A stretch of 64,000 nt of DNA from Oscillospiraceae bacterium MB24-C1 (GTDB lineage: Bacteria; Bacillota; Clostridia; Oscillospirales; Ruminococcaceae). The stretch covers positions 1,079,501 through 1,143,500 of the forward strand of contig CP133187.1 in assembly GCA_030913685.1 (NCBI GenBank). The letters run 5' to 3'. Below the pieces are notes generated by a model that saw only the letters and a program-made list of their open reading frames with translations, was not told the DNA's origin and searched no databases. The translations under genes and the position numbers were made by a program. This document shows, in pieces, positions 1 through 64,000 of this stretch; position 1 is the stretch's first letter, and the number at the start of each line of letters is the position of its first letter.

Positions 1-3000
1 TCAACGTTCTTATAGCTTCTGGCACCGTCTAGCTGCACACGCCCCAGACCACTAGGCAAAGACGTCACGATGATATTGTTTTTTGTAAATTCTGTTTTAC
101 CGTCCAGAACACGCCATAGCGCTGCCCGATCCGAATCTCCTGTTACAAAGGCCATCTCCTGCTGTGTGTCATCCCAAAGGCGCATGAGCAAATGATTGGT
201 GGACCAATACGGCTGGGGCTGCAAACGGGTAATATCATATATCAAATTATTTTTGTCGTTAAGCGCAAGACCCTCACGGTTGACATTCATGGGAAAAAGG
301 CGATAAATATTATCCTCATTTATGCGGCTAGCCATATCGCTGGTGGCAAATTGCCCGGTGTTGGCATGCATAAGCGCATAAAAATCGGGCATTGCACCCA
401 GCTCCCTTTCGTAGACCTCCTTCATCAGCTCATAGTCAAGATTGATGCGATCTTTCAAATCCTGAACCCCCTCCTTGGGGATACCATATTCATCCCGAAT
501 ATAATCCATCAGATAATGGTCATATTTTCGGTTGATATAAGGGGATACCATAGAGAATTCAAGGGGACTCAGTTCGCCCAGGTAATTGTCATATCGATCA
601 AACACATTGATAAATGACAACCGATAACCGTTGGTTCCCAGCTCCCAGTAGGAACTTTCAACGAGCTTTTTCAAATCACCTGCGTTCAGAAATTTGGGGT
701 CATTCTCGTCAAAATTATCTGCGTAGGAAAAAACAGTGCCAATATTGTTGTGTTTTTCCATAATTTTTTGGGCAAAAATAGCGGTGTCCCGTCGCCCATC
801 CTCAAACATCAGTAGCAAGGATTTTTCGGGCAGCGCCTTTTTTCCGGCATAATAGTCCCGAACATCCTGCTGGGTGATGGTTACATAACCAGACTCTTTC
901 AGGGCTTTTAGCTGTTGCTCAAGCTGATTAGTGCTCAGCATCTTGTTCGTTCCGTTTCGGTCTATACCAAAATAAGAGACCGCGATAAAGCCATTATCAG
1001 GTACACCGGCCACGACGGCCTCGTAGGGTTGATAACGCGAAGTTGTCGTCAGCATCATCAGTACGAAATAGATGGCCAAAAGCAGGGCGCCCCCCTGCAC
1101 AACCACGCTAAATCTCTTGCGCCGTTCTCTTTTAGCAAAGAAGGTGTGCGATTTTTTCCCGTTCTTTCCCTCCGGTGCAGAATGCTCCCCCACGCCAGCC
1201 ATGACTGCGGCTTGCTTCCCCTTACGTTTACGTCGCGTTTTAGCAATATCCGCCGGTGTCTGCCGGGTACCCCAGTTAGACTTCCAAAAAGTAAACCACG
1301 CAACCGGCATTTGCCATAGCAAAACCGATTCGTAAAAAACACAGAATAGCATGCCAAAGACCCAGGTGGAACTTTTTTTCAAATATAACTGAACAATGCT
1401 CATAAGCAGCGCCATCATAAGCATGCCGATTAAAAAGGTCGTCGGAAAAATCCGATGCGCAATCGGTACATATAGCATGTTATAAACTACAACAACGGGT
1501 GCGGCTACGGGAACCAGCAGGCCTATGTAGAATAAGATTGCACCTAAAGGCTCTTTTCTCCACATAAAGCTTCCGGCTATGATCGATTCGCGGAGCCATG
1601 ACCGCTTCCAGCGCATTTGCTGAGCCAAAAAAACTTTATATCTGTTTGGCACAATTGTGGCGCATATGGCTGTGTCCTGATAGGCAGTGCGGTGCTTGCG
1701 CATAATAAAATTGGTCAGACTTCGGTCATCGCCAAAGGTTGCTTTTCTACCTAGGAATTTCTGGTTGAGCCAATCATCCAGATATTCGATAACCAGCTCT
1801 TTGCGATAGCACGACAGTGGGCCAGATAGACAGGTCACAATGTCAAAAACTGATTCGGCAGCTTTCATAATGCGAAATGCAATATAATAACGTACTGCCT
1901 GCATTTTTGTCAGCGCATTGGTAAAGGTGTTCGCCACATCCGTACGCCCCGATACACCGCCCATTTTAGGATCTTGAAAGGGCATAACAAGATTACGTAT
2001 CGCATATGGGTCAAGGAAGCTATCGGAATCCACGAACACCACCAGTTCGTGTTTAGCTGTCATAACGCCCTGCGCCAACGCATGCCTTTTTCCCAGATTT
2101 TGCGGCTGTACTATGTACCGGACGCGCTCTCTGGTTTTAAAGCGCGCCCCTTCTGAATGAAGCTTACCAATGATCTCCTTAATCTTTTCCACCGACTGGT
2201 CGTTGGAGCAGTCATCCACGACGATTACTTCCAACTTATCAATGGGATAGTCCTGATTAACACAACTGACAATTGTTTTTTGAATCCACTCCTCCTCGTT
2301 AAAGCAAGGAATGATAATCGTAACACCAGGCGAAAAATTCATGTTGACCGTTACCGGCCGATAAAAGCTGCCAAACAAATATCGGCTGAGCAAAAATGCT
2401 GCCGTAACAATGCTGTAAAAATAGAGCACTCGGTTGAATTTAAAATAGAGGACGCTCTCGGCGCGCATGAGAATAATAAACCCAATAATAAAAAACATAA
2501 ACAGGCTGGAAATTGCCAAGGCATGTTTGTCTTTGTGCTCTACTGCATAACGGCTCAGATCCTCTTCAAACTCTATGCCACAAAAGTAGACACCCTCATC
2601 ATCAGTGAAGGCTCTGACAACCTTTGCAGCAATTTCAACCCGCATCTCATAGCCCTCAGGCATCGACCCCGCCTTGATGCGGAATTTCAGCTTGATGACC
2701 TCAGCCTTACACAAAGCGTCAAGCTGTTCCTCTCCGGACAGTCGGAGCAACATCCCAGTTGACGAAATATCCACACCCTGTGCCGAAAACGATTCTTTGC
2801 GTCCATACGACAGCCGGCATTTGGCGCGTACCCGAATAGCTGCCTGGTAACGAACACCAGCCTTGCTCTTTAAAACATATTCTTCAAAGCTTGCACAGCC
2901 GTTGTTGTTGCTACCCCGCCGGTCGTTGTTGCTTCTTTCTCCGCTCTCGTCCGGCACGTTGGCTAGCAGCCGTCGGTCCTGTCTGGGGTCTAGCAGAGTA

Positions 3001-3053
3001 TCCGAAAACACCTTTTTATCTTGCTCTTTCTTCGACACAGTCGCTGTCGGCAT
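1..3053 (-). CDS. PilZ - family 2 glycosyltransferase - deacetylase-like fusion (partial, runs off left edge)
   Basis: An open frame of 1017 codons with no stop before base 1. I chose the ATG at 3053 because a G-rich Shine-Dalgarno lies 9 nt upstream; an in-frame ATG at 3062 abuts it. Domains in order: a PilZ-like domain at about residues 65-145, with the D-x-S-x-x-G half of the c-di-GMP motif (DISSTG at 95-100) but no canonical RxxxR; membrane segments near 170-220; a processive GT2 domain at about 238-485 (VDD near 279, DSD near 341, GDD near 442, QMRW near 479); more membrane segments at 500-570 and near 650; then an extracytoplasmic NodB/IcaB-like domain from about 675, with FEDG near 750 in place of TFDDG. 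It probably polymerises and exports a surface polysaccharide under c-di-GMP control. It is the last gene seen in a three-gene operon. The polymer itself is inferred, not shown. Confidence 0.85.
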   Translation of the reverse strand, partial: MPTATVSKKEQDKKVFSDTLLDPRQDRRLLANVPDESGERSNNDRRGSNNNGCASFEEYVLKSKAGVRYQAAIRVRAKCRLSYGRKESFSAQGVDISSTGMLLRLSGEEQLDALCKAEVIKLKFRIKAGSMPEGYEMRVEIAAKVVRAFTDDEGVYFCGIEFEEDLSRYAVEHKDKHALAISSLFMFFIIGFIILMRAESVLYFKFNRVLYFYSIVTAAFLLSRYLFGSFYRPVTVNMNFSPGVTIIIPCFNEEEWIQKTIVSCVNQDYPIDKLEVIVVDDCSNDQSVEKIKEIIGKLHSEGARFKTRERVRYIVQPQNLGKRHALAQGVMTAKHELVVFVDSDSFLDPYAIRNLVMPFQDPKMGGVSGRTDVANTFTNALTKMQAVRYYIAFRIMKAAESVFDIVTCLSGPLSCYRKELVIEYLDDWLNQKFLGRKATFGDDRSLTNFIMRKHRTAYQDTAICATIVPNRYKVFLAQQMRWKRSWLRESIIAGSFMWRKEPLGAILFYIGLLVPVAAPVVVVYNMLYVPIAHRIFPTTFLIGMLMMALLMSIVQLYLKKSSTWVFGMLFCVFYESVLLWQMPVAWFTFWKSNWGTRQTPADIAKTRRKRKGKQAAVMAGVGEHSAPEGKNGKKSHTFFAKRERRKRFSVVVQGGALLLAIYFVLMMLTTTSRYQPYEAVVAGVPDNGFIAVSYFGIDRNGTNKMLSTNQLEQQLKALKESGYVTITQQDVRDYYAGKKALPEKSLLLMFEDGRRDTAIFAQKIMEKHNNIGTVFSYADNFDENDPKFLNAGDLKKLVESSYWELGTNGYRLSFINVFDRYDNYLGELSPLEFSMVSPYINRKYDHYLMDYIRDEYGIPKEGVQDLKDRINLDYELMKEVYERELGAMPDFYALMHANTGQFATSDMASRINEDNIYRLFPMNVNREGLALNDKNNLIYDITRLQPQPYWSTNHLLMRLWDDTQQEMAFVTGDSDRAALWRVLDGKTEFTKNNIIVTSLPSGLGRVQLDGARSYKNV

Positions 3054-3095
3054 GCTGCACATCCCCCCCTCGTTATGTCTTTTTTACAAGTTGGT

Positions 3096-5603
3096 CTATT
3101 TTTGAAGATAGTCACTGAGTCTGGCAAAGGTAAATCTGCTCTCTGCGGACTGCGCCTCATTCCAAGTAAAGAACTGATCCAGCGCTTCCGGCGTATGGCG
3201 GGCTGTGTCAGACATATGCATGACTATAATGCTACCGCCCGAGATTTTTCTGAGTGCATCCTGTCCGGGAACTTCCATCCCCACAGTGAGTAGCTTAAAT
3301 AACGCCTCTGCACTACCCACCTGATAATCCGCTGTACTAAAATCGCCGCTGATGCTATAGGTATAACCGCTATCAAATATGGTCTCAAGACCTCTTTTGC
3401 TCACGGAGAGCGTAGGAGGCCTGAACAGCGTAGTAAGTACCGGTTTGCCCTTTTCATTGCGCAAATCGCCCACCACGCTCTGTAAAATCTGGTAAGCATT
3501 TATAACGTCCTGTTGAAGCGTCCTCGCCGCGTCAGCCGTGATGGACTTGATCTCTCCGTCCGCGGTGTAATCAGCGAGCGGCAGATGGCCATCAGTATGA
3601 CTGGCAATATCGTGGCCCTGCTCACCGATTTCACGCAGCAGGTTGGGGTTTGCATGAACATAGGCGGTGCGGACAAAGAAAGTGGCCTTGACACCATGCT
3701 TTTTCAACACATCTAAAAGCCGATTGATCGAGCGGTCGGTGCCCCAGTCGTCAAAAGTTAAAAAAATGGCATTGCCATCTTTTGTATTGATTTTTCCAGT
3801 CATATCCAGTGATTTAAGTTCTTTTTCAGCAAAGCCAGGCAGCTGTTTTATGGTCGACACATCGGGGTTTCCGATATATCTGGAACGTATGTATTGGTGC
3901 TGTGACAGCACGGATTTGTTTTTCAAGTGCCCTGCAAATATTCTGTTCTTCACTTCGGGCGCAACCTTGAAGTCCGGCACCGGATAGTGATAAGTTCCCG
4001 CTCCATTTGCAAGGTGCGAAACGCCCTTGAGCGCATACAAAGTACCGTTAGTGAAATTTGCCGTGTTCGGCAAGATGTTGCTATAAAGAAGCTGAAGTAC
4101 CTGCGCAGCCAGGCCACTAACCTGCTGATCATAATCCATCCTGAAATACAGAATCTGCCCCCGTTTGATTGTATAGTTCGCACTTTTGAATAACGTCTCA
4201 ATGAGAGTCTGAGCGCCGCCCCTGTTGCCGCTTGTATCCACGACACTGGAATAACCGACAAGGCGCAACCCCATGGCGGAAACTGCCTCGCGCACCTCGG
4301 TCGGCACGGCGTTATATACCTGACTTGCAAGCTGTATATTCACATTGAAGTGATGCTTCATCAAGCTTTGAACCAGATAAAGTTGTTCACATACTGCGGC
4401 ATAGTCCAGCCCATTTTTAGGTAGGATCGCAGCGCCAACCTCGTGACCAGCCGCTAGAATTTTTTCAATGGCGTCTGGCCGCTCATTGATATCGGTTTGT
4501 GAAACAAAAAACGTTCCCTGTGCCCCAAACCATGTCATCGTGGCTAAAACACTATCCAGCGTCTCTTGATTCTCGATGCCGTAAAAAGTTAGACCCGCTG
4601 CCCGCTCGGTCGTATAAACCATGTTCATCGTTCCTGCCAGACGCCCTTGGTTTTCCTGTCGGTACTGCTTATATTGCACCTGTCGCGCTTCCCGGTCAAG
4701 CCCAAAGGATTTAACGCGCTGCAAAGACGTGGGTGGAACAATTTTATATCCGGCCTCTCCAGCAGCTTTTAATACCCAGTCGATAACTTGTAGTAGTTGT
4801 TTCTCATTGTCGCTTTCCTTTTGGTTTCCATCATCAATGCCGGGCTGGCGTTCCCCGGGCATATAAGCATCCTTCGTACCATCTGTATATTCATCTTCGT
4901 CGAGCACCCCCGACAGCTTAATGGTCAAAATACTACCCTTTTCCAGTCTAGTTACATACCCCAAGGTGGCTTCATAATCTTTAAAGCTCTGATAGTTTAT
5001 ATATTTATTGCTTTGAACGGCATATTTAAAACCCGCAGCAGCCGCAGCCGACAAAACCTTGTCGTTGTAGACTGTTGACCGACATTTAAGCAAGTCTGGG
5101 TCTTCCCCTAAAATATTGCGAAAAATAACGCTTGCATGCGCAAAATCCGCCACAAGTTCCTGCGTGCTTTTTTTGTCCAAGTGCGTCAGGCCATACAACG
5201 TACCGCACCCAACCAAATGCCCCTTTTCCGCGATCTTCAGAACAATATCCTCGCTCTCTGCCGCCTCCATGCCGGTCATGAAAAAGGCGGCCTTTGCCTG
5301 ATATCGGTCTAAGCGCGCCAAAACCTGCGCCATAGCTTCTGAAGATGGAAACCCATCGAACGTCAAGGCGATCACCTTATCTACGGCCTCGACACCGGAG
5401 AGGAGTTGCGCTTTATCCGTCGGCTGCTCCGAAAGCCTGTTCAAAGATTGCTCAATGGCGTCAGAAGCGTCATATTTCACGCTTATGGAGGCGGTGGGAA
5501 TCGCTTTTTTATCCCCGTATCCGCAGCCCGAAAATCCGGATACCGCAATAGCCAGCCCCAGCAGCAACGCAAAACAGCGGGTCATGGTTTTTTGAATCTT
5601 CAA
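3096..5603 (-). CDS. lipoprotein with three tandem NodB-like polysaccharide deacetylase domains
   Basis: An 835-residue protein. The TTG at 5603 is preferred because the GGGGGG ribosome site sits 6-8 nt upstream; an ATG at 5624 is in frame but lies ahead of that site. The N-terminus has a signal peptide ending in a lipobox-like FSGC. Three NodB-like units follow. Unit 1 (about 80-235) has TFDGFP and lacks the H-x3-H metal pair. Unit 2 (about 330-475) has TFYG. Unit 3 (about 605-795) keeps TFDD, SHTDGH and FRPP, so only this unit looks catalytic. It would remove N- or O-acetyl groups from the polymer outside the cell. It lies 22 nt after the sugar dehydrogenase and 42 nt before the glycosyltransferase. 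Confidence 0.85.
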   Translation of the reverse strand: MKIQKTMTRCFALLLGLAIAVSGFSGCGYGDKKAIPTASISVKYDASDAIEQSLNRLSEQPTDKAQLLSGVEAVDKVIALTFDGFPSSEAMAQVLARLDRYQAKAAFFMTGMEAAESEDIVLKIAEKGHLVGCGTLYGLTHLDKKSTQELVADFAHASVIFRNILGEDPDLLKCRSTVYNDKVLSAAAAAGFKYAVQSNKYINYQSFKDYEATLGYVTRLEKGSILTIKLSGVLDEDEYTDGTKDAYMPGERQPGIDDGNQKESDNEKQLLQVIDWVLKAAGEAGYKIVPPTSLQRVKSFGLDREARQVQYKQYRQENQGRLAGTMNMVYTTERAAGLTFYGIENQETLDSVLATMTWFGAQGTFFVSQTDINERPDAIEKILAAGHEVGAAILPKNGLDYAAVCEQLYLVQSLMKHHFNVNIQLASQVYNAVPTEVREAVSAMGLRLVGYSSVVDTSGNRGGAQTLIETLFKSANYTIKRGQILYFRMDYDQQVSGLAAQVLQLLYSNILPNTANFTNGTLYALKGVSHLANGAGTYHYPVPDFKVAPEVKNRIFAGHLKNKSVLSQHQYIRSRYIGNPDVSTIKQLPGFAEKELKSLDMTGKINTKDGNAIFLTFDDWGTDRSINRLLDVLKKHGVKATFFVRTAYVHANPNLLREIGEQGHDIASHTDGHLPLADYTADGEIKSITADAARTLQQDVINAYQILQSVVGDLRNEKGKPVLTTLFRPPTLSVSKRGLETIFDSGYTYSISGDFSTADYQVGSAEALFKLLTVGMEVPGQDALRKISGGSIIVMHMSDTARHTPEALDQFFTWNEAQSAESRFTFARLSDYLQK

Positions 5604-5625
5604 GCCTATCCCCCCTTTTTGCATT

Positions 5626-6945
5626 TTAAAGGCTCCAATAAAGAAATTCCTCTTTTCTCAACTCTTCCTCTGAAAATATACTATTAAGATCAATAAGTAC
5701 TTTTGGTGTTTCCTCAATATCCCGGAACATGCCCGCTAACACCTCGGGTGAAAGGCTTTTAAAGGTTCGGTGCGCCACAGCAAATACCATACAATCTGCA
5801 TCGCGGATATTTTTAACATCCACAAGGTGTATTCCAAGACTGCAAAAAACCTCGTCTTTGTCCACAACGGGGTCCGAAACAAACACATTAACACCGTATT
5901 CTTGAAGCCGTATGATAATGTCAGGAATCATGGTATTGCGAAGATCGGGGCAGTTCTCTTTATAAGAGACTCCCATAATATATACTTTTGCGCCTTTAAC
6001 TAAATGACCAGCTTTAATCAACTGACGGATAATTACATCTGCGGTGAAAAAGCCCATCTTGCTGTTCGTCTTTCGGCTGATTTGAACCAGCTGTGACCGG
6101 CCGTGAACCTCCTGCGCCTTTTGTATCAAATAATAGGGATCCACGCTGATGCAGTGCCCCCCTACCAGCCCTGGGCGAAATCCAAGTGCATTCCATTTGG
6201 TGTTCATTGCACCAAGAACGTCAGCCGTACGAATGTTCATGCGATCCAACGTCACAGCCAGTTCATTCATGAAGGCGATATTGACATCTCGCTGGACATT
6301 TTCCGCAAGTTTGGCGGTTTCAGCAACCTTGATGCTGCTGACAATATGAATCCCTGCTTTAACGACTATTTCGTATACACTGGCCGCCAGAACCGCTGTG
6401 GTACGGTCCATACCAGAAACGATCTTGGGGATATTATCCAGACGGTGAACACAGTCACCAGGGTTGATCCGTTCCGGAGAATAGCCCACATAAAAATCGA
6501 CCCCACAGGAAAGCCCCGACGTCTCTTCCAAAATTGGAACACATATATCTTCGGTTGTGCCAGGGTATACCGTAGATTCAAACATCACTACAGTGCCTCT
6601 GCGCAGATTTCTGCCGACGACACGGCACGCGTCCTTTAGTGGAGAAAGGTCGGGTATATTGTTTTTATCAACTGGTGTAGGCACCGCAACAATTAAAAAG
6701 CCCGCTTGCTTTAAGCTTGTCTCATCATCGGTAAATTCGACCGTGGAGCACTCAAGTGCCTTTGACCCAACCTCGTTGGTTGGGTCTACGCCGCTGCGGT
6801 AACGTTGAATTTTTTCTTTGTTGATATCAAAGCCAATCACCAAAACTTTTTCTGCGAAAGCAACAGCCAGTGGCAACCCAACATATCCCAGACCTACAAC
6901 AGCAAGTTTTTCTTCTTTGTTCAGTAACTTCTCAGCTGTCAACAT
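5626..6945 (-). CDS. UDP-N-acetylhexosamine 6-dehydrogenase (WbpA/WbpO/TviB type)
   Basis: A 439-residue nucleotide-sugar dehydrogenase that oxidises C6 of a UDP-sugar with two NAD+. Visible motifs are GLGYVG (18-23) for NAD binding, SPERINPG (156-163), and the catalytic cysteine C265 in GGHCISVDPYY. The GGHC and SPERINPG signatures favour the UDP-GlcNAc/UDP-GalNAc dehydrogenase branch over UDP-glucose dehydrogenase, which usually carries a GGxCxPKD-type site. First gene of the polysaccharide operon, with a GGGAG ribosome site before the ATG. The product would be a UDP-HexNAc uronic acid used by the downstream synthase. Exact substrate is not provable from sequence. Confidence 0.88.
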   Translation of the reverse strand: MLTAEKLLNKEEKLAVVGLGYVGLPLAVAFAEKVLVIGFDINKEKIQRYRSGVDPTNEVGSKALECSTVEFTDDETSLKQAGFLIVAVPTPVDKNNIPDLSPLKDACRVVGRNLRRGTVVMFESTVYPGTTEDICVPILEETSGLSCGVDFYVGYSPERINPGDCVHRLDNIPKIVSGMDRTTAVLAASVYEIVVKAGIHIVSSIKVAETAKLAENVQRDVNIAFMNELAVTLDRMNIRTADVLGAMNTKWNALGFRPGLVGGHCISVDPYYLIQKAQEVHGRSQLVQISRKTNSKMGFFTADVIIRQLIKAGHLVKGAKVYIMGVSYKENCPDLRNTMIPDIIIRLQEYGVNVFVSDPVVDKDEVFCSLGIHLVDVKNIRDADCMVFAVAHRTFKSLSPEVLAGMFRDIEETPKVLIDLNSIFSEEELRKEEFLYWSL

Positions 6946-7050
6946 ACAACATCTCCCAGGTCACAATAATCCGTTATGTTTTGAAATTGAATTAAAATCA
7001 CAAGCCAAAAAAGCTTGTGTAAATCTTGCTGCAAAACCACAGATATTAAA

Positions 7051-7078
7051 GGGGCAGGGCTTGCGTAGCTCCCGCCCC
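7051..7078 (-). other. GC-rich hairpin in the exopolysaccharide operon leader
   Basis: In an otherwise AT-rich stretch (6946-7230), the minus strand has an 8-bp GC stem (GGGGCGGG against CCC-U-GCCCC, one bulged U) closing a loop that contains CUACGCAAG. A second, weaker stem (CACAAGC/GCUUGUG) follows at about 7001-7021. Together they lie in a leader of about 280 nt between promoter and start codon. I could not match it to a known riboswitch class. Confidence 0.5.
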
Positions 7079-7233
7079 ATATACGATAAACATAAAAATC
7101 GGCCGGTTCTTAGATTAATGAAAGATGCATCACGGACATTTCTCTAAATATACCATTTAAGGAAATATATTTAAAATAATATATTAATAACAAACAATTT
7201 AGTGACCATAAATCTTACTTTTTCATTTATTTT

Positions 7234-7262
7234 AGTATATATCGCTCTCTTCTTCCTGTCAA
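7234..7262 (-). promoter_or_regulatory. sigma-A-type promoter of the exopolysaccharide operon
   Basis: TTGACA (7262-7257), a 17-nt spacer and TATACT (7239-7234) on the minus strand. Transcription should start near 7227, leaving about 280 nt of untranslated leader before the dehydrogenase start at 6945. Placed just downstream of the DUF2680 terminator, so the operon is independently transcribed. Confidence 0.8.
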
Positions 7263-7340
7263 TTGAAAAAAAGGTATAATTTTCATTTAAAAACTTTAAT
7301 ATTAAAAATGGCAGCGACAATACACTTTTTATACCTAGAA

Positions 7341-7385
7341 AAATCACCAAGGCCGGTGCGAATTACGCACCGACCTTGGTGATTT
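7341..7385 (-). terminator. intrinsic terminator of the DUF2680 gene
   Basis: 20-nt arms (7341-7360 and 7366-7385, one mismatch) around an AATTA loop, followed on the minus strand by a short T run. It begins 12 nt after the stop codon. Confidence 0.85.
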
Positions 7386-7397
7386 AACATTTTATTA

Positions 7398-7847
7398 CTA
7401 ATTGTTCAGGTAAGAACCGTTGCACACACCGCGTCCCATGCCTCGGCCCTGTCCGGCACCTGCGCCGAAACCGCCGCCAAAGCCGCATCCCGCGCCGTTT
7501 CCTGTTCCGTCACAAGTGGCCTGATTTGCTTCAATCGATGCAATGATAGCATCGGCTTGCGCCTGTGTCATAGTTCCGGCTGCAACACGTGCGGCCAAAG
7601 CATCTTTTTTAATTTCCAGCACTTCAGACTTAAATTCCTCTAGAACACCCGCTTCGCTTGCAATTGTTCCGTACGTTTTTCCCTTGGTTGTTCTTTCGTC
7701 AATGACCGATTGCACCTCTCGATTGGTCAGTCCAGCAACAGCCTCGGCGGGTGTTTTGTACGTAGACGCCGCAAATGTTGTAATGGCCATGGCAGAGATC
7801 GCAAGGGCACAAGCGCCCACCGTAATAAGTTTCTTCATCGATTTCAT
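7398..7847 (-). CDS. small secreted DUF2680-family protein
   Basis: 149 residues. A signal peptide at about 1-27 ends in TTFAA. The middle (about 31-110) matches my recollection of DUF2680, including the phrases KTPAEAV, GKTYGTIA and AAGTMTQAQADAI. The tail (about 115-143) is Gly-rich with two Cys and GMGRG-type repeats. Strong AAAGGAGG ribosome site 8 nt before the ATG. Function unknown; probably an exported cell-surface or extracellular protein. It is transcribed away from the adjacent two-component pair, a layout often seen when the pair regulates its neighbour, but no operator is visible. Confidence 0.75.
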   Translation of the reverse strand: MKSMKKLITVGACALAISAMAITTFAASTYKTPAEAVAGLTNREVQSVIDERTTKGKTYGTIASEAGVLEEFKSEVLEIKKDALAARVAAGTMTQAQADAIIASIEANQATCDGTGNGAGCGFGGGFGAGAGQGRGMGRGVCNGSYLNN

Positions 7848-8015
7848 GTGAATACCTCCTTTTTTTCAGCGGTTTGTCGCTGTTGTGTCTAAATAATAAC
7901 CTTCATCTATGTCAAAACTGTGTTTTTTAGTTTCTCTTTTTATGTTAGAATAAAGAAAAATGACACAGAAAAAACAATCATAAACACTATGCTTATTTAC
8001 AAGGAGGTGGCGACT

Positions 8016-8702
8016 GTGATAGAAATACTCATTGCCGATGACAACCAACAAATTGTGTCAATACTGAGCGAATATGCAAAGAAGGAAGGCTTCGCCGTTA
8101 CCACGGCTTTTGATGGAGAAGAAGCATTGGAAAAGGCACTGCGCGCTTCCTTTGATATTATCTTGCTGGATGTTATGATGCCCAAAAAGGATGGTTTCGA
8201 TGTTTGCAGAGAAATTCGCAAAAAATCAAATGTACCCATCATCATGATCACGGCACGCGGTGAAGATTTTGAGCGCATTATGGGACTGGATATCGGCGCA
8301 GATGATTATATTGTAAAGCCTTTTTCGCCGGGCGAGGTCATGGCGCGGGTTCGCGCCATTTTGCGCAGGATTTCTCACACGGAGCAGTCCGGTGCACAAA
8401 TTATTAAATATGGCAACTTGTCAGTTAATCTTGATGAATACATCACCGAAGTCAGCGGGATAAAAATTTCGCTGACCAAAAAAGAAACAGAAATTTTGTG
8501 GATGCTAGCAACAAACAAAAACAAGGTTTTTTCCCGAGATAACCTGCTCAACAGTTTGTGGGGCTACGATTATTATGGCGATACACGCACAGTGGATTCC
8601 CATATCAAGCGGCTTCGTGCTAAGCTCGACGAAGTGCCCCATGACGCATGGGAAATTAAGACGATTTGGGGCGTGGGTTATAAATTTGAGGTGCTTTCAT
8701 GA
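8016..8702 (+). CDS. OmpR/PhoB-family response regulator
   Basis: 228 residues from the GTG at 8016, which has AAGGAGG 8 nt upstream; the frame is open further upstream but has no ribosome site there. Receiver domain at 1-115 with acidic pocket D8/D9, phospho-acceptor D52 (LLDVMMP) and the conserved KPF lysine. A winged-helix DNA-binding domain at about 130-226 has the typical ending TVDSHIKRLRAKL...IKTIWGVGYKF. Its stop overlaps the kinase start as ATGA, so the pair is translationally coupled. Target genes unknown; the divergent DUF2680 gene is the nearest candidate. Confidence 0.93.
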   Translation: MIEILIADDNQQIVSILSEYAKKEGFAVTTAFDGEEALEKALRASFDIILLDVMMPKKDGFDVCREIRKKSNVPIIMITARGEDFERIMGLDIGADDYIVKPFSPGEVMARVRAILRRISHTEQSGAQIIKYGNLSVNLDEYITEVSGIKISLTKKETEILWMLATNKNKVFSRDNLLNSLWGYDYYGDTRTVDSHIKRLRAKLDEVPHDAWEIKTIWGVGYKFEVLS

Positions 8703-10183
8703 TAAATAAAATCCGGCTTCGGCTCACGCTTTATTTTGTGGCCTCTTTTTTACTGTTCTCCACCATTATAGGTGTAATATTCTTCTTCCTTTTTTCGTCT
8801 CACAGCGCCAACATACACAAAGCAGAGCTTGAGAAACGCGCGACAAATATTGCCGAGACAATAGTCGGGTTTAATCAAAACAATATGGGACACGGGCAGG
8901 GCATGTCGAGCTCGGGGATGGGCTATGGCGTCTATCTGCGCTTTATTGAAGACATTGCCATGAGCGATGTTTGGCTTGTTGACAGCAACATGGCGCAAAT
9001 CACGCGCGGCCATGAACAAACAAGCCTTTCTTGTCAGGAATTGCCTTTAGGCGCGGAGGAAGTTGTTAAAAAAGCTTTAGCTGGGCAGACGTCTTTCAGC
9101 GAAAACTTCAGCCCGCTTCTCAATACGCCAACCATCACCGTCGCGACGCCCATCGTGTTGAAAAATGGCACTATTGCCGGAGCGGTGTTACTGCATTCGC
9201 AGATTGAAGACATTGTGAATGCCGCAAACAGTGGGCTGCTCATTCTGCTACTGAGTATGACCATCGCCATTGTCATTTCGTTTTTTGTGGCCGGGCTGCT
9301 CTCTAACCGCTTTACCATGCCGCTTAATAAAATGAAAACAGCCGCTGTAAAAATCAGCGGTGGAGACTATGCAGTCAAAACTGGCGTGGCGCAAAATGAT
9401 GAGATGGGCGAACTGGCGGTGGCACTGGATGATATGGCCGAAAAACTTGGGGCAGCGTCAATGGAAAGCGCCAAGCTCGATCAGCTCCGACGTGATTTTG
9501 TGGCGAACATCTCCCATGAGCTGCGCACCCCGATCACCGTGCTGCGCGGTTCGCTAGAAGCGTTGTGCGAAGGTATTGTAACGGAGCCTGCCATGGTCAA
9601 TGATTACCACCATCACATGCTGTCCGAAAGCATCCATATGCAGCGGCTTGTATCCGACCTGCTCGATCTGTCGCGACTGCAAAACCCCGACCTGGCCATC
9701 GACATGCAGGCCGTCGATCTCAATGCGCTTACGGATGACGTCGCACGCAGCATCCGACATGTGGCGGAAGGTAAAAATGTCTCGGTACGCTTTCCCAGTT
9801 CCGGCGAGCGCTTTATTGTGTTCGGAGATTACGGCAGATTGCGGCAGTTGGTTTTGATTTTGTTGGATAACGCAGTCAAATTTTCGCCTGAAAACGGGGC
9901 GGTGGAAGTTGTTCTTTCAAGTGTTGACAATAAGGTGGTCTTATCTGTCTGCGACCAAGGCCCCGGAATCGCAGCACAAGACTTGCCGTATATCTTTGAA
10001 CGCTTTTATAAACAGCGTTCAGAACAAAATAAAAACGGCACCGGTCTCGGTCTGGCAATTGCAAAGCAGATAGCGGACAGGCACCACGCCGTCATGGAGG
10101 CAACAAACAGGCCGAACCGCGGCGCAGAATTTACTCTCACGATTCGTAAATGGACCGATATAACAGCTCAGACGGAACAATGA
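8699..10183 (+). CDS. membrane sensor histidine kinase
   Basis: 494 residues. Transmembrane segments at about 10-33 and 178-201 flank an extracytoplasmic sensor of about 145 residues that includes a Met/His/Gly-rich loop (about 60-77). A HAMP domain (about 202-255) precedes the H-box with H273 in ISHELRTP. The ATPase domain shows N, G1 (DQGPGI), F (FERFYK) and G2 (GTGLGLAI) boxes. Partner of the preceding response regulator. The Met/His content of the sensor loop would suit a metal ligand, but this is only a guess. Confidence 0.93.
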   Translation: MINKIRLRLTLYFVASFLLFSTIIGVIFFFLFSSHSANIHKAELEKRATNIAETIVGFNQNNMGHGQGMSSSGMGYGVYLRFIEDIAMSDVWLVDSNMAQITRGHEQTSLSCQELPLGAEEVVKKALAGQTSFSENFSPLLNTPTITVATPIVLKNGTIAGAVLLHSQIEDIVNAANSGLLILLLSMTIAIVISFFVAGLLSNRFTMPLNKMKTAAVKISGGDYAVKTGVAQNDEMGELAVALDDMAEKLGAASMESAKLDQLRRDFVANISHELRTPITVLRGSLEALCEGIVTEPAMVNDYHHHMLSESIHMQRLVSDLLDLSRLQNPDLAIDMQAVDLNALTDDVARSIRHVAEGKNVSVRFPSSGERFIVFGDYGRLRQLVLILLDNAVKFSPENGAVEVVLSSVDNKVVLSVCDQGPGIAAQDLPYIFERFYKQRSEQNKNGTGLGLAIAKQIADRHHAVMEATNRPNRGAEFTLTIRKWTDITAQTEQ

Positions 10184-10196
10184 TGCCGCAAATGCA

Positions 10197-10226
10197 TTGA
10201 GAATATAAGCCCAAAAACAGTATAAT
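10197..10226 (+). promoter_or_regulatory. promoter of the HAD hydrolase gene
   Basis: TTGAGA (10197-10202), an 18-nt spacer and a perfect TATAAT (10221-10226), 27 nt before the TTG start. Confidence 0.65.
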
Positions 10227-10252
10227 GATACTTATACAAAGGGGGTATCATT

Positions 10253-10867
10253 TTGATTAAGAATATCGTATTTGACATGGGCATGGTCCTAATCGACTAT
10301 GCGCCGATGAATGTATGCCGAAAATTCACCGATAACGAACAGGATGCAATTGCGGTTGCCAACGCACTGTTTGACAGCGATGAGTGGGTTTTGGTTGACA
10401 AGGGGGCCATAACTGAGGACGTACTATTAATGGCCGCACAAGACAAACTAGAAACCAAGGCACAGAAAGAAGCTGCGACGCAATGCCTACTGCATTGGCA
10501 CGACTATGCGCTGACACCCAAGAAGGGTATGGAGCAGGTTGTCGAAATGGTCAAGGATAAAGGATATGGTGTCTATCTGCTCTCTAACACCAGTATGCGC
10601 GTCCATGCCTTTAAACATATCATTCCGGGTATTACACTTTTTGATGGTACCATTATCTCAGCGGAGGAAAAGTGTGGCAAGCCCGACCGAGAAATATATC
10701 AAAAACTATTTGACAAATATTCGCTCAAACCCGAGGAATGCTTTTTCATCGACGATGTACAGGCGAATATTGATGGTGCAAGAAGCTGCGGCATGGCGGG
10801 TTATTGCTTTTTAGACGGTGATGTCGAACGACTAAAGCAAACGTTAGATCGACTTTTTAATGCTTGA
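10253..10867 (+). CDS. HAD-superfamily hydrolase (subfamily IA, YihX-like)
   Basis: 204 residues from a TTG start with GGGGG 7 nt upstream. Motif I is FDMGMVLID with nucleophile D8; motif II is LLSNTS; the motif III lysine is in CGKPDREIY; motif IV is FFIDD. Gly at the +2 position of motif I, in place of the usual Asp, is normal for the YihX-like branch, which includes glucose-1-phosphate phosphatases. Likely a cytoplasmic sugar or small-metabolite phosphatase. It faces the sugar-phosphate-like cluster across a shared terminator, which fits but does not prove a role in sugar-phosphate metabolism. Confidence 0.85.
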   Translation: MIKNIVFDMGMVLIDYAPMNVCRKFTDNEQDAIAVANALFDSDEWVLVDKGAITEDVLLMAAQDKLETKAQKEAATQCLLHWHDYALTPKKGMEQVVEMVKDKGYGVYLLSNTSMRVHAFKHIIPGITLFDGTIISAEEKCGKPDREIYQKLFDKYSLKPEECFFIDDVQANIDGARSCGMAGYCFLDGDVERLKQTLDRLFNA

Positions 10868-10895
10868 ACCAACCGCAGCTAATAGATAAACATAG

Positions 10896-10943
10896 ACGGA
10901 ACCGCAGAGTAAAGCTCTTAAAAGCTTTACTCTGCGGTTCCGT
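10896..10943. terminator. bidirectional terminator between the HAD gene and the AraC-type regulator
   Basis: Perfect 21-bp stem (10896-10916 with 10923-10943) and a 6-nt loop, followed by a TTTT run on the plus strand. Confidence 0.85.
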
Positions 10944-10996
10944 TTTAATATTACCAAAGTTTCAATGGCGATATTCGAATTGCCGATGCAACAGCA

Positions 10997-11749
10997 TCAT
11001 TGGCAGTGGCGCTGATATTCCGACGGGGACATACCGATCGCTTTTTTAAAGGTGCTACTAAAATAGGCGATATCCCTATAACCGACCTTTTCAGTCACCT
11101 CATAGACCCTGTTTCGGCAATCGCGCAGCATTTGCATGGCGGCGTGTAGGCGGTAATTAACAATGTAGGAGGAAACGGTATAGGCCGTCTCCCTTTTAAA
11201 AATATGGTTGAGATGACTGTTGCTGATACTCAACGCATTGGCAATGCTTCCGGCGGTTATCTCAGGGTCACTATAGTTTTGTGCAATAAAGTTGAGCGCC
11301 TCCATCACATACTTGTTTTTTGCCGTTTGAGAAACTTTGCGTATGCAGCTGGCGGGTTCATATTCTACCGTGTCTTCACTCTTATTCGAGACTATTTTTT
11401 GAATAGCTTGCTCAAGGTCGCCATCGTGGAATGGCTTTAATAGATAATCCACAGCGCCAAGCTTGATGGCTGATTGCGCGTAAGCAAAGCTGCTATAGGC
11501 CGTCAGAATAATAACGTATGCCGTGTTCCCCCGCTCGCGCAGCAGGCGAACCATTTCGATTCCGTCCATTTTAGGCATCTTAATATCGGTAATGATAATG
11601 TCCGGATTAAAGCGCTCAACCTCTTTAATGCCGTCCTCTCCGTTTGTTGCCTCTCCCACAACAACACAGCCCAACGTGGCCCAATCGACAGCCAGAACGA
11701 TTCCACGCCGCACCAGTTCTTCATCTTCAACAACGACGATCTTTAGCAT
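10997..11749 (-). CDS. AraC-type response regulator (YesN/HptR-like)
   Basis: 250 residues from the ATG at 11749, which has GAGG 6-7 nt upstream; longer starts run into the kinase gene. Receiver domain with phospho-acceptor D55 (IIITDIKMP) and LKPF lysine at about 1-120; C-terminal AraC/XylS helix-turn-helix pair at about 150-250, ending in VGYRDIAYFSSTFKKAIGMSPSEY. Gene order (binding protein, YesM-like kinase, this regulator) matches the staphylococcal hexose-phosphate sensing system HptA-HptS-HptR. Probably activates the ABC transporter genes upstream in the same direction. Confidence 0.9.
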   Translation of the reverse strand: MLKIVVVEDEELVRRGIVLAVDWATLGCVVVGEATNGEDGIKEVERFNPDIIITDIKMPKMDGIEMVRLLRERGNTAYVIILTAYSSFAYAQSAIKLGAVDYLLKPFHDGDLEQAIQKIVSNKSEDTVEYEPASCIRKVSQTAKNKYVMEALNFIAQNYSDPEITAGSIANALSISNSHLNHIFKRETAYTVSSYIVNYRLHAAMQMLRDCRNRVYEVTEKVGYRDIAYFSSTFKKAIGMSPSEYQRHCQ

Positions 11750-11763
11750 AGACTGCCTCACTT

Positions 11764-13452
11764 TCACACAATAGGGATGGTCATGCGTATCGAAGTACCT
11801 TGAGTATTCGCCTGCACAATTTTGAGCCCGCGGTCTTCGCCATAGTTCATCCGCAGGATAGCATCGATGTTATAAAGTCCAAGATGGCTTTTGGTCGGCG
11901 CCTCACGCGAGAGAAAGCGCTCGATGCTCTCTTCCGACATACCGCAGCCATCGTCAGAAACGGTGATAACCAAATCAGAGACAACGCGCTGCGCCTCCAG
12001 TAAGATATGCCCCCCTGAACAATCCTCAAAACCGTGGATAATGGCGTTTTCCACGAGCGGCTGCAACAAAAGCTTCGGCAAGCAAATGTCCTTTAACGCA
12101 TCATCGATGGCTACTTCATATTCAAACTTATCTCTAAATCTTATCTTTTGAATCTCAACATACCGCTCAAGCAGATTGAGTTCTTCTCTGAGTGTTACGA
12201 ATTCTTTGCTGGAGATGCTTTGGCGCAACACGTCAGCGAGATCGGTTGCGATTGTTGCAATCTCCGGAATTGCATTGATCTTCCCCATCCACTTGATTGT
12301 ATCAAGCGTGTTATATAAAAAATGGGGGTTCAGCTGCGCTTGCATCATTCTGATCCGGGCATCATTCAGTTGCTTTTGGCGTCCGAGTGATTCTGCAAGA
12401 TGTCTCTTCAGCCGCTTGACCATGTGGTTAAATCGCCCCGCCAGCTGCCCTAGCTCATCGGTTCGGTCATTTTCAATGCGAACGTCTAAATTTCCGTTTT
12501 CAACTTCTGACATGGCATCATTAAGTGCCTTGACGGGCTGAAAAAACTGGTCGCTCATATGCGCGGCAAAAGCAATGCACATAAAAATGGAGAATATCAT
12601 CATAACACCCGCAATTAAAAACAGGCTGTTGAGTGTTTTACCCACCAGAGGCTTTAACTGTTGTATCAAAATAAAAAGCCCCGATCGGTCATTCTGCCTG
12701 ACCTGATAGATATAGTCATTGCTCGAATCCGAAAGCGGAAGACCTCGTAATATTTGCGTCCGTAAAAGCGGAAGCAACTGGTCACTCAGTACGCTATTAG
12801 AGCAGTAGATGGGTTGCCACAAGCTATTCAATATAGCGATATTGCCTGTTTGACCATATTTTCCGTTGAGCAACCTTTCAAAGTTCTGGTTGCGCATTGA
12901 CATGACGACATAGCCTAGAATGTTGTCGTCCGATTTTATCGCTAAAGCCGAACGCAAACGCTCTTGGTTGCCGTTTTGGCTGCTGGTGTAGACGCTACGG
13001 TAAACGACACCCCCTTGAGTTTTAGCGGCATAAAGAATGCCCCAGTCGGTCGATAGAAAAGCGCTGGCTGAGCTCATTGCAGTGGAATATAACCGTGTGC
13101 CGTTAATATCATAAACTGAAAAATCAGCGTCGCTACGCAGCTGGGCACAGGTGTTATAAAGGGTTCCGTAAATGTCCTGTGACGAAACCAGTGCTTTACC
13201 CTTAAGCTTATTTATCACGAGCGAGCTTTGTCCTATCGTGACCATAACCTGCTCACAGTCGGCAAAAAGCCGGTCTGTGTCCTCGGATATAGCGGCTATT
13301 TGCATTGCGGCAGATTCTTGTGCTTCGCTGATTAAAGCAATCTTAAAAACACTCAGCATTAAAAAGGTGCAAGCAAAAAGCGGAATAATACCAATTAGGA
13401 GAAAGCCATAGAGCAACTTGGTACGAAAGGATGCTTTCAGAAGCTTTTTCAT
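11764..13452 (-). CDS. sensor histidine kinase (YesM/HptS-like)
   Basis: 562 residues from the ATG at 13452 (GGAGG 8-9 nt upstream). That start overlaps the stop of the preceding binding-protein gene as ATGA, so the two are coupled. Two transmembrane segments (about 13-35 and 270-295) bracket a large extracellular sensor. HAMP follows, then a His_kinase-type dimerisation motif with AQLNPHFLYNTLDTI and a HATPase domain (VENAIIHG, DDGCGM). With the lipoprotein it probably forms a receptor that senses an extracellular ligand and phosphorylates the AraC-type regulator. Confidence 0.9.
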   Translation of the reverse strand: MKKLLKASFRTKLLYGFLLIGIIPLFACTFLMLSVFKIALISEAQESAAMQIAAISEDTDRLFADCEQVMVTIGQSSLVINKLKGKALVSSQDIYGTLYNTCAQLRSDADFSVYDINGTRLYSTAMSSASAFLSTDWGILYAAKTQGGVVYRSVYTSSQNGNQERLRSALAIKSDDNILGYVVMSMRNQNFERLLNGKYGQTGNIAILNSLWQPIYCSNSVLSDQLLPLLRTQILRGLPLSDSSNDYIYQVRQNDRSGLFILIQQLKPLVGKTLNSLFLIAGVMMIFSIFMCIAFAAHMSDQFFQPVKALNDAMSEVENGNLDVRIENDRTDELGQLAGRFNHMVKRLKRHLAESLGRQKQLNDARIRMMQAQLNPHFLYNTLDTIKWMGKINAIPEIATIATDLADVLRQSISSKEFVTLREELNLLERYVEIQKIRFRDKFEYEVAIDDALKDICLPKLLLQPLVENAIIHGFEDCSGGHILLEAQRVVSDLVITVSDDGCGMSEESIERFLSREAPTKSHLGLYNIDAILRMNYGEDRGLKIVQANTQGTSIRMTIPIV

Positions 13453-14468
13453 TTGGGCGCCTCCATAAAAAGCGCCAACCATCTTTGGCTGAATGTCTCT
13501 TTCTGCTCGCTGGCCCATTGGATATCGTAATCTATAATTTTTATTTTTTCCTCGGTTATCATGTTGTCCCGCACGTCAACATCGGTTCGAACCGAACGGC
13601 GAAAATGCTTTTCGGCTATCATTTTCTGTACCTCATGGCTGCTGACAAAATCTAAAAATAACTTTGCGTTCTCCGGGTGGGGTGCGTTTTTAATAATCGC
13701 GCTGCCGTCAGGCACAGCACTGGTTCCTTCTATGGGGTAAACAATGCCGATATCGGCCCCTTCTGCTATGCGTTTCAACGCAATTTCCTCCAGGGTTATT
13801 CCCAGATACATGCTTCCGTTTTCGACTTTTTCTATGACATCCCCCGATTTAGGCAGCAGGTTGTTCTTCAGGTTATCGGCAAAACGCTCGACAACGGTTG
13901 GTTGAACCTTACCCAAACATTGTATCATGGTCATGACGGCGGTATAGCTTGAGCCAGAAGTGTTGGGATCGGCGAAAGCAATCTTCCCCCGCCATTGCTC
14001 CAGCAGAAGGTCACGCCATCCTGTCACTTCGTTTTGCGCCACCAGCTTTTTGTTATAAATAATCACCATTGGAATAACCGAAAAGGGCGTCCACAGATTG
14101 TCTTCGGGAATCAGACTCTTTTTTATGTAGGCTAACTGATCGCATTCATAAGGCTCAAAGCAATCCGAACAAGCCCTCAGGCTCTCGATGCCGCCACCGA
14201 ACATGAGGTCAGCCACCGGTGCGTCCTTTTCCGATTCAATCCGCTCAAGTATCTCGCTGGTGCCGCCGTCTAGTATCTGTACCCATATACCGGTGCGTTC
14301 TCCAAACTCTTTGATAATAGGGCCATAGATTTCCTGCTTGTGAGAGGTGTAAACGACCAGACGCGCGTCCTCATTTGGAGAAAACGTGTATTCCGCTGCG
14401 CCTTTCGAACCACAAGACCCAAGCAGCACAGTTGCTGTCAAAAATAATGCCAGTATCTTGGTTTGCAT
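13449..14468 (-). CDS. solute-binding lipoprotein of a three-component sensor (HptA/AfuA-like)
   Basis: 339 residues with a lipoprotein signal peptide and lipobox LGSC. The fold is that of Fe(III)/sugar-phosphate-type binding proteins (LVVYTSHKQEIYGPIIKEF, GGTSEIL..IESE). It has no permease or ATPase directly with it and is instead fused by a 4-bp overlap to a YesM-type kinase gene, so it more likely presents ligand to the kinase than feeds a transporter. Homologues are often labelled iron transporters; the HptRSA context points to a phosphorylated sugar instead. Ligand unproven. Confidence 0.82.
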   Translation of the reverse strand: MQTKILALFLTATVLLGSCGSKGAAEYTFSPNEDARLVVYTSHKQEIYGPIIKEFGERTGIWVQILDGGTSEILERIESEKDAPVADLMFGGGIESLRACSDCFEPYECDQLAYIKKSLIPEDNLWTPFSVIPMVIIYNKKLVAQNEVTGWRDLLLEQWRGKIAFADPNTSGSSYTAVMTMIQCLGKVQPTVVERFADNLKNNLLPKSGDVIEKVENGSMYLGITLEEIALKRIAEGADIGIVYPIEGTSAVPDGSAIIKNAPHPENAKLFLDFVSSHEVQKMIAEKHFRRSVRTDVDVRDNMITEEKIKIIDYDIQWASEQKETFSQRWLALFMEAPK

Positions 14469-14579
14469 AGCATACTCCTTGAAAGCGTCATAAGTGCAAA
14501 GCGAATGATTCTCATCTTGTTATCATCTTAGCATGATTTTAATTTTTCACAAAAGGTTTTCATGTAATTATTTAAGTTT

Positions 14580-15224
14580 TTAATTAAATCTAGCCAGACA
14601 AGTTGGTATATCAGAAAAGTGGGACAATGATACATCCGCCAGTTCACTGGATACGGCTTCCCCAATCGCCAGCGCAATAAAGCCGCCTGTCTTGGCCGCT
14701 GCTATTCCCGCATGGGCATCCTCGACGACGGCCGCATCTTTCGGCGTCACCCCCAAAAGTGTCGCAGCCTTGAAAAACACTTCAGGGTTAGGCTTGGCCT
14801 TTGTAATCATTGTGCCGTCTACCACGGCGTCAAAATAAGAATATACCCCTGTTCTTTCAAGAATAAAGCGGGCATTTTTACTGCTGCTGCCCACCCCAAG
14901 GCGAAGTCCTTTTTGTTTTAGCGAGTCAAGGGTGTTCAAAACCTCTTGCGTAACATCCGCCGGCGTCATGCGCGCAATCAGTGCTTTGTAAGTATCATTC
15001 TTCCTTTCAGCCAAATGGATTTTTTGTTCGGCTGAATATGCTTGCCTTGAATTTTTTAAAATGTGTTCGAGACTATCCATTCGCGAAAGTCCGCGCAGAC
15101 GTTGATTACACGTCTCGTTAAACGGTATAGCCAATTCGTCTGCAAGTGCTTTCCACGCTATATAATGAAACTGGTCGGTGTGCACCAAGACACCGTCAAG
15201 GTCAAAAATTACAGCCCTTATCAT
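14580..15224 (-). CDS. pgmB: beta-phosphoglucomutase-like HAD enzyme
   Basis: 214 residues from the ATG at 15224 with GGAG 5 nt upstream. Motif I FDLDGVLVHTDQFHY carries both catalytic Asp residues; the cap domain has RLRGLSRMDSL typical of beta-phosphoglucomutase; motif II is GSSSKN; the lysine is in KAKPNPE; motif IV is VVEDAHAG. It interconverts beta-glucose-1-phosphate and glucose-6-phosphate. Its position between an ABC transporter and a sugar-phosphate-like sensor supports a sugar-phosphate uptake module. Other sugar phosphates are possible substrates. Confidence 0.85.
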   Translation of the reverse strand: MIRAVIFDLDGVLVHTDQFHYIAWKALADELAIPFNETCNQRLRGLSRMDSLEHILKNSRQAYSAEQKIHLAERKNDTYKALIARMTPADVTQEVLNTLDSLKQKGLRLGVGSSSKNARFILERTGVYSYFDAVVDGTMITKAKPNPEVFFKAATLLGVTPKDAAVVEDAHAGIAAAKTGGFIALAIGEAVSSELADVSLSHFSDIPTCLARFN

Positions 15225-15271
15225 AGCAACTCCATTCATTTGACATTACAAAAGAAACATTCAAGCACAAG

Positions 15272-15308
15272 GATAGGACTGTCTCAGTTAACCCGTGGCA
15301 GTCCTATC
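15272..15308 (-). terminator. hairpin between the ABC ATPase gene and pgmB
   Basis: 10-bp perfect stem (15272-15281 with 15299-15308) starting 6 nt after the ATPase stop. No T run follows, so it may protect or process the mRNA or terminate only partly. Confidence 0.5.
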
Positions 15309-15314
15309 TATTGG

Positions 15315-16961
15315 TTATTTCATTTTAAGAGTACCTGAAGTAATCATTTTACCGTTTTTGCGACTAAAAAGAACAATGGCATCGCCGCCAAAATCCAGCC
15401 TTACCTTTTGTCCAATCTGGTAGAGGACACCACCAAATACCACGCCCGTCAGCAGAAAATCCCCCACTTTAATTTTAACGGTGGTTTCCATACCGGTAGG
15501 CATCGCACTGTATATTTCCCCTTCAAGAGCGCCATTATCGCTCAGGTGAATAAATTCCGGCCTGACGCCGATCACAAAATCGTCGTTAGAGGCAGCATAT
15601 TCATCCTCCAGCAACTCAGTCGCGTTCACCCTTGCGATATGGTACCTAAAAGCGGTATCCTTGTTCCCTTTTTCGACGTTCTTTTTATCTCCCTGTCTTT
15701 TTCGCTCCGCCTCGAGCCGCTCACTGTCCAATTGGTCAGCGTTTTGGTACCATGCCTCAAGGCTTAGTTTTCGCTCTGGTATAAAGGACGCTGAGGCGCT
15801 TTCAAAAATGGTCATTGAGATTGAACCATCATTCTGCTGGCTGCCCTTTGCTTCAATAAAATTGATAGCGGGGTTACCGACAAAATCGGCGACAAATAGG
15901 TTGTTGGGCTTGTTATACACGTCGAGTGGCGCATCATATTGCTGTAAAACGCCGTTGTCGATCAAACAGATACTGGTTGCAAGGGTCATTGCTTCCATCT
16001 GATCGTGTGTGACGTAAATAAAGGTGCTTCCGGTGTCAATATGTAGTCTTTGTAGCTCAGAGCGCATTTCAAGGCGTAGTTTGGCGTCTAGGTTCGAGAG
16101 CGGCTCATCCATGAAAAGAACGGTCGGCTCGGGTGCCAGTGTACGGGCGATGGCGACGCGCTGCTGCTGTCCGCCCGAAAGCTCGCTGGGGTATCGGTCC
16201 ATAAACATGCCGATTTTTACGATTCGCGAAACACGGCGCACAATCAAATCAATTTCTTCATCAGTGAGCTTTCTATTCTGCTTGAGCACCTGACCGTTCT
16301 TTGTCAGCTCAAATTTTTCATTGAGCTCAATGCTTTCCGCACTATATTTTTTCTTAGTGTTTTCGATTTGGGCTTCTAACTCGACGATGTGCGCTTTAGC
16401 CACCACATCAGCATTTAGCGCTTCGTTGAGCTTATAGCCCAACAGCGTTTTAGCCGTGTAGACCGAAATTTCATAGCTGTCAATCACCTTGACGAGCGCA
16501 CGGGCTAGGTCAATTTTGCCCTTTTTATCCTTACATTCATCAATGGTCCTGACGACATCGGCAGATTTTTTGAGAATCTTGATGAGCGTATCCGCCTTGC
16601 GGGATTCAAAATCAATCTTCGACATCTCTTCCTTGATATTACTTAGGCCGAATGAGATATTTTGATAGACCGTCATATTTGGCCACAACGCATAGTTCTG
16701 GAACAGAAAACCTACGCGTCTTTTGTTTGGAGGAACGTTGATTCCCAACTCGCTGTCAAATACCGTGACGCCGCCGATGGTAATTTTCCCGCTCGTGGGG
16801 GTCTCAAGGCCTGCGATCATGCGCAGCGTGGTGGTCTTGCCGCAGCCCGAGGGCCCCAGCAACGTAACAAAAGCATTATCCTTGATGACAAGATTGAGGT
16901 TGTCGACGGCATAAAACTTATCCCATCTTTTTGTAATGTTACTCAGCACGATTTCAGGCAT
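15315..16961 (-). CDS. ABC transporter ATP-binding protein with a large insertion in the helical domain
   Basis: 548 residues from the ATG at 16961 (GGAGG upstream, 1 nt after the permease stop). Walker A GPSGCGKT (36-43), Q-loop Q88, signature LSGGQ (261-265), Walker B LFMDE (282-286) and an H-loop THD are all intact. It is about 200 residues longer than usual FbpC/PotA-type subunits. Residues about 110-236 form an extra Lys/Glu-rich, partly coiled-coil-like block between Q-loop and signature, and a second extra charged block interrupts the C-terminal regulatory region at about 405-450. Energises the adjacent fused permease. Confidence 0.9.
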   Translation of the reverse strand: MPEIVLSNITKRWDKFYAVDNLNLVIKDNAFVTLLGPSGCGKTTTLRMIAGLETPTSGKITIGGVTVFDSELGINVPPNKRRVGFLFQNYALWPNMTVYQNISFGLSNIKEEMSKIDFESRKADTLIKILKKSADVVRTIDECKDKKGKIDLARALVKVIDSYEISVYTAKTLLGYKLNEALNADVVAKAHIVELEAQIENTKKKYSAESIELNEKFELTKNGQVLKQNRKLTDEEIDLIVRRVSRIVKIGMFMDRYPSELSGGQQQRVAIARTLAPEPTVLFMDEPLSNLDAKLRLEMRSELQRLHIDTGSTFIYVTHDQMEAMTLATSICLIDNGVLQQYDAPLDVYNKPNNLFVADFVGNPAINFIEAKGSQQNDGSISMTIFESASASFIPERKLSLEAWYQNADQLDSERLEAERKRQGDKKNVEKGNKDTAFRYHIARVNATELLEDEYAASNDDFVIGVRPEFIHLSDNGALEGEIYSAMPTGMETTVKIKVGDFLLTGVVFGGVLYQIGQKVRLDFGGDAIVLFSRKNGKMITSGTLKMK

Positions 16962-16962
16962 A

Positions 16963-18789
16963 TCAGTTTCCTCCAATTCCCTTATCCAGGCTGGCGCCGG
17001 TGAGCTTGTTGACAACAAGCGTGCAGACGATAATGACGACGATCAAAATCAGGTTAATACCGCTTGAAAAGGCGTAAAGCCCCATTTCGTCAAAATAATC
17101 GAGCAGCGTAGTCAAAATTTTATTCTGTGAACACAGCAGCATAAACAGTGTCAACTCACGCAGCGAGGTCATAAACGGCAGCATATATCCACTAATAATC
17201 GATGCCTTCTGAATGGGAATGATGATTTTGGTCATACGCTTATGCCACGGAATATTCTGTATGATAGCCGCTTCCTCAATTTCTCCACTGAGCTGCAGCA
17301 TAGAGTTTAGCGAGCTTCGGCTTGCAAACGGGATGTACTTTACAACGCCCGCTAAAATCAGCAGCAGATAGGTGTTGTAAATGCCAAGGCTGGAACCGAA
17401 AATAAAGAAGGAGACACCCACCGCCAGCGACGGCAGCAGATACGGCAGAAATGCGACGCTATTGACATAGCCAGCCCATTTGCTTCGGCGATTTTTGCTG
17501 ACGCTGTAGCCCACCAGCATACCAATGGTGCCCGCTATCAACGCACAGCAAGCCGCTACGACCAGTGTCCCCTTAAAGGCGTTTTTAATAGTGGCGTTAT
17601 AGAGAATGCCATACTGACCATACATGCCGTTCTCAGTGACATTCTCAGAGGTAAGCCACCACTTGGTGGTTAGGTTGCTTAAATCCCCAGTTGTCAAAAA
17701 GCTGTAATCGCCTGGGTTGGGCAAAAATGTTTCTGTCGCAAACGAAACAATTGGGAAGATGCTGGTCATGATGGTTAGAAAAACGAAGAGAATTGCAATC
17801 GCATATTTACCGATTCGACCAAGGTCTATTTCGCTGCTCTGCCCCGACTTACCAGTGACGGTGGTGTAGTTCTTACGACCACTGGTGCTCATCTGGTTCA
17901 CCAGAAGAATTGCTACGCCGAACAACATCATGATGACGGCGAGTATGCTCGCTTGCCCGATACGGTTTACATTCATGCCCACATATTTAGTCGAAAGCGT
18001 CGTCAGTCCCAAGTAATGCGGCACGGGGTAGCTACCCATTGCGCTACCAAACACCAGCAGAATGGTGGACATAATGGCCGGGGTCACCATCGGGAGCGTG
18101 ATGCGAAAGAATGTCTTGAGTTTGGGGGTATTTAAGATTGTTGCCGCTTCCTCAAGATTGGCGTCCATATTGCGGAATATGCCGCCAATGAGGATATATG
18201 CAAAGGCGGCATAGTGCATTGAAAGCACCACAACGCAGGGGAAAAGTCCCTTGCACCACCAAAGAGGCATTTTGATATTCAGCAAGGTGACAAGCAAGCC
18301 ATTTGACGCGCCCGTTATTTCATTGCTGTTAAAAACATTCTGCCACACGACGGCCAGTGTCCACTGCGGCATAATATATGGGAAAATAAAAATTGAGCTT
18401 AAGTATTTTTTAAACTTGAGGTTGGTTCTGGTCACGAGATAAGCAAAAACACCGCCGTAAAGAATAGCACCCAGACAAGAGAAGACCGAAAGTAATAGGG
18501 TGTTTTTAAGCGGATTCCAGAAGTTTGCTTTTCTCAAAGCACCGGTAAAAAGATCCTTCCAGTTAAAAAGGGTATAACCGCTTGTCAACCCCGTGGCGAC
18601 TGAATCGACCGAACCCGGATGCACCTTGATCGTATCCACCAATATGGAGATAATGGGTGCGATAGTCGTCACCGAAAGTGTGATGCCAAGCAGTAGCAAC
18701 ACAAGGTTTTGTGGCTTCGAAAAATAGGTGAGCGCTTTGGTAAAAGTAATATTAAGCTTTGATGGCCTTTTTATCGCAGCACGTTCCAT
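16963..18789 (-). CDS. ABC transporter permease, fused double-domain (FbpB/AfuB-like)
   Basis: 608 residues with about 12 hydrophobic segments in two homologous halves. Each half carries an EAA-type cytoplasmic loop (EEAATILNTPKLKTFFRITLP and EEAAIIQNIPWHKRMTKIIIP). This is a single-chain permease of the Fe(III)/spermidine/sugar-phosphate importer family. AAAGGAGAA ribosome site 3-9 nt before the ATG, directly at the foot of a strong hairpin. Lies between binding protein and ATPase in the same direction. Confidence 0.9.
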   Translation of the reverse strand: MERAAIKRPSKLNITFTKALTYFSKPQNLVLLLLGITLSVTTIAPIISILVDTIKVHPGSVDSVATGLTSGYTLFNWKDLFTGALRKANFWNPLKNTLLLSVFSCLGAILYGGVFAYLVTRTNLKFKKYLSSIFIFPYIMPQWTLAVVWQNVFNSNEITGASNGLLVTLLNIKMPLWWCKGLFPCVVVLSMHYAAFAYILIGGIFRNMDANLEEAATILNTPKLKTFFRITLPMVTPAIMSTILLVFGSAMGSYPVPHYLGLTTLSTKYVGMNVNRIGQASILAVIMMLFGVAILLVNQMSTSGRKNYTTVTGKSGQSSEIDLGRIGKYAIAILFVFLTIMTSIFPIVSFATETFLPNPGDYSFLTTGDLSNLTTKWWLTSENVTENGMYGQYGILYNATIKNAFKGTLVVAACCALIAGTIGMLVGYSVSKNRRSKWAGYVNSVAFLPYLLPSLAVGVSFFIFGSSLGIYNTYLLLILAGVVKYIPFASRSSLNSMLQLSGEIEEAAIIQNIPWHKRMTKIIIPIQKASIISGYMLPFMTSLRELTLFMLLCSQNKILTTLLDYFDEMGLYAFSSGINLILIVVIIVCTLVVNKLTGASLDKGIGGN

Positions 18790-18799
18790 ATGTTCTCCT

Positions 18800-18840
18800 T
18801 TGTCATAAAAGGGGTGTCCTAAACACCCCTTTTATGACAA
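18800..18840 (-). other. intercistronic stem-loop between binding-protein and permease genes
   Basis: Perfect 18-bp stem (18800-18817 with 18823-18840), 5-nt loop, no T run. It ends at the ribosome site of the permease. Such elements often leave the upstream binding-protein mRNA more abundant than the downstream membrane genes. Confidence 0.75.
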
Positions 18841-18879
18841 TCTACTGTTTCATTATACGTATACAAATATGGTCTTACT

Positions 18880-20271
18880 TTACTGTTTGCCCTCGAACGC
18901 GACAACGTCAATCCAGTCGCTCATATTGAAGGCGACCTCAGAACAATACTTGGGGTCTTCAACGACAAGTTGGCCACCGTCTGCGCCGGTCCACCAGTCA
19001 TAGCCGCGGTCATTCTTGGCGGGGAAGGTATCCTTACCATCGACGAAACCGTCCTTGGTATGGTCCTGGTTGATGGCCGGATTGGAAGAGTAGCCACCCA
19101 TATCCTTACCCCACGCATGGAAACCTTCCTTGGTGGTGGTCATGTGGGCGATAAACGCGCAAGCAGTCCATGGCAGCGGTGAGGTTTTAACAACCTGCAG
19201 GTAATGCTTGTAAGCATAGCCGCCAATGCCCTTATACCCATCCTGATAGGCCGCTATGGTAATATTGTTGACCGATGCTGAAGCCGATTCCTCAACAGAA
19301 CGCAGCTTGGAATAGACCAGAAGGCCGCTTTCGTCCACCGCCGAGGTGGTGACAAGCTCATTGCAGATGGGACCGTCGTCGGTCTGCTCATTGTATTGCT
19401 GGCACCAGAGCTTGATCCAAGCCAGTGCATATTTGGCATTGGGTGCGGTGAGGCCAAGTGCAGCCACATCACCCGCAACCTCGTCGATGACGGACTTAAA
19501 GTAAGCCTGCTTATCGCTGTCAAGTGCTTCATAAGCGTCCTTGAGATAGGTGGAATACTTATCGTTGGTCAGCATGTAAAGGAAGTTCTTGCCGATCGGC
19601 TCAGAATCGACCCCCATGAACAGGGGCGCGACGCCTTCAGCGACAAAATCCCAGCAGTTCATGAAGGTGGCATCGCCAAGGTTGTTAAACATAAAAACCT
19701 TGTTAAGCGTTTGAAGCGCTAGTGGGTGACCGTTGAGCTCTTCGTTGGTACCGCTGCTCTCTTTCCACTCCTTGGGGATGTAGTTGAGAAGATTGCCGGT
19801 TGCCAGCATCTTGCTCTGAATCTGGTTGCCATCCTGAATTAGGGTCATGGAATAGGTGTGGGTGGCACTGTTGATGTCAGCGTTAAGCAACGTGAAGATC
19901 GAGTTGTTTTTAGGCTGCGACCATTCGATGGTGCCCGAGTAGGAAGGGTCTATTTTTTTAAGTTCTTCAACAAAGCTGGTGCCGGCGGTCGCACCGCGGC
20001 TGGAATTTCCAATTCCGTAAAGCACTTTGCCGTTGGACTCGGCGATGGCTTTCTTATAAAGCTCCTCAATGGGAAGGGTCTCGGCCTCTGCGATAATCTT
20101 TTCGATTTCGCTCATTTCTGCTGCGGGCGCGGACTCACTGGGTGCTGCCGCATTTGAAGATGTCTCGCCGGGTGCGGGCGCCGCCACGGATGGGGCCGGT
20201 TGGCTACCGCAACCCACAAACACAACCGTTACCATAGCAAATGCCAGAACAAAAGACATTAGACGTTTCAT
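18880..20271 (-). CDS. ABC transporter solute-binding lipoprotein
   Basis: 463 residues. Lipoprotein signal with lipobox FVGC (Cys at about 21), an Ala/Pro/Ser linker at about 24-52, then an extracellular solute-binding domain. Longer than the usual 330-350 residues of its class, and it contains Trp- and Gly-rich segments near the C-terminus (GYDWWTGADGG). First gene of the transporter unit; GGAGGA ribosome site 4-5 nt before the ATG. With the permease and ATPase it makes a complete importer. A sugar phosphate is the suggested ligand from the neighbours. Confidence 0.87.
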   Translation of the reverse strand: MKRLMSFVLAFAMVTVVFVGCGSQPAPSVAAPAPGETSSNAAAPSESAPAAEMSEIEKIIAEAETLPIEELYKKAIAESNGKVLYGIGNSSRGATAGTSFVEELKKIDPSYSGTIEWSQPKNNSIFTLLNADINSATHTYSMTLIQDGNQIQSKMLATGNLLNYIPKEWKESSGTNEELNGHPLALQTLNKVFMFNNLGDATFMNCWDFVAEGVAPLFMGVDSEPIGKNFLYMLTNDKYSTYLKDAYEALDSDKQAYFKSVIDEVAGDVAALGLTAPNAKYALAWIKLWCQQYNEQTDDGPICNELVTTSAVDESGLLVYSKLRSVEESASASVNNITIAAYQDGYKGIGGYAYKHYLQVVKTSPLPWTACAFIAHMTTTKEGFHAWGKDMGGYSSNPAINQDHTKDGFVDGKDTFPAKNDRGYDWWTGADGGQLVVEDPKYCSEVAFNMSDWIDVVAFEGKQ

Positions 20272-20547
20272 TTTAGTCCTCCTCTAAATTTTTTATGTAA
20301 CTGCATCTCGAAGCGTAAACGCAATCCGAAAGATACAGGATTACATACAATAAATTTGATGTCGGGTCCTAAATTAATTGAATTTTTCCTTTATCTAACT
20401 ATATTTTATAAAAGATTTCACCAAAGAGCCATGGGACAAATGTGCCTTTTTTTGTAATTTTTAACTTTTTTAATTTTAGCGACATGCTTTCCACGTCACG
20501 ACGCAATAGGCGTCATGGTAGGAACTTATATGTTTCAAATATTAAAA
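20272..20547 (-). promoter_or_regulatory. upstream region of the ABC transporter operon
   Basis: 276 AT-rich bases with no supported gene. A TATAGT-like -10 (about 20397-20402, minus strand) with a poor -35 would suit an activator-dependent promoter, for example one driven by the AraC-type regulator. No clear operator repeat recognised. Confidence 0.35.
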
Positions 20548-20576
20548 AGTCCATGAAAGCGTTGCTTTCATGGACT
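20548..20576 (-). terminator. intrinsic terminator of the lipid kinase gene
   Basis: 13-bp perfect stem (20548-20560 with 20564-20576), 3-nt loop, then TTTTT on the minus strand, 8 nt after the stop codon. Confidence 0.88.
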
Positions 20577-20584
20577 CAAACATA

Positions 20585-21553
20585 TTAATCGGGGACCGTC
20601 ATGCAGCTGACCATTTTATCGGGTTCTTTTGGAAACGGTTGTACCACCGCGGCCCGCGGAACCAGCAGCCTTGCTGCGCCTGGCAGTATCTTAATGTCGA
20701 AATTTTGCGCCGAGGCTATTTCGCCGTCACAGTTTAAAGCCACCGGCTTGTCCGAAAGGATTCGTACCTGCTTGCAGCGGACAAATCGAATAAAATCGTA
20801 TTTTTGCAGATGCTCTCCGCGCTTATAAGTGGTGATCATCGGTAGCAGGCGCAATCGAGGCATAGCCGGTATGATGATGAAGTCGATCAGCCCGTCCTGC
20901 CAGTCGGCCAACGGTGCCGCCATAAAGCCACCACCGTAATACCGTCCGTTGGCTGCAATGGCAAAAATGCAGTCCCCCTCGGGCTGTGGGACACCGTCGA
21001 TTTCAAATCGATAGCGGTATCGCACCGATGTAAAAAAACAGTATATAAGTGACAATATATAGGCCGACTGCCCTTTAATCAGCGGCAGGTGCTTAAACCG
21101 TGCCATGTTTTGCGCGATGGTGGCGTCCAGCCCCACTGAGGCGATGTTTATCGATACCCGATCCCCCGCCATTAATAAATCAAGCGGTACAACTTGTCCG
21201 TCCATCAGCGATGATAGCGACACTCGCGTTTTTACATCCGGTAAGCCTTCTAGGCCGCGAACAAAATCATTGCCGGTGCCTGCCGGAACAGGGGCTAATA
21301 TCAACTGGGGATTGCCCGGCAGTGCTTGTGCTACCTCACCGATCGTCCCATCTCCACCACAAGCATACAGTGTGGTTTCAATGCCATCTGCAGCGAATCG
21401 TCGCGCAACCTGCTCCGCGTGACCAGGGGATTGCGTAACAACGATCTCATAATCCTCGCTTCGCCCTGAAAAGAGCGTTTGTATTTCCGCCTTGAGCGCC
21501 GGCGTGCTGTCGGCTTTGCCCGCTTTTGGGTTCAAGATAAAAATATGTCTCAA
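20585..21553 (-). CDS. diacylglycerol kinase-family lipid kinase (YegS/DagK-like)
   Basis: 322 residues from the TTG at 21553, which has GAGG 8 nt upstream and gives the family-typical N-terminus MRHIFILNPKAGK; a GTG at 21562 overlaps the ribosome site. The nucleotide-binding motif GGDGTIGEVAQAL and the loop PAGTGNDFVRGL are conserved. Phosphorylates a lipid such as diacylglycerol for phospholipid recycling, or a related sphingoid lipid. Single gene with its own terminator. Confidence 0.9.
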   Translation of the reverse strand: MRHIFILNPKAGKADSTPALKAEIQTLFSGRSEDYEIVVTQSPGHAEQVARRFAADGIETTLYACGGDGTIGEVAQALPGNPQLILAPVPAGTGNDFVRGLEGLPDVKTRVSLSSLMDGQVVPLDLLMAGDRVSINIASVGLDATIAQNMARFKHLPLIKGQSAYILSLIYCFFTSVRYRYRFEIDGVPQPEGDCIFAIAANGRYYGGGFMAAPLADWQDGLIDFIIIPAMPRLRLLPMITTYKRGEHLQKYDFIRFVRCKQVRILSDKPVALNCDGEIASAQNFDIKILPGAARLLVPRAAVVQPFPKEPDKMVSCMTVPD

Positions 21554-21606
21554 ATTTCTCACCCTCTGGGCCTATTATAGAAAAGAGAATGCCCTAAAGT
21601 CAACAA

Positions 21607-21654
21607 AACGCCACAGAAAGGACTTTGAATAATTGCAGTCCCTTCTGCGGCGTT
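21607..21654 (-). terminator. hairpin terminator of the amidase-like gene
   Basis: 18-nt arms (21607-21624 with 21637-21654) with two mismatches, followed on the minus strand by TTTTG. Confidence 0.7.
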
Positions 21655-21691
21655 ATATAATAAAGCTGACAAAACGCCTATATTAGGTTAT

Positions 21692-22270
21692 TTACTCGGC
21701 ATTTTGCGCGGCGCTTTGTGCAGCCTGCGTGATGTTTTGGGTTCTCTGCGGGGTGCTTGGTTCGTACATATAGCGTATGCCCTCGATATGTAAGAAGCGA
21801 ACACGCTTGATATCATAGCTTGAAAGTGGACGGCAGTTGGCATCCTGCGAATGTGCTGCCACATAGATGGTATTCATCGTCGGAAAAAGTCCTCTGATCT
21901 CGGTGATTACCGGCGTGTGATGAAAACGATCTTGGTCAATCATGAGCTGCACTAGGTCGCCCGGTCGCATGGTCGAAATATCGGCATCGGTGGCATAAGG
22001 GCCCACGTCTTTATTTTTTGTTAGGAAATTATACAGATACTCCACACCCGTCCACGCGGGGGCGCGATTGTTTGAATCTATGTAATACCAGCCGAACGTC
22101 GGGGTGTAATTCATCACAGCGCCGCCAGCCAACAGACATTGTGATGCATAGTTGGTGCAATCGCCGCCCAGTTTGGAGAAATCCAGAAAATTAGGGTTGC
22201 GAAAATAGGCCCAACGGTTGGCATAGGCCACGGCCGCGCGCCGATCATAGTTAATATTCACAAGTGGCAT
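21692..22270 (-). CDS. amidase-like protein (Amidase_6 family)
   Basis: 192 residues with no signal peptide. Contains RRAAVAYANRWAYFRNP, then GGDCTNYASQCLLAGG with the likely catalytic Cys, and an HHTPVITEI segment with the likely His. The pattern is that of the putative Amidase_6 family, distantly NlpC/papain-like, and PGDLVQL matches its GDL motif. Substrate unknown; homologues are linked to spore or cell wall functions. AGGAGC-type ribosome site before the ATG. Confidence 0.8.
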   Translation of the reverse strand: MPLVNINYDRRAAVAYANRWAYFRNPNFLDFSKLGGDCTNYASQCLLAGGAVMNYTPTFGWYYIDSNNRAPAWTGVEYLYNFLTKNKDVGPYATDADISTMRPGDLVQLMIDQDRFHHTPVITEIRGLFPTMNTIYVAAHSQDANCRPLSSYDIKRVRFLHIEGIRYMYEPSTPQRTQNITQAAQSAAQNAE

Positions 22271-22372
22271 GGTCTTGCTCCTTTCTACAAGCTTTTATTC
22301 CTTTTTCATGTTATGATAAATTACACTGCAGTGTTCCCGACCTAAAACAATAATGATAAGGATGGCGGTTTT

Positions 22373-23773
22373 ATGGCACAAAGCAATTATTTTGAGCTGC
22401 TCACTGAGATGCAAAACTATTTTAGCCGGGGCCTTACGCTGCCGGTTGGTACACGAAAAGCGGCTTTGCTGCGTTTAAAAAGTGCGCTGCAAAATAACGA
22501 GCAGGCTCTCTATAACGCCATAAAAAAAGATTTTGGCCGCTGCGCCTTTGACAGTTGGAGCTGTGAGTTCCTCATGATTCAAGAAGAGCTGGCTCTTGCC
22601 ATTCGCTCGCTGTCGCACTGGGCCGCTGTGCGCCCAGTTAACGCCGGCGTGTTAAATGCCCCCGCACAGGCGATGATTCGCCCCGAACCGCTGGGCAAGG
22701 TGCTGATATTGTCCCCTTGGAACTACCCCGCCCTGTTGGCGCTTGCACCGCTGATTGGCGCGGTGGGCGCGGGCAACTGTGTGGCGCTGAAGCCCTCATC
22801 AAATACGCCACACACCTCAGCGCTGCTTGGACGTATTGTCAAGGCGGCCTTTGATCCACGCCATGTCACGGTGCTGACCGGCGATCATGAGGTTTCAGAC
22901 GCGTTGTTAAACGAGCGCTTTGATTTGATCTTTTTTACTGGAAGCCCCGCTGTCGGGCGGCATGTAATGCAAAAAGCAGCTGCGCATCTGACCCCAGTAA
23001 TCCTTGAGTTGGGTGGTAAATCGCCCTGCATCGTCGACGAAACCGCCGCCTTGAATCAAGCGGCAAAGCGTATTGTGTGGGGCAAGTTCTTAAATGCGGG
23101 ACAAACCTGCGTGGCGCCGGACTATCTACTGGTACAAAAAAGCATCGCCGCACATTTGGTGGTGGAGCTAAAGCGTAGCATTAAGCGGCTTTATTATCCC
23201 GGTGGTAGCCTCACCACAGACTGGCCTGAGATCATTACGCCGCAGCACACCCAACGGCTGGCCAAACTTCTAAAGGGTGAGCGTATCGCTTTTGGCGGCG
23301 GCTTCGATATAAAGAAACGCCTGTTTGAACCTACATTACTTTTCCCCGTCTCGCCGAAAGCGCCCTGTATGCAGCAGGAACTATTCGGCCCTGTTTTGCC
23401 GATCGTGGTTTATGATTCACTCGACGAGGCCATCGCTCTGATCAGAAAAGGTGAAAAGCCACTAGCACTCTACCACTTTTCCACTGATAAAAAGGCGATT
23501 GCACGGGTGTTGTCCCAGACCTCGGCGGGCGGCGGCTGTGTCAATGACGTCGTGATGCATGTTTCTTCGCCCAGACTGCCGTTTGGCGGTGTCGGCATGA
23601 GTGGTATGGGGCGCTATCATGGCAAGGCCTCATTCGACGCTTTTTCAAATCCACGTTCGGTGCTGATAAAGCCTGCCCATCTAGAGTTACCTTTACGTTA
23701 CCCGCCCCATTTTAAGGGCAAGCTTTTTGCTGCGAAAGCAATGGTTTCTAAAATTTTGGCTTTACAAAAGTAA
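22373..23773 (+). CDS. NAD(P)-dependent aldehyde dehydrogenase (class 3-like)
   Basis: 466 residues. Visible: SPWNYP, FTGSPAVGR for the coenzyme, the general base Glu in LELGGKSP, the catalytic Cys in NAGQTC and a C-terminal PFGGVGMSGMG. Length and the C-terminal hydrophobic tail resemble YwdH/fatty-aldehyde dehydrogenases. Oxidises a medium- or long-chain aldehyde to the acid. Divergent from the amidase-like gene; no operon partner visible. Confidence 0.92.
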   Translation: MAQSNYFELLTEMQNYFSRGLTLPVGTRKAALLRLKSALQNNEQALYNAIKKDFGRCAFDSWSCEFLMIQEELALAIRSLSHWAAVRPVNAGVLNAPAQAMIRPEPLGKVLILSPWNYPALLALAPLIGAVGAGNCVALKPSSNTPHTSALLGRIVKAAFDPRHVTVLTGDHEVSDALLNERFDLIFFTGSPAVGRHVMQKAAAHLTPVILELGGKSPCIVDETAALNQAAKRIVWGKFLNAGQTCVAPDYLLVQKSIAAHLVVELKRSIKRLYYPGGSLTTDWPEIITPQHTQRLAKLLKGERIAFGGGFDIKKRLFEPTLLFPVSPKAPCMQQELFGPVLPIVVYDSLDEAIALIRKGEKPLALYHFSTDKKAIARVLSQTSAGGGCVNDVVMHVSSPRLPFGGVGMSGMGRYHGKASFDAFSNPRSVLIKPAHLELPLRYPPHFKGKLFAAKAMVSKILALQK

Positions 23774-23940
23774 TCCTTTTGATACAATGGATTTTAGTAG
23801 GCTGTCAATAAAAATCCTCTTCGCGTGAAGGACATAACAAATGCTGCTGACCCTGTAATCGGCCTTAACAAGTTCATATAGCATAGGGCCGAATTCCATC
23901 GGTTAACCATATTCGCATCGATTGAGAGGGGCGACTTTTT

Positions 23941-24228
23941 TTGCACACAAAAATATTTGAAATTGGTATGCTACTCTGCTTTGGCGCAGCATGGCCGGCT
24001 TCCATCTACAAATCTTATACTGCCAGAAGCGCAAAAGGTAAAAGCGTCCTGTTTTTAGGCGTTATTGCTACGGGTTATGTCAGCGGTATCATCAACAAGC
24101 TAATTAACGCGCCTGATTATGTGATGTACCTTTATCTGCTCAATTTGGTGATGGTATCGACCGATATAGTACTATATTTCCGTAACAAGCGCCTGGACGA
24201 GCTGGAAGAAAAGGATAAACTCTGTTAA
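23941..24228 (+). CDS. small three-helix membrane protein, PQ-loop/SemiSWEET-like
   Basis: 95 residues from a TTG start (GAGAGGGG upstream). About three hydrophobic helices; the segment WPASIYKSYTARSAKGKS looks like a PQ-loop repeat with the Gln replaced by Ala. SemiSWEET proteins of this size dimerise into small sugar transporters, but the degenerate motif makes the function uncertain. Followed by a strong terminator. Confidence 0.55.
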   Translation: MHTKIFEIGMLLCFGAAWPASIYKSYTARSAKGKSVLFLGVIATGYVSGIINKLINAPDYVMYLYLLNLVMVSTDIVLYFRNKRLDELEEKDKLC

Positions 24229-24270
24229 GCCCCGGTATGTACATTGCACCGGTACAAACAACGATATATG

Positions 24271-24312
24271 AAAAAAGCCCGCCGTGACTTCATTGCCACA
24301 GCGGGTTTTTTG
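24271..24312. terminator. bidirectional terminator between the PQ-loop gene and mgtE
   Basis: AAAAAAGCCCGC...GCGGGTTTTTT stem-loop, with runs of A before and T after, so it can act on both strands. Confidence 0.85.
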
Positions 24313-24332
24313 TTGGGTTAAAGATTAATCTG

Positions 24333-25706
24333 TCACGCTACGCCAGGCAATAACCGAATTGCCACATTGAAATAAACAAGCAAAGAAAGAGCATCCACAA
24401 TAGTCGTTATCATAGGACTTGCCATCAAGGCGGGGTCCAGCTTCATCTTGGTCGCGATAATGGGCAATGTGCAGCCAACAATCTTTGCCGCTACCACGGC
24501 GCAGAAGATAGTGATCGAAACAATTGCCGCAATGGCCGCGTCATGGAACATCAAGATGATTCTTACATAATTGAGAACCGCCACGCAGACGCCTGCTATA
24601 AGTCCGACTCGGAACTCCTTCCAGATAACCGCCAAAATATCTGAGGCCTTTATCTCACCAAGCACCAGACTGCGAATGACTGAAACAGAAGCTTGGCTGC
24701 CTGCATTGCCGCTGGTGTCCATCAACATAGGAATCGCGGAGGACAACAAAATATTTGCGGCCAGCGCGTCGCTGTAATTTTGGATGATAAGACCGGTGAC
24801 GGTTGCCGAAACCATCAGCACCATCAGCCAGACTACCCGCTTGCGCGCCAGTGTAAACGGCCCGGTTTGCATGTAACCTTCTTCAATGGGCTCCATAGCG
24901 GCCATCTTATAGATGTCCTCAGTGGTCTCTTCTTCCATAACATCCACGACGTCATCGATGGTAATAATGCCGACAAGGCGGTTTTCATTATCTACAACCG
25001 GCAGGGTAAACATGTCGTACTTTTTGAATATTTCGGCGACATCAGCCTGATCATCATGAGTTTTAACCGACATGACGTCTTTTTCCATGATGTCACCGAT
25101 CATCTCATTGTCGCGCGCGGCTAGCACGTCGCGCAGCCGGACAGCACCCTCAAGCTTTCGCCTTGCATTGGTGACGAACAACAGCGAGATCGACTCTTTG
25201 TCCTCGCTCTGACGGCGAACTTCCGAAATAGCGCGCTTGACGTCCCAATTTCGGTCAACCTCCATGAACTCGATGGTCATCAGGCTGCCCGCCGAAGCCT
25301 CGGGATACATGAGCATCAGATTGATCTGTCTGCGGGTATCCGGGTCGGATATTTTAATGACGCGCTTGACAATCGACGCCGGCATTTCGTCAAGAAAATC
25401 GACCGTATCGTCCATGAACAACTCGTCAAGAATGCTCGAAAGCTCTTTATCGGTGATACCCTCCACAATGCGCTGCTGCAAATCGCGCTCCAAATAGGAA
25501 AACACTTCGGCCGCCATTTCCTTTGGCAGCAACCGAAACAACAGCAGTACGCGCGAATCCTCTGGATATTCTCCGATAGCCTCGGCAAAGTCCACCACGT
25601 TCATTTCCTGAATAATGCGGCGAACCTGAAGAAATTTTTTCTCATCAATTAGCCCTAAAAGGGTCTGCAACTTTCCAATGGTCTTCCCTCCCCTTCTTTG
25701 CGTCAC
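24333..25706 (-). CDS. mgtE: MgtE-type magnesium transporter
   Basis: Up to 457 residues: an N-terminal superhelical MgtE_N domain (about 15-135), two CBS domains (about 140-265), and five membrane segments (about 290-450) containing DTSGNAGSQAS. A Mg2+ channel gated by Mg2+ bound to the cytosolic domains. Start is unsettled: the only GTG/ATG is the GTG at 25706, but the sole good ribosome site (AGGGGAGGG, 25686-25694) lies downstream of it and is 6 nt before an ATT at 25679 that would give the family-like N-terminus IGKLQTLLGLID. Preceded by a regulated-looking leader with its own promoter, small ORF and terminator. Confidence 0.92.
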   Translation of the reverse strand: MTQRRGGKTIGKLQTLLGLIDEKKFLQVRRIIQEMNVVDFAEAIGEYPEDSRVLLLFRLLPKEMAAEVFSYLERDLQQRIVEGITDKELSSILDELFMDDTVDFLDEMPASIVKRVIKISDPDTRRQINLMLMYPEASAGSLMTIEFMEVDRNWDVKRAISEVRRQSEDKESISLLFVTNARRKLEGAVRLRDVLAARDNEMIGDIMEKDVMSVKTHDDQADVAEIFKKYDMFTLPVVDNENRLVGIITIDDVVDVMEEETTEDIYKMAAMEPIEEGYMQTGPFTLARKRVVWLMVLMVSATVTGLIIQNYSDALAANILLSSAIPMLMDTSGNAGSQASVSVIRSLVLGEIKASDILAVIWKEFRVGLIAGVCVAVLNYVRIILMFHDAAIAAIVSITIFCAVVAAKIVGCTLPIIATKMKLDPALMASPMITTIVDALSLLVYFNVAIRLLPGVA

Positions 25707-25815
25707 GGCAACACAAAAATATCGTTTTGCCGCGGCGGCGCACGATTAGTCAAATCATTTTCCGTTCTGCTGCCCGGTTACAAGATAAAGCTTTCCCTAT
25801 TTGGGCAGCAAAAAA

Positions 25816-25841
25816 ATGACCTCAAAAATTTTTGCGGTCAT
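25816..25841 (-). terminator. intrinsic terminator inside the mgtE leader
   Basis: 26-nt near-perfect stem (ATGACC with GGTCAT and an inner A/T helix), followed on the minus strand by a run of six to seven T. It lies between the mgtE promoter and gene, so transcription must read through it to express mgtE. A further 8-bp stem (25768-25775 with 25803-25810) follows at once. Confidence 0.8.
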
Positions 25842-25896
25842 CGGCGTCAATGTATATCAAATTGGAAAGGGAACCAGAATAACGCACATTTAATCC

Positions 25897-25980
25897 TTAA
25901 TCTGCAATGACAGGACAATGAATGTGCCATCGTGAAGGTGGCTTTCCAGTCTGACTACTATGATCACCTGTTGTGTCCAT
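25897..25980 (-). CDS. candidate 27-residue leader peptide of mgtE
   Basis: ATG at 25980 with GGAGG 9 nt upstream, 27 codons then TAA. The start is MDTTGDHSSQ and the peptide includes a Pro-Pro pair. A competing ATG at 25984, 5 nt from the same ribosome site, opens a 6-codon ORF. The start region pairs perfectly over 11 nt with a segment inside the ORF (25914-25924). Translation could therefore reshape the leader before the terminator. No homologue recognised; existence as a translated peptide is inference. Confidence 0.45.
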   Translation of the reverse strand: MDTTGDHSSQTGKPPSRWHIHCPVIAD

Positions 25981-25988
25981 TCATTGTC
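25914..25988 (-). promoter_or_regulatory. long-range inverted repeat sequestering the leader start codons
   Basis: GACAATGAATG at 25988-25978 (start codons included) is the exact complement of CATTCATTGTC at 25924-25914 on the minus-strand transcript. The 53 nt between them contain smaller helices. Suggests a folded regulatory RNA upstream of mgtE. The M-box consensus was not found. Confidence 0.55.
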
Positions 25989-26012
25989 ACCTCCATTACT
26001 TTCGATATTCTT

Positions 26013-26041
26013 ATTTTATTGCAAATAAGACTAATTGTCAA
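26013..26041 (-). promoter_or_regulatory. mgtE promoter
   Basis: TTGACA (26041-26036), 17-nt spacer, TAAAAT (26018-26013). Predicted start near 26006, giving a leader of more than 300 nt. Confidence 0.8.
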
Positions 26042-26162
26042 TTCTTACGGTAAATAAAGTTTTCTTCGCTGCTGCAAATCACGCCGCCACAAGGCGTTAA
26101 GCCCCCGTGGCAGCGCAATCACATACGACACCAAATGTGTTGTTTAAAGACGTACATATGAG

Positions 26163-26822
26163 TCAATCCTGCATGACGTACCCGTCCATGCTACCATGCT
26201 GGGTCCAATAGTCAAAGCGGTTCATCGTCTCGGTATAGGTATCCTGACAAACGCCCGGCAACTCACTGCCAAGTATGTCGCCAGCAGCCTTGAATCCCGC
26301 CTCCACCGCGCTACGAAGCTCATCAATTTTAGAAACATCCCCGCCCGAAAGCGAGACCGCCATGTCCAACAGGCGGGTCGCCACAGCGTTGACGCCCCAT
26401 GCACCATCCTTAGAAATGGCCTGTGCCGCTGTTTCCGGCGTATCCTGTGGGTTTAAGAACTGCGACATCCAGTCGTTTTGAGCATTGTCGGCCGCACTGG
26501 AAAACTCTTCAAAATCTAAGCTTATCGCCATTTTGGCCTTTGCCTTCTGCTTCCCCAGCATCTCGGTAACCAGTTGTTTCATGCTCTCAACACACTGATT
26601 TTTCAACGATTTAATCTGGTTGCCGCTGAGCCTCTTCATTGAACGATAGTCGGCTATCGCCGTCTTTTTGTTTGTCTCGGCTCTGATAAAAACATCTTCT
26701 CGGCTCCGCCCGGCTTCGGTCTCTTTTGGCCCAGCCACGCTGCGGGTTGCATTCTTTTCCGTGCCCGAATCGGCAGTGCCTTTAATGTGATGGCTGCCGA
26801 CTTGAACTTGACTGATCATCAT
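26163..26822 (-). CDS. hypothetical protein, DUF5610-like C-terminal domain
   Basis: 219 residues, no signal peptide or membrane segment. The N-terminal about 70 residues are low-complexity and charged. The C-terminal part (about 140-210) reads GAWGVNAVATRLLDMAVSLSGGD then ELRSAVEAGFKAAGDILGSELPGVCQDTY, a pattern I associate with DUF5610. Such proteins are of unknown function and often occur in motile bacteria. Single gene; a weak hairpin lies about 50 nt downstream (26090-26116). Confidence 0.6.
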   Translation of the reverse strand: MMISQVQVGSHHIKGTADSGTEKNATRSVAGPKETEAGRSREDVFIRAETNKKTAIADYRSMKRLSGNQIKSLKNQCVESMKQLVTEMLGKQKAKAKMAISLDFEEFSSAADNAQNDWMSQFLNPQDTPETAAQAISKDGAWGVNAVATRLLDMAVSLSGGDVSKIDELRSAVEAGFKAAGDILGSELPGVCQDTYTETMNRFDYWTQHGSMDGYVMQD

Positions 26823-27001
26823 TGCGAATTCTTCCTTTCTGTTTTGTTGGTGTAATGACCTTCTACCGAGATTATCGGTAGATATTTAAAAAATTAAGTA
26901 TTTAAGAGGTTGTAACCCGCGGTGCTTGCGGAGGATGCGTGTTTGTGATAGGATTTTGATAAGTATATAAGAAATTTATAACAACGGAGGATAGTAGTTT
27001 T

Positions 27002-27544
27002 ATGGATGTGTTTGAGTGCATTAAGGAACGACGCAGCATACGCGATTTTGAGGAGACTGCTGTACCACACGCGCTAATCGAGGAGATTGTCGGCGCGGCC
27101 GCTTTTGCTCCCTCCTGGAAGAACACCCAGATTGCCCGTTATATCGTGGTTGAAAGCCGGGACAAAATAGACTTGCTTGCCGAGCAGTGCGTCATGGGCT
27201 TTGCACCAAACGCCACCACTATGAAGCGTGCAGCCGCGCTGGTGCTGGTCACCATGGTCACTGGGCGTTCGGGCTTTGAGCGTGACGGCTCTTTTTCCAC
27301 CTCTAAAGGTGACCGTTGGGAGATGTTCGATGCCGGTATCGCCACCCAGACTTTCTGCCTTGCAGCGCACGCCAAAGGGCTGGGCACCGTGATTTTAGGT
27401 ATTTTTGACGAGCAGAAAGTCGAAGAGCTGTTCGACTTGCCGGAAGGGCAACAGCTGGCTGCCATCATCGCGCTTGGCTACCCAAAGAGCCCTGCCGTTG
27501 CCCCACGTCGTAAAGCCGTTGAAGAGTTAGTCTCATACCTTTAA
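27002..27544 (+). CDS. nitroreductase-family flavoprotein
   Basis: 180 residues. FMN-binding N-terminus IKERRSIRDFEETAVP, SWKNTQ segment, and C-terminal GLGTVILGIFDEQKVEELFDLPEG with IALGYP. An FMN-dependent NAD(P)H oxidoreductase acting on nitro compounds or quinones; natural substrate unknown. GGAGG ribosome site before the ATG; monocistronic by spacing. Confidence 0.9.
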   Translation: MDVFECIKERRSIRDFEETAVPHALIEEIVGAAAFAPSWKNTQIARYIVVESRDKIDLLAEQCVMGFAPNATTMKRAAALVLVTMVTGRSGFERDGSFSTSKGDRWEMFDAGIATQTFCLAAHAKGLGTVILGIFDEQKVEELFDLPEGQQLAAIIALGYPKSPAVAPRRKAVEELVSYL

Positions 27545-27600
27545 AAGGTAATATTCCCTCTAAAACAAACCTTTTATTGCCTTTTTTGTCACACTTTATA

Positions 27601-27629
27601 TTGCGTTCCCTCAATATTTGTGCTATTAT
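27601..27629 (+). promoter_or_regulatory. promoter of the cheW gene
   Basis: TTGCGT (27601-27606), 17-nt spacer, TATTAT (27624-27629), about 80 nt before the TTG start. Confidence 0.6.
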
Positions 27630-27708
27630 GACATAAAGTGACTTACCACAAGCCTTCTCGGGGCTTTGTTTGGCATTAAGGTGCTCATATTTGAGAGGAG
27701 GACTTCTT

Positions 27709-28197
27709 TTGAACCACGAGAATTTTATTTCTGCTCTCAGCGCGTCGGCTGATGAAATGAAAGGCAAATATTTGACCTTTTGGACCTTTGGTCAACTTTT
27801 GGGTATTCCGATCTCTCTGGTAGTACAGATTGTCGGCATGCAGGAAATTACCCCCATGCCGGAATTTCCGGCATACGCCAAGGGTGTCATCAATCTGCGC
27901 GGACAGATCATTCCGGTCATTGATATCCGCCTGCGCCTGAACCAGCCCGAGGCCCAATACAGTGAGCGCACCTGCATTATCGTCACCAGCATCCACGACT
28001 CGGCCGTCGGTTTCATCGTCGACGAGGTGGACGAGGTCACCGGTATTGAAGACGACCTCATCGCCCCGCCGCCCAAGATGGCTTCCTCAAAGAACAGCTA
28101 TGTCACTGGTATTGCAAAGCTTGAAAAGAAGGTTGCGCTTCTCATTGACGCTCAGCGTCTGCTCGATAGCAACGAGCTTGAGGCTCTCCAGGTTTAA
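27709..28197 (+). CDS. cheW: CheW-like chemotaxis coupling protein
   Basis: 162 residues from the TTG at 27709, which has GAGGAGG 8 nt upstream; an earlier ATG in frame at 27670 lacks a ribosome site. A single CheW domain at about 20-155 with VINLRGQIIPVIDIRLRL and VGFIVDEVDEVTGI. CheW links chemoreceptors to the kinase CheA. No other chemotaxis gene lies within the window, so it is a stand-alone copy. The preceding 26-kb DUF5610-like gene could be related to motility. Confidence 0.92.
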   Translation: MNHENFISALSASADEMKGKYLTFWTFGQLLGIPISLVVQIVGMQEITPMPEFPAYAKGVINLRGQIIPVIDIRLRLNQPEAQYSERTCIIVTSIHDSAVGFIVDEVDEVTGIEDDLIAPPPKMASSKNSYVTGIAKLEKKVALLIDAQRLLDSNELEALQV

Positions 28198-28219
28198 CTT
28201 ATACCATATAAGACTCTAC

Positions 28220-28253
28220 AGCACGGTGCTTTGCCACGGCAAGGCGCTGTGCT
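28220..28253 (+). terminator. terminator of cheW
   Basis: 15-bp stem with G-U pairs (AGCACGG... with ...CTGTGCT) followed by TTTTATTTTG. The 250 bases after it (28254-28503) hold no feature I can support. Confidence 0.8.
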
Positions 28254-28503
28254 TTTATTTTGTGTTGTAGTTTTTAGCAAATGTGCTACAATATCTTACT
28301 TCATATTTGACATGTGCGCTGAGGTTTGCTATGCTGTTACGGTGAGTATTTATACGTGAACTCAATGAATACAACAAAATTAGAGCAGAGCGCTCTAACT
28401 CGGATGGCAACTTGGTGTACGACAGAAAATAGACTATTTTTGTCGTCAAATCAACCAAAAACAGTCCCATCTAAAGCAATTTATGAGAAAAGGCGGTTAA
28501 ATA

Positions 28504-30102
28504 GTGATAACGGTGACAGATCTCGGCCTGCAGTTCGGCGGCACAAAACTTTTTGATAATGTAAACCTGAAATTTACGCCGGGCAACTGCTACGGCGTCA
28601 TCGGAGCAAACGGAGCCGGAAAATCCACCTTTCTGCGCATCCTCTCGGGTGAGCTGGAAAGCAGCTCCGGCGAGGTGAGCATCGGTGAGGGAACTCGAAT
28701 GTCGGTTCTAAAGCAGGACCACTTTCAATATGACCAATACACGGTGATGGACACCGTTTTTATGGGTAATCCACGCCTTTACGAGATCATGAAGGAAAAG
28801 GAAGTACTCTACGCTAAGGAGGATTTCACCGACGCAGACGGCGAAAAGGCTTCCGAGCTGGAGGGTGAGTTTGCCGAGCTAAATGGCTGGGAGGCCGAAA
28901 CCGAAGCTGCGCAGCTTTTGCAGGGTTTAGGCCTGGGCAGCGAGCTGCACTATGCCGAAATGCGCACGTTGCAGGGCGGCGAAAAGGTTAAGGTATTGCT
29001 GGCACAGGCGCTTTTTGGCCGGCCGGAAATTGTTCTGCTTGACGAGCCTACCAACCATTTGGATGTTGCCTCGATTAACTGGCTAGAAAACTTTCTATTC
29101 GACTTTTTTGGTACCGTCATCGTTGTTTCGCATGACCGCCATTTTTTAAACACCGTCTGCACCCATATTGTAGACATAGATTACGGCAAGATTAAAATGT
29201 ATGTTGGCAACTACGATTTCTGGTATGAGTCCAGTCGTCTGGTCCAGCAGATGTTAAAAGATCAGAACCGCAAGAACGAGGATAAAATTAAAGAGCTGCA
29301 AAAGTTTATTGAGCGTTTCTCGGCCAACAAATCGAAGTCAAAGCAGGCTACCTCGCGCAAAAAACTCATCGAAAAGCTCACCGTTGAAGATCTGCCCGCT
29401 TCCTCTCGACGCTACCCGTGGGTATCATTTAAACCGGACCGCGAAATTGGCAAAGAGACGTTACAGGTCGAAAATCTCTCAAAAACAGTGGACGGGGTCA
29501 AGGTGCTTAACAACGTCTCGTTCAGACTCAACCGCGAGGATAAAGTTGCGATTCTTTGTGAGAATGAACAGGCTGCAACTGCGCTATTCCAGATTCTGTT
29601 TGAAGAAGCCGAACCCGATGAGGGTAGCTTTAAGTGGGGGCTTTCAACCTCACAATCCTACTTCCCCAAAGACAATTCCACTTTCTTTAATGATTGCGAT
29701 CTAAACCTTATTGAGTGGCTGCGTCAGTATTCCAACGACGATTCCGAGAGCTATCTGCGTGGTTTTTTAGGCCGGATGCTCTTTTCAGGCGACGAGGTGA
29801 CCAAGCCAGTTAAGGTGCTTTCAGGCGGCGAAAAGGTCCGCTGCATGCTCTCGCGCATGATGCTCTCCGGCTCTAATATCCTGATGCTCGACCAGCCCAC
29901 CAACCACCTTGACCTGGAATCTATCACCGCTGTGAATAACGGTCTGATTGACTTTAAAGGCGTCATTCTGTTTTCGTCTCACGACCATCAGTTTATTCAG
30001 ACTGTGGCTAATCGCATTATCCAGATTACCGAAGAGGGCTGCATCGACCGCATGTGCACCTACGATGAATTTCTCGAAATGCAGGGTCTTTCTTTTAAAT
30101 AA
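28504..30102 (+). CDS. ABC-F family ATPase (YkpA/YbiT-like)
   Basis: 532 residues from GTG, no membrane segments: two ABC domains joined by a charged linker (about 245-300, FIERFSANKSKSKQATSRKK). NBD1 has Walker A GANGAGKS (34-41), signature LQGGE and Walker B LLDEPTNHLD. NBD2 has LSGGEK and LDQPTNHLD, but its Walker A is CENEQAATA (352-360), with Ala where the ATP-binding Lys should be. ABC-F proteins act on the ribosome in translation or antibiotic protection. Followed by a clear terminator. Confidence 0.92.
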   Translation: MITVTDLGLQFGGTKLFDNVNLKFTPGNCYGVIGANGAGKSTFLRILSGELESSSGEVSIGEGTRMSVLKQDHFQYDQYTVMDTVFMGNPRLYEIMKEKEVLYAKEDFTDADGEKASELEGEFAELNGWEAETEAAQLLQGLGLGSELHYAEMRTLQGGEKVKVLLAQALFGRPEIVLLDEPTNHLDVASINWLENFLFDFFGTVIVVSHDRHFLNTVCTHIVDIDYGKIKMYVGNYDFWYESSRLVQQMLKDQNRKNEDKIKELQKFIERFSANKSKSKQATSRKKLIEKLTVEDLPASSRRYPWVSFKPDREIGKETLQVENLSKTVDGVKVLNNVSFRLNREDKVAILCENEQAATALFQILFEEAEPDEGSFKWGLSTSQSYFPKDNSTFFNDCDLNLIEWLRQYSNDDSESYLRGFLGRMLFSGDEVTKPVKVLSGGEKVRCMLSRMMLSGSNILMLDQPTNHLDLESITAVNNGLIDFKGVILFSSHDHQFIQTVANRIIQITEEGCIDRMCTYDEFLEMQGLSFK

Positions 30103-30114
30103 AAAACTATTCAG

Positions 30115-30149
30115 AGCGGCTTCCACCATTACCGGTGGGGGCCGCTTTT
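30115..30149 (+). terminator. terminator of the ABC-F gene
   Basis: AGCGGC/GCCGCT outer stem and CCACC/GGTGG inner stem, followed by TTTT. The bases from 30150 to 30415 show nothing else I can support. Confidence 0.8.
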
Positions 30150-30415
30150 GTTCACCTTGAGTTTCGATAAAAGTAAATATCAGTCAAGTTTAGTCTGAGC
30201 AGCACCATAAATAATTTGTTGCAATAAATCGCCGCAAAGGGAGCATAATCTTCCTGATATGTTTTTAGTTTCAGAAAATATTACTCAATGCCCTCTCGAC
30301 CGCGCACCGGATTTTTTCTATGTTTTTATTAAAATCGTCCTGAATCAAAAATCGCATTTTTTGCCTTTAGTTAAAGCCACCTCAAATTTCTCTGAAGGAA
30401 TAATTTCCGCGCCGC

Positions 30416-30444
30416 TTGACTTTGATAATCCGAGCTGGTAAAAT
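30416..30444 (+). promoter_or_regulatory. promoter of the radical SAM/DUF4130 operon
   Basis: TTGACT (30416-30421), 17-nt spacer, TAAAAT (30439-30444), about 45 nt before the TTG start. Confidence 0.7.
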
Positions 30445-30489
30445 AAAATCATCACTTAGAACATTTGTTCTTTATGGAGCGTGTCTATT

Positions 30490-31794
30490 TTGGATCTTTT
30501 TGATAAGCTGCGCATTCTTTCGGACGCGGCAAAATATGATGCCGCTTGCACCAGTAGCGGCGTAGACCGTGACGGTAAAGGCGGACAGCTTGGCAACGCC
30601 GCAGCCTGTGGCATCTGCCACAGCTTTTCAGCCGATGGTCGTTGCGTTTCGCTTTTAAAGGTGCTCATGAGCAACGCTTGCATCTATAATTGTGCCTACT
30701 GCCTTAACCGCGTTTCAAACGACGTACCACGCGCCACTTTTGCTCCACGTGAGCTTGCTGATTTAACTATCCATTTTTATCGTCGTAATTATATTGAGGG
30801 GCTGTTTCTAAGCTCGGGCGTTGTCAAAAGCCCCGACTACACCTGTGAAAAAATGATTGAAACGTTACGCATTTTGCGTGAGGAATATGGTTTTCGAGGC
30901 TATATTCACGCTAAGGCCATACCGGGTGCTGACGACCTATTGCTAAATCGGCTTGGCAGGCTGTCCGACAGAATGAGCGTTAACATCGAGCTGCCCTCAC
31001 AGCAGAGCCTGGACAAGCTCGCACCCGATAAAAGCAAGTCCGCCATTTTGCGCCCAATGGGGCTGTTACGTGATGGCATTAAAGAAAACTGCACCGATCT
31101 TATACGCTACCGCCACGCCGAGCCGTTTGCCCCCGCTGGACAAAGCACCCAAATGATTGTCGGCGCCACACCCGAAAGCGATTATCAGATTTTGCAGCTC
31201 ACCGCTGCACTCTACCAAAAATTTAGCCTCAAGCGGGTATTCTTTTCGGCCTATATCCCTGTCTCCGATAATCCACTGCTGCCGGCGCGCACTATCAGCC
31301 CGCCGTTGCTGCGCGAGCATCGACTCTATCAGGCCGACTGGCTTCTGCGGTTTTACGGTTTTTCGGCTAACGAGATTCTGGATGAAAAGCATCCCATTCT
31401 CAATCCACTCATCGACCCCAAATGCAACTGGGCGATTAACAATATGGCGCTGTTTCCGGTTGAGGTCAACACCGCCCCGCGCGAGTTATTGCTCAGGGTA
31501 CCAGGTATCGGCGTCAACAGCACGATGCGTATTTTGCGTGCCAGGCGCGAAACAAAATTGGATTTTTCCGGACTGCGCCGCATCGGCGTAGTGTTAAAGC
31601 GCGCGCAATATTTCATCACCTGTCAGGGCAAAACTGCTCAGGGGGTACGCATTACGCCAGATAATGCCCTCAACGCCTTGATTTCTGACAGCCAAAAGCA
31701 ACGGTTGCCTTCCCAGAATTATGAGCAGCTCAGCCTTTTTTCCGACCAGATCACCAGAGAGGATGTCGTGAAGTGTATCAGCGGTCAGATATAA
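30490..31794 (+). CDS. putative DNA modification/repair radical SAM protein (TIGR03916 type)
   Basis: 434 residues from TTG at 30490 (GGAG 10 nt upstream); this gives MDLFDKLRILSDAAKYD, the usual family start, while the GTG at 30481 touches the ribosome site. Radical SAM cluster CIYNCAYC (C64, C68, C71), extra Cys at 20, 40, 43 and 52, and a C-terminal helix-hairpin-helix-like DNA-binding segment (LLLRVPGIGVNSTMRIL). Named family of unproven biochemistry. Overlaps the next gene by 22 nt, a conserved partnership. Confidence 0.9.
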   Translation: MDLFDKLRILSDAAKYDAACTSSGVDRDGKGGQLGNAAACGICHSFSADGRCVSLLKVLMSNACIYNCAYCLNRVSNDVPRATFAPRELADLTIHFYRRNYIEGLFLSSGVVKSPDYTCEKMIETLRILREEYGFRGYIHAKAIPGADDLLLNRLGRLSDRMSVNIELPSQQSLDKLAPDKSKSAILRPMGLLRDGIKENCTDLIRYRHAEPFAPAGQSTQMIVGATPESDYQILQLTAALYQKFSLKRVFFSAYIPVSDNPLLPARTISPPLLREHRLYQADWLLRFYGFSANEILDEKHPILNPLIDPKCNWAINNMALFPVEVNTAPRELLLRVPGIGVNSTMRILRARRETKLDFSGLRRIGVVLKRAQYFITCQGKTAQGVRITPDNALNALISDSQKQRLPSQNYEQLSLFSDQITREDVVKCISGQI

Positions 31795-32606
31795 TCTATC
31801 TTTATGACGGCAGTTTTGAGGGCTTTTTAAGCTGTGTGTTTGAAAGCTTTTTGTGTAAACAGCGTCCGTATGATATTGTGTCAGAAGATTCCAGTGAGCC
31901 TTCTTTGATGGCACAGCAATGGATTGAAACCGATATGCAGCGTGCCCAGCGGGTCAGAAACGGTATCGGCAAAAAAATCTCCGAAGAGGCGCTCTACCTT
32001 GTAACAAATGGGTTTTGCACCTGCCACCCGCAGCGAGAACTGCTGCTATTGGATTTTATTCACCTTGGCTTTGAGCGCGGGAAAAAGGTTTGTGAGTTGA
32101 TCACCGATCCCACTGTGCATGCGCTGCAAAAGGCCGTGCTGTTTTTAAAGCGCGAAAGTCACCTCTATCTGGAGTTTGTTCGATTTTCGGAGTATGACAA
32201 GGGTCTTGTTTCGGTGATTGAACCCAAAAATAGGGTGTTGCCCACCATTGCGCCACACTTTTGCGATCGCTTACACAATGAGCTATTTATCATCTATGAC
32301 AAAACCCACCGCAGCGTACTGATTCACAAGCCGCCAAAGTGGGCTATTGTGGATCTTGAGGATTTCATCGAGCCACAGGCGGATGAGACTGAGCAGTTTT
32401 ACCGCGAGCTGTGGGGCACTTATTTTGACGCCATCGCCATCCGCGAACGCATCAATCCCCGCTGCCAAATGACCCATATGCCTAAGCGATACTGGAAGCA
32501 CATGACCGAGATGCAAAGGCGGCCTGCTGCCAAAACCGCCGCATCGGCGCGGACAGAATCTACCGTTAATCCTGTTCCGCTTCCTGAGCGAATGCTTTCG
32601 GAATAA
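31773..32606 (+). CDS. DUF4130 / TIGR03915 probable DNA metabolism protein
   Basis: 277 residues from GTG (GAGG about 10 nt upstream). Starts with YLYDGSFEGFLSCVFESF, the family signature, and contains RESHLYLEFVRFSEYDKGLVSVIEPKNRVLPTIAPHF and a late KRYWKHMTEM. Partner of the radical SAM protein; the pair is widespread in Clostridia and Bacteroidetes and is thought to act on DNA bases, but the reaction is unknown. Cytoplasmic. The last 30 residues are low-complexity. Confidence 0.9.
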   Translation: MYQRSDIIYLYDGSFEGFLSCVFESFLCKQRPYDIVSEDSSEPSLMAQQWIETDMQRAQRVRNGIGKKISEEALYLVTNGFCTCHPQRELLLLDFIHLGFERGKKVCELITDPTVHALQKAVLFLKRESHLYLEFVRFSEYDKGLVSVIEPKNRVLPTIAPHFCDRLHNELFIIYDKTHRSVLIHKPPKWAIVDLEDFIEPQADETEQFYRELWGTYFDAIAIRERINPRCQMTHMPKRYWKHMTEMQRRPAAKTAASARTESTVNPVPLPERMLSE

Positions 32607-32654
32607 TAGACCACTGTTACAAAAACCTAGAACGAACGTCACCCATCATCCTGT

Positions 32655-32680
32655 CACGGGGCGTACCTTTGCGCCCCGTG
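32655..32680 (+). terminator. terminator of the radical SAM/DUF4130 operon
   Basis: 9-bp GC-rich stem (CACGGGGCG with CGCCCCGTG), then AACTTTTGC; the T run is short. Confidence 0.7.
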
Positions 32681-32727
32681 AACTTTTGCGCTTAATCGTA
32701 TTTGGATATAAATTAGTTACAGATTTA

Positions 32728-32780
32728 TTGTAAACTTTATTTTTTAATAGGTTGACAATTTAACTTTTCCTGTATATACT
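32728..32780 (+). promoter_or_regulatory. BirA operator overlapping the promoter of bioY (first copy)
   Basis: TTGTAAAC (32728-32735), 15 nt, GTTGACAA (32751-32758): the two-half-site layout of a biotin-repressor operator. Its right half contains the -35 TTGACA (32752-32757), which is 17 nt from TATACT (32775-32780). Biotin-loaded BirA bound here would block RNA polymerase. The same arrangement recurs at 47869-47921. Confidence 0.85.
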
Positions 32781-32896
32781 AAGCCTATATTATTCCACAA
32801 GCGCATACTATGCCGTGGCATAATTGTCCAATAAAGACAGCCCCCATTAAGTGGCACACTTTTGGACATCTAGCACTTATAATAGGAGATGTGAAA

Positions 32897-33442
32897 ATGA
32901 GTACAAAAAAGCTGTCGGTTCGCGACCTGTGTTTCATCGGTATTTTTACCGCCGTTATTGTTGTCTTGGCGCAAATTAGCATTCCAATGCCATACGGTGT
33001 GCCCATGACGCTGCAAACATTTGCAATACCGCTCGCCGGAATTGTTCTTGGTGCTAGAAAAGGGGCGTTGTCTACCTTAACCTACATACTGCTCGGTGCA
33101 TTCGGCGTACCTGTATTTGCAGGATTTACGGGTGGCCTTGGCATCGTTTTCGGCCCCACAGGTGGTTTTATTCTCTCGTTCCCCCTCATGGCACTGGCCG
33201 CAGGAATTGGGTCGGAATGCAATAATAACACCGGGTTGGTTTGCGGGCTTATTGCGGGTGCGGTCATTAACTACATTTGTGGCATGTTGATGTTCAGCTT
33301 GGTCACCTCTCGTAGCTTAACCACTGCTTTCGTCGCTTGCGTTCTGCCTTTTATCCCCACCTCCATTATTAAAATGGTACTGGCTGCGATTTTAGGCGTA
33401 AAAGTTAAGCATGTTTTAGAAAAAGAGATGATGCCGGCATGA
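32897..33442 (+). CDS. bioY: biotin transporter substrate-binding subunit BioY (first copy)
   Basis: 181 residues from the ATG at 32897 (GGAG 9 nt upstream). About six membrane helices; diagnostic MTLQTFAIPLAGIVLGARKGALS and GVPVFAGFTGGLGIVFGPTGGF. S component of an ECF biotin importer; it can use the general EcfA1-A2-T module encoded at the right end of this window. The BirA-type operator upstream supports biotin repression. Stop overlaps the next start (ATGA). Confidence 0.94.
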   Translation: MSTKKLSVRDLCFIGIFTAVIVVLAQISIPMPYGVPMTLQTFAIPLAGIVLGARKGALSTLTYILLGAFGVPVFAGFTGGLGIVFGPTGGFILSFPLMALAAGIGSECNNNTGLVCGLIAGAVINYICGMLMFSLVTSRSLTTAFVACVLPFIPTSIIKMVLAAILGVKVKHVLEKEMMPA

Positions 33443-33840
33443 GACTGCGCCCACATCATTTACTGTGTACACAAGGCTATAGCGGTAAAGGTTACAGCAG
33501 CGATTTTGTCTTAAATATGACTGTCATTACCAACCATTTGCGTAAAGAAGCGAATGCCATGGTTGACATTGTTTTCTCCACAGATGATATCTGCGAAAAG
33601 TGCCCAAACATGATAAGTACCGATTTATGCAAGGATCAATACAAGGTAAAGCGCTTTGATAGAAAAATGATCGACTACTTTGGTCTTGAGGAAAAAAGCT
33701 ATATCTATCAAGAGATTGTTAGGGAAATTGACGCGAAAATGACCGAAGCCATAATGGACGATATTTGCGCTACTTGTAGCTGGTACCCCGTGAGCGCTTG
33801 CAAACGCAATATTGTTGGCAGTGCAAAACCGAAGGAATGA
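33439..33840 (+). CDS. DUF1284 cysteine-rich protein
   Basis: 133 residues. Begins MRLRPHHLLCTQGYSGKGYS, the DUF1284 signature. Cys are grouped as CEKCPN..DLCKDQ near the middle and CATCSWYPVSACKR near the end, suggesting a bound metal or Fe-S cluster. Translationally coupled to bioY by a 4-bp overlap and thus under the same BirA-type operator, so a role in biotin metabolism or Fe-S supply to biotin synthase is conceivable. Function unknown. Confidence 0.88.
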   Translation: MRLRPHHLLCTQGYSGKGYSSDFVLNMTVITNHLRKEANAMVDIVFSTDDICEKCPNMISTDLCKDQYKVKRFDRKMIDYFGLEEKSYIYQEIVREIDAKMTEAIMDDICATCSWYPVSACKRNIVGSAKPKE

Positions 33841-33845
33841 AAAGC

Positions 33846-33872
33846 AAGGCCACGCTTAAAAAGCGTGGCCTT
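33846..33872. terminator. bidirectional terminator between DUF1284 and enolase genes
   Basis: Perfect 12-bp stem AAGGCCACGCTT/AAGCGTGGCCTT with an AAA loop; T-rich sequence follows on the plus strand and on the minus strand the arm ends in TT. Confidence 0.8.
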
Positions 33873-33884
33873 AACTTCATTTTT

Positions 33885-35159
33885 TTAAAGCTGGCTGCCA
33901 TAAACGGCGTTTGTGCCAAGCAAACGTTCAATTTCCAGCAGGCGGTTATATTTTGCCACCCGCTCGCTGCGGCAGGGTGCGCCGGTTTTGATCTGACCAG
34001 CGTTCACCGCCACCGCCAGATCGGCGATAAACGCATCCTCAGTCTCGCCGGAGCGGTGCGAAATCACAGTGGCATAGCCACAAGACTGCGCCAGCGAAAT
34101 GGTGTGCAGCGTCTCGGATAAGGTGCCGATTTGGTTGGGTTTTATGAGGATGGCATTAGCTGTACCAGTCTGGATGCCCTTCTCCAACCGCATGGGGTTC
34201 GTGACAAAAAGATCGTCGCCAACCAGCTGAACCCTGTCGCCTATCCGCTTCGTAATCTGTTGCCAACCCTCCCAGTCGTCTTCGCCAAGACAATCCTCAA
34301 GTGATAGGATAGGGTAGCTGTTGCAAAGCTTCTCCCAATAGTCACACAGTGCCTCGGTCGTATAGGGGGTACCGCGCTTGAGTGCAACATAGCCGCCCTC
34401 GGGGGATACCCATTCGCTAGCTGCGGCGTCAATCGCCAGCTTGACCTGATCGGTATTGAGTCCCGTCTTCTCAATCGCAGCCATAATGAACTCCAACGCC
34501 TGCTCGTCGCCCGAAAGGTTCGGCGCAAATCCGCCCTCGTCACCAACGCCTGAGCCTAAGCCCTTGCTCTTGAGCAGCGAGCCCAGCGCGTGATGAATTT
34601 CGCTCCCCCACTGCAATGCCTCAGAAAAGCTAGACGCGCCAACCGGCATAATCATAAACTCCTGAATGGCCATGTTGTTGTCCGCGTGGCGGCCGCCATT
34701 TAAAATATTCATCATTGGCACCGGCAAAATGCGTGCAAACTTACCGCCCAAGAATTCAAATAGTTCTATGCGGTGCTGTGCAGCCGCTGCTCGGGCACAG
34801 GCCAGCGAAACACCCAGCATGGCGTTTGCCCCCAGATGGGACTTGTTCTCGGTCTTGTCCAGACGCATCATAACGCCGTCAATTTCGGAAACATTACCGG
34901 CGCTGAGGCCGCAGATGGCGGGGGCAATCTCTTGTTCAACCAAAGCTACTGCCTTGAGCACGCCCTTCCCGCCATAGCGCGCGCCACCGTCACGCAACTC
35001 GTGTGCTTCAAAGCTGCCGGTCGAAGCGCCGGACGGTACACTGGCCTCTCCCGACATGTCACCTTCAAGTGTCACCCGCACCTTAACCGTTGGGTTGCCT
35101 CTTGAATCTAATATTTCCATCCCATGCACTGAGCTGATCTTTTCGCTAAATGGTTCCAT
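33885..35159 (-). CDS. eno: enolase
   Basis: 424 residues from the ATG at 35159 (GGGAGG 9-10 nt upstream); upstream in-frame sequence to 35273 has no ribosome site. Shows [38 protein letters not shown], metal ligands in [15 protein letters not shown] and VGDDLFVTN, and the catalytic Lys in IKPNQIGTL with SHRSGETED. Converts 2-phosphoglycerate to PEP, which is also a shikimate pathway precursor. It lies directly after the aromatic operon terminator, so it is probably a separate unit. Confidence 0.96.
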
Positions 35160-35225
35160 AAAAATTCTGCCTCCCTTTACTGTATGATGACCCACACTAC
35201 CAGGCATTAGACGACACCTGCCAAA

Positions 35226-35257
35226 AATGCGTCTGCCTTTAATCGGGCAAACGCATT
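35226..35257 (-). terminator. terminator of the aromatic amino acid operon
   Basis: 12-bp stem with one G-U pair (35226-35237 with 35246-35257), followed by TTT on the minus strand, 12 nt after the aroQ stop. Confidence 0.7.
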
Positions 35258-35269
35258 TGGCGTGGGCTG

Positions 35270-35701
35270 TCATGCTATATGCTGTTTTAAGTATAGAATC
35301 GCTTGGCGGTATCCGTCAAGCCCCAAACCGACAAAAGATTTAACGCAGGCCATTTTAGCATAGGAGTGGTGCCGGAATTCCTCACGTCCGTAGACATTTG
35401 AAATATGTACCTCGACAGCAGGAATGCCGACCGCTTTTAGCGCATCGAGTATCGCCACACTCGTGTGAGTATAAGCGGCGGGGTTAATCACGATGGCATC
35501 TTTTGCACCATATGCTTCCTGAATTTTATCGACGATTGCCCCTTCATGGTTGGACTGAAAACATTCAGCCTCGATATCATTTTCCGCACAGGTATTCTGG
35601 ATTATTTCTAGAAGGCTCTCATAGCTTGTGCTACCGTAGATGTCTTTTTCCCGAATGCCGAGCATGTTGATATTGGGTCCATTAATGACTAAGAGCTTCA
35701 T
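35270..35701 (-). CDS. aroQ: 3-dehydroquinate dehydratase, type II
   Basis: 143 residues with GGAGGG before the ATG. Starts [21 protein letters not shown] (catalytic Arg and Tyr), then [32 protein letters not shown] and [15 protein letters not shown] with the catalytic His. Removes water from 3-dehydroquinate, step 3 of the shikimate pathway. Last gene of the operon; its start overlaps the aroE-aroK gene by 20 nt. Confidence 0.96.
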
Positions 35702-36944
35702 AAAATCCCTCCATAATTCTTTCTTTTGCCTGTTCTATTCCTTGCTTGTTTTCCACTGTAAAATCGCTACTTTTTTTATAAATTGGCGTGCGTTGCTTTT
35801 TCATTGCACGCAAAGCATCAATACCCTTTGAGAGCGGTCGTCCGTCGGTGGGCAACAGCTCCAGCGGGCGATCAAGGCATGCGATCAGGCCGTTTTGCTG
35901 CAAGGCTGCGACATTCTGTTCCCTGAGTATCGCGCCGCCCCCTGTTGAAATAACCAACCCGGTGCGTCTTCCCACCTCGGCAACCGTCTCAGACTCTATC
36001 TCACGAAAACGTGCTTCGCCGTATTTTGCAAAAATCTCGGGGATACTCCTACCAGCCTTTTGCACAATAATATCGTCAATCTCAACAACCTCACGCCCCA
36101 TACTCTCGGCACAGGCAGCCGCCAGCGTCGACTTACCCGAACCGGGCATTCCCACCAGCACCAAATTAGTCAGTTCCTTGCGCAGCTTCTGCTCGATGAC
36201 ACCGATCTGCCTGTCGGAGATTGGCATTCTGCCAAAGCGCTCGGCGGCGTATTTGGCTTGTGCTACCAGCATTGAAAGCCCGCCCCCGCAAGGGATGCCC
36301 AACCGTTTAGCCTCAAGCAACAGCGCCGTTGAAAGCGGATTATAGATCACATCCAGTACACCACCAAGCTTGGGAAAACGCGTCAATTCAATCAGCCTCA
36401 CACCATTATTCGGAAACATGCCCACCGGCGTGGTGTTCACGATAATCTCTGCGTCGGCTTGCCCATAGACGTTTTGATAATTGACGGCACCGTTTCTTGA
36501 TACCACAATGATCTCCCGCGCACCCTCGTGACGGATGGCCGTACGCGCGGTGAGGCTGGTGCCGCCGTTACCGAGTATAAGCACCTTTTTGTTCTTGAAT
36601 GAAATCCCCACTTTGCGAGCGAGATATAAAAAGCCCGCGTAGTCGGTATTATCGCCCAGCAGTCGTCCATCGGACTGCATCATCAGCGTATTGACGCTAC
36701 CTATCTCTCTGGCTGCGTCGGTGAGCAGGTCGCAGTGCGGAATGACCGTCCTTTTATAGGGAATAGTCACGTTGAGTCCGGCAAATTGTCGCGCAGACAA
36801 AAATGCTTCAATTTTGTCGCGTGGTATGCTCATCAACTCATAGTCATAGCCGCAAAGCGCGTGGTGTATATGTTTTGAGTAGCTGTGCCCCAGCGTTTCT
36901 CCTATGAGGCCATAGCGTTCGGTATTTGCCATCAAAATCGCCAT
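35682..36944 (-). CDS. aroE-aroK: shikimate dehydrogenase - shikimate kinase fusion
   Basis: 420 residues. Residues about 1-255 are shikimate dehydrogenase (GHSYSKHIHHAL, GLNVTIPYKR with catalytic Lys, GDNTDYAGF, GNGGTSLTA). Residues about 260-420 are shikimate kinase (GMPGSGKSTLA Walker A, EIDDII, FREIESE, STGGGAI, RPLSKG). The two enzymes act in sequence, so the fusion joins pathway steps 4 and 5. An alternative ATG lies at 36932. Starts 6 nt after pheA. Confidence 0.94.
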   Translation of the reverse strand: MAILMANTERYGLIGETLGHSYSKHIHHALCGYDYELMSIPRDKIEAFLSARQFAGLNVTIPYKRTVIPHCDLLTDAAREIGSVNTLMMQSDGRLLGDNTDYAGFLYLARKVGISFKNKKVLILGNGGTSLTARTAIRHEGAREIIVVSRNGAVNYQNVYGQADAEIIVNTTPVGMFPNNGVRLIELTRFPKLGGVLDVIYNPLSTALLLEAKRLGIPCGGGLSMLVAQAKYAAERFGRMPISDRQIGVIEQKLRKELTNLVLVGMPGSGKSTLAAACAESMGREVVEIDDIIVQKAGRSIPEIFAKYGEARFREIESETVAEVGRRTGLVISTGGGAILREQNVAALQQNGLIACLDRPLELLPTDGRPLSKGIDALRAMKKQRTPIYKKSSDFTVENKQGIEQAKERIMEGFYEALSH

Positions 36945-36950
36945 CCTGTC

Positions 36951-38090
36951 CTATGCGTCAATATAGTTGCCCAGAAACACAAAAGTTCCCGGATTGTTTT
37001 GCAGCTCACAAAGTAGTTTTAAAACCGCCTCGGAACAGACCGAAGCCTCAAGGTCGAAATAAAACATGAACTCAAAGTCCTTGCCCGGGATCGGGCGGCT
37101 TTCAAGCTTTGTAAGGTTGATGCCCATCATCGAAAAGCGTGACAGCATGCCAGAAAGAGAGCCCGCGCAATGCGGAAGCGTCATCATCAGCGATATCTTA
37201 GATGCACCCGGATAGATTTCCAGTTCGCGCGAGATGCAGATAAAGCGGGTGAAGTTGTTGTCGCTGTTCTGAATATTTTCAGAGAGGACCCCAAGCCCGT
37301 AAAGCTCGGCACACTGACGTGATGAAATAGCCGCAACGTCGTCCCTATTCGATTCAGCCACCATCTTGGCCGCCATCGCGGTGTTGGCGCAGACCGTAAC
37401 CTTGATCTCGGGATGCGCCTTTAAGAACTCGCCGCACTGACCGATGGCCTGTTCGTGCGAAAAAACCTCGCGAATATCTTTTAGTGCCGCGCCCTTTCTG
37501 GCCAGTAACGTGTGCGCGATGCGCAGACGGGTCCCACGGACAATGCTGAAATGGTGCTTTTTCATTAAATCATAAACCGAACCGACCGAACCGAATGAGC
37601 TGTTCTCTATCGGTAGAATACCGTAGCGGCACAGCCCCTGCTCCACCGCCTGAAATACGCCATCAAAGTTCTGAACATAGACAATTTCAGCGTGGGGAAA
37701 TAGTTTGTCACAGGCTTGCTGTGAATAGGCGCCCTCCACGCCCTGACAGGCTACCACCGCCCGCCTTGGGAAAAGCTGCGGCGTGTTTTTCATAGCATCT
37801 TTAATGTGGCCAGCAAGACTGTTTTCGTTTATCATCAGGCTGCTTTGGTAAGAGCGGCTCAGCTCAAACAGTGTGCGAAACAGGACTTGGGTATAATCTT
37901 CAAACGGTTCGCCTGCTTCGAGCGCCATACGATTTAAAATTGTGCGTTCACGCTCTTTGTCTAGCACAGGTAGACCATTTTCGGCTTTATATCGGGCAAT
38001 ATCCATCGAAACGTCCATTCGCTCAACAAACAGTTTGACCATCTGGTGGTTAATGTCATCGATCTTCATTCTCAGCGTATTTATATCCAT
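36951..38090 (-). CDS. pheA: bifunctional chorismate mutase / prephenate dehydratase
   Basis: 379 residues: an AroQ-class chorismate mutase (about 1-88, MKIDDINHQMVKLFVERMDVSMDIARYK), prephenate dehydratase (about 108-285, GVEGAYSQQAC, ENSSFGSVGSVYDLM, NFTRFICI) and a C-terminal ACT domain (about 296-376) with LTKLESRPIPGKDFEFMFYFD. Makes phenylpyruvate; the ACT domain should give allosteric inhibition by Phe. Overlaps aroC by 10 nt. Confidence 0.95.
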   Translation of the reverse strand: MDINTLRMKIDDINHQMVKLFVERMDVSMDIARYKAENGLPVLDKERERTILNRMALEAGEPFEDYTQVLFRTLFELSRSYQSSLMINENSLAGHIKDAMKNTPQLFPRRAVVACQGVEGAYSQQACDKLFPHAEIVYVQNFDGVFQAVEQGLCRYGILPIENSSFGSVGSVYDLMKKHHFSIVRGTRLRIAHTLLARKGAALKDIREVFSHEQAIGQCGEFLKAHPEIKVTVCANTAMAAKMVAESNRDDVAAISSRQCAELYGLGVLSENIQNSDNNFTRFICISRELEIYPGASKISLMMTLPHCAGSLSGMLSRFSMMGINLTKLESRPIPGKDFEFMFYFDLEASVCSEAVLKLLCELQNNPGTFVFLGNYIDA

Positions 38091-39181
38091 TGGTTCCTTC
38101 CCTTCTCTTCAATCAGCAGGTCTAGTAACACCAGCGCCACCGCCGCTTCTACACATGGAACAGCACGCAGCACCACACAGGGGTCATGCCTACCCGTGAT
38201 GGCAAGCTGGGCATTTTCCTGTGCCGAAAAGCTAACTGTTTTCTGTAGTTTTGCAATCGACGGCGTCGGTTTAAATGCCGCTCGTAATGTAATTGGCATG
38301 CCGGTTGATATGCCGCCCAAAATGCCACCGTGGTTGTTAGTTTGAGTCATAACACCACCATCCTTCATGACAAATGGGTCGTTGTGTTCACTGCCCCGCA
38401 TCGCTGCGGCGGCAAAGCCTGCGCCGAAGTCAATGCCCTTGACGGCGGGAATGCCGAAAATGGCGGCAGCCAGACGGTTTTCAAGGCCCTCGTACAGCGG
38501 TTCGCCCAGCCCTGCCGGAATTCCAACGACGGCGCACTCAATGATGCCGCCCACTGAGTCACCCTCGGCTCTTGCCGCGTCGATCTGTGCCTGCATTCTC
38601 AACCCCGCCTCATCTGAAATAACAGGGAATGCCTTTTGCGAGAGCATCATAAGCTCCAAGGTTGAAACGGTAACCGGATCGAATGGGGTATCAGCTTCAC
38701 CGGCGATGGTAGCGATATGCGCACCAACTGTGATGCCTTTTTGCGCCAAAAGCTGTATTGCCACCGCGCCCGCAAAACAGAGCGGCGCTGTGAGCCTGCC
38801 GGAAAACTGCCCCCCACCCCGGATGTCGTTTGCGCCTTTATATTTGACAGCGGCGGGGTAATCAGCATGCATCGGGCGTGGCAGATCGCGTAGCTTATCG
38901 TAATCCTTGCTTCTTGCATCGCTGTTTTGGATCATGGCAGATAGCGGTGCGCCACAGGTGACGCCGTCAACCAGTCCAGAAAGTATCTGGGGAATATCCG
39001 CCTCGCTACGAGCAGTAGAAAATCGATTCGCGCCGGGGGCCCGGCGCCCCATAAATCGATGGACGGCCTCCATGTCCAACCGCACTCCTGCGGGCAGACC
39101 ATCGAGCACCACACCGATCACCTCGCTGTGCGACTGGCCAAATATTGTGACCTTTAAGAGCTTTCCAAAACTAGATGACAT
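38081..39181 (-). CDS. aroC: chorismate synthase
   Basis: 366 residues from the ATG at 39181 (GGGAGGG 7-8 nt upstream). Has FGQSHSEVIGVVLDGLPAG, GANRFSTARSEAD, RPMHADYPAAVKY, RGGGQFSGRLTA and TNNHGGILGGISTGMPI. FMN-dependent conversion of EPSP to chorismate, the last common aromatic intermediate. Start overlaps the aroA stop by 11 nt. Confidence 0.96.
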   Translation of the reverse strand: MSSSFGKLLKVTIFGQSHSEVIGVVLDGLPAGVRLDMEAVHRFMGRRAPGANRFSTARSEADIPQILSGLVDGVTCGAPLSAMIQNSDARSKDYDKLRDLPRPMHADYPAAVKYKGANDIRGGGQFSGRLTAPLCFAGAVAIQLLAQKGITVGAHIATIAGEADTPFDPVTVSTLELMMLSQKAFPVISDEAGLRMQAQIDAARAEGDSVGGIIECAVVGIPAGLGEPLYEGLENRLAAAIFGIPAVKGIDFGAGFAAAAMRGSEHNDPFVMKDGGVMTQTNNHGGILGGISTGMPITLRAAFKPTPSIAKLQKTVSFSAQENAQLAITGRHDPCVVLRAVPCVEAAVALVLLDLLIEEKGRNQWI

Positions 39182-40436
39182 CGACTTTCCCTCCCAGTCG
39201 TTTAAAGTCCTCAAAGAATCTCGGGTATGATTTTTCCACCGCGGTAGCATCTTGGATGATAACATCCCCGGTGCAAATGGCGGAGGCGATGCTCATTGCC
39301 ATCGCAATTCGGTGATCGTTAAAGCTGTTGACTAGGCCTCCCCGAAGTCCACCTGTGCCCTTTATAATCAGTCCGTCCGGCAGCTCTAACACCTTGCCAC
39401 CAAGCGCATTGAGCGATTTGGCGATCGTCTGTAGCCGGTCACTTTCTTTGATTCTCAGCCGTGCCGCGTTGGTGATTTTGGTAGTGCCGACCGCCGCACA
39501 GGCCACCACAGACAAAATCGGCACAAGATCGGGTATTTCAGTAGCGTCGATGTTGATACCACTTAAAGCTTGTGGCGAGACAACGGCATGGCTTCCGTCG
39601 GTCTCAGCCTGAGCGCCAAAGCGCCGCAGCAGTGGTACGATTTTGCTGTCGCCCTGCACGGTATCGGCGTCCAGCGTTGTCACGGTGATAGGTGCACACA
39701 TGGCCCCCGCCGCCAGCCAGAACGCTGCGTTGGACCAGTCGCCCTCTGCGGCGATTCGGCCCGGTGAGCAATAACGCTGCCCACCCTTGATATGGTAACC
39801 GCCACCATTTGGCAGCGGGGTAATGTCGATGTTAAAACGCGCGAGTGTACGCAGCGTCATTGAAACGTAACCCGCTGACTCCAGCGGTGTAGTCAGAAGG
39901 ATATTGCTGTCGCCCGCCAGCAGCGGCAGCGCGAACAGCAGTCCTGTAATATACTGAGAGCTGATGTTGCCTGGCAGGGTAAATTCCCCCGCCGTCAAAG
40001 TACCTTTCATGGTAAAAGGAAGGTGTGCGGCATCAAAGGAGCAGTCGTGGAATTCCATTTCCTCGCGCAGCGGAGAGAGGGGACGCTGCGGCAGCCTACC
40101 CGCGCCTTCAACCCGTGTGGTTTGGCACAGTGCCGCCGCAACCGGCAATAAAAACCGTAGGGTCGAACCGCTCTCACAACAATCCAACACCGCCTGCTTT
40201 GGCTTTTGTGCGATGGGCATTACCCGCCACACCCCCTCTTGAATCTGGGAAAAGCCAGTACCAAGTGCAGAAAGACAACCCATGGTCGCTTCTATATCGC
40301 GATTCAACTCGCTGATAACCACCTCAGTGGGGGTATCGCACAACGCCGCACAAATCAGGCACCGGTGCGCATCAGATTTTGAAGCAATAGCCCGCAATGT
40401 GCCGCGCAGAGGTGAGGGCGTAATCCTAATATCCAT
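39171..40436 (-). CDS. aroA: 3-phosphoshikimate 1-carboxyvinyltransferase (EPSP synthase)
   Basis: 421 residues. KSDAHRCLICAAL carries the substrate-binding Lys/Ser; CCESGSTLRFLLP and GRLPQRPLSPL are typical; the catalytic Asp is in EIPDLVPIL; C-terminal RIKESDRLQTIAKSLNALGG and NDHRIAMAM. Transfers the enolpyruvyl group of PEP to shikimate-3-phosphate. The glyphosate-loop residues look like a short clade II-type enzyme, though that is a tentative reading. Confidence 0.95.
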   Translation of the reverse strand: MDIRITPSPLRGTLRAIASKSDAHRCLICAALCDTPTEVVISELNRDIEATMGCLSALGTGFSQIQEGVWRVMPIAQKPKQAVLDCCESGSTLRFLLPVAAALCQTTRVEGAGRLPQRPLSPLREEMEFHDCSFDAAHLPFTMKGTLTAGEFTLPGNISSQYITGLLFALPLLAGDSNILLTTPLESAGYVSMTLRTLARFNIDITPLPNGGGYHIKGGQRYCSPGRIAAEGDWSNAAFWLAAGAMCAPITVTTLDADTVQGDSKIVPLLRRFGAQAETDGSHAVVSPQALSGINIDATEIPDLVPILSVVACAAVGTTKITNAARLRIKESDRLQTIAKSLNALGGKVLELPDGLIIKGTGGLRGGLVNSFNDHRIAMAMSIASAICTGDVIIQDATAVEKSYPRFFEDFKRLGGKVDVI

Positions 40437-40482
40437 AAAAGAACTCCTTTTGGCTGTGCTATCAAAGTCAGCGCATCCGTTT

Positions 40483-41532
40483 TTATAGTCCCTGTTTAAT
40501 CCACTCTCTCAGCGCGTCTATCGCAATATCCTGCACAGTGCAATCTCCCACCATTGTGGGAAGAATGAGTGCCAGCCGATCACCGTGGCGCTTTTTATCG
40601 CCCAGTGCAGCCTCGGCCAGCGCTTCGACGTTATATTCGCAGACCATCGGCAGCCCGCAGGCGGTCAGGGTGTTGAGCAGTGTTTCCAGCGTTTTGAGGG
40701 ATGTTATCCCCTTTTTGACACAGGCACGCGTGATAATAACCATACCGATGGCGACCGCCTGGCCGTGCGTGATAGAAAAATTTGAACAGCGCTCGATGGC
40801 ATGCCCCACGGTATGACCAAAATTGAGCTTTCTTCGTTGTCCGATATCTCGTTCGTCCTGCGCAACAACATCGGCTTTAATAGCAACGCATCGAGTGATA
40901 ATCTCAGGCAGTCGGATTGAAACATCGTCTCCCAACAGCGGCAGCAATGTCTTGTCGAATGCCATACCGTATTTGACCGCCTCGCCCATGCCGTCGAGAA
41001 AATATTGCTGAGGTAGCATTTTAAGCGATTCACAATCGCAAATGACCAGTTCGGGCTGCCAGAATGCACCCGCTAAATTCTTGCCCGCCGCGAGATCGAC
41101 AGCGGTTTTGCCCCCGACTGAGGAATCGATAGCGGCGAGAAAGGTCGTTGGTATCTGTACAAAACGAACGCCCCTCAGATACACTGCCGCGGCAAAGCCT
41201 GCCAAATCGCCAGTGACACCACCGCCCAGTGCTACAATCAAGTCGGTTCGGGTAATTTGGTTTTCAGCCAATTGTTCCAACACAGCGGAGAGCGTCGACA
41301 GACTTTTTGACGTTTCTCCATGTGAAAAAACAATGCGACAAACCTGAAATCCGGCCTTTTTCAGTGACATTTCAACGGTGTCACCAAACAAAACGTCAAC
41401 CGTGTCGTCGGCAATAACAGCGGCGATACAGGGCTTTATCCTTTTAGCAATGAGTTGACCGCTCTGCGCCAACAGCCCGTTTCCCACCAAAACCTCATAG
41501 GGATGACTGGTCTTCACCGATACACTTTTCAT
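40483..41532 (-). CDS. aroB: 3-dehydroquinate synthase
   Basis: 349 residues from the ATG at 41532, 4 nt after the tyrA stop; an upstream in-frame start inside tyrA is less likely. NAD-binding GGGVTGDLAGFAAAVYLRGVRFVQIPTTFLAAIDSSVGGKTAVD is the family hallmark; zinc ligands lie in KADVV, FGHTVGHAIE and THGQAVAIGM. Cyclises DAHP to 3-dehydroquinate, step 2 of the pathway. Confidence 0.96.
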   Translation of the reverse strand: MKSVSVKTSHPYEVLVGNGLLAQSGQLIAKRIKPCIAAVIADDTVDVLFGDTVEMSLKKAGFQVCRIVFSHGETSKSLSTLSAVLEQLAENQITRTDLIVALGGGVTGDLAGFAAAVYLRGVRFVQIPTTFLAAIDSSVGGKTAVDLAAGKNLAGAFWQPELVICDCESLKMLPQQYFLDGMGEAVKYGMAFDKTLLPLLGDDVSIRLPEIITRCVAIKADVVAQDERDIGQRRKLNFGHTVGHAIERCSNFSITHGQAVAIGMVIITRACVKKGITSLKTLETLLNTLTACGLPMVCEYNVEALAEAALGDKKRHGDRLALILPTMVGDCTVQDIAIDALREWIKQGL

Positions 41533-41536
41533 GGCT

Positions 41537-42379
41537 TCACAGCACCTTTCCGTCCGCCTGCGCCTTTTGCTCGCGTCCTGCACGCAGCATGGTGTGCAGT
41601 CTATCTTTATTTCTGGCCTTTATTACAACACTAAACTCCTGAAGTCGCTCAACCAAAGCATCGAGCTGTTCAGCCAGCGGCTCGTAATTATCTAACATCA
41701 ATTCCGTCCACATATCCTCGTTTAGGGTCGCTACACGGGTCATATCGCGGTAGCTACCCGCTGAAAAGCCCTTGTGCCCCAGCGCACAGGGGGACTGTAC
41801 ATACGCACTTGAAACAACATGTGCCAGCTGCGAGGTGTAAGCAATCATTCGATCGTGCTCAGCGGGGTCGGTAATCACCGTTTTAGTAAAGCCCAGTGTC
41901 TGCATAAATTTCTTCAGACGGTCCACCTCGGCAATTGGCACCCCCTTCAGCGGTGTCAGTACTATTGAAGCGTTTTCAAACATGTTGCAGCGCGAATGAT
42001 CAAAACCACTGTGCTCAACACCCGCCATCGGGTGTCCGCCGATATAGCAAAAGCCATACTCTTGCGCAATGGCGTGGCATCCGCTGCACACCGCCTGCTT
42101 AACGCCGCAGGTGTCGGTCACGATGGCGGTTTTGGCAATATGCCCGGCATTGGCCGCCAGCCAGTCAATTGCCGCCTGCGGATAAAGGGCAATAATCACC
42201 ATCTCGCAGGAAGAGAGCTTTTCGTCATCGAGGATGTCATCAATTGCCCCCACCAGCCGTGCCTGATACAACGCCTGCATGTTGGCGTCCGCGCCAAATA
42301 CCGTATGCTCAGTTTTGTGTTTGATCGTCCGGGCAAATGAGCCGCCTATCAGGCCCATGCCTACCACTGCAATATTCAT
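41537..42379 (-). CDS. tyrA: prephenate dehydrogenase
   Basis: 280 residues. NAD-binding GMGLIGGSFA at 7-16, TDTCGVKQ, GGHPMAGVEHSGF with the catalytic His, and SQLAHVVSSA. Converts prephenate to 4-hydroxyphenylpyruvate for Tyr. No C-terminal ACT domain, so feedback control probably rests on the DAHP synthase and on the attenuator. 21 nt after the DAHP synthase gene. Confidence 0.94.
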   Translation of the reverse strand: MNIAVVGMGLIGGSFARTIKHKTEHTVFGADANMQALYQARLVGAIDDILDDEKLSSCEMVIIALYPQAAIDWLAANAGHIAKTAIVTDTCGVKQAVCSGCHAIAQEYGFCYIGGHPMAGVEHSGFDHSRCNMFENASIVLTPLKGVPIAEVDRLKKFMQTLGFTKTVITDPAEHDRMIAYTSQLAHVVSSAYVQSPCALGHKGFSAGSYRDMTRVATLNEDMWTELMLDNYEPLAEQLDALVERLQEFSVVIKARNKDRLHTMLRAGREQKAQADGKVL

Positions 42380-42400
42380 GTCATATCTCCTTAAAACGGT

Positions 42401-43411
42401 TTACGCAATTTTAAAACTATTGGGTAAGATTTTGGCGACACATTTCGCCACGTCTTCGAACGCCTCAGGTGTCAGTGACTGTGGGCCGTCGCATTTGGCG
42501 TGTGCCGGGTCGTTGTGCACCTCAATAATCAACCCGTCTGCGCCGCAGGCCGCCGACGCCATTGCCATCGGCTTGACTAGGCTGGCAATGCCACAGGCGT
42601 GACTCGGGTCGACAATCACCGGTAGGTGAGTCATGCTTTTAAGCATCGGAATCGCTGAAAGATCAAGTGTATTGCGCGTAGCCGTCTCAAAGGTGCGGAT
42701 GCCACGCTCACAAAGGATTACCCGCTCGTTGCCGCCCGCCAGGATATATTCTGCGCTCATCAACAGCTCCTGAAGAGTGTTTGAAAGCCCGCGCTTCAAC
42801 AAAATCGGCCGGTCGGTTTTGCCCAGCTCTTTAAGCAGTTCAAAGTTCTGCATATTCCGCGCACCCACCTGTATGATATCAACCTCTTCAAACAATGACA
42901 GTTGAGAAATATCCATCAACTCGGATACAATGGGCAGACCGGTCGCCTTTTTGGCTTCAATCAGGAGTTTGATGCCTTCTGCCCGCATGCCCTGAAAGGC
43001 ATAGGGGGAGGTTCTCGGCTTGAAAGCACCGCCGCGCAACAGTTTTGCGCCGGAAGCCTTGACTGCTTTAGCAACTTCGATAATCTGAGTCTCCGACTCC
43101 ACCGAACAGGGGCCCGCGGCAATCGGGCAGCTACCGTCGCCGAACACCGCTTCTCCGACGGTGATGATGGTGTTGTCAGGGTGGAACTTGCGATTGGCGT
43201 TTTTATACGGCTCCTGAATGCGTTTGACCGAGGCCACAATATCCAGCGCCTGAATCAGGTCGATATCAACGTCTGAGGTATCTCCCACCAGACCGAGAAC
43301 GATATAGCTGTTACCCTCGCTAAGGTGTATCTGTAAATTCAAGCTCTTGAGCCATGCGATCAAATTCTCCAGCTGCTTGGGGTCGGGATTCTGCTTTAAA
43401 ACCACTACCAT
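42401..43411 (-). CDS. aroF: DAHP synthase with N-terminal regulatory domain
   Basis: 336 residues. An N-terminal ferredoxin-like domain (about 1-70) as in the Thermotoga-type Tyr/Phe-inhibited enzymes, then the barrel (about 85-335) with [50 protein letters not shown] and VDPSHACG. Condenses PEP with erythrose-4-phosphate, the committed step. First enzyme gene of the operon, 66 nt after the attenuator terminator. GGAGGG ribosome site before the ATG. Confidence 0.95.
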
Positions 43412-43476
43412 TTGTGTTCCCTCCGAATCATTTTAATCACGCATTGTGACTTTTTGGTATTTTTTAGAAACAAAAA

Positions 43477-43505
43477 GGGCTTCGCAGTATTTCACTGCGA
43501 AGCCC
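43477..43505 (-). terminator. attenuator terminator ahead of the aromatic operon
   Basis: Perfect 12-bp GC-rich stem (43477-43488 with 43494-43505), 5-nt loop, then TTTTTG on the minus strand. It begins 24 nt after the leader-peptide stop and ends 65 nt before the DAHP synthase start, so it can only act on operon transcripts. Confidence 0.9.
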
Positions 43506-43590
43506 ACACTCGACAAATTTCACACCGTTTTAATCTAAAACCGGCTGAACACCTTGTGGAATTCTGTTTGCAGCAAAATACGAATAAGCC
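43478..43590 (-). promoter_or_regulatory. putative antiterminator pairing of the aro attenuator
   Basis: Leader codons 24-31 (43590-43570) can pair with 43498-43478, that is the 5-prime arm, loop and part of the 3-prime arm of the terminator: 18 of 21 positions, three being G-U. Codons 24-25 also lie in a small GCCTT/AAGGC hairpin (43610-43606 with 43592-43588). A ribosome stalled in the aromatic run would disrupt the small hairpin and free the antiterminator strand. Pairings were counted by eye. Confidence 0.6.
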
Positions 43591-43661
43591 TTGCCAAAAA
43601 AGTAAAAGGCAAAGCTAAAGTAATAATAAAAGTATTTTACTGTAGACAGGTTTTGTTTCAT
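43530..43661 (-). CDS. Tyr/Phe-rich leader peptide of the aromatic operon
   Basis: 43 codons from the ATG at 43661 with AGGAG 9 nt upstream, ending in TAA. Residues 10-22 read YFYYYFSFAFYFF, and 14 of residues 10-29 are Tyr (7) or Phe (7), with no Trp. It is followed by an intrinsic terminator and then the genes for DAHP synthase, tyrA and pheA, that is, Tyr and Phe synthesis without Trp genes. This matches the logic of enterobacterial pheL: scarcity of charged tRNA-Tyr or tRNA-Phe stalls the ribosome and permits read-through. Strongly supported as a leader by composition and position; not shown to be translated. Confidence 0.88.
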   Translation of the reverse strand: MKQNLSTVKYFYYYFSFAFYFFGKAYSYFAANRIPQGVQPVLD

Positions 43662-43692
43662 GGTGTTACGCTCCTATGAAGGAATTGTAAAT

Positions 43693-43701
43693 ATGATAAC
43701 A
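43693..43701 (-). promoter_or_regulatory. extended -10 promoter of the aromatic operon
   Basis: TGTTATCAT on the minus strand (TG-n-TATCAT) with only a poor -35 (TTTATC, 43721-43716). A start near 43686 would leave about 25 nt before the leader ATG, including its ribosome site. Confidence 0.5.
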
Positions 43702-43773
43702 CAGATCGCATCCAAGATAAAAGAGAAAAATGCAACAATGTTAAAGCTGAATCAACGCTGTTTCTTATAGGTT

Positions 43774-44007
43774 TTAACTATTTTCAATGTCAATTAGCGT
43801 TTCTGGTGGCACCTCTTCTTCCGTTTCAGGCGATGAATCGGTGGCGGTTGGCGACGGCTCACTTGTCTCTACTGGCGCCTCGGCAGCGTCATCATAAATG
43901 ACGTCAGTGACAATTTCGGCGTCATTCTTATTTTGAGTGGGCATCAGTTTTTTGGCAACCAGTGCAGCGGCAGCCGCCACAGCGGCCAATAGTAATAATT
44001 TTTTCAT
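43774..44007 (-). CDS. small membrane-anchored acidic protein
   Basis: 77 residues from the ATG at 44007 (AAAGGAGATG 7-10 nt upstream). One N-terminal hydrophobic helix (about 3-18, Leu/Ala-rich), then KK and an acidic, Pro/Thr/Ser/Glu-rich tail (about 30-77) with no clear domain. No cleavage site that I trust. Function unknown. Lies just upstream of the aro leader; a shared transcript is possible as no terminator separates them. Confidence 0.6.
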   Translation of the reverse strand: MKKLLLLAAVAAAAALVAKKLMPTQNKNDAEIVTDVIYDDAAEAPVETSEPSPTATDSSPETEEEVPPETLIDIENS

Positions 44008-44232
44008 GCAAAGCATCTCCTTTCGTTTTCGGGCAAACGGCAAGATTGTTGCCCTTTAGTATCCCGCAGTTATTGTATTATAATTATTATAACCTGACGG
44101 TGTGAATATTTTTAAACTGAGCTATAAACTTTTTGGAATGTAAACCAAGCGACATATATCGGTTTAATACCATTCGCCGAACTCAAAACACCTAATAACA
44201 ACAGTCCCTGTTATTCTCTGGCTGGTAGCCGC

Positions 44233-44261
44233 TTGACACAAAAGCCCACCGATCTTAAAAT
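44233..44261 (+). promoter_or_regulatory. promoter of the GluQ-RS gene
   Basis: TTGACA (44233-44238), 17-nt spacer, TAAAAT (44256-44261), 31 nt before the ATG. The bases from 44008 to 44232 hold nothing else I can support. Confidence 0.75.
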
Positions 44262-44292
44262 TAAAGCATAAAACAAAAGGGAGCGACGGTAA

Positions 44293-45258
44293 ATGGCACA
44301 GATAAAAGGCAGGTTTGCCCCAAGCCCCAGCGGCAGAATGCATCTTGGCAATGTTTTTTGTGCATTGCTAGCATGGCTGTCGGTCAGAAGTCAAAATGGA
44401 AGCCTGCTGCTACGCATAGAGGATCTTGATCCCGCACGCTGCCGCATTTCCTACGCTGAACAGCTCGAAGATGACCTGCGTTGGTTGGGGCTACCATGGG
44501 ACGAGGGTGGTCTTCATGCGGCAGGCCCGCACGCGCCCTACTGCCAAAGCCAGCGCAGTGCGATTTATGAACGGGTGCTCACCCAATTGGCCGAGCAGGA
44601 ACAGCTCTACCCCTGTTTTTGTAGCCGTGATGAACTTCACGCGGCTTCAGCCCCACATCGCTCCGACGGGCGTCTGTTATATAGCGGGTGCTGCCGCAGC
44701 CTGACCAAAACCCAGCAAGCGGTGCTTTTAGAAAACCGCCGCCCCGCTTTGCGCATTGTGGCACCGGACGAAGTCTTTTCTTTTACGGACAAAAATGGTT
44801 GTTTGTTTTCAGAAAATTTGCACGGAGACTGCGGAGACTTTATCATCCGACGCTCTGACGGTGTTTTTGCCTATCAGCTGGCTGTTGTCATAGACGACGC
44901 TTTGATGGGGGTCACCGAGGTTGTGCGTGGACGTGATCTTCTTGATTCTACCCCACGTCAGCTGTTTTTATACCGTGCGCTTGGGTTTGAGCCACCTGAG
45001 TTTGGTCATCTGCCGCTGTTGCTGTCCCCCGATGGCAGACGCCTTTCAAAGCGCGACCGCGATATGGATATGGGGGTCCTGCGACAGCGCTTTACGGCAC
45101 CGGTACTTTTGGGTCGTCTCGCTTTTCTCGTCGGGCTGATTGACCGCCCGGAACCGGCCACAGCACAGGAACTGGTTGCGCACTTTTCATGGAAATCGAT
45201 GCCAAATAAAGACATAACCGTTTCCCCTTCTCTTTTTCCACCGGAGTATTCGCCTTGA
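44293..45258 (+). CDS. gluQ: glutamyl-Q tRNA(Asp) synthetase
   Basis: 321 residues, about the length of the catalytic domain of GluRS without an anticodon-binding domain. HIGH-like GRMHLGN (14-20), RIEDLDPAR, zinc-type CFC...YSGCC cluster (near 108-133) and KMSKS-like RRLSKRD. Activates Glu and attaches it to queuosine at position 34 of tRNA-Asp. GGGAG ribosome site and a good promoter upstream. Confidence 0.9.
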   Translation: MAQIKGRFAPSPSGRMHLGNVFCALLAWLSVRSQNGSLLLRIEDLDPARCRISYAEQLEDDLRWLGLPWDEGGLHAAGPHAPYCQSQRSAIYERVLTQLAEQEQLYPCFCSRDELHAASAPHRSDGRLLYSGCCRSLTKTQQAVLLENRRPALRIVAPDEVFSFTDKNGCLFSENLHGDCGDFIIRRSDGVFAYQLAVVIDDALMGVTEVVRGRDLLDSTPRQLFLYRALGFEPPEFGHLPLLLSPDGRRLSKRDRDMDMGVLRQRFTAPVLLGRLAFLVGLIDRPEPATAQELVAHFSWKSMPNKDITVSPSLFPPEYSP

Positions 45259-45402
45259 ATCTGCAGTTACGGATGGATAGGCAGTCTGGCGAGTTGTAAT
45301 CAAGGCATTTCTGCTATAAGCCGAAATCTTCGCTGCTTTTTTGTTCAAAATATGCTATTATATTGACACAAGGAATATTTAAAACAGGGAGATGTTTTGT
45401 TG

Positions 45403-46257
45403 ATGAAGACCGGACTGGTTTTAGAAGGCGGCGGCATGCGTGGCATGTACACCATCGGTGTGCTCGACCGCTTTTTGAACGCCGATATCTCTTTTGATTA
45501 TGTCATCGGTGTTTCGGCGGGCGCCTGCAACGGTGTTTCTTACGTTGCGCAGCAAAAGGGCCGAAACTACCGCATTAATACCCGCCATATTCTGGATAAG
45601 CGCTACATAAGCTTTTCAAACCTAGTACACGAACGCTCACTTTTCGGCATGAACTTTCTGTTCAAGACGGTGCCCGATGAGCTGGATCCCTTTGATTATG
45701 AGGCTTTCTTAGCGAGCCCCACCGAGTTTGTCGTTGGGGTAACCGACGTCAATCTCGGTCGCCCGGATTATTTCACCAAGGAAGCACTTGACCACGATTC
45801 CACCGCCCTGTGCGCCTCATCGTCTATTCCCTGCTTTTCACCAATGGTGTCATTTCGCGGTAAACAGTATCTCGACGGTGGTACCTCCGACCCCATCCCG
45901 TTTAAAAAAGCGTTGGCCGACGGCTGCGATCGGTTGGTCGTGGTACTGACTCGAGATCGTGCCTACCGCAAGCAGCCTGAAAAACTGCGCTCGCTCTACA
46001 AAGTGATGTACCGCAATTATCCCGCACTCATTGAGCTGATGGATCGCCGCTATCTCATCTATAATCGCACACTAGAGGATTTGCGCGCACTCGAAGCCGA
46101 GGGGGATGCCCTCATCATCGCCCCTGAAAATCCGCTTGAAATCGGGCGATTTGAAAAGGACCCCCATCGGTTGAGCGCTGCTGCGCAGTTAGGTTATCAC
46201 GACGCCATCGCTGCGGAAAAGAAAATCAAGGCGTTTTTGTCCGGCGAGACGTTTTGA
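45403..46257 (+). CDS. patatin-like phospholipase
   Basis: 284 residues from the ATG at 45403; TTG codons at 45397 and 45400 lie 5 and 8 nt from GGGAG and are also possible. Oxyanion-hole GGGMRG, nucleophile Ser in GVSAG, and catalytic Asp in DGGTSDP. Hydrolyses acyl groups of lipids; cytoplasmic, as there is no signal peptide. Overlaps the convergent gene at its 3-prime end by 32 nt. Confidence 0.92.
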   Translation: MKTGLVLEGGGMRGMYTIGVLDRFLNADISFDYVIGVSAGACNGVSYVAQQKGRNYRINTRHILDKRYISFSNLVHERSLFGMNFLFKTVPDELDPFDYEAFLASPTEFVVGVTDVNLGRPDYFTKEALDHDSTALCASSSIPCFSPMVSFRGKQYLDGGTSDPIPFKKALADGCDRLVVVLTRDRAYRKQPEKLRSLYKVMYRNYPALIELMDRRYLIYNRTLEDLRALEAEGDALIIAPENPLEIGRFEKDPHRLSAAAQLGYHDAIAAEKKIKAFLSGETF

Positions 46258-47164
46258 TTTTATCCGAAATATAATTCGTAAGCGCTTGCTCCCATCCAGT
46301 GGGCGAGCGCTTTTCTTTTGACCTGTTTTGCACAAAACGATAAAGCAGTGCCAGTTCAGACCTTCCCATCAGCTCAAAAACGGCGATGCTTTCATCTTCC
46401 CAGAAGCAAACGTCTAAAACCTCGGTCATATCGCGCAAGCTACGTACCGTGGATGTGACCAGTGCCGCTTTCTCACCGGCACAGCGGCAGTCATTTAGCT
46501 CCTCAATAAGCGACCGCAGCGCGTCATCATGTGCTACTTCGCCTTCAGTATACTGAAACTCCTCCTGCGCTAGTAACGCGTTCAGGCGCGCTTCCTCTTC
46601 TTTGCGCCGCAATGGCACCGCCCGCCCCTCGACCATGAGCGCTCTGAGATAGGTGTTGACATAATCGATGCCCTGCAAATCTTCCGAGATGGGTGTGTCT
46701 AAAATATAATCAATGGCGCAGGGGATATCATGCGCGAAAAACCACAGGTCATAGCGCTTAAAAAACTGTCCAATACCCGATAGTGTCTCTTGCAGCGCAG
46801 GATCATCAATATCCGACAGTAGCGACTTTGCGTGCTTGAAAAGCTTTTGCCCCATCTTGACACGCCGCTCGGCCTCGGCCTGACCGATCAGCAACAGCGC
46901 AGGTAGCGACGTATCCGCCGGCAGCGCAGCTAGATTGAACCCTTGCGCTTCGCACCCCAATGCCAGCGTATAGCGAATGGATTCAAGCAGTGTCTGCGCC
47001 ATTTCCACCGTTACTGAGCTGCTCTCTCCCATGGTATACCGCTCAGTACGCATAGCTAACAGTTTAAGCAGTGCTGCATTAAAATCTCCGCCTGTTTGTA
47101 CAGCATTACGCGCTGGTAACTCTTCAGGCACAAAAAGCTGCATCAGCCCCTCGTTTTCGTGCAT
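46226..47164 (-). CDS. hypothetical protein, DUF6179-like
   Basis: 312 residues from the ATG at 47164 (GGGAGG upstream); mostly helical and acidic, without signal peptide or membrane segments. Recognisable only as a Clostridia protein that I associate with DUF6179, found paired with a DUF6323-like gene as it is here. Segments GIDYVNTYLRALMVEG and MGRSELALLYRFVQNRS look conserved. Function unknown. Confidence 0.6.
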   Translation of the reverse strand: MHENEGLMQLFVPEELPARNAVQTGGDFNAALLKLLAMRTERYTMGESSSVTVEMAQTLLESIRYTLALGCEAQGFNLAALPADTSLPALLLIGQAEAERRVKMGQKLFKHAKSLLSDIDDPALQETLSGIGQFFKRYDLWFFAHDIPCAIDYILDTPISEDLQGIDYVNTYLRALMVEGRAVPLRRKEEEARLNALLAQEEFQYTEGEVAHDDALRSLIEELNDCRCAGEKAALVTSTVRSLRDMTEVLDVCFWEDESIAVFELMGRSELALLYRFVQNRSKEKRSPTGWEQALTNYISDKIKTSRRTKTP

Positions 47165-47190
47165 GGAATTCGCTCCTCCCTTTCGGCTGA

Positions 47191-47694
47191 TCAATACTCC
47201 TCGTCCCAATCATCTTCATCGATGCCCTCATCATCCTCCTCATATGAGCCAATGATGCCGTTCTTGGCATATCGGGCATTGCGACAAAGTGCCTCTAGGG
47301 AGGTGTCACCCAGATAATCGAGCGAACCCTGACAGGGTCCATCAAAATTACTGCGCATAAATTCAATCAGCTCATCGTCAGAGAACGTATCGAGCGACTC
47401 ATTTTTATAAAAATAAAATAACTCCTGCAACGTCGCAATACTCTCCTCATAATTCTCCTGCGTGATATAAACCGAATCGCAAAACGCCTCAACCAGTTTT
47501 GAGAGAACACCGACCCCAAATTCGATTCTCCCTGTGCTTTGCAACACCTCAAAACGCTGCGCGACAAGGTTGGTGATTTGTGTCTCAGAAAGCGACAAGC
47601 CGTATCGCCCTGCGAGATGGTTACTATCCCTTAATTCTGCCATCGCCTGAGACTTCTGCATCGTCACCAGTGAAAGTGCATGCTGGTTATCCAT
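47191..47694 (-). CDS. hypothetical protein, DUF6323-like
   Basis: 167 residues from the ATG at 47694; a GTG at 47706 is the alternative and the ribosome site is weak for both. Contains YGLSLSETQITNLVAQRFEVLQSTGRIEFG and YITQENYEESIATLQELFYFYKNES, typical of small DUF6323-type proteins; the acidic tail is Glu/Asp-rich. Lies 26 nt upstream of the DUF6179-like gene in one operon. Function unknown. Confidence 0.6.
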   Translation of the reverse strand: MDNQHALSLVTMQKSQAMAELRDSNHLAGRYGLSLSETQITNLVAQRFEVLQSTGRIEFGVGVLSKLVEAFCDSVYITQENYEESIATLQELFYFYKNESLDTFSDDELIEFMRSNFDGPCQGSLDYLGDTSLEALCRNARYAKNGIIGSYEEDDEGIDEDDWDEEY

Positions 47695-47825
47695 AGTTAT
47701 GCGCACCCTTTCTTTGTAGCATGAACTTAGTTTTCTGCTGACTCTATCATATGCACCGTTACAGTCAATTACAAGTCTTGAAATTTGGTTCAAATTGTGG
47801 TATGATAACGTTAGAAAATTAATGA

Positions 47826-47850
47826 TGCACCGGCTTTTAAAGCCGGTGCA
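47826..47850 (+). terminator. orphan terminator in a divergent intergenic region
   Basis: Perfect 10-bp stem (TGCACCGGCT with AGCCGGTGCA), then TTGTTGTTTTT on the plus strand. Both flanking genes are transcribed away from it, so it has no evident upstream gene; it may insulate the bioY promoter or end a small RNA. Confidence 0.65.
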
Positions 47851-47868
47851 TTGTTGTTTTTAGCGCTA

Positions 47869-47921
47869 TTGTAAACCTTTCGATAAATAAGGTTGACATA
47901 TTTCCATTTTTATCGTATACT
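47869..47921 (+). promoter_or_regulatory. BirA operator overlapping the promoter of bioY (second copy)
   Basis: TTGTAAAC (47869-47876), 15 nt, GTTGACAT (47892-47899); the right half contains the -35 TTGACA (47893-47898), 17 nt from TATACT (47916-47921). Same layout, spacing and box sequences as at 32728-32780. Confidence 0.85.
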
Positions 47922-47956
47922 GCAATTCAGAAATATGCTTGTAAAGGATGATCCCC

Positions 47957-48511
47957 ATGACTGAAAATAAGATTACGACGCGTGAATTGACCTTTATGGG
48001 GCTGATGACCGCCATTATGTGTGCGCTTGGCCCGCTCTCCATTCCACTACCGGGGCTAGTACCCATCTCGCTGGGTACGCTGGTCATCTATTTTTATCCC
48101 TATCTGCTCGGCACCCGCAGAGCCGCGCTGTGCTGCCTGATCTACATTTTGCTGGGCACAGTCGGGCTACCCGTTTTTTCAGGTTATTCAGGCGGCCTAC
48201 CAAAGCTTCTGGGGCCGACCGGTGGCTATATGCTGGGTTATTTTTTCATCATTCTGTTTGAGGGTTTGGCAATCAAGCGTTTTCCAAACAACCGCCTGAT
48301 TCATGCATCAGGCATCATCCTTGGCACCGTCTGCTGCTATCTTATAGGTACACTCTGGCTTAGCCACCTACTGGGTCTCACCTTCACTAAGGGGCTTGCC
48401 GCAGGCGTTATCCCCTTTATTCCAGGGGATATCGGAAAAGCGACCGCCGCACTGCTTATTGCGCCGGTTCTTCGCACCCGCCTACAAACGGCAGGGTTGA
48501 CGCTGCATTAA
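47957..48511 (+). CDS. bioY: biotin transporter substrate-binding subunit BioY (second copy)
   Basis: 184 residues from the ATG at 47957; an ATG at 47948 touches the AAAGGA ribosome site. About six helices with LVPISLGTLVIYFYPYLLGTRRAALC and GLPVFSGYSGGLPKLLGPTGGYMLGY. It differs from the first copy in the Q-to-L/G and ligand-facing residues, so specificity or affinity may differ. Under its own BirA-type operator. Convergent with birA and overlapping it by 56 nt. Confidence 0.93.
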   Translation: MTENKITTRELTFMGLMTAIMCALGPLSIPLPGLVPISLGTLVIYFYPYLLGTRRAALCCLIYILLGTVGLPVFSGYSGGLPKLLGPTGGYMLGYFFIILFEGLAIKRFPNNRLIHASGIILGTVCCYLIGTLWLSHLLGLTFTKGLAAGVIPFIPGDIGKATAALLIAPVLRTRLQTAGLTLH

Positions 48512-49487
48512 CAGGCCGAACGCTGACCTCTCCAGAACGCAAGGTAACCCGCTCCCCATTTTGCATCCTCACAACCAGCGCGCCGTCATCGTCGATTTCT
48601 TCGGCAATGGCGGCGAATTTTTCGCCTGCACGCGAAAAGACGATCTCCTGACCGAGCAACATGGAACGACTGCGGTAGTCGGATAAAAATGCGCGGGTAG
48701 AAAGCTCGCCCCATAATGTAAACAGTCTGTTGATAATCTCGGCGACCAGGCGATTTCGTGAAATGCTGGGCTGCTCTGCCCCAAAAAGCGTACCCGCTAC
48801 CGCCGCCACCTCCTCAGGCAACGCAGTTTCGGGCTGTTTAAAGTTGATGCCCAAGCCGATAACAACGCTTTCAATCGCGCCACTTTCAAGGTCGGTAACT
48901 GCTTCGGTGAGAATGCCGCAAAGCTTTTTACCGTCCAAGTAAATGTCATTGACCCACTTAATCTCAGGGCGCATCGGGGTCAACGCTTCTATGGCGTGGC
49001 ACACCGCCACCGCTGCTGCCGTGGTAAGCAGCGTTGCGTCTGAAATTTGCTGCGGTGTGGGCTTTAGCAACAAGCTCATATAGACGCCACAGCCCGGGGG
49101 TGAAAAAAAACTGCGCCCAAACCGCCCACGTCCCATTGTTTGCTGATCGGCAACGATTGCGGTAAAGTGCCCGCCACCCAGCATAGCGCGGCGCTTTGCT
49201 TCAAGATTTGTAGAATCTATCGTTTCAAAAACAAAAATATCTCTTTCGCTTAACTGAGACATAACATGGGGCCGGATACCTTCAGCCGAAAGCAGATCGG
49301 ACTGTTCCCCCAACCGATAACCGCGGTTAGTGGTTGCCGATATTGGGTACCCTTGCGCTTTAAGGCTGTTGATTGCTTTCCACACCGCCGCGCGGGAAAC
49401 GCCCAGCTCCTGCGCCATCTGCTCACCTGAAATATCCTGTGCGCGGTGCGTTTCCAACATGGCCAGCACCGCTTTTTTTACCGACAT
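48456..49487 (-). CDS. birA: biotin operon repressor / biotin-protein ligase
   Basis: 343 residues from the ATG at 49487 (GGGGAGG upstream). N-terminal winged helix (about 1-65, ISGEQMAQELGVSRAAVWKAINSLKAQGYPI), a central ligase domain with GRGRFGRSFFSP for biotinyl-AMP and WVNDIYLDGKKLCGIL, and an SH3-like C-terminal domain. Attaches biotin to carboxylases and, with biotinyl-AMP, represses operators such as the two found in this window. The 3-prime end overlaps the convergent second bioY gene. Confidence 0.95.
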   Translation of the reverse strand: MSVKKAVLAMLETHRAQDISGEQMAQELGVSRAAVWKAINSLKAQGYPISATTNRGYRLGEQSDLLSAEGIRPHVMSQLSERDIFVFETIDSTNLEAKRRAMLGGGHFTAIVADQQTMGRGRFGRSFFSPPGCGVYMSLLLKPTPQQISDATLLTTAAAVAVCHAIEALTPMRPEIKWVNDIYLDGKKLCGILTEAVTDLESGAIESVVIGLGINFKQPETALPEEVAAVAGTLFGAEQPSISRNRLVAEIINRLFTLWGELSTRAFLSDYRSRSMLLGQEIVFSRAGEKFAAIAEEIDDDGALVVRMQNGERVTLRSGEVSVRPVNAASTLPFVGGCEEPAQ

Positions 49488-49675
49488 ATTAAAGCCTCCC
49501 CTTGCTTTGATACCGTTGATTATACCTATTCCCATCCGTTCCGTCAACCGAAACAGTGTAAGAGGTTGACATCAACGATCAGGATTCTAGCCTACAAAAT
49601 ATATGTTGGCTTGCCGAATCAATCATTTTGTGCCATAATAGCGCTATAAATCCGTTGTAGAAAGCAGGTTAGGCC

Positions 49676-50170
49676 ATGGAATTCAGAAAGGCGGTCCCCT
49701 CAGAGACATCCGAAGTTTTTAAAATTTATCGTGAAGCAATCATCCGCATGCAAGCATCCGGCATTGATCAGTGGGATGATATCTACCCCACACAAGCAGT
49801 TATCGAACAGGATATCGCCAATGGTGAAATGACTATCGGCCTGATGGACGGTATCATTGCTTGCGCTTTTGTTCTCAACGACGAACAATGGGAAGGCTAT
49901 GAAGGTGGCAATTGGTTATACTCTAGCCTATGTTTCTCAGTCCTGCACCGGCTGTGCGTCAACCCCATCTATCAGGGGAAGGGCGTCGCCAAGCAAGCCA
50001 TACAATATATCGAAACGCTTCTAAAAAGCGAAGGAGTTGACGTTCTCCGGCTTGATTCATTCCCTAAAAATTCAAATGCAATAAAGCTTTATGAAAAGCT
50101 AGATTACATAAAAGTTGGCGAAACCACCTTTAGAAAAGGCCTCTTTTATCTGTACGAAAAGAAACTCTGA
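49676..50170 (+). CDS. GNAT-family N-acetyltransferase
   Basis: 164 residues. Acetyl-CoA binding motif LHRLCVNPIYQGKGVAKQAIQYIE with the QGKGVA loop, then LRLDSFPKNSNAIKLYEKLDY. Acetylates an amine of unknown identity; members also act on ribosomal or small-molecule substrates. Single gene facing the M23 peptidase across a bidirectional terminator. Confidence 0.87.
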   Translation: MEFRKAVPSETSEVFKIYREAIIRMQASGIDQWDDIYPTQAVIEQDIANGEMTIGLMDGIIACAFVLNDEQWEGYEGGNWLYSSLCFSVLHRLCVNPIYQGKGVAKQAIQYIETLLKSEGVDVLRLDSFPKNSNAIKLYEKLDYIKVGETTFRKGLFYLYEKKL

Positions 50171-50196
50171 CATAGAGCGGGCCTCTTTTACCACAT

Positions 50197-50230
50197 AAAA
50201 CGGCGCAAGGCATCAGCCTTGCGCCGTTTT
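50197..50230. terminator. bidirectional terminator between acetyltransferase and M23 peptidase genes
   Basis: Perfect 15-bp stem (50197-50211 with 50216-50230) with AAAA and TTTT at its foot. Confidence 0.9.
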
Positions 50231-50252
50231 AAATATTCTTGCAAACGCCAAA

Positions 50253-52022
50253 TCACGAATAGGGGTTGCGGGTGCCGATATAGTTGGCGGGGTTCATATA
50301 CTTACCGTTAATTCGCACCTCAAGATGGCAGTGCGGTCCGGTCGCACGTCCGGTACGACCGATAGCGGCAATCAGCTGCCCCTGCTCAACCCAGTCACCA
50401 GCCTTAACATATAGCTTGGAGTTGTGGCCGTAAAGCGTCTCAACGCCACCGCCGTGATTAATAATGATGTGGTAACCATAACCGGTTGAATTATAGACCG
50501 CCTTGGTCACCGTTCCAGACGCAGCAGCATAAACCGCAGTTCCGGTGTTAGCTGCGATATCCATTCCGGTGTGGCCCCAATAACCATAGAAGCCACAACT
50601 GACATAGCCGCCGGCAACCGGCCAGATAAAGTTGGAACTGGTACTGTGCGCCGAAGAGGGTAGCTGGGCAAGCGGCGTCTTGCCACCCACCACGACTTTC
50701 TCATTGATCGGTTCTTTGATCACCCGAGTATCTAGCACGGTACGATCCACCTCAAGGCCGTCAATATAGGTAACCTCGCTGATTACAAGCGAAGTACCCT
50801 TCTGTCCCTTTTGGGTCACCTTGACATAGCCTTGGTATCTGCTGGTGTCCTGAATTTGTTCAATCTTAAAATTAACTTCTTCCTCGACCGTTTCTTTTCG
50901 GACAACCTTGACTTCAAGCACCGGCACCGACTTTTTGACCAGCACTTCCTGCCCGACCAACAGCGATTTTTCAATATCGGGGTTGAGTTGCTTGAGCTGG
51001 GAATAAGGAATGCCGTTTTTCTGCGCAATGATGATGGGCGCGTCACCCTGGACGGTGGTGTAAATACGCTGAGCCTCTTCCTCACGGTTAACCTCATCCT
51101 GCATCTCACCGATATTCACCACTGAAGTCACCGGATAGAGCCCGTCACGAGCCTCGACATCCTTGACAAACTCCACCATTTCATTAGACTGTTCGTCGTC
51201 CGAACGATATTGGTTCTTAATGGTATCAAGTAACGACAACAGCTGACGACGCTCGGTAACCGCCCCTAAAAAGCGGTTGTCAACATATAATCCTGTCGCC
51301 TGCGCCAGCTCGTTACCAGAAGCCTTAATCAATTCGTCGGTCAGCCGGTCTTCAGAGAGCAAATCTCCTTCGCGTACAGCGGCAATGGTGAATTCCGGTA
51401 TGGTATCCTCAGGTTTAATGTAATCCTCAAACACGATACGGCCCAGCATCTGCTTTTCGGCGTTTTCAAACACCGATTCGTCTGCAATATAGCCAATTTC
51501 CTCGCCGTTGTAGAAAACGCGCAAAGCAAAGGTCATGTTGAGGGCGCCGTTAATCACGATAAGGAATACGGCAGCCGCCAAAACCGGCGCAACATAGTTA
51601 ATTGAACTGAACAACCGCGCAACGGCCCGTGTGATAAATGCCGCTGTCACCATGGCCCAATAACCAATCAATGTGCCCAAGCCCCGTTTTCGGGCAGCAG
51701 CGCTGCCACGCTTTAACGTTCGCAGCAGGTCGATGGTCAAGTCAAACGACAAGCTGTTTCGTACCGAAAAAATGCGCACACTACAAAAAAGCCTGTGACC
51801 TATGGCACGCAGCAAAAGTCCAAGCATATCTCTGACGTTTCGCAAGCCGCGCTTGAAGAAACGGTATTTTCGAATATGCAGCAGCCCGATAAAGCATAAA
51901 ACACGCAAAACTCTTTGCAGCATTTTTTGCGCAAGCGCTTGCAACTTATTTGAAGATGATGCTTGCGCAGGCTTTGCTTCAGCAGAATGATCTTCAGCAA
52001 TTCTGCGATTTTTGTCGCTCAA
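50253..52022 (-). CDS. membrane-anchored M23 peptidase with LysM and G5 domains
   Basis: 589 residues from TTG (AAAGGAG upstream). A long cationic cytoplasmic N-terminus (about 1-130), a membrane helix near 145-165, then an extracellular stalk, a LysM-like unit (about 325-375, AQKNGIPYSQLKQLNPDIEKSLLVGQEV), a G5 domain (about 376-455) and a C-terminal M23 peptidase (about 475-585) with HTGMDIAA, and HCHLEV zinc/catalytic residues. Cuts peptidoglycan cross-links; similar architectures act in sporulation or elongation. Confidence 0.92.
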   Translation of the reverse strand: MSDKNRRIAEDHSAEAKPAQASSSNKLQALAQKMLQRVLRVLCFIGLLHIRKYRFFKRGLRNVRDMLGLLLRAIGHRLFCSVRIFSVRNSLSFDLTIDLLRTLKRGSAAARKRGLGTLIGYWAMVTAAFITRAVARLFSSINYVAPVLAAAVFLIVINGALNMTFALRVFYNGEEIGYIADESVFENAEKQMLGRIVFEDYIKPEDTIPEFTIAAVREGDLLSEDRLTDELIKASGNELAQATGLYVDNRFLGAVTERRQLLSLLDTIKNQYRSDDEQSNEMVEFVKDVEARDGLYPVTSVVNIGEMQDEVNREEEAQRIYTTVQGDAPIIIAQKNGIPYSQLKQLNPDIEKSLLVGQEVLVKKSVPVLEVKVVRKETVEEEVNFKIEQIQDTSRYQGYVKVTQKGQKGTSLVISEVTYIDGLEVDRTVLDTRVIKEPINEKVVVGGKTPLAQLPSSAHSTSSNFIWPVAGGYVSCGFYGYWGHTGMDIAANTGTAVYAAASGTVTKAVYNSTGYGYHIIINHGGGVETLYGHNSKLYVKAGDWVEQGQLIAAIGRTGRATGPHCHLEVRINGKYMNPANYIGTRNPYS

Positions 52023-52056
52023 AGCACCCTCTCCTTTCCAAATTGTATAAAGTTTA

Positions 52057-52126
52057 GGAAACGGTATAGTTTAATATACCTCTTTTGGTCATGAAAATCA
52101 AGTCAACTAGAATGGTAACCGTTTCC
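52057..52126 (-). promoter_or_regulatory. M23 peptidase promoter flanked by an inverted repeat
   Basis: TTGATT (52101-52096), 17-nt spacer, TATATT (52078-52073) on the minus strand. GGAAACGGT at 52057-52065 and its exact complement ACCGTTTCC at 52118-52126 lie on either side, one near the start point and one upstream of -35. Could be a pair of operator half sites. Confidence 0.55.
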
Positions 52127-52563
52127 ATATAAAAATAATTGATATTTGTCCTGTTCTCTTTAACGTGAGCTATTATAGCAACTTTCTCATAAAATCTCAA
52201 TACAAAACCCGCATGTGAAAACAAAATTTACATATTATCATATTTTAGCCATATGGCTTCGTCACTTTTTCCAATCTTTAGCGCCGATCTTTATAATTTA
52301 AGTGTCAATTTTCCCTTAATTACCGGATAAAGCGCAGTCTAAAGACACAATTAAATGTAACTTGGTTCATAATTATACTGAGAGTTTTGAATATTAGAGC
52401 TTTTTAACCCAATCCCTCTTATTAATAATATATTAAGGTGCCGGAAAATCTGCTTCTCTCCCGCAAAAAGTTATTCATACTGCCTGTTTTAGTTTTGTTA
52501 GAGTGCGAATAAGACCAGCCGGCCTACTTACCTCTTGTAACGCGGGCCCACCTAGAGCCTACT
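52127..52563. other. AT-rich intergenic region without supported gene
   Basis: 437 bases between the M23 promoter and the end of the penicillin-binding protein gene. No ORF with a ribosome site, no terminator and no repeat that I can support. Confidence 0.5.
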
Positions 52564-54168
52564 TTATTTTTGCTTTAGTTCATAAAGTCCGTCGGCAATT
52601 TCCTTAAAAACTGGGCAGGCTACATCCGAGCCGGAATCTCCCCCCTCGACCAGCACCACAATGGTGTACTGTGGCTGCCCGGCGGGATAAAAACCTGAAA
52701 ACCATGCGTGGACAATCTCTTCACCATCCTTAAACTGACCTGTTTGCGCCGAGGCGGTTTTTCCGCCTGCTCCACCGTGCTCGGGCTGGGCGTTTTTGCC
52801 GCTGCCTTCGTTCACGACATTGACCATCATGTCTTTAACCTGCTGTGCAGCTTGCTCACGAAAAACAAAGCGAGGAGAATAGGTCGCCGTGGCGGTTGTG
52901 ATCTCCTTACCGTCTGTGGTGGTGCCTGCCACCAGCCTCGGGGTGACAGCGCCTCCGCCATTGGCAATAGCCGATACCAATGTGGCCATCTGAATCGGTG
53001 TGGCGGTTAGCACACCCTGCCCAAAACCAAAGTTGGCCACCGCTGCCGGGGCGCTAAGCTCCTGTAAGGTGGGCAGGCCGCCTGCGGCAGTAAAATAGCC
53101 CGGTGCTGCTTCAAACCGGCTGCCAAACCCCAACTGTTGCGCCTTATAAGCCAGCGCTGGTCCGCCGATTTCCAGCGCAAGCGAGATGAAATAGGGATTA
53201 CAGGAATGGTTCAGCGCTTCCTGCATATCCAACGTGCCATGTCCGTTGAGATTGTGGCAGTGAAAAATTTGATCCACCACCTCAATCTTTCCAGGGCAGA
53301 AATAAGTTCTCCGGGGGCTAAACCCCGATTCTAGCGCAGTAGCAGCCGTGAGAATCTTAAAGGTGGATCCCACACTGTAAGCAGCGAAAGCGCGGTTAAA
53401 AAACGGCATGCGTTCGTCGGTCAGCGCCTCGGCGGGATTATTTGGGTTATACACAGGAGCACTGACCGAAGCAAGAATATCGCCGGTGTAGGGATCCATA
53501 ATTACAATAGCGCCACAATCGATACCTTTAGCGGCCTGTTCGGCAATTTCCTGAATGTCATGGTCGATAGTCAAAACCAGCCCCGCGCCGTTTAGATAAC
53601 CACTGTCCATAATCTCAGGCGGAGATGTTTCAATGCCGCGTTGTAAAGCGTCGGTGGCGTAGCGCATCTGCACCACTCCGCCGGCCGAAGTCAGCAGCGA
53701 ATCGTAAGCGCGTTCAAGTCCCGAGGCACCCTTCCCCGTCGCGGGGTCGATCTGTCCGATAATGTGTACGGCGGGCTGCTCGTCAAGATAACGCTGTGGT
53801 ACTGGAAAAACTTCAAGCCCCTTGGCATAAAGTGAGGCGGAATCCACCTCCCACAAAAACGGGCGCATCTTGGTCAGCTGCTGCTGCAGCTCGGCACGCT
53901 TAGTAATTGGTGTAGCACGCATCAGCACATTTGCCGCCTGCTCATTGGGCAGCACCGCGGCCACGTTTTTGGTGTTGATACCTGTAATCGGTCGTAGCTT
54001 GCGGTCGTAAATCATACCGCGTGTCTCGGCGACCTTTAGCACTGTTGCCGATTGCTGATGAGCTGCCTCGATCAACGGCTCAGTGACCGCCAACAGTGAA
54101 ATTCGCGCAATGAGCAGGCCAAATAGCAGAATTATCAGTGAAAACACCGCAAGAAAACGCTTATACAT
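52564..54168 (-). CDS. penicillin-binding transpeptidase (class B-like)
   Basis: 534 residues from the ATG at 54168 (GGAGG upstream). One N-terminal membrane helix (about 7-26), a shortened dimerisation domain, and a transpeptidase domain with SxxK (S268-TF-K271), SxN (S322-C-N324) and K470-TA in place of the usual KTG. Cross-links peptidoglycan stem peptides outside the membrane. The catalytic triad is otherwise intact. Monocistronic by spacing. Confidence 0.92.
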   Translation of the reverse strand: MYKRFLAVFSLIILLFGLLIARISLLAVTEPLIEAAHQQSATVLKVAETRGMIYDRKLRPITGINTKNVAAVLPNEQAANVLMRATPITKRAELQQQLTKMRPFLWEVDSASLYAKGLEVFPVPQRYLDEQPAVHIIGQIDPATGKGASGLERAYDSLLTSAGGVVQMRYATDALQRGIETSPPEIMDSGYLNGAGLVLTIDHDIQEIAEQAAKGIDCGAIVIMDPYTGDILASVSAPVYNPNNPAEALTDERMPFFNRAFAAYSVGSTFKILTAATALESGFSPRRTYFCPGKIEVVDQIFHCHNLNGHGTLDMQEALNHSCNPYFISLALEIGGPALAYKAQQLGFGSRFEAAPGYFTAAGGLPTLQELSAPAAVANFGFGQGVLTATPIQMATLVSAIANGGGAVTPRLVAGTTTDGKEITTATATYSPRFVFREQAAQQVKDMMVNVVNEGSGKNAQPEHGGAGGKTASAQTGQFKDGEEIVHAWFSGFYPAGQPQYTIVVLVEGGDSGSDVACPVFKEIADGLYELKQK

Positions 54169-54370
54169 AAGGGTTGTGCCTCCAAAACTGTTTGACACTA
54201 TTGTGGGCGTTTCACGACAATTTAATACTTAATGCATTTGGTCGACAATGTATGCCGTATTTTTAAAGATCAACTGTGATAGCACTGCCATTTAGGTACT
54301 TTGATCGCAAGGAGGGACATAACGCCAGTCTCACTTTATCAGCTAAGTACCACTCATGCTTTGTTTGTAT

Positions 54371-54398
54371 TGACATATCGCTTTAAAGTGTTATAGTA
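54371..54398 (+). promoter_or_regulatory. promoter of the paaK-ACT operon
   Basis: TTGACA (54371-54376), 16-nt spacer, TATAGT (54393-54398), leaving a leader of about 120 nt before the ATG. No other feature recognised in 54199-54525. Confidence 0.65.
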
Positions 54399-54525
54399 AA
54401 TGTTAAATATCAGTCATCAGGCTTTTCCGAGGAGAGTTAGCTGACTAGCACCATATGCGCAGGTCGACGCGCTGGAATTTGGATGTATTACGCGCGGTAA
54501 ACTTGGCATCGAGGAGGATATCAAC

Positions 54526-55827
54526 ATGAAAAAGCCGTTCTGGAACCAGATGGAATCCGCACCCCAACACGAGATAAAATCGATGCAGTCACTACACCTG
54601 TCGCAAACGGTGCGACACGTCTATGAAAATGTTTCATTTTACAGAGCAAAGTTTGACGAAGCCGGTATCTCTCCCGAGGATATCAAAAGCGTTGACGACC
54701 TTTCTAAATTGCCGTTCACTTACAAGCAGGATCTGCGCGACAACTACCCCTATGGGCTGTTCGCCGTACCGATGGATAAGGTCGTGCGCATCCACGCCTC
54801 GTCCGGTACGACAGGAAAGCAGACGGTTGTAGGCTATACTCAAAATGACCTTAATGTGTGGAGCGAGTGCGTCGCGCGCGCGCTAACGGCCGCTGGCGCC
54901 GATTCAAGGGACTTTGTGCATGTCTCCTACGGTTACGGACTGTTTACCGGTGGTATAGGCCTGCACGACGGCGCTGGCAAGATTGGTGCATCGGTCATTC
55001 CGGCCTCAACCGGCAATACCAAGCGACAGCTTCAAATTCTAAAAGATTTTCGCTCCACCGTGTTGTGCGCCACCCCTTCTTATGCGCTGTTTTTGGGTGA
55101 AGCACTGCAGGAGGCCGGTATTTCGCTGGACGAAATATCGCTCAAATGCGGTATTTTCGGCGCTGAACCTTGGACGCAGGAAATGCGACTGCGCATTGAG
55201 GCGCTACTGGGAATTAAGGCTTATGACATCTACGGCCTGTCTGAGATTATGGGCCCCGGTGTCTCTTATGAGTGTAGCGCTCAGTGCGGGATGCACATCC
55301 ATGAGGACTTTTTCATCGCTGAAATCATCGACCCCGTCACCGGCGAGGTGCTACCCGATGGAGCCAAAGGCGAGCTGGTATTCACCACGATTTCTAAAGA
55401 GGCACTGCCGCTCATTCGCTACCGTACTCGTGACATCACATCCCTTACCCGTGAAAAATGCACCTGCGGACGCACGTTCGTCCGCATGAATAAAGTCTCG
55501 GGCCGAAGTGACGACATGCTCATCATCCGCGGGGTCAACGTCTTCCCTTCGCAAGTGGAGTCGGTGCTGCTCGAACTAGGTATGCCGCCGCACTATCTGC
55601 TCATTGTTAATCGTAAGGGGTCGCTTGACACACTTGAAATCCAGGTGGAAATGGACCCCTCAATGACCTTTGACGCCGTACGCCTGATTGAAGAGAAGGA
55701 AGAAACCATCCGCCACGCGGTGGAGTCGACACTGGGCATAGCAGCTAAAATAACGCTCGTTTCTCCCAGCACCATTGCCCGCAGCGAGGGTAAAGCCAAA
55801 CGTGTCATTGACAAACGCGTATTTTAA
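54526..55827 (+). CDS. paaK: phenylacetate-CoA ligase
   Basis: 433 residues. AMP-binding motif [15 protein letters not shown] (about 89-103), [17 protein letters not shown]-like IRYRTRDI and C-terminal [23 protein letters not shown]-dependent activation of phenylacetate or a related aryl acetate (indole- or hydroxyphenyl-acetate) to its CoA ester. Followed after 14 nt by an ACT-domain gene, a pairing common in Clostridia that often ferment aromatic amino acids. Confidence 0.93.
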
Positions 55828-55841
55828 AGGAGGAAATTGTT

Positions 55842-56264
55842 ATGACCATCAAGCAAATCTCTGTCTTTGTGGAAAACCGCGCCGGAATTCTGGCGAACAT
55901 CACCTCCGCCCTTGGTAACGCCGGCATCGACATTCTAGCTCTTTCGGTGGCAGACACAACCGATTTCGGTGTGCTGCGTCTCATTGTCAACGATCCTGTA
56001 CTAGCTGCCCAAACATTGCACAGCGTTGGTTACCCCGTTTCGACCACTGAAGTCATCGCTGTCGCCATCGCGCATCGTCCCGGTGGTTTGTCCGCAGCAC
56101 TGGCTGCGCTCGGTACTGAAGTGGTGGTGGAGTACTGCTATGCATTCATGGGGCGCGATCCCAAAAATGCCGTGGTCATCCTACGCCCCGATAACAACCA
56201 AAGAGCCATTGCGCTGTTGGAAAAGGGCGGGTTCAATACGCTAAGTGAAGACCAGCTTTTCTAA
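55842..56264 (+). CDS. ACT-domain regulatory protein
   Basis: 140 residues comprising two ACT-like units (about 1-65 and 70-135), beginning IKQISVFVENRAGILANITSALGNAGI. ACT domains bind amino acids. The genomic partnership with paaK suggests it senses an aromatic amino acid and modulates aryl-CoA formation. AGGAGG ribosome site before the ATG. Confidence 0.87.
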   Translation: MTIKQISVFVENRAGILANITSALGNAGIDILALSVADTTDFGVLRLIVNDPVLAAQTLHSVGYPVSTTEVIAVAIAHRPGGLSAALAALGTEVVVEYCYAFMGRDPKNAVVILRPDNNQRAIALLEKGGFNTLSEDQLF

Positions 56265-56340
56265 CATAAAATATTTTCTTCGGGAAAGCGCTCTAGGGGA
56301 CATTGCCTAAACTTTGAAAGAGTTTTGTTGCCGAAACACA

Positions 56341-56383
56341 AAAGCCAGGACAAGAAAGCCTTACACTTTCTGTCCCGGCTTTT
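56341..56383. terminator. bidirectional terminator between the ACT and clpE-like genes
   Basis: About 17-bp stem with one bulge (AAAGCC...GGCTTT), TTTTT after it on the plus strand and a TTTT on the minus strand. Confidence 0.82.
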
Positions 56384-56389
56384 TTAATG

Positions 56390-58690
56390 TTATGCCGTTA
56401 ACAGTGTTAATTTTTCATTTTTGGCGGTGACGCTAACCAATGCGGGGACATCTGCACCGGCATCCACAATCAATCGCGTCAGCGGGTCTTCGACCTCGCG
56501 GCGGATAACCCGGCGAATGTCTCTCGCGCCCGCTTTCTTTCCGAAAGCGCGCTGTGCAATCAGCTCAAGCGCAGATTCATCGTAGCCAAACGTAATGCCG
56601 CGCCGCTTCAACGGAGCCTTAATTTCGTCGAGCATTAAAGCAGCGATGCGCCTGAAATCTTCAACACGCAAGTTTTTGAACACTACAATTTCGTCGATAC
56701 GCGCGAGAAACTCGGGGCGCAAAAAATCTGAAAGGGCTTTCATCGCCCGGTCACGCGAGACCTCGTTGGGCGATTTATCAAAGCCGACCGAGCCGCCCTT
56801 GATATTGGAGCCGGCGTTAGAGGTCATGACGATAACGGTATTCTCAAACGACACCCGTCTGCCCTGTGCATCGGTGATGCGTCCCTCGTCGAGAATCTGA
56901 AGCAGGATATTGAGCACATCGGGGTGTGCTTTTTCAATCTCGTCGAACAACACAACCGAGTAGGGCTTTCGGCGTACCTTTTCGGTCAGCTGCCCCGCCT
57001 CGTCATATCCGACATAGCCGGGCGGTGAACCGACAATGCGTGAGACCGAATGTTTTTCCATATATTCGCTCATATCGATGCGGATGAGCGGTTCAGTGGT
57101 GTCAAACAATGCCTCGGCAAGCCGCTTGACCAGCTCAGTTTTACCAACGCCGGTCGGACCGACAAAGATAAACGAAGCCGGGCGCCGCCGGTCAGAAAGC
57201 TGAACACGGGTGCGGCGTACTGCTGCGGCCACCAGGTCAACCGCCTCATCCTGCCCAATGACATGTTTTTTAAGCGCGTCGGTCAGTTGCGAAACCTTGG
57301 CCAATTCGCTTTCTTTGATCTTAGCCGCAGGAATACCGGTCCATAGCTCAATGACGCGAGCGAGATCGTCCACCGTCACAGCGCGACCCAAGGCCACCGG
57401 CTCCAGCGCTTTGATAGCAGCCTCCAACCGCAGAAGCTCGCTGCGTATCTGCGCAAGATTGGCATAATCAACCTCTTGCGCTTGGGTCAGCTGCGCTTCC
57501 TGTTGGCGCAATTCTTCATAATCACGGTTTTTCTGCTCATATTCTGCCAGCTCCATGTTATCCAGTGTGCAGCAGGAACAGGCTTCATCTAACAGATCAA
57601 TCGCCTTATCAGGCAAAAAACGGTCGGTGATATAGCGTTCGCTCATCTCCACCGCCTGCCGTGTGACCTCATCCGACACTTTAACACGGTGAAACGCTTC
57701 ATAATAGCCCTTGATTCCGGAGAGCACCTCCACCGTTTCCTCAATGGAAGGCTCGTTAACCGTCACCGGCTGAAAGCGTCGCTCCAGTGCAGCGTCCTTT
57801 TCAATATGCTTTCGATACTCGTTGAAAGTGGTCGCACCAATCACCTGAATTTCCCCGCGTGAGAGGGCGGGCTTTAGGATGTTAGCGGCGTTCATCGAGC
57901 CCTCGGCATCCCCTGCACCGATGAGATTGTGAACCTCGTCGATAAATAATATCACATTGCCCTCGGCCTTGATGTCCTCAACCAGCCCTTTGACACGGCT
58001 TTCAAACTGACCGCGAAACTGCGTCCCGGCAACAAGCGCGGTGAGGTCCAGCAAATAAAGCTGTTTATCCATCAGGCGGGGCGGCACGCTGCCCGAGGCC
58101 AGACGCTGTGCAATGCCCTCCGCAATAGCCGTTTTGCCCACGCCCGGCTCACCGATGAGACAAGGGTTATTTTTCTGGCGGCGGTTTAATATCTGCATGA
58201 CGCGATAAACCTCTTTGTCGCGCCCTATAATGCGATCTAATTTACCGTCTCTGGCCTTTTGGGTCAGGTCGTCACAATACTGATCTAAAAATTTGCGGGT
58301 TTTGGCCTTCTCACGCTTGGGGCGCTCCCGCTCACGGGTGTTTTTCGTCGGAGGGGTAGCCTCAACCAGCTCGGTCGGCTCATTCTCCTCGGCGGCGGCT
58401 TCTCCACCGGTTAATGAGGTCATAAAATTCTGTAAAAAGCCGGGTATCGGCATAGCGCCGCCCGGTTCAAAATCACCCTCCGAGCCAAAGAGCTCGCTCA
58501 TATGGTCGGAAATATTTTCTATGTCATCCTCGGACATGCCCAGTTTGTCGATCATTTCCTGCACCTGAGGAATATGAAGTTCACGAGCACACTGAATACA
58601 GTATCCCTCGTTGACAGGCTGCCCATTTTCAATTTTGCTGACAAATATCATAGCCATTCGCTGCTTACAGCGGCTGCACAGCATATTCAT
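56390..58690 (-). CDS. ClpE-like ATP-dependent unfoldase
   Basis: 766 residues. N-terminal C4 zinc finger (C5, C8, C31, C34) instead of ClpC-type repeats, then an acidic linker, AAA+ domain 1 (Walker A GEPGVGKT at 180-187, Walker B ILFIDE), a short coiled coil (about 400-445), and AAA+ domain 2 ([23 protein letters not shown]). Zinc finger plus two AAA+ domains is the ClpE arrangement. Feeds substrates to ClpP. No CtsR-type operator recognised. Confidence 0.9.
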
Positions 58691-58798
58691 TGGATATCAC
58701 CCCGGTTTTGTGGAATTTTATATATGTTATAAGAATTGTTTTTATTTTAGCAGTCAGTTGTGAACTGGCAATGAAGCAAGCTTTTACGTTTTTCTTAT

Positions 58799-59524
58799 TT
58801 ATATGAGTTTTATCGTCGAATTGACCCAAGGCCCGGCTGTATAAAAATGTTTGAAAATGATTGTATGCTCAATCATTTCGGCCGAAACTGGCCCGAACTT
58901 ACCGCCCGAGGCCGAAATTAAAAACCACAGCACAGCTGAGATAACGAACACATACAGCATACCCTGTATTGCGCCTAATACCCCTCCGAGAAGCTCATTG
59001 AACATGCCGATAACCGGTAAATGATTGACAGTTTTCAAAAGCCCTGCAACGATATTGACCAACATCATCAACAAGCTGAACATGATAAAAAACACCACTA
59101 CCCGCAGCAGACCGATGGCAATCGGCGCAATAATGGTATTGGTTATAGCGGCGGTTACCGTTGCAGCATCGCTGGTAGCCAGCTGCTGATACCACTGCCC
59201 AACATAAATTCCCAGCTCGGATTCAAGCGCTGAGGAAAGCATTGCGGGCATTTCACCTGCCAAATCTTCTATGCTTTTGGCAAAGGCCGCCGCATCGGCA
59301 GCGGTGAAAGAACCAAGATGTTCTGCCACCATAGTAGATATTTTTTCATTAAAAAAATGCTGGTAAATAACTTCCGCTGCTGGCTGGCTGTAGGTAAGTG
59401 CGATAAACATGGCCCCCAGCGATCCGAGCAATACGACAATAGTGTTTAAAAAGCCTTTTCGGTAAGAGGAAATAGCAAAAGCGGCAATAATTCCTACCGT
59501 CAGCGCATCCAAAATCCACGACAT
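58799..59524 (-). CDS. CvpA-family membrane protein
   Basis: 241 residues. Four to five helices; N-terminal LDALTVGIIAAFAISSYRKGFLNTIVVLLGSLGAMFIAL is the CvpA pattern. The periplasmic-like middle (about 60-125) is helical and specific to this protein. Family members affect secretion and envelope integrity. Precedes the ClpE-like gene and follows the DUF5711-like gene, each with its own gap. Confidence 0.85.
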   Translation of the reverse strand: MSWILDALTVGIIAAFAISSYRKGFLNTIVVLLGSLGAMFIALTYSQPAAEVIYQHFFNEKISTMVAEHLGSFTAADAAAFAKSIEDLAGEMPAMLSSALESELGIYVGQWYQQLATSDAATVTAAITNTIIAPIAIGLLRVVVFFIMFSLLMMLVNIVAGLLKTVNHLPVIGMFNELLGGVLGAIQGMLYVFVISAVLWFLISASGGKFGPVSAEMIEHTIIFKHFYTAGPWVNSTIKLI

Positions 59525-59760
59525 CCGAATTTCTTCCTTTCTGTCCGGGCAGCTTCGTTACGCTAAGCCCGCAGCACCAGCTGCATAGCTTTAATGTCTC
59601 CCCAATGTCATAAAACCGCCGATAGAATCAACAGGCTAGCCTCCTATGTATCATTGATACCTAAATAGAATATTGTTAAACCGCTGCCACGGCTAACATA
59701 ATCACCAACCAGTTGATGTGTGTACGCCAAACTATGCGCCATCGCTTCAACTTCTTAATC

Positions 59761-60918
59761 CTATCTTATGGCGGCATGGTTGATCTGCTGCATGGTTGCA
59801 TAATAAAGTCTCTTTCCTACCACCTGCGCGCAAATCGCATCCTGCGTTTCGGTGATTTCCTCCTTTTGTAGCTGTGCGTTAAAGCGAACCGCCCGGTCAC
59901 CCAAAAAAGCGATCAGCCCGTCGTTATAAAAATGCAGACTTTTAATGTTTCGGTCAAAACTACCCTCCGCCGTCGGCACTGCGTTTTCGTTTAACAAAAC
60001 CAGTCTGACCGTATGCGCCGATTCATAGTCACCGACAGCCAGTGCCACGGCACCATCAGGCGAAATGGCAAAACCTGCGATGTGCTCATCCGACAACGAA
60101 TAGCTGTTTTTCTTTCCGCCTATGGCGGACAGACTATGTACTGCCCGGTCGGTGACCGCGGTGGCCCCTACTCCTTCGGATAGCGAGAGTGCCAATAGAA
60201 GCTCATTCGAAAGTACATGGGTGCAGCGCTCCTGACCGGTTGAAATTTCAAAAGTGGTCACCACCGATTCAAGTTCGCCGCCGTTTACACCCACACCGCC
60301 CACCGCAATATAGCGCGCATTTTTGTCCAGTGCCAGATTGTAGATAATCCGCTCGGCCGAAACCCATAAAAACTGTTGTGTATAGTTGGAATCGTAGACA
60401 ATAACCTGTGACTGATCGCCCAAAGCCGCCGTTGAGACGGCGCAAGCACCTGTGGGGGAAATGACAGCAGCATAAATCGGGTAGTCAAACTCATGCGAAA
60501 ATACCACTGTCTCTCCCGACCGCACCTCTAAATCATATCCGCCACGCGAATAGGTTAAAAGATAACGTCCGGCAGAAACTGCCAGGGTGTTTTTGCCCAC
60601 CGTGCGCTCGTCTATCACCTGCTTGCCCGCCTGATTGTACACCGAGAGCGCGTTTTCGGTCACCAACACAGCACGATGGCCAACCGATGTAAGCTGCTGC
60701 GGTTCAGACGTAATTTCTATGGGATAGCCCGTTTGGTCAAAAAGCATAGCGATGGTATCCGAAAGAATCACGCCAAAGCCGTGCGAGGCAATATCAAAAC
60801 GCAGAGCGTAGGTTACCACGGCGACCGTAGTAACCAGCGCCACCACAAACAAGCGCCGCACGGTTTTCTTCAAGGCATATTTCTTGCGTTCTTTTTCAAA
60901 ATCGGTGGTTCTGCCCAC
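59761..60918 (-). CDS. membrane-anchored beta-propeller-like protein (DUF5711-like)
   Basis: 385 residues. A charged N-terminus, one membrane helix (about 22-42) and an extracellular all-beta part made of repeated four-strand blades (for example VLVTENALSVYNQAGKQV, LTYSRGGYDLEVRSGE, YPIYAAVISPTGACAV). Matches what I recall of DUF5711, common in Clostridia near cvpA. GGAGGCGC ribosome site. Probably an extracellular interaction scaffold; function unknown. Confidence 0.68.
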   Translation of the reverse strand: MGRTTDFEKERKKYALKKTVRRLFVVALVTTVAVVTYALRFDIASHGFGVILSDTIAMLFDQTGYPIEITSEPQQLTSVGHRAVLVTENALSVYNQAGKQVIDERTVGKNTLAVSAGRYLLTYSRGGYDLEVRSGETVVFSHEFDYPIYAAVISPTGACAVSTAALGDQSQVIVYDSNYTQQFLWVSAERIIYNLALDKNARYIAVGGVGVNGGELESVVTTFEISTGQERCTHVLSNELLLALSLSEGVGATAVTDRAVHSLSAIGGKKNSYSLSDEHIAGFAISPDGAVALAVGDYESAHTVRLVLLNENAVPTAEGSFDRNIKSLHFYNDGLIAFLGDRAVRFNAQLQKEEITETQDAICAQVVGKRLYYATMQQINHAAIR

Positions 60919-61011
60919 GCATGCGCCTCCTTTCAGGTACCATTACAAGTTAGGACTAGGTAAAAACTAACACAAAGAAATAATCAGCCTCGCCACTGGC
61001 TAAATATCCTT

Positions 61012-61782
61012 TTATATGTCGGCTTTGTCGACAGCCGAAAATAATTCGTCGTAATAGACCTCCATTAGCATTAGCCCACGCGCAGGTGCTGTCATACCGG
61101 CCCAGCGACGGTCTCTCGAAGCGATGATATCAGGGATACTATCAGTCTCAAGATTGCCCTGCGCAATGTCCAGCAGCGTGCCGGTCATGATTCGCACCAT
61201 GTTGTAGAGGAACCCATTGCCCGCGACCGAAAATTCTATGAGATCACCACAACGCGTTACCGAACAGTCAAAAATTGTGCGTACGGTGTCCACAATCGAT
61301 GAGCCGCTATTCTGAAATGCAGCAAAATCAAAGGTGCCAATAAATTGTTGCGCCTGCGCATGCAAAAAATCGACATCCAGGCGATAAGGAAGGTGAAGCG
61401 CCAACCCCTCATAAAATGGATCGCGAACCGATCTGTTCAAAATGCGGTAGCAGTAGCGTTTGCCCTTGCAGGAATAGCGCGCGTGAAAATCCTGCGGTAC
61501 CTCGCAGCAAGCTGTCGCTGCAATGGTCGGTGGTAACTTAACGTTTAAGGCTGGCACCAGCCGCTCGCATGGGATACGGTTGTCGGTAAAAAACGAAACA
61601 CAGTACATCGCGGCACTGACCCCAGAATCGGTGCGGGAGCAGCCCTTGACGTCGGGGCGGTGCTTTAATACCGCTTCCAGCGCATCCTGAAAGGTCTGCA
61701 TTATAGTGGGGGCATTCTTCTGCACCTGCCAGCCGCAAAACGTCCGACCATCAAACCGCAGCGTCACCAGTAAATTTCGCAA
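61012..61782 (-). CDS. truA: tRNA pseudouridine synthase A
   Basis: 256 residues from TTG. Shows FDGRTFCGWQVQ, catalytic Asp in GCSRTDSGVSA and C-terminal FLYNMVRIMTGTLLDIAQG. Isomerises uridines 38-40 in tRNA anticodon stems. Follows ecfT, its standard neighbour in Firmicutes. Confidence 0.95.
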   Translation of the reverse strand: MRNLLVTLRFDGRTFCGWQVQKNAPTIMQTFQDALEAVLKHRPDVKGCSRTDSGVSAAMYCVSFFTDNRIPCERLVPALNVKLPPTIAATACCEVPQDFHARYSCKGKRYCYRILNRSVRDPFYEGLALHLPYRLDVDFLHAQAQQFIGTFDFAAFQNSGSSIVDTVRTIFDCSVTRCGDLIEFSVAGNGFLYNMVRIMTGTLLDIAQGNLETDSIPDIIASRDRRWAGMTAPARGLMLMEVYYDELFSAVDKADI

Positions 61783-61818
61783 AACAACACCTCATGGCTC
61801 AATCAATAAAAATCAACC

Positions 61819-62631
61819 TCAGTACATCGACGGGAATATAAAGTTCAGCGCAATGACCAACGTCACCATAAGCAGTGAGAACGCCAATGCCCAAAAGTCC
61901 CGCGGAGCATATATAAGCTGCTTCATGCGTGTGCGGCCCTCGTCGCCATGGTAGCAACGACATTCCATCGCCAACGCCAGCTCGTCCGCACGCCGAAACG
62001 ACGACACAAACAGCGGAATTAAAATCGGAATTAGCGCCTTGGCCCGGTCAATCAGTCCGCCCGATTCCATATCGGCTCCACGCGCCTTCTGCGCCGACAT
62101 AATTTTATCCGTTTCTTCGATCAGCGTCGGGATAAAGCGCAGCGCGATGGTCATCATCATGGCCAGTTCGTGTACCGGTACGCGCAAGCGCTTCAGCGGC
62201 GACAACAGCCGCTCAATCGCGTCGGTAAGCGCAATCGGCGAGGTGGTATAGGTTAAGAGCGATGTACCCGCAATCAGGCAGATGATGCGAATCACCATCA
62301 ATACTGCCAGCAGTACACCCTCGCGCGTTATTTTTATAATCCAGAGTTCATAAACTGGTGTGCCTTCAACAAATATCATATTGAGCACCGCGGTGAACAG
62401 AATAATTGGCACCACAGGCTTGAGACTATTTTTAACCATCACCAGCGGGATGCCTGAAATGAGATAGCCCGCCAGCCCCACGGCGGCACAAAGTAGCAGC
62501 CCCGCCATGTTGTTGGTAATAAACAACGCCGTGATATAGCACATGGTCATGATAATTTTCATACGCGGGTCAAGTCGGTGCAAGACCGAATCGCCAGGGA
62601 AATACTGGCCGATGGTAATGTCTTTAAGCAT
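61819..62631 (-). CDS. ecfT: ECF transporter transmembrane protein EcfT
   Basis: 270 residues from the ATG at 62631, which overlaps the ecfA2 stop by 8 nt. Several helices (LDPRMKIIMTMCYITALFI onwards) and the two coupling motifs ending ARG, here QKARGAD at about 195-201 and a similar ERL/KRL region. Couples the ATPases to vitamin-binding S components, which may include both BioY proteins in this window. Confidence 0.95.
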   Translation of the reverse strand: MLKDITIGQYFPGDSVLHRLDPRMKIIMTMCYITALFITNNMAGLLLCAAVGLAGYLISGIPLVMVKNSLKPVVPIILFTAVLNMIFVEGTPVYELWIIKITREGVLLAVLMVIRIICLIAGTSLLTYTTSPIALTDAIERLLSPLKRLRVPVHELAMMMTIALRFIPTLIEETDKIMSAQKARGADMESGGLIDRAKALIPILIPLFVSSFRRADELALAMECRCYHGDEGRTRMKQLIYAPRDFWALAFSLLMVTLVIALNFIFPSMY

Positions 62632-63493
62632 GTGCGCCACCCGCCTTTCCCAACGCGCGCAACAGTTCTCGCCGCGCGGCCTCAACGGTATAAACCTGCG
62701 TGCTAACGTCAAATCCTCGGTTTTTAAGTTCCATAAAAATCTTGGTCACTTGCGGGGCCGCAAGACCCATGTTTACCAACTCTTCGGTACGCGAGAACAC
62801 CTCTTCAACCGTACCATAGGCAAACAATTTCGAGTCGTTAACCACCAGCACTTTCTTAGCGTGGCGCGCGACATCTTCCATGCTGTGCGAAACAAGCAGC
62901 ACCGTGCTGCCGGTTTTTTTGTGGTATTGATTTATCTGGCCAAAAATCTGCTCGCGCCCCTTGGGGTCAAGCCCCGCAGTAGGCTCGTCTAAAATCAGCA
63001 CCTTCGGGCGCATGGCTAGCACACCCGCGATGGCAACGCGGCGCTTCTGCCCGCCCGAAAGCTCAAACGGTGATTTTTGCATCACATCGGGATCAAGGCC
63101 AACAAATCCGGCAGCCTCATGGACGCGATCTTTGATCTCCGCGGCCGACAAACCCATGTTTGTCGGGCCAAAGGCGATATCTTTTTCAACCGTCTCTTCA
63201 AAGAGTTGATACTCAGGATACTGAAACACCAGCCCGACAAGAAAGCGAAATTCCCGAATCTTCTTCGGGTTGGCCCAAATATCCCGCCCAAAGATCGAAA
63301 TGGTGCCGGAGGTCGGGCGAAGCAGCCCATTTAAATGCTGGATAAAAGTCGACTTGCCCGAGCCGGTGTGCCCAATGACCCCAACAAAATCGCCCTCTTC
63401 TATCTCCAACGAAAAATCGTCCACCGCAATTTTTTCAAACGGCGTCCCGGGGGAATAGACGTAGCTGACGTGGTCGACTTTTACCGCAATCAT
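62624..63493 (-). CDS. ecfA2: ECF transporter ATP-binding protein EcfA2
   Basis: 289 residues from the ATG at 63493; the longer frame to 63544 has no ribosome site. Walker [10 protein letters not shown], signature [12 protein letters not shown], Walker [16 protein letters not shown]-loop LVSHSMED. Start overlaps ecfA1 by 4 nt. Supplies ATP energy with EcfA1. Confidence 0.95.
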
Positions 63494-64000
63494 GCTTTTG
63501 CCCCCTTTGTGGCCGAAAGCAGCTTCGTGAGCGCTTCGACACATTCTTCGTCGGTAATGATATCCTTAGGCAAGTCGATGCCGCTGCGGCGCAGCTCGTA
63601 GACGATTTCGGTGGCCTGCGGCACATCGAGCCCGACTTGTTTGAGCAACGACACGTGTGAAAACACCACTTTTGGGGTATCGTCAAGCAGCACTTTGCCA
63701 CCATCCATAACCACCACCCGCTGACAGGCGGCAGCTTCGTCCATGTAATGCGTGATCAAAATAATGGTCACGCCAAAATCGTGATTTAACCGCGTAATTG
63801 TCTCCATAACTTCCTCGCGTCCGCGCGGGTCGAGCATCGCGGTCGGCTCGTCGAGAATAATCAACTTTGGCATCATCGCGATGATCCCCGCAATGGCGAT
63901 GCGCTGCTTCTGTCCACCCGAAAGCTGGTGCGGCGCGTGCAGACGGTAGTCATGCATCCCCACTTCATTAAGGGCTTCATCCACCCGCTGCCGAATCTCA
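63490..64000 (-). CDS. ecfA1: ECF transporter ATP-binding protein EcfA1 (C-terminal part; truncated by window edge)
   Basis: At least 170 residues; the frame is open through base 64000 and the N-terminus with Walker A lies outside. Signature [12 protein letters not shown], Walker [16 protein letters not shown] and LITHYMDE are present. Partner of EcfA2 in the asymmetric ATPase pair. Confidence 0.94.

Follow-up and report, generated by a model that had tools for sequence, protein, structure and literature searches.

How does a clostridial cell set the transcription of a single operon that holds shikimate pathway genes together with both tyrA and pheA? The question is raised by the window, a stretch of 64,000 nucleotides (64 kb) from Oscillospiraceae bacterium MB24-C1, in which these genes run in the order aroF-tyrA-aroB-aroA-aroC-pheA-aroEK-aroQ and are followed by enolase (above its curated NCBIfam cut-off). 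Our answer, to which we give roughly nine chances in ten, is that a ribosome-mediated transcription attenuator senses charged tRNA-Tyr and charged tRNA-Phe and thereby controls the whole shikimate-Tyr-Phe operon. The coordinates of the features discussed are collected in Table 1.

Table 1. Leader elements and structural genes of the aromatic amino acid operon, in the direction of transcription; positions are those of the window.
Feature	Position	Strand	Basis
Extended -10 promoter-like element TGT-TATCAT, putative leader promoter	43693..43701	-	by eye, inference only
Ribosome-binding site TAGGAG	43671..43676	-	sequence; nine bases before ATG
Leader peptide ORF	43530..43661	-	sequence; family-wide conservation
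Segment 1 (protector) CAGTAAAATAC, codons 7-10	43632..43642	-	11 contiguous pairs with 43581-43571; MFE structure
Inner hairpin 5' arm, within control codons, AGCTTTGCC	43608..43616	-	MFE; family helices 2 and 3
Inner hairpin 3' arm GGCAAGGCT, codons Gly-Lys-Ala	43587..43595	-	MFE; family alignment
Segment 2 (antiterminator 5' strand) TATTTTGCTGC, codons 28-31	43570..43580	-	11 contiguous pairs with 43498-43488; family helix
Segment 3 GCAGTGAAATA, pairing partner of segment 2 in the terminator 5' arm and loop	43488..43498	-	family alignment, sequence
Intrinsic terminator hairpin (3:4)	43477..43505	-	-22.7 kcal/mol; T run 43476-43472
aroF, DAHP synthase, first structural gene	42401..43411	-	NF006421, TIGR01361 above cut-off
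tyrA, prephenate dehydrogenase	41537..42379	-	best NCBIfam match 1e-51, below the model's cut-off
aroB, 3-dehydroquinate synthase	40483..41538	-	NCBIfam above curated cut-off
aroA, EPSP synthase	39171..40436	-	NCBIfam above curated cut-off
aroC, chorismate synthase	38081..39181	-	NCBIfam above curated cut-off
pheA, chorismate mutase/prephenate dehydratase	36951..38090	-	best match 5e-63, 213 bits vs cut-off 219
aroE-aroK fusion, shikimate dehydrogenase/kinase	35682..36944	-	both halves match strongly, below cut-offs
aroQ, type II dehydroquinate dehydratase	35270..35701	-	NCBIfam above curated cut-off

By the criteria for an attenuator, the window has a short ORF that immediately precedes the operon and has a ribosome-binding site, a cluster of codons for the pathway end products, an intrinsic terminator between this ORF and the first structural gene, and stems that exclude one another (2:3 with 3:4, and 1:2 with 2:3), with 11 contiguous pairs each way. 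The ORF spans 43 codons and encodes the peptide MKQNLSTVKYFYYYFSFAFYFFGKAYSYFAANRIPQGVQPVLD; its codons 10-29 comprise seven Tyr, seven Phe and no Trp. The terminator stem is a perfect 12 bp, or 13 with a G-T pair, and runs into TTTTT. An earlier note on this DNA had described the ORF, its ribosome site and its 14 aromatic residues, as well as the terminator with its T run and the aromatic operon behind it, and the sequence and the NCBIfam matches bear this description out. Folding of the window leader stands at z = -5.5 relative to shuffles. The element listed as a putative promoter is not among the candidates of the pattern scan. Just upstream of the leader we also observed a small ORF (44022-43774, minus strand) with a marginal NCBIfam match to the DLW-39 family (26 bits, cut-off 24), preceded by a strong promoter-like site (44106-44077). 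At the far end of the operon, enolase (35156-33885, minus strand) lies directly behind aroQ, and it may share the attenuated transcript, given that its product, PEP, is a substrate of both DAHP synthase and EPSP synthase.

Ten bases of the leader RNA, TATTTTGCTG (43580-43571, codons 28-31), are common to two competing helices of 11 pairs each, one with segment 1 and the other with segment 3, and an inner hairpin, AGCTTTGCC/GGCAAGGCT, spans the control codons in the MFE structure. The proposal, made in the earlier note, that the 3' codons of the ORF form an antiterminator with the 5' arm of the terminator stands in substance, with a covariation-supported core of 11 bp at codons 28-31, though in a different register: the pairing of 18 out of 21 positions over codons 24-31 was not reproduced, and the core supported by covariation is TATTTTGCTGC with GCAGTGAAATA.

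These alternatives suggest the following course of events. When charged tRNA-Tyr or charged tRNA-Phe is short, a ribosome would stall among the control codons, sitting between segments 1 and 2 and covering segment 1 or the inner hairpin; segment 2 would then be freed to pair with the 5' arm and loop of the terminator, and RNA polymerase would read through. When both charged tRNAs are plentiful, the ribosome would clear the control codons, segment 2 would be covered or re-paired with segment 1, and with segment 2 occupied the terminator would form and transcription would stop. Without translation, the 1:2 pairing would also favour termination. The stalling itself, its kinetics and the response to Tyr and Phe supply are the parts of this scheme that we infer.

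A leader of this kind should recur in relatives, and 110 aroF loci were collected for comparison: 30 from the source genome and others of its family, chosen as the best in a search of 197 genomes, and the best 80 of 594 in a species-level genome collection, so that they represent close relatives of the window enzyme rather than a random sample. Removal of four identical upstream regions and three shorter than 300 nt left 103 distinct ones, the window included. An ORF with at least six aromatic residues in 12 is present in 85 of these 103, compared with a mean of 5.2 and a maximum of 8 in 30 rounds of dinucleotide shuffling, and with four on the reverse strand. The aromatic leader ORF is not a product of chance. 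The 85 peptides consist of 18.6% Phe, 12.0% Tyr and 0.5% Trp. Eighteen upstream regions fail this test within 300 nt; among them, L056 and L058 have an aromatic ORF further upstream, and L059 and L078 reach 5 of 12. For the terminator we took the 97 loci with an ORF of at least five aromatics and removed eight, either as duplicates or near-duplicates (L032, L037, L038, L048 and L086) or as not leader-like (L035, L090 and L108). The script found a terminator hairpin behind 87 of the 89 remaining leaders, 86 of the 87 at -10 kcal/mol or stronger; for the other two, L036 and L095, a hairpin is visible by eye.

If the control codons report on the supply of end products, their identity might be expected to follow the genes downstream. 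For 112 leaders, that of the window among them, Phe and Tyr were counted over the densest 20 codons; with genes chained over gaps below 350 nt, the gene that follows in the same orientation could be recognised for 103 of them. The median Tyr share, Y/(F+Y), is 0.12 where aroF is followed by pheA (n = 8, range 0-0.50), 0.20 where it is followed by aroB, aroA or aroC (n = 22, 0-0.60), 0.45 in units with both tyrA and pheA (n = 10, 0.30-0.88; 0.50 in the window) and 0.62 for aroF-tyrA alone with enough sequence (n = 7, 0.40-1.00). The 73 leaders with tyrA next exceed the 30 others in Tyr share (Mann-Whitney p = 7e-11), and Tyr equals or outnumbers Phe in 35 of the 73 as opposed to three of the 30. 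Phylogenetic contrasts on the aroF tree give r = 0.41 (p = 1.4e-5, 102 contrasts), with 24 of the 35 non-zero contrasts bearing the expected sign. On well-supported branches only six independent pairs are available, of which on average 4.4 agree, 0.1 disagree and 1.4 show no difference (median p 0.125, at a cut of 0.36 picked after the data had been seen). Exceptions occur: in G067 tyrA follows the Phe-rich copy (F9 Y1) and not the Tyr-rich one, L107 (F5 Y5) is followed by pheA and L036 (F4 Y6) by aroB, and G051 has two Tyr-rich aroF copies. Leader codons thus appear to match, as a tendency, the genes they would control.

This tendency bears on one alternative, namely that the leader senses translation in general or one amino acid, Phe alone, with the Tyr codons as U-rich filler. 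A UUU-rich RNA could indeed be selected for its pairing, and the excess of Phe over Tyr across the family would suit such a reading. It has difficulty, however, with Tyr-dominant leaders ahead of aroF-tyrA that are devoid of Phe in their densest block (G023b, F0 Y8; G033b, F0 Y7), and with the fall of Tyr codons to 0-1 ahead of aroF-pheA in seven of eight cases, and we regard it as improbable. The earlier suggestion that Tyr and Phe are both measured gains further support from a Tyr:Phe ratio that appears to track tyrA versus pheA.

Genomes with more than one aroF offer a comparison within a single cell. Among 25 multi-copy genomes, which form part of those in the family search, both copies carry leaders in 15, one copy in seven and neither in three; G050a and G114b, whose best ORFs have no more than five aromatics in 12 and are not leader-like, were left out of the pairs. 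Of the 15 genomes with leaders at both copies, 11 pair a Phe-dominant leader with a Tyr-dominant one (for example F9 Y1 vs F0 Y8, or F8 Y0 vs F1 Y7); the remaining four comprise three with a Phe-dominant leader beside an equal or milder one and one with both leaders Tyr-dominant. The difference within genomes exceeds that of random pairing (permutation p = 0.002). The gene order agrees with this split in nine of the 11 genomes, where aroF-tyrA stands behind the Tyr-rich leader and aroF-pheA or aroF-aroBAC(-pheA) behind the Phe-rich one; the two others are G038, whose tandem copies lack tyrA, and G067, in which leaders and genes are matched the other way round. Tandem aroF pairs in which each gene has its own leader ORF were seen in G051 (L203) and G038 (L202). 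Seven second copies lack a leader ORF while the other copy has one (L145, L146, L155, L161, L163, L171 and L175); their upstream regions gave no Rfam match at E up to 0.1, and Phe outnumbers Tyr in every one of the seven partner leaders (by 5:4 in G114).

We consider it likely, with less assurance than for the attenuator itself, that this leader family sets the regulatory identity of DAHP synthase isozymes in Clostridia: mixed leaders would go with undivided operons, and duplicated genes would carry Tyr-only or Phe-only leaders that match tyrA or pheA. A mixed Tyr/Phe leader would, on this reading, register that either amino acid is short. Enterobacteria have Tyr- and Phe-regulated DAHP synthase isozymes, and the clostridial arrangement, if it is as we propose, would be their transcriptional counterpart.

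The stems were examined in an alignment of 46 of the 89 leaders, hand-picked for a recognisable core. The structure was derived from the same 46 sequences, which flatters the pairing scores, and the shuffles leave relatedness in place. The cells of the alignment are paired in 78.2% of cases for the 1:2 stems (shuffled 70.1), 86.1% for the 2:3 antiterminator (shuffled 80.0) and 91.6% for the 3:4 terminator (shuffled 73.6), values as high being found in none of 500 shuffles for each. The terminator has changes on both sides in 13 of 13 pairs (0/500 shuffles as high) and the antiterminator in six pairs (shuffled 3.4, 19/500 as high). The 1:2 stems do not stand out in both-side-change pairs (12 vs 10.9 when shuffled, 136/500 as high) or in further pair types (41 vs 36.4, 42/500 as high). 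Within 1:2, the outer protector helix P1 is paired in only 68.8% of cells, and helices 2 and 3 of the inner hairpin in 90.2% and 85.9%, with both-side changes present. Sliding the partner by one to three columns lowers pairing to 29-57%, and swapping whole arms between sequences lowers it for every helix. Both checks proposed in the earlier note therefore have an outcome in its favour: Tyr/Phe codons are conserved in related Clostridia (the 85 upstream regions above), and paired changes occur in all three stems of the 46 hand-picked leaders. The covariation figures are strong and would not amount to proof, since the structure was taken from the same sequences and these are related. The weaker covariation measures, together with the reversed match in G067, slightly lowered our confidence in both the attenuator and the isozyme proposals.

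The alignment also separates the RNA from the peptide. In the 22 of 46 rows that are in frame, a Thr codon (ACN) at the end of the inner 5' arm goes with Gly GGT in 13 of 13 cases and an Ala codon (GCN) with GGC in eight of nine; in this pairing with the third base of Gly, the Gly change is silent and the partner change is not. Furthermore, the stop codon precedes the conserved segment 2 (the GCTGC element) in seven of the 46 leaders, so that segment 2 is there non-coding and yet kept, and follows it in the other 39. It is the RNA rather than the peptide that is conserved, as far as such patterns tell. One could still imagine that the ORF encodes a functional small membrane peptide, co-transcribed with the operon, whose aromatic residues serve its own function, and that the hairpin simply ends the transcript arriving from upstream. 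In favour of this, the encoded product is hydrophobic as well as aromatic, with a central motif, F-S-F-[TA]..F-G-K-A, that many relatives have in similar form. We rejected a functional role of the peptide itself, and hold this alternative to be very improbable, because the peptides differ greatly in length and at the C-terminus, the stop codon may lie on either side of the conserved 3' element, the silent Gly base varies with the Thr/Ala change in the opposite arm, and the Tyr:Phe ratio follows the downstream genes.

The attenuator was then modelled by folding only the RNA downstream of the ribosome, up to the terminator loop, with the ribosome placed at each codon and on the assumption that no RNA pairs across it; a stall was represented by a ribosome on the first four control codons. 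The predicted pairing between upstream RNA and the 5' arm of the terminator averages 0.53 over the family without a ribosome, 0.73 when stalled and 0.38 at the stop codon. It rises from the first to the second of these states in 77 of 87 leaders; with shuffled upstream RNA (four copies per leader), stalling gives no rise (0.59 to 0.56). The contrast between stall and no ribosome is the informative one in this model. The difference between stall and stop alone was rejected as evidence, as shuffled RNA shows part of it (0.16 vs 0.36). For the window leader the model gives 0.31 without a ribosome and 0.75-0.81 with one on codons 10-22, and the antiterminator is already free (0.80) with the ribosome at codon 4. 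Pairing falls to 0.29 at codon 30, returns to 0.81-0.83 over codons 37-41 and ends at 0.53 on the stop codon, and on account of these last two values the modelled 'off' state of the window is less clean than the family mean.

No match was obtained in the 64-kb window with the 4227 models of Rfam 15 at gathering score, and at E up to 10 the leader gave eight sub-threshold, chance-like matches only; one of these candidates, the U7 snRNA model on the leader hairpin (25.5 bits, cut-off 34), was rejected as chance-like. A conserved structured RNA with alternative terminator and antiterminator would also fit a leader that is mainly a metabolite riboswitch, or a protein-binding RNA, responding to an aromatic compound, with the ORF secondary. 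Against this, the inner hairpin has its 5' strand within the control codons, none of the Rfam classes attains its cut-off, and the amino acids that the codons specify go with the pathway genes, something a riboswitch does not require; we give this explanation almost no credence.

T-box leaders respond to uncharged tRNA, which they bind directly with one specifier codon, and regulate amino acid genes by antitermination. In TRAP-type attenuation the leader carries tandem NAG triplets and the genome a TRAP gene. T-box (RF00230) leaders resemble the window leader in controlling amino acid genes and differ from it in binding tRNA directly; no T-box match was found in the window at gathering score, nor in 43400-43800 at E up to 10. 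Elsewhere in the same genome there are 14 T-box matches at E up to 0.001, eight of them over the cut-off, and two lie upstream of tyrS and pheS (G000:C1:455086-455330, L121, and 540346-540588, L124). From these predictions, the cell appears to gauge tRNA-Tyr and tRNA-Phe in two ways, through T-boxes where the synthetases are concerned and through a leader peptide where biosynthesis is. A single leader can respond to several tRNAs and a T-box to only one, which may be why a leader peptide was kept here instead of a T-box. T-boxes were likewise absent, at gathering score, from the 18 aroF loci without a clear leader (L059 and L078, with a weaker leader ORF, among them) and, at E up to 0.1, from 12 upstream regions of two-copy genomes. 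At one of 20 phylum-level aroF loci, L249, a T-box takes the place of the leader.

A covariance model of the leader, R1, finds the window site in its own genome at E 3.6e-23, a top match that is expected as R1 includes this leader; 17 weaker matches follow there, from E 7e-4 up. Across the phylum, R1 matched nine of 398 genomes, the source genome included, in a scan whose first pass scores very few candidates and which missed the leader-bearing genome G063. Distribution was therefore assessed by aroF protein search. An aroF relative is present in 142 of 159 genomes of the phylum, and 13 of the 29 best-scoring new loci, from ten families by code, have an aromatic-rich ORF within 330 nt (L246 is doubtful). 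Leaders also occur in records named Lentisphaerae (L074), Victivallales (L092), Treponemataceae (L083) and Thermoguttaceae (L107), all of them metagenome bins in which contamination and transfer are indistinguishable. Some leaders of other families (L230, L236, L237, L241 and L244) contain one or more Trp codons among those for Phe and Tyr (FRFYFSWGYYFFSAGYYFW in L236), which suggests possible three-way sensing.

The classical counterparts are the enterobacterial pheL and trpL leaders, which are listed in Rfam and combine a short ORF rich in end-product codons with exclusive 1:2, 2:3 and 3:4 stems and an intrinsic terminator. The window leader shares with them the end-product-rich ORF, the exclusive stems and the terminator before the first gene. 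It differs in combining Tyr and Phe codons, in preceding a whole shikimate operon rather than one branch, in having a segment 1 that begins before the control codons and, in the 39 leaders of 46 noted above, a stop after segment 2, and in matching no Rfam family.

The earlier note had also held that Firmicutes mostly use T-boxes or TRAP for amino acid operons. This needs a qualification: leader peptides have precedents there, in his, in ilv-leu and in shikimate-linked uORFs. Leader-peptide attenuators are reported for his in bacilli (PMC2965389) and for ilv-leu in Staphylococcus aureus (PMC5794164) and Listeria (Rli60; PMC5864092), terminator and antiterminator being described for the latter two; in the accessible parts of these sources they resemble the window leader as leader peptides regulating amino acid genes, and differ in serving other amino acids and no aromatic pathway. 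Closer to our case is the uORFC-13-1 motif, with 24 representatives from Acholeplasma and environmental DNA, in which a uORF before aroF includes a U run with at least one Phe, a further stem and an adjacent terminator, and for which control by the speed of Phe incorporation has been proposed (PMC8632094). It shares with the window leader the uORF ahead of aroF, the Phe codons, the stem and the terminator; in a comparison by text only, Tyr codons are absent from its description in the accessible part of that source, unlike the clostridial family. The same source cites an earlier attenuation hypothesis for E. coli aroF. Two candidate shikimate-linked uORFs, with Phe and Tyr noted, are mentioned among five genomes including Clostridium novyi (PMC6429828, legend to Fig. 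6b); they too are F/Y-containing leader ORFs at shikimate genes, presented there in one legend sentence without genome, mechanism, structure or distribution. Neither phenylalanine nor tyrosine is named in the main text of a survey covering 50 genomes (PMC11109978). No description of the clostridial family, its structure, the matching of codons to genes or the isozyme split was found in the open-access papers searched. Rfam lists no such family, and the papers found give no more than hints of it. The mechanism, then, looks classical; the clostridial family, the sensing of Tyr and the specialisation of isozymes look new, with prior hints.

Clostridia are usually discussed in terms of T-boxes, and the present findings point to classical ribosome-mediated attenuation as a common control of aromatic amino acid synthesis in this group. 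The Tyr:Phe ratio of its leader tends to be a guide to the branch served by an aroF copy, so that regulation in uncultured species may be readable from sequence. Furthermore, the Phe-rich, Tyr-rich and mixed leaders would constitute a natural series for studying attenuator specificity after gene duplication.
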